Shown: one piece after another, positions 1 to 31,917 of the stretch | Numbering within the stretch: position 1 is the first letter of the stretch | Layout: every line of letters starts with the position of its first letter | Source: a virus | Length of the DNA stretch: 31,917 bases | Strand: one strand, 5' to 3' | Virus record (IMG/VR): IMGVR_UViG_3300030333_008567 | Span: 1 to 31,917 of that record | The notes under the pieces: model-generated | What the model saw: only the letters and a program-made list of their open reading frames with translations | Database searches by the model: none | What the model was told of the DNA's origin: nothing | Translations under genes and position numbers: made by a program

Positions 1-224
1 TAGATAAGTATAGCGGCTTGAAAGACATGGCTGTTAATCATGGGATATTAACGCAGACCGGTAGTACCTTTCAAATTGGTATCGAGAGTGAGGACGGTAA
101 ACGTAAGGTAGGAGACAAAATAGGCTATTATAAAAATTGGAGAAAAGATGTAGATCTTTGGGAAAATTTTATTATTCCTGAATTAGATAAAAAGTTGAAA
201 TCCGTCTATAGTTACGGTAAATAA
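1..224 (+). CDS. uvsX: UvsX-like RecA-family recombinase, C-terminal end (5'-truncated by window)
   Basis: The reading frame is open from the window edge (first full codon at base 3) to TAA at 222-224, so this is the 3' end of a longer gene. The first residues read DKYSGLKDMAVNHGI, matching the conserved YSGLLDL segment near the C-terminus of T4 UvsX. A later stretch, YYKNWRKDVDLWENFIIPEL, resembles the UvsX region before its acidic tail. UvsX promotes strand exchange in phage recombination-dependent replication. In T4 uvsX lies just upstream of genes 40/41; here gp41 follows after a five-gene insertion. The acidic tail of T4 UvsX is absent. The ATP-binding core lies outside the window, so the call rests on C-terminal similarity and synteny. 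Confidence 0.72.
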   Translation, partial: DKYSGLKDMAVNHGILTQTGSTFQIGIESEDGKRKVGDKIGYYKNWRKDVDLWENFIIPELDKKLKSVYSYGK

Positions 225-228
225 GATC

Positions 229-1833
229 ATGGCAAACATTGCTATCTACGGTTCGCACAATGGGGCTATAGCTCTAGAAGATAACGGTGAGTACTACGTA
301 CTTGAATTTGAAAGATTTTTTAATATTAAAAATATTGGTCTTGCTCAATATAAGCCATTACGCTATAGAGAAGAAGCAGTATACGCGGTATTAGAATATA
401 TTGAAAAGGAACTAGGTTATACACCACCGTTTGACAATCTTATTCATATTAACACTGAGTGTGTACATGATGATATAACATACAGTTATAAAGATTACAT
501 TCCCGCTAAAAATTTATATGAAGGTTGGCACCACCATGCACACGCTAGTGGTTCATTTTATCAGTCCGACTTTAATAAAGCGATTATTTTTAGCTTTGAT
601 GGTGGTGGTAATGATGGATTTTTTAACATCTTTACTGCTGACAGAAAAGAAGGGGTGTCGTACCTAGATAAAACTAACCCAGCTGATAGACATGATTATG
701 ATTATGACTTTGGGTTCCCTTATATGTGTTTTGCACATTTTTGCCCTGATATTAAACAGGAATGGATTTCAGACGGTAACTTAGTCTATAGTGGTAAAAT
801 TATGGGCTTATGTGGTTTTGGAAAAGTTCGACATGAATGGCTAAATGCATTTAAAGAGTTTTATTATTCAAAACCTGATGGGGAAAATTATATTCAAAAA
901 TTAAACGAAATTATTGGTAGAAAATGTAATTTAGTTTTTGATGAAAATAACAGATTAGATAAAGAAGTGAGTTGGGACGTGGCAGCAACTTCTCAGCAAG
1001 CTTTTGAAGATGTATTTTTTGAAGTAGCAATGCCGTATATCGAAAAATATAAAGACTATCCAATTATTATTACAGGGGGGTGTGGTCTTAATATTTTACT
1101 TGCTACCAAAATTAGGGAAATGTTTCCAGATAGGCCGAGCTTTGTAGCACCTAACACAAATGATTGTGGTATCGCTCTTGGTTTGCTTGCTGGGTTCAAT
1201 AAACCCGAAACACCTATTGATATTACATATGGTGGTACGGAGCTGATGGATAAAAATTGTTACCCTGCATGGATTGAAAGTAACAGTGCTAAACCCGTGG
1301 ACTTTAGTGCTATTACTCATTACTTGATGCAAGGTAAAATTTTCGGGGTTGCAAGAGGACGTTGCGAACACGGACCTAGAGCCTTAGGTAATAGGTCTAT
1401 TATTTGCAACCCCGCATTTCCTGAAATGAAAGATATTTTGAACCATAAAGTCAAACATCGTGAATGGTATAGACCGTTTGCTCCTGTATGTAGACTTGAA
1501 AATGCTTCAAAATATTTTGAATGGGAAGGTGAAACCAAACATATGTTGTACTGTCCAAGGGTTCGAGAAGAATGGCAAAAGGAACTAAGTTCTATTACAC
1601 ATGTAGATGGTACAGCAAGACTTCAAACCGTTACTAGAGAACAAAATCCTTGGTTGTATGACCTTCTTGGTGAGTTTGAAAAAGCTGCAGGTCACGGTGT
1701 TTTACTAAACACGTCTTTTAATATTGCCGGTAAACCGATATTGAATACTATTTCTGATGCAATGAAAGTACTTGAAACCTCAGAGATGGACTTTATAATT
1801 ATCGAAGATTTCTACTACGGAAAGTATTGGTAA
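229..1833 (+). CDS. NodU/CmcH/TobZ-family O-carbamoyltransferase
   Basis: The 534-residue protein has both halves of the family. The N-terminal Kae1-like half contains HHHAHA (101-106) and FDGGGND (123-129), the metal/nucleotide-binding elements, and TGGCGLN (282-288). The C-terminal YrdC-like half contains GPRALGNRS (382-390) and LLNTSFN (492-498). The family makes a carbamoyl-adenylate from carbamoyl phosphate and ATP and transfers the carbamoyl group to a hydroxyl, usually of a sugar or small metabolite. Full family length with all main motifs suggests an active enzyme. It starts 4 bases after uvsX and ends 1 base before the QueC-like gene, so it is probably co-transcribed with both. The substrate is unknown: a nucleotide sugar, a surface glycan or a hydroxymethylated DNA base are all possible. 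Confidence 0.9.
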   Translation: MANIAIYGSHNGAIALEDNGEYYVLEFERFFNIKNIGLAQYKPLRYREEAVYAVLEYIEKELGYTPPFDNLIHINTECVHDDITYSYKDYIPAKNLYEGWHHHAHASGSFYQSDFNKAIIFSFDGGGNDGFFNIFTADRKEGVSYLDKTNPADRHDYDYDFGFPYMCFAHFCPDIKQEWISDGNLVYSGKIMGLCGFGKVRHEWLNAFKEFYYSKPDGENYIQKLNEIIGRKCNLVFDENNRLDKEVSWDVAATSQQAFEDVFFEVAMPYIEKYKDYPIIITGGCGLNILLATKIREMFPDRPSFVAPNTNDCGIALGLLAGFNKPETPIDITYGGTELMDKNCYPAWIESNSAKPVDFSAITHYLMQGKIFGVARGRCEHGPRALGNRSIICNPAFPEMKDILNHKVKHREWYRPFAPVCRLENASKYFEWEGETKHMLYCPRVREEWQKELSSITHVDGTARLQTVTREQNPWLYDLLGEFEKAAGHGVLLNTSFNIAGKPILNTISDAMKVLETSEMDFIIIEDFYYGKYW

Positions 1834-1834
1834 T

Positions 1835-2635
1835 ATGAGTGATAATAGAAGAAAAGCAGTAGTCATTTTTAGTGGCGGCATGGATAGTGCTGCTATGTTA
1901 CGAATGACACAATTTAGTACAAACGATGTCTATGCTTTAACGTTTGATTACGGGCAACGACATAAACGGGAGATTGAATGTGCAAAGACACAAATCGAAC
2001 ATGCAACAATTTTAGGTTTTAACCATTCATTTGAAGACACGCAAATTTTTCATAAGGTGATTGATGTTAGTTTCTTGAAAGAACTTGCACCTACAAGTTC
2101 ATTAACTAATGACAATATAGATAACCCTGATGTAAAAGATATGGTTGGTGAAGCTCAACCGGTAAGTTATGTTCCTTTTAGGAACCAACTATTTTTGTCT
2201 ATTGCATGTTCGTATGCTGAAGCAGTAGGAGCAGGGCAAGTGGTTTATGGTGCAACAGAAGTTGATAGTTTAGCTGGTTACTGGGATGCAAGCCCTGAAT
2301 TTAAATCGCGTTATCAAGATCTAATTTCACTTAACCGTAAAAATGAAATTGCTTTGATGACACCGCTTCTTACATACGATAAAAAGGCTATTGTAGAATA
2401 TTGTGCTAATAATAATGTTTCATTAGCGAACACATATACTTGTTATAGTGGTGATGAGATTGCAGATGCAACAACCCCAAGTAGTAGCTTACGTATTAAA
2501 GGTTTTGCTGATGCAGGTTACATTGATCCTCAACCATATAAGCAAGATTTAACTTCATTTTGGGAAGAAAATAATTGTAAGCCATATCCAGATGACCCGT
2601 TTTTAGGAATGGGTGGTACTAGAGGATTAGGTTAA
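1835..2635 (+). CDS. queC: QueC-like PP-loop protein (7-cyano-7-deazaguanine synthase family) lacking most zinc cysteines
   Basis: The N-terminal PP-loop SGGMDS (13-18) and TFDYGQRHKREIECA identify the QueC family, which converts 7-carboxy-7-deazaguanine to preQ0 using ammonia and ATP. The segments VPFRNQLFLSIACSYAEAVGA and AGYWDASPEF correspond to conserved QueC regions, though the usual GYPDCRPEF has become GYWDASPEF. Canonical QueC ends with a four-cysteine zinc site (C-x8-C-x2-C-x2-C before LR). Here only the first is kept (TCYSG, Cys203); the next three positions, before LRIKGFADAG, are Ala/Asp, Thr and Ser. Length (266) is slightly above the usual 220-230. It follows the carbamoyltransferase by one base, and its stop overlaps the stop of the opposing gene. 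It may be a QueC with a metal-free fold or a divergent PP-loop enzyme with a different acceptor. Confidence 0.8.
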   Translation: MSDNRRKAVVIFSGGMDSAAMLRMTQFSTNDVYALTFDYGQRHKREIECAKTQIEHATILGFNHSFEDTQIFHKVIDVSFLKELAPTSSLTNDNIDNPDVKDMVGEAQPVSYVPFRNQLFLSIACSYAEAVGAGQVVYGATEVDSLAGYWDASPEFKSRYQDLISLNRKNEIALMTPLLTYDKKAIVEYCANNNVSLANTYTCYSGDEIADATTPSSSLRIKGFADAGYIDPQPYKQDLTSFWEENNCKPYPDDPFLGMGGTRGLG

Positions 2636-3198
2636 TAATCTTCGTGGTCGTCTTCAAATTCTGAAGCTTCTGCATCTTGACGATCATACATTTCAAGCCC
2701 TTCCATGTCACCCATTTTATCGGGATCGACCTCTGGTTGGGTTTCTTCGTCTCCAAATACTTCATCTAAAAGACCTTGCATAATCATATCTTCAACTACT
2801 TTTTTAGCAAGAGACTTATCTACATATTCAGATGCAAAGTTAATAATATCATTTGCATCTTCGGCACTGTTTTCTACATAATTAATAATGTCTTTTTGCA
2901 CACCCTTTAAAGGAACTTCATAAGCTTTATCACCTGGTTTAAACTTTCTTCCTTTTATTTTTACTTTACCTTGTTTGGCTTTCTTATATCTTGTTCCTCT
3001 ACTACGTGCACCGGCACCACCGCGGATACCTTTGATTCTCATCATCATTTCATAGTAACTTTCTTTACGTTCTTCTCCTGTATCAGGGTCAATTACTGTT
3101 TTTCTTTCTCTTTCCGCATATTGTTTCTTCCTACCTTCTTCTAAGGAATAAGCTTCTTGGTAAGATTCGAAAAGGTTTTGAGAATCTTTATCTTTCAT
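2632..3198 (-). CDS. Late gene, uncharacterised charged protein with LxE-Y N-terminal motif
   Basis: This 188-residue protein is not recognised as a named family. The N-terminus contains NLFESYQEAY (about residues 8-17), a motif shared with the minus-strand late proteins at 19411-22040. The middle is very basic (RSRGTRYKKAKQGKVKIKGRK) and the C-terminus very acidic (EFEDDHEDY). Residues about 100-145 look like a small helical domain. A T4-type late motif AATAAATA lies 6 bases before the ATG, so it is probably a late, virion-associated or assembly protein. The stop codon overlaps that of the convergent QueC-like gene. The basic centre could bind DNA; this is inference only. Confidence 0.7.
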   Translation of the reverse strand: MKDKDSQNLFESYQEAYSLEEGRKKQYAERERKTVIDPDTGEERKESYYEMMMRIKGIRGGAGARSRGTRYKKAKQGKVKIKGRKFKPGDKAYEVPLKGVQKDIINYVENSAEDANDIINFASEYVDKSLAKKVVEDMIMQGLLDEVFGDEETQPEVDPDKMGDMEGLEMYDRQDAEASEFEDDHEDY

Positions 3199-3226
3199 TT
3201 GAATTATTTATTAGATTAGCTATAAT
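3199..3226 (+). promoter_or_regulatory. Sigma70-like promoter for amidotransferase gene
   Basis: TTGAAT (3199-3204), 16-bp spacer, perfect TATAAT (3221-3226), then 8 bases to the ATG at 3235. Predicted transcription start is 1-2 bases before or at the start codon. The same 36 bp also hold the minus-strand late motif (3205-3212). Confidence 0.7.
3205..3212 (-). promoter_or_regulatory. T4-type late promoter motif for the gene ending at 2632
   Basis: On the minus strand this reads AATAAATA, 6 bases before the ATG at 3198. It sits inside the spacer of the opposing sigma70-like promoter, so the two cannot be used at the same time. Confidence 0.6.
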
Positions 3227-3234
3227 ATAAACAG

Positions 3235-3879
3235 ATGTGTGCAATATTTGGAACTACAAGTAGAGAAAAATTTATTAGTCTTTATGATCTGAATAAAGAC
3301 CGTGGTGGTTATGCTGCTACGTTTAGTGGTATAAAGGATGGTAAGATTAATACATTTAAAAGTAAGTTATTTGATATTGAAAATCTTTATCTAGAAAATT
3401 GGGACTATTATCTGGGTCATCATCAAGCTCCTACTAGTTCAGTAAGGAAGTATACAGAAAAGACGTCACACCCGTTTAATTATGGTAGGTGGCATGTAGC
3501 TCATAACGGTGTTATTAGTAACTATAAACAAGTTACAGAAGCTAGTGATACTAAAGAAATAGATACATCGTATATACCTGCATATATGGAAGAGTTAGAC
3601 CTAAGTCCTTTGGGTTTGAATGATAAAGAACTACTAGAAGAGACTTTTAGTGCATTCAAAGGAACGCATACTTGTTGGGTGTGGGATGATAAAAATGGTA
3701 ATTTACATTTAACTAAAAACGGTAGTACTTTATTTGTAGAAGGTGAATCGTTTTCATCTGTTCAATTTGATACAAGTAAACCTGCATTAGATGGTTATGT
3801 ATACAAATATTATCCTAAATCTGGGTTTTTAGAGTATGTAAAGTTTGGTGGTAATAACCCTTTTGCTGTATTCAGTTGA
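3235..3879 (+). CDS. Stand-alone class II glutamine amidotransferase (Ntn glutaminase)
   Basis: The protein begins Met-Cys (MCAIFG), the hallmark of Ntn-type glutaminases in which Cys2 becomes the catalytic N-terminal nucleophile. HPFNYGRWHVAHNGVISN carries the oxyanion-hole Asn-Gly (Asn91-Gly92), as in GlmS, PurF and AsnB. GHHQAPTS (61-68) aligns with the GHTRWATHG element, but the Arg that normally holds the glutamine carboxylate is replaced by Gln64. At 214 residues it is a glutaminase domain without a fused synthase, so it may supply ammonia to a partner protein. Neighbouring candidates that use ammonia or act on sugars are the QueC-like protein and the sugar enzymes; that link is inference. 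It has its own promoter ending 8 bases before the ATG. Confidence 0.85.
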   Translation: MCAIFGTTSREKFISLYDLNKDRGGYAATFSGIKDGKINTFKSKLFDIENLYLENWDYYLGHHQAPTSSVRKYTEKTSHPFNYGRWHVAHNGVISNYKQVTEASDTKEIDTSYIPAYMEELDLSPLGLNDKELLEETFSAFKGTHTCWVWDDKNGNLHLTKNGSTLFVEGESFSSVQFDTSKPALDGYVYKYYPKSGFLEYVKFGGNNPFAVFS

Positions 3880-3903
3880 TATCTAACAAGAGGTTATTAT
3901 TAT
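3876..3903 (+). promoter_or_regulatory. Sigma70-like promoter for the epimerase gene
   Basis: TTGATA (3876-3881), 16-bp spacer, TATTAT (3898-3903), 6 bases to the ATG at 3910. The expected transcription start coincides with the start codon. Confidence 0.6.
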
Positions 3904-3909
3904 AGTTAC

Positions 3910-4974
3910 ATGAAGACAGCATTAGTTTGTGGCGCCGGTGGTTTTATTGGTAGCCACTTAGTTAAAAGGCTTAAAAAGGATGGTTATTGGGTAAGAGGTG
4001 TTGATCTTAAGTACCCAGAGTTTAGTGAAACGGAAGCAGATGAATTTATTACCGGTGATTTAACTAGACAAGATTTCGTTGATAGGATTACAAAGACAGG
4101 TAGTTATTTTGGTTCTGTTCCTATCCAATATCAAGAACAATTTGACGAAATTTACCAGCTAGCTGCTGATATGGGTGGTGCTGGTTACATCTTTACAGGT
4201 GATCATGATGCAAATGTTATGAGAAACTCAGCTACTATTAATCTTAACATTCTCAATTCAGTTAACACCTTAAATCAGTTTGTTAAATTGCCATGGTATA
4301 ACGATTCAAGAGTACACCCTTATAAAGAAAAGGTAACTAAGATCTTTTATAGTAGTTCTGCATGTATGTACCCTGAACATAACCAGTTAGACCCAGATAA
4401 CCCGAATTGTGAAGAATCCTCTGCATACCCTGCTAACCCAGACAGTGAATACGGTTGGGAGAAGTTATTCTCCGAAAGGTTATATCTTGCATATCAACGA
4501 AATTATGGTATTCCTTGTAGAATAGCAAGATTTCACAATATTTACGGTCCAGAAGGTACATGGACTGGTGGTAGAGAAAAAGCACCAGCAGCAATTTGTA
4601 GAAAGGTAGCTGAAACCCAAGATGGTGGTAGTATTGACGTGTGGGGTGACGGTAATCAAACACGATCATTTTTATATGTTGATGAATGTGTAGAAGGAAT
4701 TAGACGTTTAATGGATTCAGACTTTTCTGATCCAGTAAATCTTGGATCTGACGAAATGGTTACTATTAATCAGTTAATTGAAACAGCAGAATCGGTTGCA
4801 GGTAAAAAATTAGTTCGTAACTATATTGACGGGCCGACAGGTGTAAGGGGTAGAAACAGTGATAACAAATTAATTAGTAAAGCACTTAATTGGACACCTA
4901 ACTATCCTTTACTTGATGGTATTATTAATACATATGCTTGGATTAGCAAGCAAGTTGAAGATGCAAAGTCTTAA
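3910..4974 (+). CDS. GDP-mannose 3,5-epimerase-like SDR enzyme
   Basis: This 354-residue extended short-chain dehydrogenase/reductase has the NAD-binding GAGGFIG (8-14), the YxxxK pair (Tyr181, Lys185), and the two catalytic positions of plant GDP-mannose 3,5-epimerase: Cys in SSSACMYPE (Cys152) and Lys in GGREKAPAA (Lys224). Long identical stretches to the plant enzyme family as remembered (RFHNIYGP-GTW-GGREKAPAA, WGDG-QTRSF, PVNLGSDEMV, GVRGRNSDN) make the assignment strong. The reaction converts GDP-D-mannose to GDP-L-galactose or GDP-L-gulose. It is separated from gp41 by its own and the next promoter. It probably feeds glycosylation of a phage or host polymer; no glycosyltransferase is seen in this window. 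Confidence 0.88.
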   Translation: MKTALVCGAGGFIGSHLVKRLKKDGYWVRGVDLKYPEFSETEADEFITGDLTRQDFVDRITKTGSYFGSVPIQYQEQFDEIYQLAADMGGAGYIFTGDHDANVMRNSATINLNILNSVNTLNQFVKLPWYNDSRVHPYKEKVTKIFYSSSACMYPEHNQLDPDNPNCEESSAYPANPDSEYGWEKLFSERLYLAYQRNYGIPCRIARFHNIYGPEGTWTGGREKAPAAICRKVAETQDGGSIDVWGDGNQTRSFLYVDECVEGIRRLMDSDFSDPVNLGSDEMVTINQLIETAESVAGKKLVRNYIDGPTGVRGRNSDNKLISKALNWTPNYPLLDGIINTYAWISKQVEDAKS

Positions 4975-4982
4975 ATTATACT
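4955..4982 (+). promoter_or_regulatory. Sigma70-like promoter for gp41 helicase
   Basis: TTGAAG (4955-4960), 16-bp spacer, TATACT (4977-4982), 7 bases to the ATG at 4990. Its -35 lies inside the end of the upstream coding region. Confidence 0.6.
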
Positions 4983-4989
4983 GAAATAG

Positions 4990-6321
4990 ATGTCAGAAAA
5001 AGCTTTAGATTTAGATTACTACGAGAATATAGTAATGTACAAGAGTCTTACTGACCCTCGTTATTTGGGGTCAATAATTGACTTTATGCAACCTCGTTTC
5101 TTTGAAAATAAAAACTTCAAAGATGTGATAACTATTGCTAAAGCTTTTTTCTATAAAAGACAAGCAATTCCTACTGCAACCGAAATAGCAAGTTATTGTA
5201 CTACACCTGAACTAAAAACTTCACTTAAAGAAACGTTAGTTAAAATTGATCAACTCGATAAAACATTTAATCATGATGAGTTGTATCAATGTACAGAACG
5301 TTTTCTTAAAGAAAAAGCAGTATATCATACAATGTTAGAAGTTGCTGATGATGTAAGTAAAGGTCAAGTTGACCCGACTGTTATTTTTGAAAGGTTTAAC
5401 GAATGTTGTTCTATTAACTTATCGGTAGACATAGGTTTTGACTTGTTAGTTGATCATCAAAAGTTAATTGATAACTTACAAATCGAAGAACCAACGGTAC
5501 CATCTGGTTGGGCATGGGTAGATGAAATGTTAGATGGTGGTTTCTTAGAAAATGGTAGATCTATCTATGTGTTTGCAGGTGAAACTAATGTGGGTAAGTC
5601 TATCTTTCTTGGTAACATAGCAGTTAACATGGCTAAACAAGGTAAAACTGTATTAGTTGTGTCTCTTGAAATGAGTGAACTAATGTATGCTAAGAGATTA
5701 GCAGGTAACCTAACTGGTATTGAAATTAATAATTTAAGACATGAGATACCGACGTTAAGATCCAAGCTTGATGAACATATTACTAGTAACCCTAAAGGTA
5801 AACTTTTAATTAAAGAGTTTCCACCTAGTACTATTACAGCATCACAACTAGGTGCGTTCATAAAGAAGATAGAACAGAAGGGTATCAAGATTGATGCATT
5901 GGTTCTTGACTATATTAACCTTATGCATTCGCCTATTGGTAATAATAGTTATGAAAGAGTAAAGTATGCTACCGAACAAGTGAGGGCTTTGTCTTATACT
6001 CATAATTGCCCTATTATTACAGCTACTCAGTTAAATAGAACTGGTTATGATACTGATAATCCAGGTTTAGATACGATTGGTGAAAGTATGGGGTTAGCCA
6101 TGACGGCAGATGCAATATTTTCCATCTTTCAAAATGAAGAAGACAGAGGATTAGACCAAATACGGTTGGGTGTTATGAAGAACCGTTTCGGTCCTAATCA
6201 TGGAGCAACTGAAATGAGTATACATTACCCGACTTTAACTATTACTGATGGAGCTGATCAAGATATGGGTAATGCAGCTGCAGATGTACTTGGATCCATT
6301 CAAGACTTAGTTAATACTTGA
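4990..6321 (+). CDS. 41: gp41-like replicative DNA helicase (DnaB family)
   Basis: The RecA-fold motor has Walker A GETNVGKS (197-204, Lys203), a VLVVSLEMS segment typical of DnaB-type helicases after Walker A, and an ALVLDYINLM Walker B-like strand. PIITATQLNRTGYD matches the DnaB motif with a conserved Gln. The N-terminal 150 residues form the helical domain used for hexamer contacts and primase interaction. The 443-residue length is close to T4 gp41 (475). It unwinds DNA ahead of the leading-strand polymerase and works with gp61 (14823) and the loader gp59 (7578). The start is fixed by a promoter whose -10 ends 7 bases upstream. Confidence 0.93.
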   Translation: MSEKALDLDYYENIVMYKSLTDPRYLGSIIDFMQPRFFENKNFKDVITIAKAFFYKRQAIPTATEIASYCTTPELKTSLKETLVKIDQLDKTFNHDELYQCTERFLKEKAVYHTMLEVADDVSKGQVDPTVIFERFNECCSINLSVDIGFDLLVDHQKLIDNLQIEEPTVPSGWAWVDEMLDGGFLENGRSIYVFAGETNVGKSIFLGNIAVNMAKQGKTVLVVSLEMSELMYAKRLAGNLTGIEINNLRHEIPTLRSKLDEHITSNPKGKLLIKEFPPSTITASQLGAFIKKIEQKGIKIDALVLDYINLMHSPIGNNSYERVKYATEQVRALSYTHNCPIITATQLNRTGYDTDNPGLDTIGESMGLAMTADAIFSIFQNEEDRGLDQIRLGVMKNRFGPNHGATEMSIHYPTLTITDGADQDMGNAAADVLGSIQDLVNT

Positions 6322-6351
6322 TAATCATAAAGAATACCATAATTAATCTAA

Positions 6352-7260
6352 ATGAACGGTAAGAATTACATATTCACTGATTCAGATTTAGATGGTGTTG
6401 GTAGTTTATTGGTTGTTAAGTGGCTAGTCGATAACGATATTAGCTATAAAACGACTACTTATAGAAACTTTAGAGAAGATTTTCTTAGTTTCTTAACTAA
6501 CAACAAGCTTTCTGACTATGATAACGTGTTTATATGTGATTTGAACGTTAGTGAACATTGTGATATACTTAATTATAAAAATATTACTGTTATTGATCAC
6601 CATAATGGTAAAGACAATTATGACGATTATAGCAAAGCAACACTTATATTAGACAGCAATTATACATCAACAACAAAATTAACTTTAAAACACTTAATTA
6701 ACGAAATTCCTAATAGCGCAACTAAATTAAACAAAAATAAAGCAAAATTAATAGAATTAATAGACGATTATGACTGTTATAAACTAGCTCACAGAGAAAG
6801 TATTGGGTTAAACCAGGTCTTATGGGGGTATACCGGTGACAGGGTCGGTAAGTTTATAGAAGAGTTTGGAGAAGGGTTTCAAGAATTTAGTTTATTTCAG
6901 AAAAACATGATAGCCATTGCTACAAAGAAGGTTATCAATGCTTTAAAAACTGATGACAGCTTTATCTATGAAACAAAGATTGATGGGAAGGAAAAAAGAC
7001 TAATTTCACTCGTATGTGACCATAATATTAATGAAATAGCATCCGGGTTACTTAAAAAGTATAAATGCGACATTGCATTCGTAGTTAATCCCAAATCTAA
7101 AAACGTCAGCTTTAGAAAACGTAAAGGTGACTGTACTAATCTTTGTAAATTAGCTTTAAAGTTATGTGAAGGTGGTGGGCATACTGATTCTGCAGGTGGA
7201 AAGATTACTGAAACGTTTCTCAAGTTTTCAAAACTCTTTAAACCTGTAGCATTAGCATGA
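6352..7260 (+). CDS. DHH/DHHA1-family phosphoesterase (RecJ/NrnA-like)
   Basis: The signature motifs are in order: TDSDLDGVGS (9-18), a CDLN segment, IDHH (Asp82-His83-His84), and the C-terminal DHHA1 motif GGGHTDSAGGK beginning at Gly274. DHH enzymes are Mn-dependent phosphodiesterases acting on single-stranded DNA (RecJ), short oligonucleotides (NrnA) or cyclic dinucleotides (GdpP). At 302 residues, with no membrane or sensory domain, it is nearest in size to NrnA-type nanoRNases. Position inside the replication cluster suggests nucleic-acid turnover or repair, though degradation of a cyclic-nucleotide defence signal is also possible. The promoter upstream is weak (TTGATA, 16 bp, TAATTA). 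Confidence 0.88.
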   Translation: MNGKNYIFTDSDLDGVGSLLVVKWLVDNDISYKTTTYRNFREDFLSFLTNNKLSDYDNVFICDLNVSEHCDILNYKNITVIDHHNGKDNYDDYSKATLILDSNYTSTTKLTLKHLINEIPNSATKLNKNKAKLIELIDDYDCYKLAHRESIGLNQVLWGYTGDRVGKFIEEFGEGFQEFSLFQKNMIAIATKKVINALKTDDSFIYETKIDGKEKRLISLVCDHNINEIASGLLKKYKCDIAFVVNPKSKNVSFRKRKGDCTNLCKLALKLCEGGGHTDSAGGKITETFLKFSKLFKPVALA

Positions 7261-7261
7261 A

Positions 7262-7555
7262 ATGAAACAAGATTCCTTCAACCCGATAGAATTTGCTAGA
7301 TCGAAAGAAGTGGGGCATGCCTTTATGAGCTTCTGTTCTTTTGTTTCTATTATTAATAATAAAAAAATTAATGTACCTAACATTTTTATTTTACTTTTAA
7401 AGGAAGCAAAGCTTAGAGCTTTGTTTAAAGAGATTTTAGAAATAGATACTGACTTTGAAATGGTTAAAACGTTCGTGCACTTCGAACCTTCCTTACATAA
7501 AAGCAAATACATCATGAAGTACCTTAACAGTCGAAGGAAAAAATTGATTTACTAA
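7262..7555 (+). CDS. Small uncharacterised protein, positional candidate for gp33
   Basis: This 97-residue protein starts one base after the DHH stop and precedes the probable gp59 gene. It is probably helical, with a basic C-terminus (YLNSRRKKLIY). I do not recognise it by sequence. In T4 the order is 33-59-32, and here the next two genes are the gp59 and gp32 candidates, so a gp33-like late-transcription co-activator is a positional guess. Its size is close to T4 gp33 (112). The T4 gp33 C-terminal clamp-binding motif (LDFLL) is not obvious here. Confidence 0.6.
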   Translation: MKQDSFNPIEFARSKEVGHAFMSFCSFVSIINNKKINVPNIFILLLKEAKLRALFKEILEIDTDFEMVKTFVHFEPSLHKSKYIMKYLNSRRKKLIY

Positions 7556-7571
7556 GAATGTTACTTATAAT
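7544..7571 (+). promoter_or_regulatory. Sigma70-like promoter for probable gp59 gene
   Basis: TTGATT (7544-7549), 16-bp spacer, TATAAT (7566-7571), 6 bases to the GTG at 7578. This promoter decides the GTG start, which has no Shine-Dalgarno sequence. Confidence 0.7.
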
Positions 7572-7577
7572 CAATTT

Positions 7578-8240
7578 GTGACCGAGTTCGAACAACTTAT
7601 CTACAATCTTCACCTTAAGGTATCCAGAACGGTTCAAAATAAACCTTATCGTTTTAGGAATAATTTTGATAATGTAACAGAAGACAAACAAATGTTCTGT
7701 AAAAAATTATCTAATTTCTTTTCTAGACATAAACACATTAACATTGAAACGTTTTTTAGAGCTCCTTACGAAATATATGACGATAAACCGAACCTAGACC
7801 TAAAATTTTATACTTCTTTAAAAGCATCTAAGCTTTATTTTGATTATATTAAAAGTAAGAACAAACATGACGTTAACTCAAAAGAAACTAAAGAGTTTTA
7901 CAAAAACACTGCTTTGTTTGTAACAAAGTTCTGTATTGAAAACAAAATTCGGTTCGAAGACTACACACTCTATAAAGTTAATGAACATGATAGAATGAAT
8001 GCATTCTTTACTCACCTAAAAAATGGAGACGTTTCCATTTATTTTCTTCTCAATACGGAACATTTCGAGAAGGAGTTTAAAAAACAAGATAAAGAGATAA
8101 TAGACTTTATGCTCAAAGATATAATTTCTACATTAGGTGAACATCGCATGAAATTCTACAATAAAAAGGAAACAACCACCGTCTTTTTCAATAAAGTGAA
8201 TGCCGCATGCAAAAATAAAGTTGATTCAACATTGGATTAA
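7578..8240 (+). CDS. 59: Probable gp59-like helicase loader
   Basis: The 220-residue protein starts with GTG, 6 bases after a TATAAT box. Size (T4 gp59 is 217), basic and aromatic composition, and position directly upstream of gp32 and downstream of gp41 all fit the T4 helicase-assembly factor. gp59 binds forked DNA and gp32 and loads gp41. The segment KPNLDLKFYTSLKASKLYFDYIKS is the most distinctive part, but I cannot verify homology by eye. If it is not gp59, it is a replication-cluster protein of unknown function. Confidence 0.6.
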   Translation: MTEFEQLIYNLHLKVSRTVQNKPYRFRNNFDNVTEDKQMFCKKLSNFFSRHKHINIETFFRAPYEIYDDKPNLDLKFYTSLKASKLYFDYIKSKNKHDVNSKETKEFYKNTALFVTKFCIENKIRFEDYTLYKVNEHDRMNAFFTHLKNGDVSIYFLLNTEHFEKEFKKQDKEIIDFMLKDIISTLGEHRMKFYNKKETTTVFFNKVNAACKNKVDSTLD

Positions 8241-8248
8241 TATATAAT
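8221..8248 (+). promoter_or_regulatory. Sigma70-like promoter for gp32
   Basis: TTGATT (8221-8226), 16-bp spacer, TATAAT (8243-8248). The next ATG, 8 bases on at 8257, opens a 14-codon frame; gp32 itself starts 68 bases after the -10. This makes gp32 the one gene here with a long leader. Confidence 0.7.
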
Positions 8249-8256
8249 TGTAAGGA

Positions 8257-8301
8257 ATGACGGTAACGGGTGTTACCCATAACGAAAAAATAGAAAACTA
8301 A
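8257..8301 (+). CDS. Possible 14-codon leader peptide upstream of gp32
   Basis: ATG at 8257 is preceded by TAAGGA and lies 8 bases after the TATAAT box, the same geometry as other genes here. The frame encodes MTVTGVTHNEKIEN and ends in TAA 15 bases before the gp32 ATG. The hairpin at 8262-8277 lies within it. Translation of this frame would open the hairpin and could couple to gp32 initiation. It may equally be a chance frame. Confidence 0.3.
   Translation: MTVTGVTHNEKIEN
8262..8277 (+). promoter_or_regulatory. Hairpin in gp32 leader, candidate autoregulatory operator
   Basis: GGTAAC and GTTACC form a perfect 6-bp stem around a GGGT loop. It is followed by about 40 bases made mostly of A (8279-8316) reaching the gp32 ATG. 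T4 gp32 represses its own mRNA by nucleating at a folded element and spreading over an unstructured A/U-rich stretch covering the start. The same layout is visible here; a pseudoknot partner is not evident. Confidence 0.5.
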
Positions 8302-8316
8302 AACTAAAACTTAAAA

Positions 8317-9183
8317 ATGGCAGATATTAAATCATTATTCGAAAGTATTAAAACTGAAATGACTAAGGACGATGGGAAGTCTCAACGTTCTAACTTTTTA
8401 CGTACAGAAGTTGGTAACACATACACTGTACGTTTACTACCAAACGTAAAGGATGCTACTAAAACATTCTTTCGTTATTTCTCACACGGTTGGACATCGT
8501 TTGCAACCGGTCAGTATATCAATCATATCAGCCCACAAACGTGGGGTGAGCGTGATCCTATCGGTGAAGCTCGATATCGTATTACGAAAACGGGCACAGA
8601 AGAAGAAAAAACCAAAGCACAAACGATTTTGCGTCGTGAAAACTGGTTGGCTAATGTGTATGTGATTAACGACCCTGTTAATCCTGATAACAACGGCACA
8701 ATTAAGTTGTTACGCTTTGGTAGGCAGTTGCATAAAATCATTATGGAGGCTATGCAAGGTGATGAAGCCGATGAGTTGGGTTATAGAATCTTTGATCTTA
8801 GCAAGAATGGGTGCGATTTTCGTATCAAAGTTGAGAAGCAAGGTGACTTTCCAACATATGTTTCATCAAAGTTCGGTATGCCTAAGGCTATTGAAGGTGT
8901 AGACGACACTAAAGCTAATGAAATCTATAATTCAGCATCAGATCTTGAATCAGTCTTTACTGTAAAAAGTTATGATGAGTTAACTGAGGTCTTGAACGAG
9001 CATTTCTTTTGTGTAAGTACTAATGATGTACAAGAACCTGCAAAGCCTACAACGACAGTGGTTGAGTCCAAAGTGGAAAAGACTGAACCCACACCAGTTG
9101 CAGCAAGTAGTACAGCAGCTTCTGATGATACTGATGACGATATCGCCGATTTGCTTAATAGCTTAGGTGATATTAATGAGTAA
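8317..9183 (+). CDS. 32: gp32-like single-stranded DNA-binding protein
   Basis: The 288-residue protein has the gp32 plan: a short basic N-terminal segment for cooperativity, an OB-fold core (RSNFLRTEVGNTYTVRLLPN, then WGERDPIGEARYR), and an acidic tail ending DDTDDDIADLLNSLGDINE that in T4 contacts replication partners. A Pro/Thr/Ser-rich linker joins core and tail. T4 gp32 coordinates zinc through His and three Cys in the core; the equivalent loop here (FSHGWTSFATGQYINHISPQTWGERDP) has no Cys, so a zinc site is unlikely. It coats single-stranded DNA during replication and recombination. The ATG has no Shine-Dalgarno but follows an A-rich leader. Confidence 0.92.
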   Translation: MADIKSLFESIKTEMTKDDGKSQRSNFLRTEVGNTYTVRLLPNVKDATKTFFRYFSHGWTSFATGQYINHISPQTWGERDPIGEARYRITKTGTEEEKTKAQTILRRENWLANVYVINDPVNPDNNGTIKLLRFGRQLHKIIMEAMQGDEADELGYRIFDLSKNGCDFRIKVEKQGDFPTYVSSKFGMPKAIEGVDDTKANEIYNSASDLESVFTVKSYDELTEVLNEHFFCVSTNDVQEPAKPTTTVVESKVEKTEPTPVAASSTAASDDTDDDIADLLNSLGDINE

Positions 9184-9690
9184 ATGCAACCGCAACAACC
9201 AACAGAAAAAACTCAAGTAGATTATCAGGCTGGACTTGATCCATCTGCTTTACAATCGGGGGCAGCAATGCCCTCGGTTAATCCAATGGAGGACGCCATG
9301 GCTATTCGTTCTCTTTTTGGTACAATTCATAACGAACTTAATGAAGTAAATAAAAATTTAGTTGATCCTTCTGTTAATCTACAGGCCAAAAACGTAGATA
9401 AGAGTGTTATGGATAGGGATATTCTTAATATTGTCGGTAAAAACAGACCCCAACAACAAAACGGAGCTATTCCACAACAACCACAACAACCGCCGCAGCA
9501 GCAACAATTTATCCCCCAACAGACGCCGCCGCAACCTCAAGTCGACCCTAATCAATTGGAGTTAAACTTTGATGATTCAGTTACAGCAATCAAAATTTTT
9601 AACAAACTTGACGATCTAGAAACAAAAATGATTAGGATTGAAATGAAAATCGATAAATTAATCGAACCTTCCAAGAATAAAAAAAAGTAA
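9184..9690 (+). CDS. Uncharacterised protein with Pro/Gln-rich linker and C-terminal coiled coil
   Basis: The ATG directly abuts the gp32 stop, so it is probably translated by coupling. Of 168 residues, about 95-125 are a Pro/Gln-rich disordered linker. Residues about 135-163 (KIFNKLDDLETKMIRIEMKIDKLIE) form a heptad-like coiled coil, followed by a basic KNKKK end. I do not recognise the family. Disorder plus coiled coil next to gp32 suggests an adaptor or scaffold protein in the replication or late-transcription machinery; that is inference. Confidence 0.7.
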   Translation: MQPQQPTEKTQVDYQAGLDPSALQSGAAMPSVNPMEDAMAIRSLFGTIHNELNEVNKNLVDPSVNLQAKNVDKSVMDRDILNIVGKNRPQQQNGAIPQQPQQPPQQQQFIPQQTPPQPQVDPNQLELNFDDSVTAIKIFNKLDDLETKMIRIEMKIDKLIEPSKNKKK

Positions 9691-9691
9691 C

Positions 9692-9719
9692 TTGTAAACC
9701 CGCTGGAGGTTTCTATAAT
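9692..9719 (+). promoter_or_regulatory. Sigma70-like promoter for gp45 clamp
   Basis: TTGTAA (9692-9697), 16-bp spacer, TATAAT (9714-9719), 5 bases to the ATG at 9725. A GGAGGT in the spacer (9705-9710) looks like a Shine-Dalgarno but is 14 bases from the ATG and would be upstream of the predicted RNA start. Confidence 0.65.
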
Positions 9720-9724
9720 AAGTT

Positions 9725-10444
9725 ATGGTCATTAATATCAAAGATAAGAGTCAGTTTGTAAACGGTTATCTAAGACCGATTAGTGCGCTGACTGAGGCTG
9801 TAATCATTAAAAGCAACGACAATAAACTTCAATGCATTGCAAATAACGAGCAAGGATTAATTATCTACGCAAGTTACGATATAGATATAGAAGAAAAGTT
9901 AGTCTTTAATATACCTAACGTAAAAAAATTAGAAAAAGTATTAACTTTTATTGATTCAGATGAAGTTAATTTAAATTATAAGGGTAATGCATTAGGTTAT
10001 TCAGATAAAAAGCTTCGTTTTAAGTATCATTTCTTAGATGATAATATTATTCAAGCTCCTAAACTAAGCGTCGATAAAATTCTTAATTTACCTTTTAATA
10101 TCGAATTCAAAATCGATTCATCATCAATAAACGAATTAGCAAAAGGTGCAGCTTTTGTTTCTGAATCAGAAAAGCTATATTTTAACATTGCAGATGGTGA
10201 AATCTTTGCTGAAATTACAGACAAATCTAATTCATCTGTAGATAGTTATTCGATTAAAGTTGCAGATATTGATGACGATGTAAGTACAAGCTTTCCAATT
10301 CATTTTGACATTATTCGACTATTAGGCAGCACAAATGCTGATCAAATCGTCGTTAAAATTAATACAGAACAAGGGTTAAGCATGTTTGAGATAGATACTT
10401 CATACTCTAAACTTAAATACGTTGTACCTGGATTGCAAGTATGA
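9725..10444 (+). CDS. 45: gp45-like sliding clamp
   Basis: At 239 residues it is close to T4 gp45 (228). The alternating beta-strand pattern, with NEQGLIIYASYDIDIEEKLVFNIPNVKKLEKVLTF in the first clamp domain and SKLKYVVPGLQV at the end, matches the gp45 family. The trimeric clamp tethers DNA polymerase and, in T4, also activates late transcription with gp33 and gp55, relevant here because many late promoters are seen. The clamp loader genes (44/62) that follow 45 in T4 are not in this window. The next gene overlaps by ATGA. Confidence 0.85.
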   Translation: MVINIKDKSQFVNGYLRPISALTEAVIIKSNDNKLQCIANNEQGLIIYASYDIDIEEKLVFNIPNVKKLEKVLTFIDSDEVNLNYKGNALGYSDKKLRFKYHFLDDNIIQAPKLSVDKILNLPFNIEFKIDSSSINELAKGAAFVSESEKLYFNIADGEIFAEITDKSNSSVDSYSIKVADIDDDVSTSFPIHFDIIRLLGSTNADQIVVKINTEQGLSMFEIDTSYSKLKYVVPGLQV

Positions 10445-10794
10445 AGAATAAAGTAAAGACATTAGGTTATTTTAAGAAAAGACTTAAAGATAATGGCTTC
10501 ATTGTATTAGATTTGTTTAGAAACTACAATGAAAACGATAAACGTAAGTGGAGTATCTTAATTAACCCCGGGCAAGAAAGTGTAATTTGTACTTGTTATG
10601 AAAATTACGATAGAGATATCGATACTGCCTTTGTTTTTGATGATGGAGGAAGGAAAATACCTAAAAATTTCATTATTACTTCACCGTCTATGGAGTCAAT
10701 TATTGAACAAATGCTTTTGAAATGGAAAATTAATAATGATAATAAAAATTCCCCCTACTATAGAGGTATTGATAAACGTAAAGTAAAAAATTAA
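10441..10794 (+). CDS. Uncharacterised 117-residue protein coupled to gp45
   Basis: Start and gp45 stop overlap as ATGA, a typical translational coupling arrangement. The protein is basic with a mixed alpha/beta pattern (RKWSILINPGQESVICTCY looks like two beta strands) and a basic C-terminus (RGIDKRKVKN). I do not recognise it. It takes the position occupied by clamp-loader genes in T4 but is far too small to be gp44, and it does not look like RegA. Confidence 0.65.
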   Translation: MKNKVKTLGYFKKRLKDNGFIVLDLFRNYNENDKRKWSILINPGQESVICTCYENYDRDIDTAFVFDDGGRKIPKNFIITSPSMESIIEQMLLKWKINNDNKNSPYYRGIDKRKVKN

Positions 10795-10797
10795 ATA
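10790..10797 (+). promoter_or_regulatory. Late-like motif before the gene at 10803
   Basis: ATTAAATA followed by exactly 5 bases and ATG. The TAA stop of the preceding gene is embedded in the motif, so chance is possible. Confidence 0.4.
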
Positions 10798-10802
10798 TAT
10801 AC

Positions 10803-11135
10803 ATGAGGGGAAATAACAAACCACAACCCACACCATCTAACAATAAAGAGGAATCCCTCAATTTGTCTGAAAAGCAAATTAAAAAAGCTTTCGAAAAATT
10901 AGTTCAAAAGAAATTAACAGAAGAACAAAAAACAAAATTCAAAAGTTACGAAGATCTTGATCGTATTATTGGTGAATTTATGGACTGTTGCATTGTTATG
11001 GGGTATGATACTAATGGTGAAGGAGTGGTTAGAATGATTCACAGCAATAATATGCAGCATGATGCATTATGCAACCTTTTGCAAAAGGTAGTAGCTTCGC
11101 AATTTGGTTCAGGTCCTTTTAATAGTAATCCTTGA
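10803..11135 (+). CDS. Uncharacterised 110-residue protein
   Basis: The first 20 residues are Asn/Pro/Ser-rich and likely disordered, followed by a highly charged helix (SEKQIKKAFEKLVQKKLTEE) and a second helical segment with Cys-Cys (MDCCIVMG). No family is recognised. The start lies 5 bases after a late-like ATTAAATA. It closes the replication run before the sugar genes, which have their own promoter. Confidence 0.65.
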   Translation: MRGNNKPQPTPSNNKEESLNLSEKQIKKAFEKLVQKKLTEEQKTKFKSYEDLDRIIGEFMDCCIVMGYDTNGEGVVRMIHSNNMQHDALCNLLQKVVASQFGSGPFNSNP

Positions 11136-11159
11136 CTTTAAAAGTGTTTATCATAAAAT
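11132..11159 (+). promoter_or_regulatory. Sigma70-like promoter for the rhamnose-type operon
   Basis: TTGACT (11132-11137), 16-bp spacer, TAAAAT (11154-11159), 6 bases to the ATG at 11166. It probably drives both sugar genes and the small gene that follows. Confidence 0.65.
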
Positions 11160-11165
11160 ATTTTT

Positions 11166-12266
11166 ATGAGTGATACTGTAGACGAAACGGTGCAAATAGC
11201 ACCAGAATCTAAAATTTTAATTATTGGCCGCGGGTTTATTGGGCAGCAACTTATGAATTTTTTAGCAGCTGATAATTCTATCGAGGTCCATTCAATTTCA
11301 CAAGCAGAAGTTAATTATATGGACAATGCTGCGTTGTTAAACTTCTTTATTGATTATGCAGAAAATCAAGATACTATTTTTGACACAGTTATTAACTGTT
11401 CTGGTGTTACAGGTGAAAAGAATGTTGATGATGTAGAAAGTAATAAAGAATTAGCTTACCTTTATAATACAGTATTACCGTCTTCAATAGCTGCAGCATG
11501 TGCAACTGTTGGTATTCCTCATTTTATTAATGTATCGTCTGGTTGTATCTTTGATGGCTACAAGAAAGATGAAGATGGAAACGAAATTGGTTGGGATGAA
11601 AATGATGTCCCTAACTTTGGTATGTTTAATGATGAGTCTTCTTGGTATAGTAAGACAAAACATGCGGGTGAATTAGGGTTAACTTCATCATTTTCATCTA
11701 CACCACGTGTGTATAATCTAAGAATTAGAATGCCTATTGGTGAAACAACTCACCCACGTAACACTTTACTTAAACTTGCTCAATATACCAACTTACTTGA
11801 TACACCTAACAGTGTAACTTACTTGTATGATTTGTTTAATTTTGTATATAACCTAATTATTGCAAATGAGCCGTACAATGAAGCAAGTTTACCTGGTGGT
11901 ATTATTAATATTGTTAGCGACGGAGCGTTTGATGTTAAAACTTTTGTTAATGTTTTGGACATTCATAAAGACGAACTTAAAAAGTTAGAATTAATTCCAG
12001 AAGATTGGTCAAAAGATAAGATTACCTTCTTGAATAAAGAAGAGTTCGTTGAAAAGAGTGTCACAAAGGTGGGAAGAAGTAGTTGTTTGATGGACAATAC
12101 TTTAGCTAAGTCATATGAACTACATACATTTGCAGAAGTAAATGGCGACTTTCTTGATAAAATTGTACAGAGTATGATAAAAGAAAAGGATGCATTAGTT
12201 AACGGTGTACCAGAGGAAGATGAAGAAGAGGATAACGATAATATCGTAGAAATGCCTCAAGGTTAG
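11166..12266 (+). CDS. NRS/ER-like bifunctional NDP-4-keto-6-deoxyglucose 3,5-epimerase/4-reductase
   Basis: This 366-residue SDR protein has GRGFIG (21-26) for NAD(P)H and YSKTK (Tyr161, Lys165). The run of segments NCSGVTGEKNVDDVES, SSGCIFDGYK, WDENDVPNF, RIRMPIGETTHPRN and NSVTYLYDL matches, as remembered, the plant nucleotide-rhamnose synthase/epimerase-reductase family (plant GVTGRPNVDWCES, GCIFEYD, EEDTPNF, RVRMPISSDLSNPRN, NSMTILDEL). That enzyme performs both the 3,5-epimerase and the 4-reductase steps giving NDP-L-rhamnose. The C-terminal 20 residues are an acidic extension. The dehydratase supplying its substrate is the next gene, one base on. RmlD-type reductase is the alternative reading. 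Confidence 0.8.
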   Translation: MSDTVDETVQIAPESKILIIGRGFIGQQLMNFLAADNSIEVHSISQAEVNYMDNAALLNFFIDYAENQDTIFDTVINCSGVTGEKNVDDVESNKELAYLYNTVLPSSIAAACATVGIPHFINVSSGCIFDGYKKDEDGNEIGWDENDVPNFGMFNDESSWYSKTKHAGELGLTSSFSSTPRVYNLRIRMPIGETTHPRNTLLKLAQYTNLLDTPNSVTYLYDLFNFVYNLIIANEPYNEASLPGGIINIVSDGAFDVKTFVNVLDIHKDELKKLELIPEDWSKDKITFLNKEEFVEKSVTKVGRSSCLMDNTLAKSYELHTFAEVNGDFLDKIVQSMIKEKDALVNGVPEEDEEEDNDNIVEMPQG

Positions 12267-12267
12267 T

Positions 12268-13197
12268 ATGAAAGTTCTAGTGACAGGTGGTTATGGATTT
12301 ATCGGTAGCCACCTAGTCAACTCTTTAGCTGAAAAAGGCTATAAAGTTTTAATATACGATAAATGTACCTACGCCACAGAATATGTTGTTAAAGAAAATA
12401 TAAACAACACGTGGCGCAGACATGGTGACATTTGCGATGTAAGGAATATTAAAAATCTTTTTAGAATACACGATATAGAAAGAATTTACCACCTAGCTGC
12501 TGAAACTCACGTAGATAACAGTATAGACGACCCTAACGTTTTTATGAATACAAACGTTTTAGGTACTCAAAATCTTTTAAACGTTGCAAGAGATCAAAAT
12601 ATTCCTTTTATTCATGTATCAACTGATGAAGTATACGGTGCACTACGAAAGGATGATAAAAATTGGAATGAAAACCAACCAGTAATGCCAAGATCACCTT
12701 ATGCGGCGTCAAAAGCAGCATCAGACCTTGTTGCTTTATCATACTATACAACTTATGGTTTAGATGTCCGTGTTACGAGGTGTTGTAATAACTTTGGAAT
12801 ACACCAACATGGTGAAAAACTTATACCAAAGTCAATAATGTCTGCAATAAAAGACAAAGAAATAAAAATTTATGGTGACGGTACTAACATGCGTGAGTGG
12901 ATACACGCTAAAGACCATGCAGATGGTATTATATTAGTATCTGAAAAAGGTAAACCTGGTGAAATTTATAATATCGGAACAGGTGAAGAAAAAAGTAATA
13001 ACGATATAGCAAAAATGATTGTTAAATATACTAAATCTAACGCTAAGATTCGTTATATTAAAGATAGACCTGGTCATGACTATCGATATGCTCTTAACTT
13101 TGGAAAAATTAAGAGATTAGGTTTTAAACCAACAAGAACTATTAACGACAAAAAGGAATGGGATGAGCTTATTCAATTTTACACAGAACGCCTATAA
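12268..13197 (+). CDS. NDP-glucose 4,6-dehydratase (RmlB-like)
   Basis: The protein (309 residues) shows GGYGFIG (7-13), STDEVYG with the Thr-Asp-Glu catalytic triad part (Thr119, Asp120, Glu121), YAASK (Tyr145, Lys149) and the C-terminal RPGHDYRYA, all typical of RmlB. It converts dTDP- or UDP-glucose to the 4-keto-6-deoxy sugar, the first step to L-rhamnose and related deoxysugars. It starts one base after the epimerase/reductase stop, so the two form a compact operon. It is shorter than bacterial RmlB (about 350), as expected for a phage version. Nucleotide preference cannot be told from sequence alone. Confidence 0.9.
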   Translation: MKVLVTGGYGFIGSHLVNSLAEKGYKVLIYDKCTYATEYVVKENINNTWRRHGDICDVRNIKNLFRIHDIERIYHLAAETHVDNSIDDPNVFMNTNVLGTQNLLNVARDQNIPFIHVSTDEVYGALRKDDKNWNENQPVMPRSPYAASKAASDLVALSYYTTYGLDVRVTRCCNNFGIHQHGEKLIPKSIMSAIKDKEIKIYGDGTNMREWIHAKDHADGIILVSEKGKPGEIYNIGTGEEKSNNDIAKMIVKYTKSNAKIRYIKDRPGHDYRYALNFGKIKRLGFKPTRTINDKKEWDELIQFYTERL

Positions 13198-13435
13198 ACC
13201 TAAACAAAGATATCTTTATGCAGTTAAAAATGGAGATTATGCCGGACATTTTATTGCTTACATCAGTAGTTTTGACGATAAGCATTTTTTTCTTACTTTG
13301 CCTAACAACCAAAAGTTGGAAGTCCCTATCAAAGACTTCGAAGAAGGGCTCAAAAACAAATTGTTGGATTTTGTAGAAAAAATGCCCAAAAATGTTTGGA
13401 AAGTAGTTAAAGCACAATACGACTCTTCTAATTAA
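13163..13435 (+). CDS. Uncharacterised 90-residue protein overlapping the dehydratase end
   Basis: The ATG at 13163 overlaps the dehydratase frame by 35 bases and is preceded by AAAAAGGA at Shine-Dalgarno distance, which supports this start. The sequence has a beta-rich first half (YLYAVKNGDYAGHFIAYIS) and a helical second half. No family is recognised. It is probably co-translated with the sugar genes. Confidence 0.6.
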   Translation: MSLFNFTQNAYKPKQRYLYAVKNGDYAGHFIAYISSFDDKHFFLTLPNNQKLEVPIKDFEEGLKNKLLDFVEKMPKNVWKVVKAQYDSSN

Positions 13436-13436
13436 G

Positions 13437-13464
13437 TTGACTTTAGCATTGGAGTGTCTATAAT
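13437..13464 (+). promoter_or_regulatory. Sigma70-like promoter for the gene at 13471 and RNase H
   Basis: TTGACT (13437-13442), 16-bp spacer, perfect TATAAT (13459-13464), 6 bases to the ATG at 13471. One of the best matches in the window. Confidence 0.75.
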
Positions 13465-13470
13465 AATTGT

Positions 13471-13692
13471 ATGCTATCTATTAGAGATAAAATACTAAAG
13501 GCAAAATCGCAAAAAGAAATCGATTCCTTATTTACAGAATTTGGTAAATGGGAATACGTTTCAACAAACACGAAGACTAAAGTCATTCGAGCTATTAAAC
13601 AAAGGGAAGCTGAGTTAACAGACACAGTTCCTAAGAAAACTACTAAAAAGAGAAAGGCTAAGAATGACAAATCTAATCCTCGACGCAAATAA
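13471..13692 (+). CDS. Small basic uncharacterised protein
   Basis: A 73-residue protein, helical for the first 45 residues, with a strongly basic Lys/Arg tail (KKTTKKRKAKNDKSNPRRK), which suggests nucleic-acid binding. Its 3' end overlaps the RNase H start by 29 bases. No family is recognised. The strong promoter directly in front supports expression. Confidence 0.65.
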   Translation: MLSIRDKILKAKSQKEIDSLFTEFGKWEYVSTNTKTKVIRAIKQREAELTDTVPKKTTKKRKAKNDKSNPRRK

Positions 13693-14584
13693 TCTTTTAT
13701 ACAGAATATTTTGGGTAAACAAAAACAAAAATTACAACAATCAAAGTCTTGCTACTTTGATGTTTATGAGGTCAGTTAAGTCTTATGTAGATAAATTTAA
13801 GCCTGACTTTACATACGCTGTATGGGATAAAAAACTTTGTTATCCATCAACTAACTTTCGTAAAACCGTTTCTGATACCAATTATAAAGCAAATCGCGAC
13901 GGAAATATTGCTAAAGAAGCTCATAAAAATGATGAAGAGTTAAAAGTGTTAATGGATAGTTTAGGTATCAAAAGTTTATACCCTAATAGAATGGAAGCTG
14001 ATGATGTTATTAGTTGGCTTGTTACTGAATATCAAACAGCTATTACTAAAAACGTTATTGTAACCGTAGATAAAGATCTATATCAACTTATTGATAGTAA
14101 GACTATGGTATTTAACCCTATTCAAAAAGCTGCAATTACCGATGCAAACTTTTCTAACTACACTAAAGGTGTGTGTAAGGATGACTTCTTGGATTACAAA
14201 GCTCTAATAGGTGATAATAGTGACAACTTAAAAGGTTTACCTAAGGTTGGTCATAAGAGAGCGTTAAATTTGATTGAAAAGAACAAACCTTCTTGCGATT
14301 GGCAAAAGACTCTTACAGAAGATAACTATAATATCTATAATACTAATATACAACTAATGGATCTATCAATTGGTTGGAGATATTATAAGGATGAAGAGCC
14401 TCAATATAGAAGGCAAACAAAAGAAGGTCTACCTGAAAAAGATTCTAATGAATTTTTTGATCTTTGTAAGAAATATCAATTGCATGCTATATTGCAAAAC
14501 AAAGATAAGTGGATTAGTACTTTTTTTGCAAATGATATAATGCAACAAGTTGTGGAAAAGGTAAATTTACTAAATAATAAATAA
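13664..14584 (+). CDS. rnh: T4-type RNase H / FEN-1-like 5'-3' nuclease
   Basis: At 306 residues it matches T4 RNase H (305). Metal-binding acidic residues of the FEN/5'-nuclease family are visible: LILDANN (Asp7), MEADD (Glu111, Asp113, Asp114), VTVDKD (Asp136, Asp138) and GDNSDN (Asp184, Asp187), followed by the helix-hairpin-helix LPKVGHKRA. It removes RNA primers and flaps from lagging-strand fragments with gp32. The gene overlaps the preceding small basic protein and is followed 4 bases later by a late gene. Confidence 0.92.
   Translation: MTNLILDANNLLYRIFWVNKNKNYNNQSLATLMFMRSVKSYVDKFKPDFTYAVWDKKLCYPSTNFRKTVSDTNYKANRDGNIAKEAHKNDEELKVLMDSLGIKSLYPNRMEADDVISWLVTEYQTAITKNVIVTVDKDLYQLIDSKTMVFNPIQKAAITDANFSNYTKGVCKDDFLDYKALIGDNSDNLKGLPKVGHKRALNLIEKNKPSCDWQKTLTEDNYNIYNTNIQLMDLSIGWRYYKDEEPQYRRQTKEGLPEKDSNEFFDLCKKYQLHAILQNKDKWISTFFANDIMQQVVEKVNLLNNK
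14576..14583 (+). promoter_or_regulatory. T4-type late promoter motif for gene at 14589
   Basis: AATAAATA, then 5 bases, then ATG. It overlaps the end of RNase H. Confidence 0.6.
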
Positions 14585-14588
14585 TATT

Positions 14589-14789
14589 ATGAGTAGTTAT
14601 CACAATAACATGAATTTAGTGAGAGCGATCCCAATCGCTAGTCCGATTTCAGGAGAAACAGTGCACCCACGTATGCATAGAATAGAGCGCGGCGGTAAAA
14701 TTTACACAGAAGCTCATTGGATTGACCCTGCAAGTGGTACATTTATCCGTAAGGGTATTGTTTCTATTGAAGATGCACCGAAAAATTAG
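14589..14789 (+). CDS. Small late protein of unknown function
   Basis: A 66-residue protein between RNase H and primase. The start is fixed by a late motif exactly 5 bases upstream. The C-terminal half (IERGGKIYTEAHWIDPASGTF) looks like a compact beta domain. No family is recognised. The late promoter inside a replication cluster suggests a virion or assembly role rather than replication. Confidence 0.65.
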   Translation: MSSYHNNMNLVRAIPIASPISGETVHPRMHRIERGGKIYTEAHWIDPASGTFIRKGIVSIEDAPKN

Positions 14790-14816
14790 TTGAAGCTTGT
14801 TTGATTAAGCTATACT
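14790..14816 (+). promoter_or_regulatory. Sigma70-like promoter for primase
   Basis: TTGAAG (14790-14795), 15-bp spacer, TATACT (14811-14816), 6 bases to the ATG at 14823. The only clear promoter here with a 15-bp spacer. Confidence 0.55.
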
Positions 14817-14822
14817 AATTGT

Positions 14823-15857
14823 ATGGTATTACCTGAAGCATATATCGTACAAAAATTTTATCAGTACGCAGGTAAGCCTAAGTACAACCGTCTTACGAAA
14901 ACGTATCAAGGCGGTTGTCCTATCTGTAGAGAAGGTAAATCATGGGGTAAAAAACGAAGACTGTTCTATGTAATTAAAGATAACTTTTTTCATTGTCATA
15001 ATTGTGGGTGGCATTCTAACCCTACAAATTGGATCATAGAAGTATCGAGTCTTACTTTTGAAGAGGTGTTAGAAGAAAGTAAAGACTACGATATATTACC
15101 AAAAGATGTAAATGAAAAAGAAATAAATGAATACGTTAAACGTATATTCAGTCAAAAGCTACCAGACGATAGTATAAACCTTTTCGACGACACGCAGCTT
15201 AAGTTTTATAACAGTAACCCAATAGTACAAACAGCTGTAAAGTACATAAAGGATAGAATGTTGGATACAGCATGCAATAAACCCAAGTCACTTTATGTAT
15301 CATTAAAAGATAAAACTCATAAAAATAGATTAGTCATACCTTTTTGGAATTTAAACAATAAAATAATTCATTATCAAACAAGAACGCTTCTTAAAAATGA
15401 TGAAAAATTTAAACCTAAGTACCTATCCAAAATTAATAGCGATAAAAGTGTCTTTAATATAGATAAAGTGACTGAAGAATTGGATAAAATTTATATATTC
15501 GAAGGACCCATCGATGCATGCTTTGCTGTAAACGGGGTTGCAGTTGCAGGAATAACTGAGAACAGTTCTAGCCTTTATACTAAACTTCAATATGATCAAT
15601 TGAACAAGTTTCCGTTTCATGAAAGGGTAATTGTACTAGATTCTCAATGGCAAGATCAAGCTTCTAAAAATAAAACAAAAATACTACTTGATGCGGGGGT
15701 TAAAGTCTTTATATGGCCTAAAAAACTTGGAAAGCGATATAAAGACTTTAATGAGCTAGTTATTGATAATAAAATAAATAAAGTCCCATCAAAAATTATA
15801 GATGAAAATACCTATACAGGTTTAATGGGAAGGGTAGTGTTATCAAGAATCAACTGA
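14823..15857 (+). CDS. 61: gp61-like DNA primase
   Basis: At 344 residues it matches T4 gp61 (342). The N-terminal zinc ribbon is intact: CPIC (Cys32, Cys35) and CHNC (Cys58, Cys61). The TOPRIM core has YIFEGPIDACF with the conserved Glu227 and a downstream VIVLDSQ strand for the second acidic motif. It synthesises RNA primers with the gp41 helicase. Its last 15 bases overlap the convergent late gene. The promoter ends 6 bases before the ATG. Confidence 0.92.
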   Translation: MVLPEAYIVQKFYQYAGKPKYNRLTKTYQGGCPICREGKSWGKKRRLFYVIKDNFFHCHNCGWHSNPTNWIIEVSSLTFEEVLEESKDYDILPKDVNEKEINEYVKRIFSQKLPDDSINLFDDTQLKFYNSNPIVQTAVKYIKDRMLDTACNKPKSLYVSLKDKTHKNRLVIPFWNLNNKIIHYQTRTLLKNDEKFKPKYLSKINSDKSVFNIDKVTEELDKIYIFEGPIDACFAVNGVAVAGITENSSSLYTKLQYDQLNKFPFHERVIVLDSQWQDQASKNKTKILLDAGVKVFIWPKKLGKRYKDFNELVIDNKINKVPSKIIDENTYTGLMGRVVLSRIN

Positions 15858-16244
15858 GTGCAAATAACCTTTAAGATTTTCAATTAAAGAACTTAACTCC
15901 ATTGCAACTCTTGCAATTTTCTTAGTTTCAGCTCCTGCAATTTTATTAAAAAGGGTATCGCAACTTGCATCATGCAGTTTAGATTGTACTGAATAGGGTT
16001 GCTCACTATTAAGATAGTTAGTAAATTCTTCCATCTTTGCGATAATAATAGCTAATTCTTTAGCTTGCTTTACATTATCATTTGCTACTACTTGTTCTGC
16101 GTCCATTACAGGAGCATCGACTGCACCTAATTCTTCAGCGTCAGTACCGGGTTCTAACTGTGTTTCCATTGCCTCGGTATCTGTAATAGTAATTTCTTCG
16201 TCTTGTTCTAAAAGTTTAACAAAATGTTTACCAAAAAAGCTCAT
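15843..16244 (-). CDS. Late uncharacterised acidic protein
   Basis: The start chosen is ATG at 16244 (133 residues, MSFFGKHFVKLLEQ), because a late motif CATAAATA lies exactly 5 bases before it; a TTG further upstream would run through that motif. The N-terminal residues are amphipathic with an LLE/LxE pattern, followed by an acidic stretch and a helical C-terminal domain. No family is recognised. It converges on the primase gene and diverges from the late gene at 16277. A capsid or core protein is possible. Confidence 0.65.
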   Translation of the reverse strand: MSFFGKHFVKLLEQDEEITITDTEAMETQLEPGTDAEELGAVDAPVMDAEQVVANDNVKQAKELAIIIAKMEEFTNYLNSEQPYSVQSKLHDASCDTLFNKIAGAETKKIARVAMELSSLIENLKGYLHSVDS

Positions 16245-16249
16245 GTTAT

Positions 16250-16257
16250 TATTTATG
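16250..16257 (-). promoter_or_regulatory. T4-type late promoter motif for gene 15843-16244
   Basis: Minus strand CATAAATA, 5 bases before the ATG at 16244. It is back to back with the plus-strand late motif at 16264, with 6 bp between. Confidence 0.65.
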
Positions 16258-16263
16258 CTCTTC

Positions 16264-16271
16264 AATAAATA
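16264..16271 (+). promoter_or_regulatory. T4-type late promoter motif for gene at 16277
   Basis: AATAAATA, 5 bases, ATG at 16277. Divergent partner of the motif at 16250-16257. Confidence 0.65.
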
Positions 16272-16276
16272 ATAAT

Positions 16277-16756
16277 ATGTCCAGTAGGAAACTTTTAGAA
16301 GAAGATCAAATTAAAATGTACAACAAGTGGGTTCGTGGTATTGCTACCAGAGAACAAAAGCCCTCGCATGTCACGGTAGGAGATCTACTTCAAGCTTCAG
16401 GTAGAAACGAAAATAATAGAGCTCCACTGGAATTACCTTACCCAATGACACATATTGTTGAGGATTTGGGTGGTCTTTATCTTGCTGCAGATAATGTACA
16501 AGCTAAAGCTATGCAAACTAAAAATAACCCCGTTGTTTTCGAAAGCGAAAACGCTGCTGAAAGTTTAGATGCATTTATTGGTAAAATGAAGAAAATAAAA
16601 GCTATTATTGAAAGTCTTACAAATGATTTAGATGTAATAGTACAACGTAAACCTTATCAAAGTGATAGTTCTGAACCAGACGACAATTCGAATGATGCTC
16701 CTCGCATGCCCGACGGTGCAATGGGCCCCAAACCAATTAATAAGTTAGCTAAGTAA
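16277..16756 (+). CDS. Late uncharacterised 159-residue protein
   Basis: The start is fixed by the late motif 5 bases upstream. The N-terminus (MSSRKLLEEDQIKMYNKW) is helical with an LLEE pattern; residues about 85-125 form a long helix (AESLDAFIGKMKKIKAIIESLTNDLD), and the last 30 residues are Pro/Asp/Asn-rich and disordered. No family is recognised. It is divergent from another late gene, so the pair may act together in virion assembly. Confidence 0.65.
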   Translation: MSSRKLLEEDQIKMYNKWVRGIATREQKPSHVTVGDLLQASGRNENNRAPLELPYPMTHIVEDLGGLYLAADNVQAKAMQTKNNPVVFESENAAESLDAFIGKMKKIKAIIESLTNDLDVIVQRKPYQSDSSEPDDNSNDAPRMPDGAMGPKPINKLAK

Positions 16757-16757
16757 G

Positions 16758-16785
16758 TTGACTTACTGATTCTATATCATATAAT
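16758..16785 (+). promoter_or_regulatory. Sigma70-like promoter for membrane protein gene
   Basis: TTGACT (16758-16763), 16-bp spacer, TATAAT (16780-16785), 7 bases to the ATG at 16793. Confidence 0.7.
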
Positions 16786-16792
16786 ATTTTTA

Positions 16793-17221
16793 ATGTTTCA
16801 GATTGTTAGATCTCTGTCTATAGTTTTAATAGTTAGCGCTTTTATTGGTGGTTGCTTCTACTTTCTTAACGTTTCTTTCTGGCCTGTATTTGGTCTTTCA
16901 GTAATAGCTCAATTTATATTTTTTGAAATTTTCAGAAAATGGAATTCTACCAAAGTTCAAATAGAAATGGAAACTATTCTTAATGAGAGAATGAAAGAAT
17001 TTGATAAAATTGGTATTGATGCAACTTGCCCAGTAGAAACTTGTAATGTAAAAACGTTTGTACCTATTAATATGAATATGGAAAATGAATATCAATGCGA
17101 AGGGTGTAAATCCCAAGTTAAAGTAATGATAGGAACGAAAACCTTTTTAAAGACCACTCCTATAGATGGTGACCCTTTTAAGAATCACAACTTTGTAACA
17201 AATCAAGATTATGAACAATAG
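16793..17221 (+). CDS. Membrane protein with two N-terminal helices and a zinc-ribbon-like domain
   Basis: Residues about 7-48 form two hydrophobic membrane segments (SLSIVLIVSAFIGGCFYFL and FWPVFGLSVIAQFIFFEIF). A charged helix follows, then a four-cysteine zinc-ribbon-like module: C79-x4-C84 and C102-x2-C105. The expected location is the host inner membrane with the ribbon in the cytoplasm. No family is recognised. Strong early-type promoter geometry suggests early expression, so a host-takeover or membrane-anchoring role is conceivable. The next gene overlaps its 3' end by 11 bases. Confidence 0.75.
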   Translation: MFQIVRSLSIVLIVSAFIGGCFYFLNVSFWPVFGLSVIAQFIFFEIFRKWNSTKVQIEMETILNERMKEFDKIGIDATCPVETCNVKTFVPINMNMENEYQCEGCKSQVKVMIGTKTFLKTTPIDGDPFKNHNFVTNQDYEQ

Positions 17222-17588
17222 TTTACAATTCAATGAACAGTCTAGTTCTGATATACAGCCAGAAAAAATGGAAAGAAATATCGATAGACATGAAGGTACC
17301 ACTCTTAGAGAAACGTACGTCAAAGGAATGATGGCGGCGGAAGGTACATTAGATGCTAAAAATAAAGATAGGGTTTTAGAAAATCTTATCAAAACAGTTT
17401 TTGACGACATTCTAACTTCCAATCACAAAAATATAAAAAGCAACGACAATATTCTAAAACTAAATCTTAATGTGATTGAAAATGCAATAAAAAATACAAA
17501 GCTAAGTAATTTTGTCTTTGACGTAGAAAGGATTTGCTCTATAATAGAAGGGTATGCAGAAATTATCAAACAAAAAACAAGTAAATGA
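17211..17588 (+). CDS. Uncharacterised 125-residue helical protein
   Basis: The ATG overlaps the previous gene by 11 bases, so it is probably translated by coupling. The first 40 residues are polar; the rest is predicted helical, rich in Lys, Asn, Ile and Leu. No motif is recognised. A promoter for the next gene lies inside its 3' end. Confidence 0.6.
   Translation: MNNSLQFNEQSSSDIQPEKMERNIDRHEGTTLRETYVKGMMAAEGTLDAKNKDRVLENLIKTVFDDILTSNHKNIKSNDNILKLNLNVIENAIKNTKLSNFVFDVERICSIIEGYAEIIKQKTSK
17518..17545 (+). promoter_or_regulatory. Sigma70-like promoter inside gene 17211-17588
   Basis: TTGACG (17518-17523), 16-bp spacer, TATAAT (17540-17545), 8 bases to an ATG at 17554. It supports the upstream start for the following gene. 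Confidence 0.55.
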
Positions 17589-17838
17589 TATGACCGACGA
17601 AGAAGTTTCACGATGGATTTGTCTTTTCGAAGCAGTAAATTATGTTTCAGCTAAAGCTGAAAAAATTGGTATTGATATTGAAAGAGATAATTCATGGATC
17701 AAACCTCTAGCATTCAAAAATTATATTTCTGAAATGTATGAGTCGGTTTATTTGAATAATAAACTTGGTGGAGATAAAAAGGTACCAGCACGAACTGTGA
17801 ATGAGTACATTTTTCAAGAACATGCACTACATTCTTAA
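17554..17838 (+). CDS. Uncharacterised 94-residue protein
   Basis: The start at 17554 is chosen because a TATAAT box ends 8 bases upstream and AGAAGGG lies just before the ATG; it overlaps the previous gene by 35 bases. The alternative ATG at 17590 (MTDEEVSRW) would avoid overlap and lose 12 residues. The protein is mixed helical with no recognised motif. Confidence 0.55.
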   Translation: MQKLSNKKQVNDMTDEEVSRWICLFEAVNYVSAKAEKIGIDIERDNSWIKPLAFKNYISEMYESVYLNNKLGGDKKVPARTVNEYIFQEHALHS

Positions 17839-18136
17839 TACTACATTAACTGTACCGGTAACTATTGGGGCTTCTAGAATTGGAGGCCCCACCATTCCGG
17901 GTCAAACTAAGCAAGTAAACAAAATTTCTACAAGAAGTTTGCGTCCAGGGGTGTTTTATACTTTAATGCACATTCGTAAAGATGAAGAAGGGGTAAAATA
18001 TATCTTTAAAGGTAATGATGGTACTGTTACCGAAGAGACTTTTGCGAATTGTAATGAAGCAGATAAGTTTATTGCTAATATCAAAGGTGAAACACTTCCA
18101 GATTACGAAAAGTTTTACAACGATTTAAGCTCCTGA
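17801..18136 (+). CDS. Uncharacterised protein of about 104-111 residues
   Basis: The frame overlaps the preceding gene by 38 bases if started at 17801; an ATG at 17822 (MHYILNTTLTVPVTIG) is at least as likely, because conserved-looking beta sequence begins there. The fold looks beta-rich first (LTVPVTIGASRI, YIFKGNDGTVTEETF) and then helical. The 3' end overlaps the convergent minus-strand gene by 12 bases. No family is recognised. Confidence 0.55.
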   Translation: MSTFFKNMHYILNTTLTVPVTIGASRIGGPTIPGQTKQVNKISTRSLRPGVFYTLMHIRKDEEGVKYIFKGNDGTVTEETFANCNEADKFIANIKGETLPDYEKFYNDLSS

Positions 18137-18970
18137 TGGTCCAAATGGCCCGTCTTCTGGTTCTTCAGTGTTACCATAACCACCATAAACGTCATCATAA
18201 CCAAAATTAGAGTAATCAAATATTTCTTTTGATTCTTCTTCAAGGTTTCCGTTGTAACTCTTATTAGGTGACCTACTATTAGTACCTTCACCCATACGAC
18301 CTGAAAATTTATCATCGTATACTTGATCGCTTCCGCCTTCAGTACTAAGACCTGGCTCAAAACTGTAATCGTAACGTTTCGCTTTCACCATCCATACGTA
18401 ATGACCAGCTAAAGGATTAATTCTTGATACATCTTCATCTAATCTTTCAGTGACCTCAAATTGTTTACCCGTTCTTGGCCATGGCCTATCACTTCCATAT
18501 TCAGATAATATAAATACATCACCTGCTTTAGGTTCTTGTGGGTAACCAAATGCAGAATAAAAACCACTTATGTGTATATATGCAGTTAATTCATCATCAG
18601 AATCAAATCCATACTTTTGTAATACTACTGCATTTTCATTTAACTCAACTGCAATAATAATTTCTTTAGGATCTTTAAATGTCTTAGTAGGTTCTTCTCC
18701 ATAAATGTTATCTGCTGATAAAGTCTGATATGGATTTTGATACCAAGTAACTTTTTGACCATATAAAGCAATAATTTCTTCCCACCAATTGTCGATTACT
18801 ATTCTTTCACAACCGTTTTCAGATTTGTCTGTAAATCTAAAACATTTATTATATGGTTTTGGACCAGGATAAATTGAACCAGGTGAATCAGGATCAGGAG
18901 TTGGTACACCTGGTAAAAATTTCGGCATGATTTGATTCATGCCCCTGTATCTGTCCATGTTAATAGCCAT
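18125..18970 (-). CDS. Virion structural protein, tentative gp14-like neck protein
   Basis: The 281-residue protein has a central region, with YGEEPTKTFKDP, a following IIIAVELNE strand and PKAGDVFILSEYG, FEVTERLDED, HYVWMVKAKRYDYSFEPGL, that follows the order seen in T4-type neck protein gp14 (GEDP-KFxD, REGD, FEIxxVE, YKLxxELFxYSxExxxTG). gp14 (256 residues in T4) forms the neck that seals the filled head and joins the tail. The C-terminal 60 residues are acidic, Gly/Asn-rich and disordered. It overlaps the upstream gene by 11 bases; an alternative ATG at 18958 (MDRYRGMN) follows that stop by one base. The assignment is from remembered family patterns. Confidence 0.55.
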   Translation of the reverse strand: MAINMDRYRGMNQIMPKFLPGVPTPDPDSPGSIYPGPKPYNKCFRFTDKSENGCERIVIDNWWEEIIALYGQKVTWYQNPYQTLSADNIYGEEPTKTFKDPKEIIIAVELNENAVVLQKYGFDSDDELTAYIHISGFYSAFGYPQEPKAGDVFILSEYGSDRPWPRTGKQFEVTERLDEDVSRINPLAGHYVWMVKAKRYDYSFEPGLSTEGGSDQVYDDKFSGRMGEGTNSRSPNKSYNGNLEEESKEIFDYSNFGYDDVYGGYGNTEEPEDGPFGPSGA

Positions 18971-19346
18971 TAGAGTCTAAATGAGAGTTTTGATTAGTTT
19001 CTCTTGTCTTTTGCAGGTAATAATTTCCATTATATAGTATTGATATACCTGTCTTCTTTAAACCTTTTGGTTTACCTGGTTTTAAATTACGGACACCAAA
19101 TCTTGCCATAAGTACGCTGGCATCTTTTGGTGATATTTTTACGATTTTAGCCCCGTTATTACGTTTCAGTACTTTATATGCATCTGGTAAAGAATGGTCC
19201 TGTTTTAGATAGTCAGGAATTGTTTGAGCGTTACCAGGCTTACGTTCGCCAATATCTCTTACAACAGAGTGTTGATGTCTATGATTAACTCCAGGAATGG
19301 AACTAGAAAAGGGCTTATATTTTTCGAAAAACATTCTGAAGTTCAC
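18960..19346 (-). CDS. Late uncharacterised basic protein with GTG start
   Basis: The start chosen is GTG at 19346 (128 residues), since a late-like CTTAAATA lies exactly 5 bases before it; starts further upstream would lie in the terminator of the preceding gene. ATG at 19334 is the alternative. The protein is basic with Pro/Gly-rich loops (RNLKPGKPKGLKKTG) and no recognised motif. It is co-transcribed with the neck-like protein gene downstream, so a head-tail joining or virion role is likely. Confidence 0.6.
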   Translation of the reverse strand: MNFRMFFEKYKPFSSSIPGVNHRHQHSVVRDIGERKPGNAQTIPDYLKQDHSLPDAYKVLKRNNGAKIVKISPKDASVLMARFGVRNLKPGKPKGLKKTGISILYNGNYYLQKTRETNQNSHLDSNGY

Positions 19347-19351
19347 ATATA

Positions 19352-19359
19352 TATTTAAG
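19352..19359 (-). promoter_or_regulatory. T4-type late promoter motif for gene 18960-19346
   Basis: Minus strand CTTAAATA, 5 bases before GTG at 19346, placed immediately after the terminator of the upstream gene. Confidence 0.5.
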
Positions 19360-19360
19360 C

Positions 19361-19386
19361 AAAAAAAGAGCCCCACAAGGGGGCTC
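19361..19386 (-). terminator. Rho-independent terminator after gene 19411-20550
   Basis: On the minus strand GAGCCCC, loop CTTGT, GGGGCTC, then seven T. It lies 24 bases after the stop at 19411 and separates two late units. No T tract exists on the plus strand side. Confidence 0.9.
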
Positions 19387-19410
19387 ATAACTTATAATCT
19401 ATTTTTGAAT

Positions 19411-20148
19411 TTACGCTCTCTTATTTTTCTGGAAGAACTCTTGATCTCCCTTGCCGCCACCTTTGATAACGCTTTTAATAACGTTGGCTGTACCTTTAGG
19501 TGGTGTTGGCTTACCGTCTTTCTGATTGACTAAAGGATGTCCTTCGTCTTCCTCAGAATAACCATCATAATCGATTAAAGCTTCGCCACCATTTGAATCA
19601 ACTTTGCTAGTGTATTCAGATGAAACAACGTTGCTTGAACCAGTCACTGGTGTTGGGTTACCTTCCTTCTGGTTTACTAAGGGGTGACCTAAGACTTCAG
19701 CTTCGATTTCTTCACGAAAATAGTTGAAAGAATCTTCTTCATCTTCGTCCATCTCGTCTTCTGGATGGCTCTTTGTTCCGTAATCTCTTACTTCACTCTT
19801 ACGGCCTGTCTTTTTATCGAAACGACGTTCTCTGTCTCCTTTATTACCGCCGAATTTCTTCTCTTTTTCAGACTCATCTTCTTCGTATTCGTCTTCATCG
19901 TCAGGATCGCCAAGAGCATCTTCGACATCTTCAATGTCGTCAGCAGCATCCATAACGTCCATCAATGCGTCATGTAAATGCTTTGCAACATCCCTAGGAA
20001 TGGAAATTGTAATAGATTCTGAATCTTCAATATCAACGTCTTCACCACCGCCGTCGACGTCGACACCGAGTTCAACTGCGTCCATTGTTTCGTCGTCCAT
20101 TACTTCTTCGTAAAGACGATCAAAAATAGATTTATTTGTTTTAGCCAT
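19411..20148 (-). CDS. Internal start product of the 379-residue gene (245 residues)
   Basis: TATAAATA, a perfect T4 late consensus, lies exactly 5 bases before an in-frame ATG at 20148. The product would start MAKTNKSIFDRLYEEV, with the same LxE-like motif as other late proteins of this block. The same spacing is seen at other late genes, so an independent shorter protein is likely, with or without the full-length form. Confidence 0.6.
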   Translation of the reverse strand: MAKTNKSIFDRLYEEVMDDETMDAVELGVDVDGGGEDVDIEDSESITISIPRDVAKHLHDALMDVMDAADDIEDVEDALGDPDDEDEYEEDESEKEKKFGGNKGDRERRFDKKTGRKSEVRDYGTKSHPEDEMDEDEEDSFNYFREEIEAEVLGHPLVNQKEGNPTPVTGSSNVVSSEYTSKVDSNGGEALIDYDGYSEEDEGHPLVNQKDGKPTPPKGTANVIKSVIKGGGKGDQEFFQKNKRA

Positions 20149-20550
20149 ATTAGTATTTATACTCTCTCTGTTTATTTTTTCGTTTTCAGCTTTAAAATAG
20201 TCGCTAGCGCCTTCTCCACCAGGAACGCTTGGATCGGATAACTGTTTAACGTCATATTCGTTATCTAATTTAATTTTAGGGTTATCTGGATCAAGTTGCG
20301 TTGCAGACCAGTTGCCAGCTCCTTCAGGTCCAGAATTTTTTTGTACAAATCCTTTATAACCGTCCGGTTTTTCTGCAGGTACGTCGGTATTTTTTCCCTT
20401 AGTGGGTACCTTCTTACCAGCACGTTCATATGTTTTGTTGATAGCCTTTGGGGCTTTGATAGCCTGCTTGGCAGCTTTAGTGCCAGGCGGGGTACCTACA
20501 ACCGCTTCATATGCTTCCTCTATTTGAATAAGATCTCTTTTTCTATTCAT
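19411..20550 (-). CDS. Large acidic late protein with internal start; candidate capsid core/internal protein
   Basis: The full frame encodes 379 residues beginning MNRKRDLIQIEEAYEAV, which resembles the first residues of the neighbouring 361-residue protein. Residues 1-134 are basic and Pro/Gly-rich; residues 135-379 are extremely acidic with disordered Asp/Glu runs and a Lys/Arg-rich segment (about 230-255). Two copies of a HPLVNQK-(E/D)G-(N/K)-PTP motif lie near the C-terminus. A late promoter sits inside the frame (20154-20161) with an in-frame ATG. No family is recognised; the composition suggests a scaffold/core or internal head protein. It ends in a strong terminator. Confidence 0.7.
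   Translation of the reverse strand: MNRKRDLIQIEEAYEAVVGTPPGTKAAKQAIKAPKAINKTYERAGKKVPTKGKNTDVPAEKPDGYKGFVQKNSGPEGAGNWSATQLDPDNPKIKLDNEYDVKQLSDPSVPGGEGASDYFKAENEKINRESINTNMAKTNKSIFDRLYEEVMDDETMDAVELGVDVDGGGEDVDIEDSESITISIPRDVAKHLHDALMDVMDAADDIEDVEDALGDPDDEDEYEEDESEKEKKFGGNKGDRERRFDKKTGRKSEVRDYGTKSHPEDEMDEDEEDSFNYFREEIEAEVLGHPLVNQKEGNPTPVTGSSNVVSSEYTSKVDSNGGEALIDYDGYSEEDEGHPLVNQKDGKPTPPKGTANVIKSVIKGGGKGDQEFFQKNKRA
20154..20161 (-). promoter_or_regulatory. Perfect T4 late promoter inside a coding frame
   Basis: Minus strand TATAAATA, 5 bases before ATG at 20148, within the 379-residue frame. Confidence 0.7.
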
Positions 20551-20554
20551 AAAA

Positions 20555-20974
20555 TTATCCTATTGGAAATATGTCACTATGAAAGACAGGTAATATACCT
20601 TCGTCTGTTTCAACAACATAAATTCCGTTATCTACCGTTTTACTTGGTAAAAATTCTTTAACAATGCCTGAACCACCGCCGCGCTCTTCTGCAATATCTA
20701 CTTCAGCACCTATACCGATAGCAGCAGGCCTGTCTTCAAAATCTTCGTCGCGTTCTTCTTGATTTTCTTGATCAGTATGTTTTTTATAAGCTTTTAAAGC
20801 TTCATGACCAGCGATTGCACTAGCAGCACCGCCTAATACAGCACCGCCAATACCTTCATTAATAACTTCTTCGGTATGCATCGCCCTAATGTCATTATCT
20901 GACATAGAAGCATATGCTTCAAAAAGTTCAGACATTGATCTGTCGCCAGATGATTTATAAAATTTGTCTACCAT
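20555..20974 (-). CDS. Late uncharacterised protein with glycine-rich hydrophobic segment
   Basis: A 139-residue protein overlapping the previous gene by 20 bases. The N-terminus, SSGDRSMSELFEAYASM (about 8-24), is a near copy of the C-terminal segment of the adjacent 361-residue protein. Residues about 42-60 (GIGGAVLGGAASAIAGHEA) are Gly/Ala-rich and hydrophobic; an acidic stretch follows, and the C-terminal 35 residues look like a small beta domain. The alternative ATG (MSELFEAY) lies 13 codons downstream. No family is recognised; a virion-associated role is inferred from the block. Confidence 0.65.
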   Translation of the reverse strand: MVDKFYKSSGDRSMSELFEAYASMSDNDIRAMHTEEVINEGIGGAVLGGAASAIAGHEALKAYKKHTDQENQEERDEDFEDRPAAIGIGAEVDIAEERGGGSGIVKEFLPSKTVDNGIYVVETDEGILPVFHSDIFPIG

Positions 20975-22040
20975 TCTGAATAACCTTTTCGTAATTTTCC
21001 ATTAACTGGGTCATTGCTCTGTCGCCCTTTGAACTATAAGATTCTTTACTACAAGGTACGTGATCGCAACGTTCTTCTTTTCCGTCACCGTCATCATATT
21101 TGCCTTTTTTCTTATTTTCTTCATCTTCATCCAAGTCGGGGTACTTTTTAGCAACACATTTATCAATACCTGCAGGATTAGGGGCATTATGAGCATAAGA
21201 TTTTGCTGCTATAGCTCTCTTTCTGGTATTAACTGGGTATGTACCAGGTGCAGCTCCTCCTGCTGGTCCGCAAAAATCATCTTTATCTACGTTTGTATAT
21301 TTACCGGCGTTAGAACTACCTCTTCGGTCCTTTTCATCATCTAGATCTTTACCCCAACGCTTTTTATATTTCTTTTCACGTTCACCTTCGTCTTCATCTT
21401 CCATCGGAAATCCAAGATCTTCAGATTCTAATTCATCTTCTGAAGAAGTGTGACCTGTTTTAGGGTTAAAATATTTTATACCTGAAACTCTTGGGTCTTC
21501 ATCATCATCTACATCATTCTTGAAATAACTTAAATCGGTTGGAAATGCATTATCGTCTTCTTCATCTTCTTGACCGGTTGGGTTCCACTGACCTTCACCA
21601 CTATTGGGTCCTGTGTTAGGAAAGGTGTGTGTACCGTAAGGTGAATCTTCTTCAGCCTCCCCAGCTTGGTCTCCTGTGCTGGATTGACCTTTAAAAAATT
21701 GTGAAGCTGGCAAACCGTTAATTTGACCATCGGTATCAATCTTAATTGTACCCTTATCGCCAGTCATAATTACATTACCTTTTTCGTCTGCGTGCTTTCT
21801 CGCATAACCATGTTTAGAAGCTTGTCTTGCAGATCTTTCTTGCGGGCTTTCTTCTTCACCCTCATCATTTTCTAAAGGGTTTTGATCTTCAGCTCTTTGA
21901 GTAATTTGTCCTGTGCTGTCATCGTAATCTCCGGTACCACCAGCACCTGGTTGGGTGTTAACGGATCCACGGCCACCGGCGTAACCCATCGCTTCTGCGT
22001 AAACTTCACTTAAAAGTTCTAAATCTTTTTTGCGATTCAT
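20955..22040 (-). CDS. Large acidic late protein, candidate internal/core head protein
   Basis: The 361-residue protein starts MNRKKDLELLSEVYAEAM, close to the N-terminus of the 379-residue neighbour, and is mostly acidic, Gly/Asn-rich low-complexity sequence. A short Cys-containing region (about 260-330, with CGPAGG, DKCVAKKYP and CDHVPC) may form a small ordered or metal-binding unit. The C-terminus has SSKGDRAMTQLMENYEKV (336-353), repeated in the next protein. A late motif lies 5 bases before the ATG. No family is recognised; disorder and acidity would fit a prohead core component. Confidence 0.7.
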   Translation of the reverse strand: MNRKKDLELLSEVYAEAMGYAGGRGSVNTQPGAGGTGDYDDSTGQITQRAEDQNPLENDEGEEESPQERSARQASKHGYARKHADEKGNVIMTGDKGTIKIDTDGQINGLPASQFFKGQSSTGDQAGEAEEDSPYGTHTFPNTGPNSGEGQWNPTGQEDEEDDNAFPTDLSYFKNDVDDDEDPRVSGIKYFNPKTGHTSSEDELESEDLGFPMEDEDEGEREKKYKKRWGKDLDDEKDRRGSSNAGKYTNVDKDDFCGPAGGAAPGTYPVNTRKRAIAAKSYAHNAPNPAGIDKCVAKKYPDLDEDEENKKKGKYDDGDGKEERCDHVPCSKESYSSKGDRAMTQLMENYEKVIQNGRQIL

Positions 22041-22045
22041 GTCAA

Positions 22046-22053
22046 TATTTATT
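22046..22053 (-). promoter_or_regulatory. T4-type late promoter motif for gene 20955-22040
   Basis: Minus strand AATAAATA, exactly 5 bases before ATG at 22040; an overlapping second copy is present 4 bases further upstream. It starts the minus-strand late block. Confidence 0.65.
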
Positions 22054-22097
22054 TATTCGCGTAGGATTATATACTTTTCTTGCTAAATAATGTTAGT

Positions 22098-23834
22098 ATG
22101 AAAAATACCCGCGATTATTATTTGGGTAATCCTAACCTGCCTACTGACAGTACCAAGTTTGAGTGGACACCTCAAATGGTTAAACAGTTAAAGAAGGCAA
22201 AGCAAAATCTTCTTTATTTTGCAGAAAACTTCTTTTATATTGTCAACCTAGACAGAGGGCGAGAAATGATTACTCTACACTCTTGTCAAAAGAGAGCATT
22301 AAGGGGTATGAGAGATAATCGCTTCTTTATATTACTTGCCTCTAGACAGATTGGTAAAACTACCATGATGACAATTTATACGTTATGGCATGCATGTTTT
22401 AATAGTGATCAACGTATATTAATTGTAGCTAACAAAGAAGGTACAGCAAAAGAAATATTTTCTCGTGTTAGAATGGCTTATGAAGAACTTCCTAACTGGC
22501 TTAAACCTGGTGTTAGTGAGTATGGTAAAGAGTCGATGAAGTTAACTAACGGTACTTCAATTGGTATTAGTACTACAACAGGAACCGCAGCACGTGGTCA
22601 ATCTATTAATGTGTTGGTGCTGGATGAGTTGGCATTTATTGAACCTCATTTAGTAGATCAATTTTGGAAATCTGTTTTTCCTGTAATTTCATCTTCGAAA
22701 AAGTCTAAAATTTTTATAGCTTCAACTGCAAACGGAACCGATAACCTATTTTATAAAATTTGGAATGGTGCTATTGAAGAAACCAACGGTTGGGGTCATG
22801 ATAAAATTTTATGGGACGAAGTACCTGGTAGAGACGACAAATGGAAAATGGAAACCATGCGTACTATCGGTAGTGAAGAAGCTTTTAATCAAGAATTTAA
22901 CTGTGAATTTATATCTGCAGGTGAAATGGCAATTAATGAAGAGATATTCGAAACTCTTAAAGTTAATTGTATTAAACCTAAGATGACTATGGAAGAGGGT
23001 AAGTATAAAATATGGAGAGAACCCGACGATCAAGGTTTATATGCAGTTGGTGTTGACGTATCTGAAGGTATTGGACAAAATGCAAGTGTAATTCAAATAT
23101 TCGATTTAAAAGACCTTACTAATATAGAGCAAGTTGCTTGTTATCATGATACAAATATAAATCCTATTCATTTTACCCAAAAACTATACGAAATTTTATT
23201 GCAGTGGGGTTCACCTCCTGCATTAGTAGAACGTAACAACTGTGGAGCACAGGTTGTTGAACAGCTCTATTATAATATGAGATACCCTAACGTGGTTACT
23301 TTCAATGCTGGTACAGGAAAAGTAAAAGCAAACCGGGTTGGTGTATTAGCTCATACAAATACCAAGTATAGAATGGTAACTAACATGAGGTATTTCGTTA
23401 ATGAATTACGTTCTGTTAACATTAGAGACATTGAAACCCTTACGGAAATCAAGAATTTTATCAAATACCCTAACGGAAAATGGGCTGCTAAGCCAGGTAT
23501 TGGAATGCTTGATGACCGTGTAATGTCTCTAGGTTGGGCTCTTATTATATTAGACAATGAAGTTGTAGAAAAATATTTTGAAGTTGTTTCTAAAGACGAT
23601 AATGGAAGACCCGCACAACTTAACAGATATGATTATGATTTTCACACTCCTGTTGCAAAAGGTCTTTTTGATGAAGAGCAAGACAGAGATGTAGACGGTA
23701 TTGTTTTCAATGAACAGTTTAATGAAGAAAATAACGTTGAACTTGGTCAAATGCTACAAAACGGTTGGGTAAGAGCTGGTGATTTTCAATCTTCAAGATC
23801 ATTTTCACCTGTAAGCGATTTAGGTTTGTATTAA
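22098..23834 (+). CDS. 17: gp17-like large terminase (packaging ATPase/nuclease)
   Basis: The motor domain has Walker A SRQIGKTT (Lys87 when counted from the ATG at 22098), Walker B VLVLDE (Asp176, Glu177) and the coupling region IASTANG. The RNase H-fold nuclease begins with VGVDVSEG (Asp320), and LDDRVMSLGWAL near the C-terminus matches the last catalytic Asp region. The length of about 578 residues is slightly below T4 gp17 (610). It cuts concatemeric DNA and packages it into the prohead. A TTG six codons upstream (22080) is an alternative start. The divergent late gene at 22040 shares the 57-bp intergenic stretch. Confidence 0.94.
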   Translation: MKNTRDYYLGNPNLPTDSTKFEWTPQMVKQLKKAKQNLLYFAENFFYIVNLDRGREMITLHSCQKRALRGMRDNRFFILLASRQIGKTTMMTIYTLWHACFNSDQRILIVANKEGTAKEIFSRVRMAYEELPNWLKPGVSEYGKESMKLTNGTSIGISTTTGTAARGQSINVLVLDELAFIEPHLVDQFWKSVFPVISSSKKSKIFIASTANGTDNLFYKIWNGAIEETNGWGHDKILWDEVPGRDDKWKMETMRTIGSEEAFNQEFNCEFISAGEMAINEEIFETLKVNCIKPKMTMEEGKYKIWREPDDQGLYAVGVDVSEGIGQNASVIQIFDLKDLTNIEQVACYHDTNINPIHFTQKLYEILLQWGSPPALVERNNCGAQVVEQLYYNMRYPNVVTFNAGTGKVKANRVGVLAHTNTKYRMVTNMRYFVNELRSVNIRDIETLTEIKNFIKYPNGKWAAKPGIGMLDDRVMSLGWALIILDNEVVEKYFEVVSKDDNGRPAQLNRYDYDFHTPVAKGLFDEEQDRDVDGIVFNEQFNEENNVELGQMLQNGWVRAGDFQSSRSFSPVSDLGLY

Positions 23835-23837
23835 ATA
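23830..23837 (+). promoter_or_regulatory. Late-like motif before gene 23844
   Basis: ATTAAATA, 6 bases before ATG at 23844. It contains the stop codon of gp17, so it is less certain. Confidence 0.4.
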
Positions 23838-23843
23838 TAGAAT

Positions 23844-24428
23844 ATGCCAGAGTACGTACAATCATCTTTTAATAAAGAAAGAAAGGATAAGTTTGTTATG
23901 GTTGTACCCATACCTGAATTTCTCAAAAAAGATGTTAATAAGGAAGAAGCAAACAGAAATGACAATAATGTAAATCCTGATAGCGTACAATTTTCAATTT
24001 ACGGGTCGATAGTACCTAAAGTAGAAATACCAAACGTACCTGTAAGATATTCTGGTCAAACTTTGAACGTTACAAGTTATAATCGCCCTGAGTATGACCC
24101 TGTAACGGTGAATTTTACAATTGACAATAGATTTTCAAATTATTGGTTCATTTATAAATGGTTAGATAAAATGCAAGATGATTATGCAGGTTATTTTAAT
24201 CCTAAAAAAGACTACCCTAATGGAGAATCAGTAGAAAAAGAGTACATGGCTAATTTTACTATCTATGCATTAGATGAATATAATAAGAAAGTCGCTCAAT
24301 TTGACTACACAAAAGCATTTCCTACATTTTTAGCGGGTATAGATTATTCTTATAGAACCCCAGATGAAATTGAATCTTCTTTCACCTTCTCCTACAGCCA
24401 GTTTTACGTGTCTCTTTTGAACCCTTGA
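23844..24428 (+). CDS. Structural protein with tail-tube-like pattern
   Basis: A 194-residue protein between terminase and sheath. The first 45 residues are charged. The rest has a beta-rich pattern (FSIYGSIVPKVEIPNVPVRYSGQ, DPVTVNFTIDNRFSNYWFIYKWL, MANFTIYALDEYNKK) resembling tail-tube-fold proteins such as gp19, gp48 and gp54. A baseplate-tube or tail-terminator function is possible. The exact T4 counterpart is not established from sequence by eye. Confidence 0.65.
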   Translation: MPEYVQSSFNKERKDKFVMVVPIPEFLKKDVNKEEANRNDNNVNPDSVQFSIYGSIVPKVEIPNVPVRYSGQTLNVTSYNRPEYDPVTVNFTIDNRFSNYWFIYKWLDKMQDDYAGYFNPKKDYPNGESVEKEYMANFTIYALDEYNKKVAQFDYTKAFPTFLAGIDYSYRTPDEIESSFTFSYSQFYVSLLNP

Positions 24429-24474
24429 GTTATTTATTATACTTGGCATTTTTCCAAAGTTTTTATTAGTAAAA

Positions 24475-24482
24475 CATAAATA
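24475..24482 (+). promoter_or_regulatory. T4-type late promoter for gp18
   Basis: CATAAATA, 5 bases, ATG at 24488. The 59-bp gap before it carries no other gene. Confidence 0.7.
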
Positions 24483-24487
24483 TACAT

Positions 24488-27028
24488 ATGGCACAAAGAA
24501 CTATTCAAAGTCCCGGTGTAGAAATTAACGAGGTTGATCTTTCGTTAGGGGCCGGTAGTAAAATCGGCACTAACATTTTCGTTACCGGGTTCGCACCCCA
24601 AGGACCTAGTGATGAAATCGTACAGGTTTCTAGCTTATCGGAATTTGCTCAAATTTACGGAACACCGACAAATGCAGCAGAAAGATATTTTTATCATACA
24701 GTAGCACAAAGTTTCAATAGTAGAGCAAATATCTTGGTAAATAGATTACCATATGGTGAGTCCTTAGGTTCAGGTTTTACCAACAAATATTTTGCTACAG
24801 TTTATCCAGCAGTACCAGTAAACACAACAGCTCTTGATAATTCAATGACTTCTTACTTGTCTGCTAACATTGATGAAGCTGGTGGTGAAACTATTGCACA
24901 ATTTTCGCCAGCAAGTGCAGGTGACGTAGTTCAGTATTATTTGGGTAAACCAACATTTTTAAATCTTACAGAAGCTCAGTATAATGCTGTCTTAGATGAT
25001 TCCGCTATTCAATGGAGTAATAATGCTGGTGCAGCTCGTGAATCCGGTCCAGGTAGCCGTACCGTTGCAAGTGGTTCTTCTTTTGCTGGTTCATTTCAAG
25101 TAGACAACGGAAACACTTCAATTAGAGGCCAGCTTTCATCGTTAGACACGTCTGCTTTGATTATTCTTAATACTGCCAAAACAACAATTAATAATAGATA
25201 CGAAGGTTATTATAATATCTTGCTTGATAATACAAACCTTTATGGTACTACAAATTACGATGATATTGATCGTATTACAGTATCGACTAATGAATCAGAT
25301 TCAACTCAGCAATATAGCGTATTGCAACAAGTGCCAAGTTCAAGAATTAATTTTGCTTTAAGTGCAAATTACAATTCTGATTTTGTAGAACAAAATATTT
25401 CTGAAGTTACTGAAAAGATTGCAACATTTAATGTAGCAACATCTGCATTTAATGATACATTAATATATGGTTTGTATAAATTAAGAACATCTGTTTTCTC
25501 TCCTGAAGTTATTAAGCTTGATTTTGTACTTGAAGAGGGTTATTTTGGTAGTTTTGATTATTATAGACAGATTCAATCTGAGCAAGGTGGTACACCTGTT
25601 AGTTTTTACTTACCTCAGAAAGTTTCTAACCAGTCAGTTAATGTTAACTTTAAAGTTAACCCAAATATTTCTGGTAAATTCTCAGGAACAACATTAACAA
25701 ATGAAGGTCAACCAACTCGTCAGATTAGAATTACAACCGATGGTTTAATTAATAGAACGTATGCAAATAGTGATACCGATCAAGCTACAGCTTATAAAGG
25801 TATTGTAGGTATTACTTCAAATCAAGTTCAAAACATTTCTGATGGTAATACCATTTATGAATCAGGAGGTACATTAAGAGGTACATCTCATGGTTTAGGT
25901 GTAGATCCATTATTACCAGCAGCTAAGTACAGCACTACAAAACAATCAAATAATAATGTTGGTGATATTCCAGGTAAGATTGATAGGGTATTTGATAGAT
26001 TAGCAAATCAAGATCTTTTCGATATTGATATTATGGCTGAAGGTGGATTAGGTACTATTAACACAACAGTTAATAATACTTCCGATACTGAAAATAAGCA
26101 AGCGTTGTATTTCGACGATCGTGACAGTCTTACAAATTTAAATGGATTGTCTTCGACATATACAGCACTACCTTCAGCTGCAGCAGCTATTAGAAGTGAT
26201 TGGGCAGCAGTTCAGAACAAGTTTATTAGTTTTGCTGAGAATACAAGAAAGGATTTCATTTACATTTCCGATCCTATTCGTCAGATTTATGTTCAAGGTG
26301 AAAATAGTAAGACGATTAATATTCCAGGCAATACATTTGCTCTTAATATCTTAGCACCGACTAAACAAATCTATAGCATTCTTAATACAAACTATGCAGC
26401 AGCTTATGCAAGTTGGGCTCAAGTAACTGACTCAACTGTAAGTGGTCAAGTTTGGATTCCAATGTCTGGTTTAGCTGCAGCAAAATATGCACAAACAGAT
26501 GCTAATTTTGCACCATGGTATGCACCAGCTGGTTTCACAAGAGGGTTGCTTAATACAGCAAATGACGTTGCAATTTATCCGAACCAGAAACAGCGCGATT
26601 CATTATATGATCAATGTAACATTAACCCAGTAGCGTTCTTCCCGAGTGAAGGTTTTGTTATTTACGGACAAAAGACACTACAAAACAAACCAAGCGCGTT
26701 TGATAGAATTAATGTTAGAAGGTTGTTCTTATATCTTGAAAAACGAGTTAAAGAAACAGTCAAGTACTTCGTATTCGAACCAAATACATTGTTTACAAGA
26801 ACAAATGTTCTTAATGTAATCAATCCTATTATGGAAGATGCGAAGAATAACCAAGGCTTGTATGATTACCTTGTTATTTGTGACGAACGTAATAATACAC
26901 CAGAGGTTATTGACAGAAACGAATTAGTCGTCGACATATATCTGAAACCTGTAAAATCTGCAGAGTTCATATTGGTCAACTTCTACGCTACCAGAACAGG
27001 TGCTGATTTTAGCGAAATAGTAAGTTAA
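24488..27028 (+). CDS. 18: gp18-like contractile tail sheath protein
   Basis: The N-terminus RTIQSPGVEINEVDLS followed by GTNIFVTGFAPQGPSDEI is the standard sheath start in T4-like phages. The C-terminal region (NVRRLFLYLEKRVKETVKYFVFEPN, DYLVICDERNNTPEVIDRNELVVDIYLKPVKSAEFILVNF) is the conserved core that docks to the tube. At 846 residues it is about 190 longer than T4 gp18 (659); the extra sequence is probably in the variable outer domains (around 130-550), which are Ser/Thr/Asn-rich. A late promoter precedes it and a strong terminator follows. Confidence 0.93.
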   Translation: MAQRTIQSPGVEINEVDLSLGAGSKIGTNIFVTGFAPQGPSDEIVQVSSLSEFAQIYGTPTNAAERYFYHTVAQSFNSRANILVNRLPYGESLGSGFTNKYFATVYPAVPVNTTALDNSMTSYLSANIDEAGGETIAQFSPASAGDVVQYYLGKPTFLNLTEAQYNAVLDDSAIQWSNNAGAARESGPGSRTVASGSSFAGSFQVDNGNTSIRGQLSSLDTSALIILNTAKTTINNRYEGYYNILLDNTNLYGTTNYDDIDRITVSTNESDSTQQYSVLQQVPSSRINFALSANYNSDFVEQNISEVTEKIATFNVATSAFNDTLIYGLYKLRTSVFSPEVIKLDFVLEEGYFGSFDYYRQIQSEQGGTPVSFYLPQKVSNQSVNVNFKVNPNISGKFSGTTLTNEGQPTRQIRITTDGLINRTYANSDTDQATAYKGIVGITSNQVQNISDGNTIYESGGTLRGTSHGLGVDPLLPAAKYSTTKQSNNNVGDIPGKIDRVFDRLANQDLFDIDIMAEGGLGTINTTVNNTSDTENKQALYFDDRDSLTNLNGLSSTYTALPSAAAAIRSDWAAVQNKFISFAENTRKDFIYISDPIRQIYVQGENSKTINIPGNTFALNILAPTKQIYSILNTNYAAAYASWAQVTDSTVSGQVWIPMSGLAAAKYAQTDANFAPWYAPAGFTRGLLNTANDVAIYPNQKQRDSLYDQCNINPVAFFPSEGFVIYGQKTLQNKPSAFDRINVRRLFLYLEKRVKETVKYFVFEPNTLFTRTNVLNVINPIMEDAKNNQGLYDYLVICDERNNTPEVIDRNELVVDIYLKPVKSAEFILVNFYATRTGADFSEIVS

Positions 27029-27058
27029 TCTTACACTGGCGAAAATCAGTACTAATAA

Positions 27059-27084
27059 GCCGAGCCGAAAGGCTCGGCTTTTTT
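27059..27084 (+). terminator. Rho-independent terminator after gp18
   Basis: GCCGAGCC, GAAA tetraloop, GGCTCGGC, then TTTTTT: an 8-bp perfect GC-rich stem in an AT-rich genome. It would separate abundant sheath mRNA from tube mRNA, which has its own late promoter 10 bases on. Confidence 0.95.
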
Positions 27085-27093
27085 GGTGGGAAG

Positions 27094-27101
27094 CATAAAT
27101 A
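27094..27101 (+). promoter_or_regulatory. T4-type late promoter for gp19
   Basis: CATAAATA, 5 bases, ATG at 27107, directly after the gp18 terminator. Confidence 0.7.
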
Positions 27102-27106
27102 TAGAT

Positions 27107-27652
27107 ATGCCAGATGTACAACAGACAATTTCTGATTTTTACAGAGTAGCCTTAGAACGAGACTTCGCACGTGACTTTCAATTTCGTATTTTATCGATTG
27201 AAAGTGGAGGTGCATCAGACGTTACTTTCGACGAAGACGATTTAGTATACGCCACAGCAGGACAGCTTCCTGAAAGAGCTATTACTAACGTACCTGTTCC
27301 ATATATGGGCTTGCAATTTAACCTTCCAGGTAATGCGACTTACCCTGGTAGTGAAGGTTATAGCTTACAATTCTATTGTGATCAGCAATCTCAAATTAGA
27401 CAGAAGTTCGAAGATATGTCTCGTGATATTTTTGATGATGCTACATCTACTGGTAATTATTTTGCACCCAGACAGTCAGCTACTATAAATCTGGTTCAAT
27501 TAGATACCCAGTTAGATGAAGTTGCACAATACCAATTAGTTGGTGCATCAGTTAGAAATGTAGGGGCGCTAGATTATACTATTTCTTCTGGTAGTGGTCA
27601 GATAGTAACTTTTACAGCTACTATGGCTTACCATTACTTTAAACGAAATTAG
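27107..27652 (+). CDS. 19: gp19-like tail tube protein
   Basis: The start at ATG 27107 (181 residues, MPDVQQTISDFYRVALERDFARDFQFRI) is fixed by the late motif 5 bases upstream. The segments TISDFYRVALERDFARDFQFRIL and LPGNATYPGSEGYSLQFYCD, and the C-terminal beta strands, match T4-type tail tube proteins (T4 gp19 is 163). It forms the hexameric tube inside the sheath. Position after gp18 agrees with T4. Confidence 0.92.
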   Translation: MPDVQQTISDFYRVALERDFARDFQFRILSIESGGASDVTFDEDDLVYATAGQLPERAITNVPVPYMGLQFNLPGNATYPGSEGYSLQFYCDQQSQIRQKFEDMSRDIFDDATSTGNYFAPRQSATINLVQLDTQLDEVAQYQLVGASVRNVGALDYTISSGSGQIVTFTATMAYHYFKRN

Positions 27653-27661
27653 TAATAGTCA

Positions 27662-28030
27662 GTGAAATTTAAGAACAAGCCTAAAGTTCGTATTAAAACA
27701 GAGCTTAATCACGATTCCGGTGTAGCATACTTTACGCTAATAAAGAAAAATAAAGTTAAGGATACCGAGATAGGTAAACTTGAAGTTGATATAGGACGAG
27801 AACATAAGTTTTTGGTAATTTCATCTCATATAGACCTAACATATAGAAATAACGGCTTCGGTAAAATGCTTTATGAAAGAGCTCTTAAAAAACTTGGTAA
27901 ACTAAAAACTCAATTTTATGAAGCAAGTCACGAAGCTCAGCGCGTGTGGGTATCGTTAGCTAAAAAGTATAAACACCGTAAAAGTTTTTTCGAAGGTACT
28001 CTAATTTTAAGAAACAAATTAAATAATTAA
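27662..28030 (+). CDS. Small GNAT-family acetyltransferase
   Basis: A 122-residue protein with a GTG start. The acetyl-CoA-binding motif A is visible as ISSHIDLTYRNNGFGKMLYERALKKLG, with R-x-x-G-x-G-K at 62-68. The N-terminal strands and the C-terminal HEAQRVWVSLAKKY segment fit a compact GNAT fold. It is placed between the tail tube and a baseplate-tube-like gene, so it is transcribed with tail proteins; the acceptor is unknown. It may acetylate a tail or host protein. A catalytically dead GNAT-like structural protein is the alternative. Confidence 0.75.
   Translation: MKFKNKPKVRIKTELNHDSGVAYFTLIKKNKVKDTEIGKLEVDIGREHKFLVISSHIDLTYRNNGFGKMLYERALKKLGKLKTQFYEASHEAQRVWVSLAKKYKHRKSFFEGTLILRNKLNN
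28018..28025 (+). promoter_or_regulatory. Late-like motif before gene 28031
   Basis: ATTAAATA, 5 bases, ATG at 28031; overlaps the 3' end of the GNAT gene. Confidence 0.45.
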
Positions 28031-28927
28031 ATGCCTGGACCGAATCCTTTTACAGAAGCAATTAGAGGTTTAGGGGACAATGTTAGTAACATTTTTAAAG
28101 GTACTAATCCCCTTACACAGCCTTCTATTACTTCACTTTTTGGGTTTACCGTACCAGGTACCCCGTTAGTAAGTTCAAGAGATTTTTTCTTAACTCAGAT
28201 GGAATCGTGGTTTACTGCTATTCCAATGCGCACCCAATGGATGGTTTTAATTGAAGGTTATCCTGAACTTTTACAAACAGCAGTAATCCAACAACTAGAA
28301 AATACCTTTGGTAATTCCAATAATTACGATATTAATCAATCGATGTCTATCTTAAAGTCGTTTCCTTTAAACAAAGTTGTTGGTTGTCTTTTTGCACAAG
28401 GTGTAGATATACCAGCAAATGAAAAACTTGAAGTTAACAGGGATAAAGTTTATGCAGATAAACAAAGAGGTTTTATTCCTGGGTTGGTTTCGAATGGTAG
28501 AGAGCCATATGGTAATTTAACTTTACAATTTAGAGAAACAAATTTAAGTTTTACTGATTTTGTTGTAAGGCCTTGGACTATTTTAGCTGAAAATTTTGGC
28601 TTTGTAGCAAGACCTGATGGCGATCAAAGAAATGTAAGTACTAATATTCACGTTTTTCAATTTACGAGAACATATCAAAAACTTTCTCAAATACCCCGAA
28701 AAATGTGGTCATTTTATAATTGTATACCTGTTTCAGTAGATAATAAAAATTTAACTTACGATCAAGAGTCATTAGAAATAAATTCTACAGAATGGGCATT
28801 TAGTAATTATGCTGTAGCTAATAGTTTATATTTACCCGTACCAGATATTATTAATAAAATACAACAAAAAGGTTGGAAGTCTCTTATTCCAACTATTTCT
28901 CCTTTCCAGAAAGATTTTGGTACTTGA
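28031..28927 (+). CDS. Tail-tube-related structural protein, candidate baseplate-tube initiator (gp48/gp54-like)
   Basis: The 298-residue protein has a Pro/Gly-rich N-terminus and a C-terminal two-thirds with tube-like beta pattern (TLQFRETNLSFTDFVVRPWTILAE and CIPVSVDNKNLTYDQESLEINSTEWAF, where the last is like the closing strands of tube proteins). Such a domain occurs in T4 gp48 and gp54, which cap the baseplate and start tube assembly. The neighbouring baseplate-like gene supports this. Portal protein, which follows gp19 in T4, does not match in size or sequence. Confidence 0.6.
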   Translation: MPGPNPFTEAIRGLGDNVSNIFKGTNPLTQPSITSLFGFTVPGTPLVSSRDFFLTQMESWFTAIPMRTQWMVLIEGYPELLQTAVIQQLENTFGNSNNYDINQSMSILKSFPLNKVVGCLFAQGVDIPANEKLEVNRDKVYADKQRGFIPGLVSNGREPYGNLTLQFRETNLSFTDFVVRPWTILAENFGFVARPDGDQRNVSTNIHVFQFTRTYQKLSQIPRKMWSFYNCIPVSVDNKNLTYDQESLEINSTEWAFSNYAVANSLYLPVPDIINKIQQKGWKSLIPTISPFQKDFGT

Positions 28928-28951
28928 TTCTTATCGGATTTATTTTATAAT
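28924..28951 (+). promoter_or_regulatory. Sigma70-like promoter for gene 28957
   Basis: TTGATT (28924-28929), 16-bp spacer, TATAAT (28946-28951), 5 bases to the GTG at 28957; it decides this GTG start. Confidence 0.65.
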
Positions 28952-28956
28952 AAATT

Positions 28957-29793
28957 GTGTTTTCGTTTCCAGTAAACATTACGAATAATAAAGAAGTATT
29001 CTGCAAAGAACTCACTAATGGTCATTACAAAAATATTTTAAAATATCTTCAAAATAATGATGACGTAAATTTAGCAAAATATTTCGAACAAATTATTTCA
29101 GAGTTAGTAAAAGAAAAGAATTTAAACTATATAGATAAGTTAATTATTTTATTATATGCAAGAAGCGTTAGTATAAATGCTAATTTAGAAATAAGCAGTA
29201 ATAATACTAAAAATACCGTACAAGTAAAATTTTTAGCAGATAAAATTCTTGAAGGTTATCACCCATTTGAAAGAACAATCTATCAAGAAGAAAATGATAT
29301 CGAAGTAACTATTGGTTACCCTCTTACTATAACCGAATCAGATGATATATTATCTAAAATTCATAGAATAAAAATAGGAGAGGTACAGACAGATATAGAA
29401 TCATTAACAGATTTAGAAAAAGATAATTTATTCTCTTTACTACCAAGTTCGCTTTCAAAGTTTATAGTAAATGAATTAGAAAAAGAACCCACACCCTATA
29501 CAAAATTGTTTAGTTACCAATCGGGTACTGAAAGAAAAGAACTTTTATATACTTTCGATGCAAAAGAAAATTTTGAATTGTTAAAATTATGCTTTTCTGA
29601 CAATCTTAACAATTTTTATTATTATGAATATATTAGTTTAACTAAATTACGAATGTCGCTTTCAGATTTTTTAGATAGATGCACACCTAATGAAGTTCAA
29701 TTACATATTAAAAACATAATAAAAGAAAATGAACACAATAAACCTAAATCTAAAACAGACATGCCAAGACCTGGATTAGGTGTGCCTGGTTAA
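28957..29793 (+). CDS. Probable baseplate hub/assembly protein (gp26/gp51-like)
   Basis: The 278-residue protein starts with GTG 5 bases after a TATAAT box. The first 80 residues (VFCKELTNGHYKNILKYLQNNDDVNLAKYFEQI, then NYIDKLIILLYARSVSINANLEI) resemble the T4-type baseplate protein family that includes gp26, as remembered. The C-terminus ends in a Pro/Lys-rich tail. The early-type promoter rather than a late motif would fit an assembly factor needed in small amounts, though that is inference. Confidence 0.55.
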   Translation: MFSFPVNITNNKEVFCKELTNGHYKNILKYLQNNDDVNLAKYFEQIISELVKEKNLNYIDKLIILLYARSVSINANLEISSNNTKNTVQVKFLADKILEGYHPFERTIYQEENDIEVTIGYPLTITESDDILSKIHRIKIGEVQTDIESLTDLEKDNLFSLLPSSLSKFIVNELEKEPTPYTKLFSYQSGTERKELLYTFDAKENFELLKLCFSDNLNNFYYYEYISLTKLRMSLSDFLDRCTPNEVQLHIKNIIKENEHNKPKSKTDMPRPGLGVPG

Positions 29794-29804
29794 TAAGTGT
29801 TTGT

Positions 29805-30065
29805 ATGGCATTGAATCCTGAAGAAATTAATAAAGTAAACGATCTTTACAGACAATTGGACGAAAAAGAAATCACCATTAAAGGTCTTAGAGATCAATTA
29901 GATACCGCACAAGCTACTATCAATTTTATGAACACTACATTAGAAGAATATAAAGGTTTAGCTAATAATGTAGGTGAAAAGGTTAAACTTCTCTTAGATA
30001 AGGTTGATAATCTTGAAGCTTCTAATACAAAATCGTCAGTCAAAAAGGCAACAGTTAAAAAGTAA
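29805..30065 (+). CDS. Small coiled-coil protein
   Basis: The 86-residue protein is nearly all helix with heptad-like hydrophobic spacing (INKVNDLYRQLDEKEITIKGLRDQLDTAQATINFM) and a basic Lys/Val tail (SSVKKATVKK). No family is recognised. It follows the baseplate-like gene by 11 bases. Oligomerisation through a coiled coil is likely. Confidence 0.65.
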   Translation: MALNPEEINKVNDLYRQLDEKEITIKGLRDQLDTAQATINFMNTTLEEYKGLANNVGEKVKLLLDKVDNLEASNTKSSVKKATVKK

Positions 30066-30071
30066 TAAATA
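30064..30071 (+). promoter_or_regulatory. T4-type late promoter for gene 30077
   Basis: AATAAATA, 5 bases, ATG at 30077. It includes the TAA stop of the preceding gene. Confidence 0.6.
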
Positions 30072-30076
30072 CTTTT

Positions 30077-30304
30077 ATGCCAGATGATTTACTTACAGTT
30101 GATAAACGTGACGATTACACCTTAAAAACAATTGATGTAAATTCTGGAGCAATTAAAACTGTTCGTCAAGTTGGCGGAAAAATTATACAAGGACCTGTCA
30201 TAACAGGTGATAAAGTTTCGGTGACAATCGAAACTCCTACCGGTAAAGTCGGTAAAGTTTTTAAACTTCCGACTTTAATTATTCAAAAAAGTTACCCAGT
30301 GTAG
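30077..30304 (+). CDS. Small late beta-rich protein
   Basis: A 75-residue protein preceded by a late motif. Alternating hydrophobic residues and glycines (GGKIIQGPVITGDKVSVTIETPTGKVGKVFKLP) suggest a small beta barrel or sandwich. No family is recognised. Late timing suggests a virion accessory or decoration protein. Confidence 0.65.
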   Translation: MPDDLLTVDKRDDYTLKTIDVNSGAIKTVRQVGGKIIQGPVITGDKVSVTIETPTGKVGKVFKLPTLIIQKSYPV

Positions 30305-30305
30305 C

Positions 30306-30333
30306 TTGAACCCTCGAGTAAGTTTCTTATTAT
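30306..30333 (+). promoter_or_regulatory. Sigma70-like promoter for gene 30341 and nrdA
   Basis: TTGAAC (30306-30311), 16-bp spacer, TATTAT (30328-30333), 7 bases to the ATG at 30341. Probably also drives nrdA, whose start overlaps the end of gene 30341. Confidence 0.6.
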
Positions 30334-30340
30334 TATTAGT

Positions 30341-30886
30341 ATGAATATGCTATCTTCGACGCTATTAGAAAGGGAATTATCTTTATCAGATTTTCCTTTA
30401 CCTACAAATTATTACAAAAATTATTCTTTTCTTTTCTATGGTTTTGAATTAAAGAATAAGTACGACGAAGAAAGGTCTTTAATTAATAAAAAGTTAAAAC
30501 CTGTTAAGTTTGCTCATTTTGTACAAACTTCAAAAGGCATAGAAATCAAATATTTTTATGGAGTGTTACCAAAGCCTTCTGAGAGGTACAACAAATTAGC
30601 AGAAAAATTAGCATATGCATCCCATAAACAAGAATATATTTTAAGTTTCAATAATTATAGACATATGATGTCGGAATTCGGTATTGATACAGAAAATAGT
30701 TATGGTAAATATTCGGTAGGTATATATCCTTTTGATACATTATCAGACCTTTCTGAAGTGAAGTATGAAGATGCATCATTATTCTACGAAGCAGATGTCC
30801 CAGCTTATCAAAAAGTTGCCGGGTTGACACCTTATATAGTTTGTGATACTGCTAACTTGATGGGCAAGGTTTTAGGAGATAAGTAA
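30341..30886 (+). CDS. Uncharacterised 181-residue protein upstream of nrdA
   Basis: Mixed alpha/beta protein rich in Tyr, Lys and Phe, with no recognised motif. Its TAA shares a base with the nrdA ATG (TAATG), so translation is probably coupled. Early-type promoter and coupling to nrdA suggest a nucleotide-metabolism or early function, but sequence alone gives no support for one. Confidence 0.65.
   Translation: MNMLSSTLLERELSLSDFPLPTNYYKNYSFLFYGFELKNKYDEERSLINKKLKPVKFAHFVQTSKGIEIKYFYGVLPKPSERYNKLAEKLAYASHKQEYILSFNNYRHMMSEFGIDTENSYGKYSVGIYPFDTLSDLSEVKYEDASLFYEADVPAYQKVAGLTPYIVCDTANLMGKVLGDK
30874..30878 (+). promoter_or_regulatory. Shine-Dalgarno for nrdA
   Basis: AGGAG, 7 bases before the nrdA ATG. 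It is one of few clear ribosome-binding sites in the window and belongs to a gene inside an operon, in contrast to the promoter-proximal genes. Confidence 0.7.
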
Positions 30887-31917
30887 TGGATTTAAACGTT
30901 AAAAAGAGAAATGGTAAAGTCGAAGCTTTCGACGCAAACAAGATTCATGAAGTCTTGTACTGGGCAACTAAAGATGTTAAAGGTGTTAACATTAGTGACA
31001 TAGAACTAAATGCCAAGTTACAAGTGTATGATAATATTCCTACTAAACGTTTACATGAAACTCTTATTCAAGCTACAGCAGATTTAATTGCAGAAGATAC
31101 TCCTAACTATCAACAAGTAGCGGGTAACTTATTGAATTATTATTTACGTAAAGAAGTTTTCGGTGTATCAGATAATATGCCACCTTTGATCGATGTAATA
31201 AAAGATAATATTAAAAACAAAGTATACGATAAAGAAATTCTTAAAATGTATACAGAAGAAGAAATCGATCAATTAGACAATTATATTAAACATAATCGAG
31301 ATTATCTTTTCGTCTATGCTGCCTTACAACAACTTGCTGACAAATATCTTTTGAAGGATAGGCATACAGGGCGCATTTATGAAACGCCTCAATACATGTA
31401 CATAGTAATGGCAATGGTATTGTTTAGCAATTATGATAAAGAGACTCGATTAAGACGTATAAAATCTTTTTACAATGACGTTAGTACCTTTAAAATATCA
31501 TTACCGACTCCAGTCATGGCTGGCGTGCGTACCCCTTCAAGACAATATAGTTCTTGCACTCTTATTGATGTAGGAGATTCTCTAGCATCTATTTTTCATT
31601 CTAATACCGCCGTGGGTTATTATACCGCTAACAGAGCAGGTATTGGTTTAAACTTTGGACGTATTCGTAATGTGGGTTCTAGAATTAATAACGGTTCTGT
31701 TATTCATACCGGTGTAATTCCTTTTTTGAAAATGTTTGAAGCTACAACTAAAAGTTGTACTCAAAACGGTGTTAGAGGTGGGTCTTCAACTACACATTTT
31801 CCTTTTTGGCATAAAGAGATTCAAGAAATATTAGTACTAAAAAACAATAGAGGTACAGACGATAATCGCGTACGTAAAATGGATTATTCAATTCAGTTTA
31901 ATCGTTTGTTTTATAAA
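30886..31917 (+). CDS. nrdA: Ribonucleotide reductase class Ia large subunit, N-terminal part (3'-truncated by window)
   Basis: The frame is open from ATG at 30886 to the window end (344 residues). The N-terminus (LNVKKRNGKVEAFDANKIHEVLYWA) is an ATP-cone allosteric domain. PTPVMAGVRTPSRQYSSCTLIDVGDSL carries the first redox-active cysteine (Cys224, E. coli Cys225), followed by NRAGIGLNFGRIR. It reduces ribonucleoside diphosphates for phage DNA synthesis together with NrdB. The radical-site cysteine and C-terminal cysteines lie beyond the window. Confidence 0.95.
   Translation, partial: MDLNVKKRNGKVEAFDANKIHEVLYWATKDVKGVNISDIELNAKLQVYDNIPTKRLHETLIQATADLIAEDTPNYQQVAGNLLNYYLRKEVFGVSDNMPPLIDVIKDNIKNKVYDKEILKMYTEEEIDQLDNYIKHNRDYLFVYAALQQLADKYLLKDRHTGRIYETPQYMYIVMAMVLFSNYDKETRLRRIKSFYNDVSTFKISLPTPVMAGVRTPSRQYSSCTLIDVGDSLASIFHSNTAVGYYTANRAGIGLNFGRIRNVGSRINNGSVIHTGVIPFLKMFEATTKSCTQNGVRGGSSTTHFPFWHKEIQEILVLKNNRGTDDNRVRKMDYSIQFNRLFYK

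Follow-up and report, generated by a model that had tools for sequence, protein, structure and literature searches.

A set of short peptides at the ends of late minus-strand proteins in an uncultured T4-superfamily phage is best read as prohead targeting and processing signals, a reading to which we give a probability of about 0.58. In this model, proteins A, B and C, and probably D, F and G, would be late head-associated proteins whose N-terminal amphipathic signals (in A also a C-terminal one) bring them into the prohead scaffold core, where a gp21-type protease would cut after (L/I)-x-E and leave the mature proteins inside the head, as for the T4 internal proteins and Alt; C would be made in two in-frame forms, full length and a shorter C*, the latter from a late promoter inside the coding sequence. 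We put forward more tentatively the wider proposal that a widespread uncultured T4-superfamily lineage loads modular, mostly acidic head proteins through N- and C-terminal end signals shuffled among neighbouring genes, one of which would always give two nested in-frame proteins with their own start signals, a late promoter retained within the coding sequence serving the inner protein. Among the T4 internal proteins is an antirestriction factor that is delivered together with the DNA. If this proposal holds, LxE avoidance in mature bodies would be a proteomics-free marker of head-internal proteins, and the rule that end sites are kept and internal sites avoided would let the head cargo of T4-like marine phages be listed from metagenomes without culture.

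The window, by which we mean the whole 31,917-nt stretch analysed, is part of a 33.2-kb viral record of a T4-superfamily phage, an uncultured virus of bacteria. Its plus strand encodes replication genes (DnaB-type helicase, single-strand binding protein, sliding clamp, exonuclease and primase) together with terminase, tail sheath, tail tube and baseplate hub genes. The genes at issue lie on the minus strand, between a neck or head-closure protein (18125-18970, minus strand; PHROG 679 head closure Hc2, E 2.7e-9) and the terminase large subunit (22098-23834, plus strand; PHROG 5989/2, E 9e-53), with a further one, F, at 2632-3198. No close match to the window was found among isolated phages, nor, by tblastn at E 0.01, any homologue of C/C* in them, a search whose low-complexity filter may hide weak ones. 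Pfam at curated cut-offs returned nothing for A, B, C, D or F, PHROGs gave no convincing match for A-D and F, and recognisable relatives of A-C were absent from the HTVC008M late genes compared, the capsid protein of that phage carrying an LxE-type site, FLGE↓I (arrows mark the cut position, predicted for the proteins studied here). IMG/VR yielded 32 loci related to protein C and 31 related to the terminase; the relative IMGVR_UViG_3300030106_007723 (G008) has a terminase 81% identical to that of the window. In the literature searched, which covered few subscription journals, we found no report of these families or of an internal late promoter of the kind described below.

The sequence-only reading had quoted five peptides sharing an L/I-x-E pattern, and all five are present in the window: MNRKKDLELLSEVYAEAM starts A, SMSELFEAYASM spans residues 13-24 of B, MNRKRDLIQIEEAYEAV starts C, NLFESYQEAY is residues 8-17 of F, and MAKTNKSIFDRLYEEV, which is not the start of an open frame but runs from residue 135 onward of the C frame, is still a likely gene start. 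Protein A (20955-22040, minus strand; 361 aa) opens with the putative signal MNRKKDLELLSE↓VYAEAM and has LxE at residues 10-12, 303-305 and 346-348 only, the last within a C-terminal copy of the motif, MTQLMENYEKV (residues 343-353). This copy belongs to a C-terminal module, SSKGDRAMTQLME↓NYEKVI (20958-21038, minus strand), which is homologous to the start of B and whose site, among A homologues, falls 8-16 residues ahead of the C-terminus; A also contains a conserved DKDxFCGPxGGAxxGTYPVNT...HNAPxPxGI segment that matches no named family. Protein B (20555-20974, minus strand; 139 aa) carries the signal YKSSGDRSMSELFE↓AYASM, a Gly/Ala-rich middle and a C-terminal SH3/Tudor/KOW-like barrel (alignment A2), and its AlphaFold2 model shows a helix at residues 14-22, C-terminal strands and a low-confidence middle (mean pLDDT 56 overall, near 78 in the barrel), a fold search of the PDB giving weak barrel matches only. 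The earlier description of these proteins as disordered thus fits the middle of B, the one protein modelled for this, but not its barrel. Full-length protein C (19411-20550, minus strand; 379 aa) begins with MNRKRDLIQIEE↓AYEAVV, a site kept in 8/8 close homologues, and has LxE only as IEE at residues 10-12, at the start of C, and LYE at 146-148, at the start of C*. The proteins had also been called acidic, which suits A (78 D+E and 48 K+R), B (29 and 12) and C (89 and 52) and, to a lesser degree, F (45 and 33). In other phages C is joined, within a single protein, to the A segment or to a hydrophobic segment with a Lys-rich run after it, which suggests that A, B and C act together. As a separate observation, the N-terminal extension of the C homologues at L131, L134, L139 and L142 has a hydrophobic stretch and then a Lys/Arg run (e.g. 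IPAAGAAGYYLGRKKRKKK), an arrangement that recalls a membrane anchor or an ejection-protein segment.

The shared end motif is concentrated where the proposed signals lie. Within the first 30 residues, [LIMF]xExY occurs in 5/7 minus-strand versus 1/35 plus-strand window genes (Fisher p = 1.4e-4), and in 11 of the 81 genes of the window and G008 combined against 1.6 ± 1.2 in shuffles (largest 6), figures that are indicative, the pattern having been written post hoc with the peptides already seen. Plain (L/I)xE near the start is found in 31/81 genes against 19 expected; as a sole test it was rejected as too weak, the sheath family having it in 97% of homologues. Among homologues, [LI]xE lies in the first 30 residues of A in 18/18 (4.3 expected), of B in 9/9, of C in 8/8 and of F in 12/12, with exceptions among more distant C homologues, and the strict site is lost in some members (LSD in B of L003 and L007; LGQ in C of L130 and VYE in C of L141 and L146). 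A longer common module, approximately (Y/F)xS(K/H/S)(G/A)D(R/K)xM(T/S)x(L/I)xExY, ends A and begins B, and at locus L090 this A/B-type module begins C in place of the usual MNRKRDLIQIEEAY; judged by these alignments, the end elements of A, B and C are partly homologous (paralogous). Overlooked by the sequence-only reading were the C-terminal copy in A, the module shared by the end of A and the beginning of B, and N-termini of a related kind in the D and G families.

Judged by their N-termini, the closest look-alikes of the T4 tags are in fact late families absent from the earlier list, with starts such as MTFKEFYVMIGES and MNSFKEFIKEQ. Protein D (18960-19346, minus strand) has a GTG start with TTAAATA 5 nt upstream and begins MNFRMFFEKYKPFSS, while its relatives (alignment A3) begin MTFKEFYVMIGE↓S in G008, MNSFKEFIKE↓Q in L114 and MTFKEFFIMIEE↓R in L003, resembling T4 IPI MKTFKEF...ITE↓A and IPIII MKTYQEFIAE↓A. 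The C-terminal domain of D is conserved, and a fold search of D gave no usable match; L019:2598-3683 and its homologues L050, L062, L127, L130 and L145 carry the D domain behind an N-terminal nucleotidyltransferase-like domain (PF01909, E 3e-4). Protein F (2632-3198, minus strand; 188 aa), preceded by an ATAAATA-type element before its ATG, carries the putative signal MKDKDSQNLFE↓SYQEAYSLEE↓GRKK, its family starting MKDKDxQxL(F/Y/L)E↓SYxxx(L/I/V)xE↓GRKK with L(F/Y/L)ESY in 15/15 relatives listed. Protein G (15843-16244, minus strand; 133 aa) has the N-terminus MSFFGKHFVKLLE↓QDEE, and relatives have MKNYQSRFFNIME↓AD and MSYFKSRFDYILE↓AD. G forms a divergent late pair with the plus-strand gene at 16277-16756, whose homologues, like those of G, are enriched in internal LxE, unlike A/C; the two are candidates for gp67/gp68-like core proteins. 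Cyanophages, to our knowledge, are said to lack gp67/gp68.

A protease that could act on such sites is present in the lineage. In G008, a gp21-family protease (PF03420, E 7e-38) is encoded along with a Gp23 capsid protein and a protein occupying the gp22 position; the gp21-family (S77) protease and gp23 are not on the window contig, the 33-kb record stopping short of that region. Among 72 distinct gp23 homologues, 60 carry LLENQExWC(L/I)xE↓x and three have VxE, and the residue after the site is A in 39, S in 9, N in 6, G in 5 and D in 4 (n=63). The LLENQE block aligns with the same region of T4 gp23 (IFENQE...FLTE65↓A), and T4 gp21 cuts after L/I-x-E (PMC9026906), so that the apparent specificity of the lineage protease at the capsid protein would be (L/I)xE↓(A,S,N,G,D).

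Were A and C exposed to this protease in the prohead, one would expect them to retain a site where cutting is needed and to lose it elsewhere. Across a non-redundant set of 37 A/C-family proteins that counts C* starts, [LI]xE before A, S, G or N is confined to the first 25 residues or, in A, to the region 8-16 residues ahead of the C-terminus; the two exceptions, both internal, are at L029 residue 82 and L109 residue 233. Beyond residue 30, [LI]xE was seen 54 times against 115 expected from 30-residue local shuffles (z -6.3), the reversed motif was in excess (162 versus 113) and [LI]xD was normal; z values are inflated by the relatedness of the homologues, and it is the direction and the controls that carry the argument. 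A stricter non-redundant set with both ends removed gave 31 versus 65, making [LI]xE the second most depleted of 504 spaced residue patterns. A compositional cause, acid runs without Leu or Ile, was ruled out by the local shuffles and the reversed motif. Other late families showed no comparable depletion, and the sheath was enriched. F had 0 strict internal sites against 4.8 expected, an avoidance weaker than that of A/C, whereas B showed none (6 versus 4.8 expected) and G was enriched in internal sites; a mature body apparently cleared of further sites is thus a property of A/C and not of B or G, for which a core-type role is possible. T4 IPII and IPIII each carry just one LxE, located within the signal, and IPI has one, at the signal end, while gp22 of T4 and of G008 is enriched in LxE (14 versus 5.1 each), so the A/C site pattern is like that of the T4 internal proteins and the opposite of that of the T4 scaffold gp22.

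The description of these proteins as late is backed by promoter elements. The published late promoter of T4-like cyanophages is NATAAATA (PMC2984593). The window holds 8 instances of ATAAATA-N5-ATG, where 0.4 would be expected, and every one is at a gene start, including those of the sheath, the tube, A (5 nt before the ATG) and C*, and by this pattern the window late genes appear to have T4-type late promoters, (N)ATAAATA upstream. Late-promoter elements 5-6 nt before a start codon were noted at window positions 14589, 16244 (minus strand), 16277, 22040 (minus strand), 24488, 27107 and 30077. Several early genes have TTGA...TATAAT 5-7 nt before the ATG (e.g. 9725, 13471, 16793 and 28957), and many transcripts of this phage may be leaderless.

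One such element, TATAAATA (20154-20161, minus strand), lies within the C frame, 5 nt before the start codon of the nested in-frame gene C* (19411-20148, minus strand; 245 aa, beginning MAKTNKSIFDRLYEEVMDDE). The element precedes the C* ATG in 53/53 distinct homologous loci (39 ATAAATA, 13 CTAAATA and 1 TTAAATA), in each case inside a longer open frame that varies widely upstream of it. The codons that spell the promoter are kept although, in these frames, ATA accounts for 22% of the Ile codons and CTA for 7% of those for Leu; the Asn codon in the element is AAT in 53/53 against 59% in the frames overall. Because the internal promoter module is conserved and its codons constrained, the short form C* is very probably expressed as well, and the C locus probably makes two nested in-frame proteins. 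C/C* would thus be a clean case of a promoter element kept inside coding sequence across very different upstream domains. In-frame nested head genes include lambda C/Nu3 and herpesvirus UL26/UL26.5. In T4 gene 21, too, an annotated internal start (NC_000866) gives a shorter protein that is the C-terminal part of the longer one in the same frame; C/C* differs from all three in having a T4-type late-promoter element within the coding sequence in 53/53 loci and in having no protease domain. The peptide at the C* start did not bear out what had been claimed for it: the conserved core of MAKTNKSIFDRLYEEV is FD(R/K)LY rather than L-x-E, and LYE is replaced by LYN in 10/38 distinct sequences, so that the peptide behaves as a conserved helix and not as a universal cleavage site.

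The likeness to T4 is close in organisation and looser in residues. Like the capsid targeting sequence of IPI, IPII and IPIII (PMC9026906), the proposed signals are short N-terminal segments of late proteins that end in (L/I)xE before a small residue, with one site per protein, a body free of sites and a gp21-family protease in the lineage, and D and G relatives also have the M(K)x(F/Y)xxF layout. The main role of residues 4 and 7 of IPIII is targeting, and that of residues 8 and 10 is processing (PMC9026906); the T4 layout (aromatic at 4, F at 7, then I-x-E) is absent from A, B, C and F and is matched or nearly matched by some D and G relatives (MNSFKEFIKE, MTFKEFYVMIGE and MKNYQSRFFNIME). 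The aromatic targeting residues of IPIII precede the site, whereas in A, B, C and F the Tyr comes after it; the T4 internal proteins are net basic and the window proteins mostly net acidic, and a C-terminal copy of the signal is a feature of protein A. Nearer parallels in other head proteins are T4 gp24 (MAKINELLRE↓S) and gp21 (MNEPQLLIE↓T), which resemble F (NLFE↓S), B (ELFE↓A) and the gp21 of G008 (MSYKLLVE↓T), and T4 Alt and gp21, whose known C-terminal processing (PMC9026906) recalls the C-terminal site of A, although gp24, gp21 and Alt have no sequence relationship to A, B, C or F. Phage P1 DarB likewise has an N-terminal segment of >9 and <30 residues that directs the protein into the head (PMC9024508), but the Dar proteins have neither a common motif nor an LxE rule. 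Since A, B, C and F depart from the T4 residue layout and their cleavage is predicted, we describe a system that appears to work like T4 capsid targeting rather than a formal member of it.

The C* result bears directly on another account, in which the motif is an amphipathic docking helix that binds the scaffold, the portal or another head protein, its Glu being kept as part of a helix face and not as a protease site. Retention of FD(R/K)LY without LxE in C*, the short helix that AlphaFold2 gives on the B signal and the D or Q at the cut position in some B and C homologues all speak for such a helix; yet it leaves unexplained both the orientation-specific [LI]xE avoidance in the rest of A/C and the way A homologues keep L-x-E through a register shift (LSE/VY to LYE/S), and we regard it as rather unlikely. 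The same avoidance weighs on the idea that the proteins are scaffold-core components like T4 gp22, gp67 and gp68, degraded to small peptides instead of being packaged mature. Acidic, mostly extended proteins would suit this, as in gp22 and gp67, as would the gp22-like enrichment of internal LxE in G and the 16277-16756 homologues and the precedent, annotated for T4 gene 21, of phage scaffold and protease genes with nested in-frame products, but internal sites far below expectation in A and C, and none of the strict kind in F, make it improbable.

The common peptide could instead be just the outcome of one N-terminal segment having been copied among A, B and C, with no role in targeting or cleavage. 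This would account for the paralogy of their elements and for the B-type module that begins C at L090; however, similar N-terminal sites occur in F, G and D, for which no relationship to A-C is detectable, and the avoidance of sites in one direction requires a functional cause, so we consider this very unlikely. The capsid-targeting and gp21-cleavage interpretation, first offered by the sequence-only reading, is supported in part, by the gp21-family protease and (L/I)xE capsid site of the lineage and by A/C sites kept at the ends and avoided inside, whereas the C* peptide, the loss of the strict site in some A-C homologues and an acidic character unlike that of T4 do not fit it.

Two further regions drew attention. 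By eye, the products of window positions 229-2635, 3235-4974 and 12268-13197 resemble a carbamoyltransferase, a QueC-like enzyme, a glutamine amidotransferase and sugar-nucleotide epimerase/dehydratases, which together could be a 7-deazaguanine DNA modification and sugar module. In G008, about 5 kb of repetitive low-complexity sequence (L076:655-5724) gives Cys/Ser-rich minus-strand frames and is possibly a repetitive tail protein read on the opposite strand.
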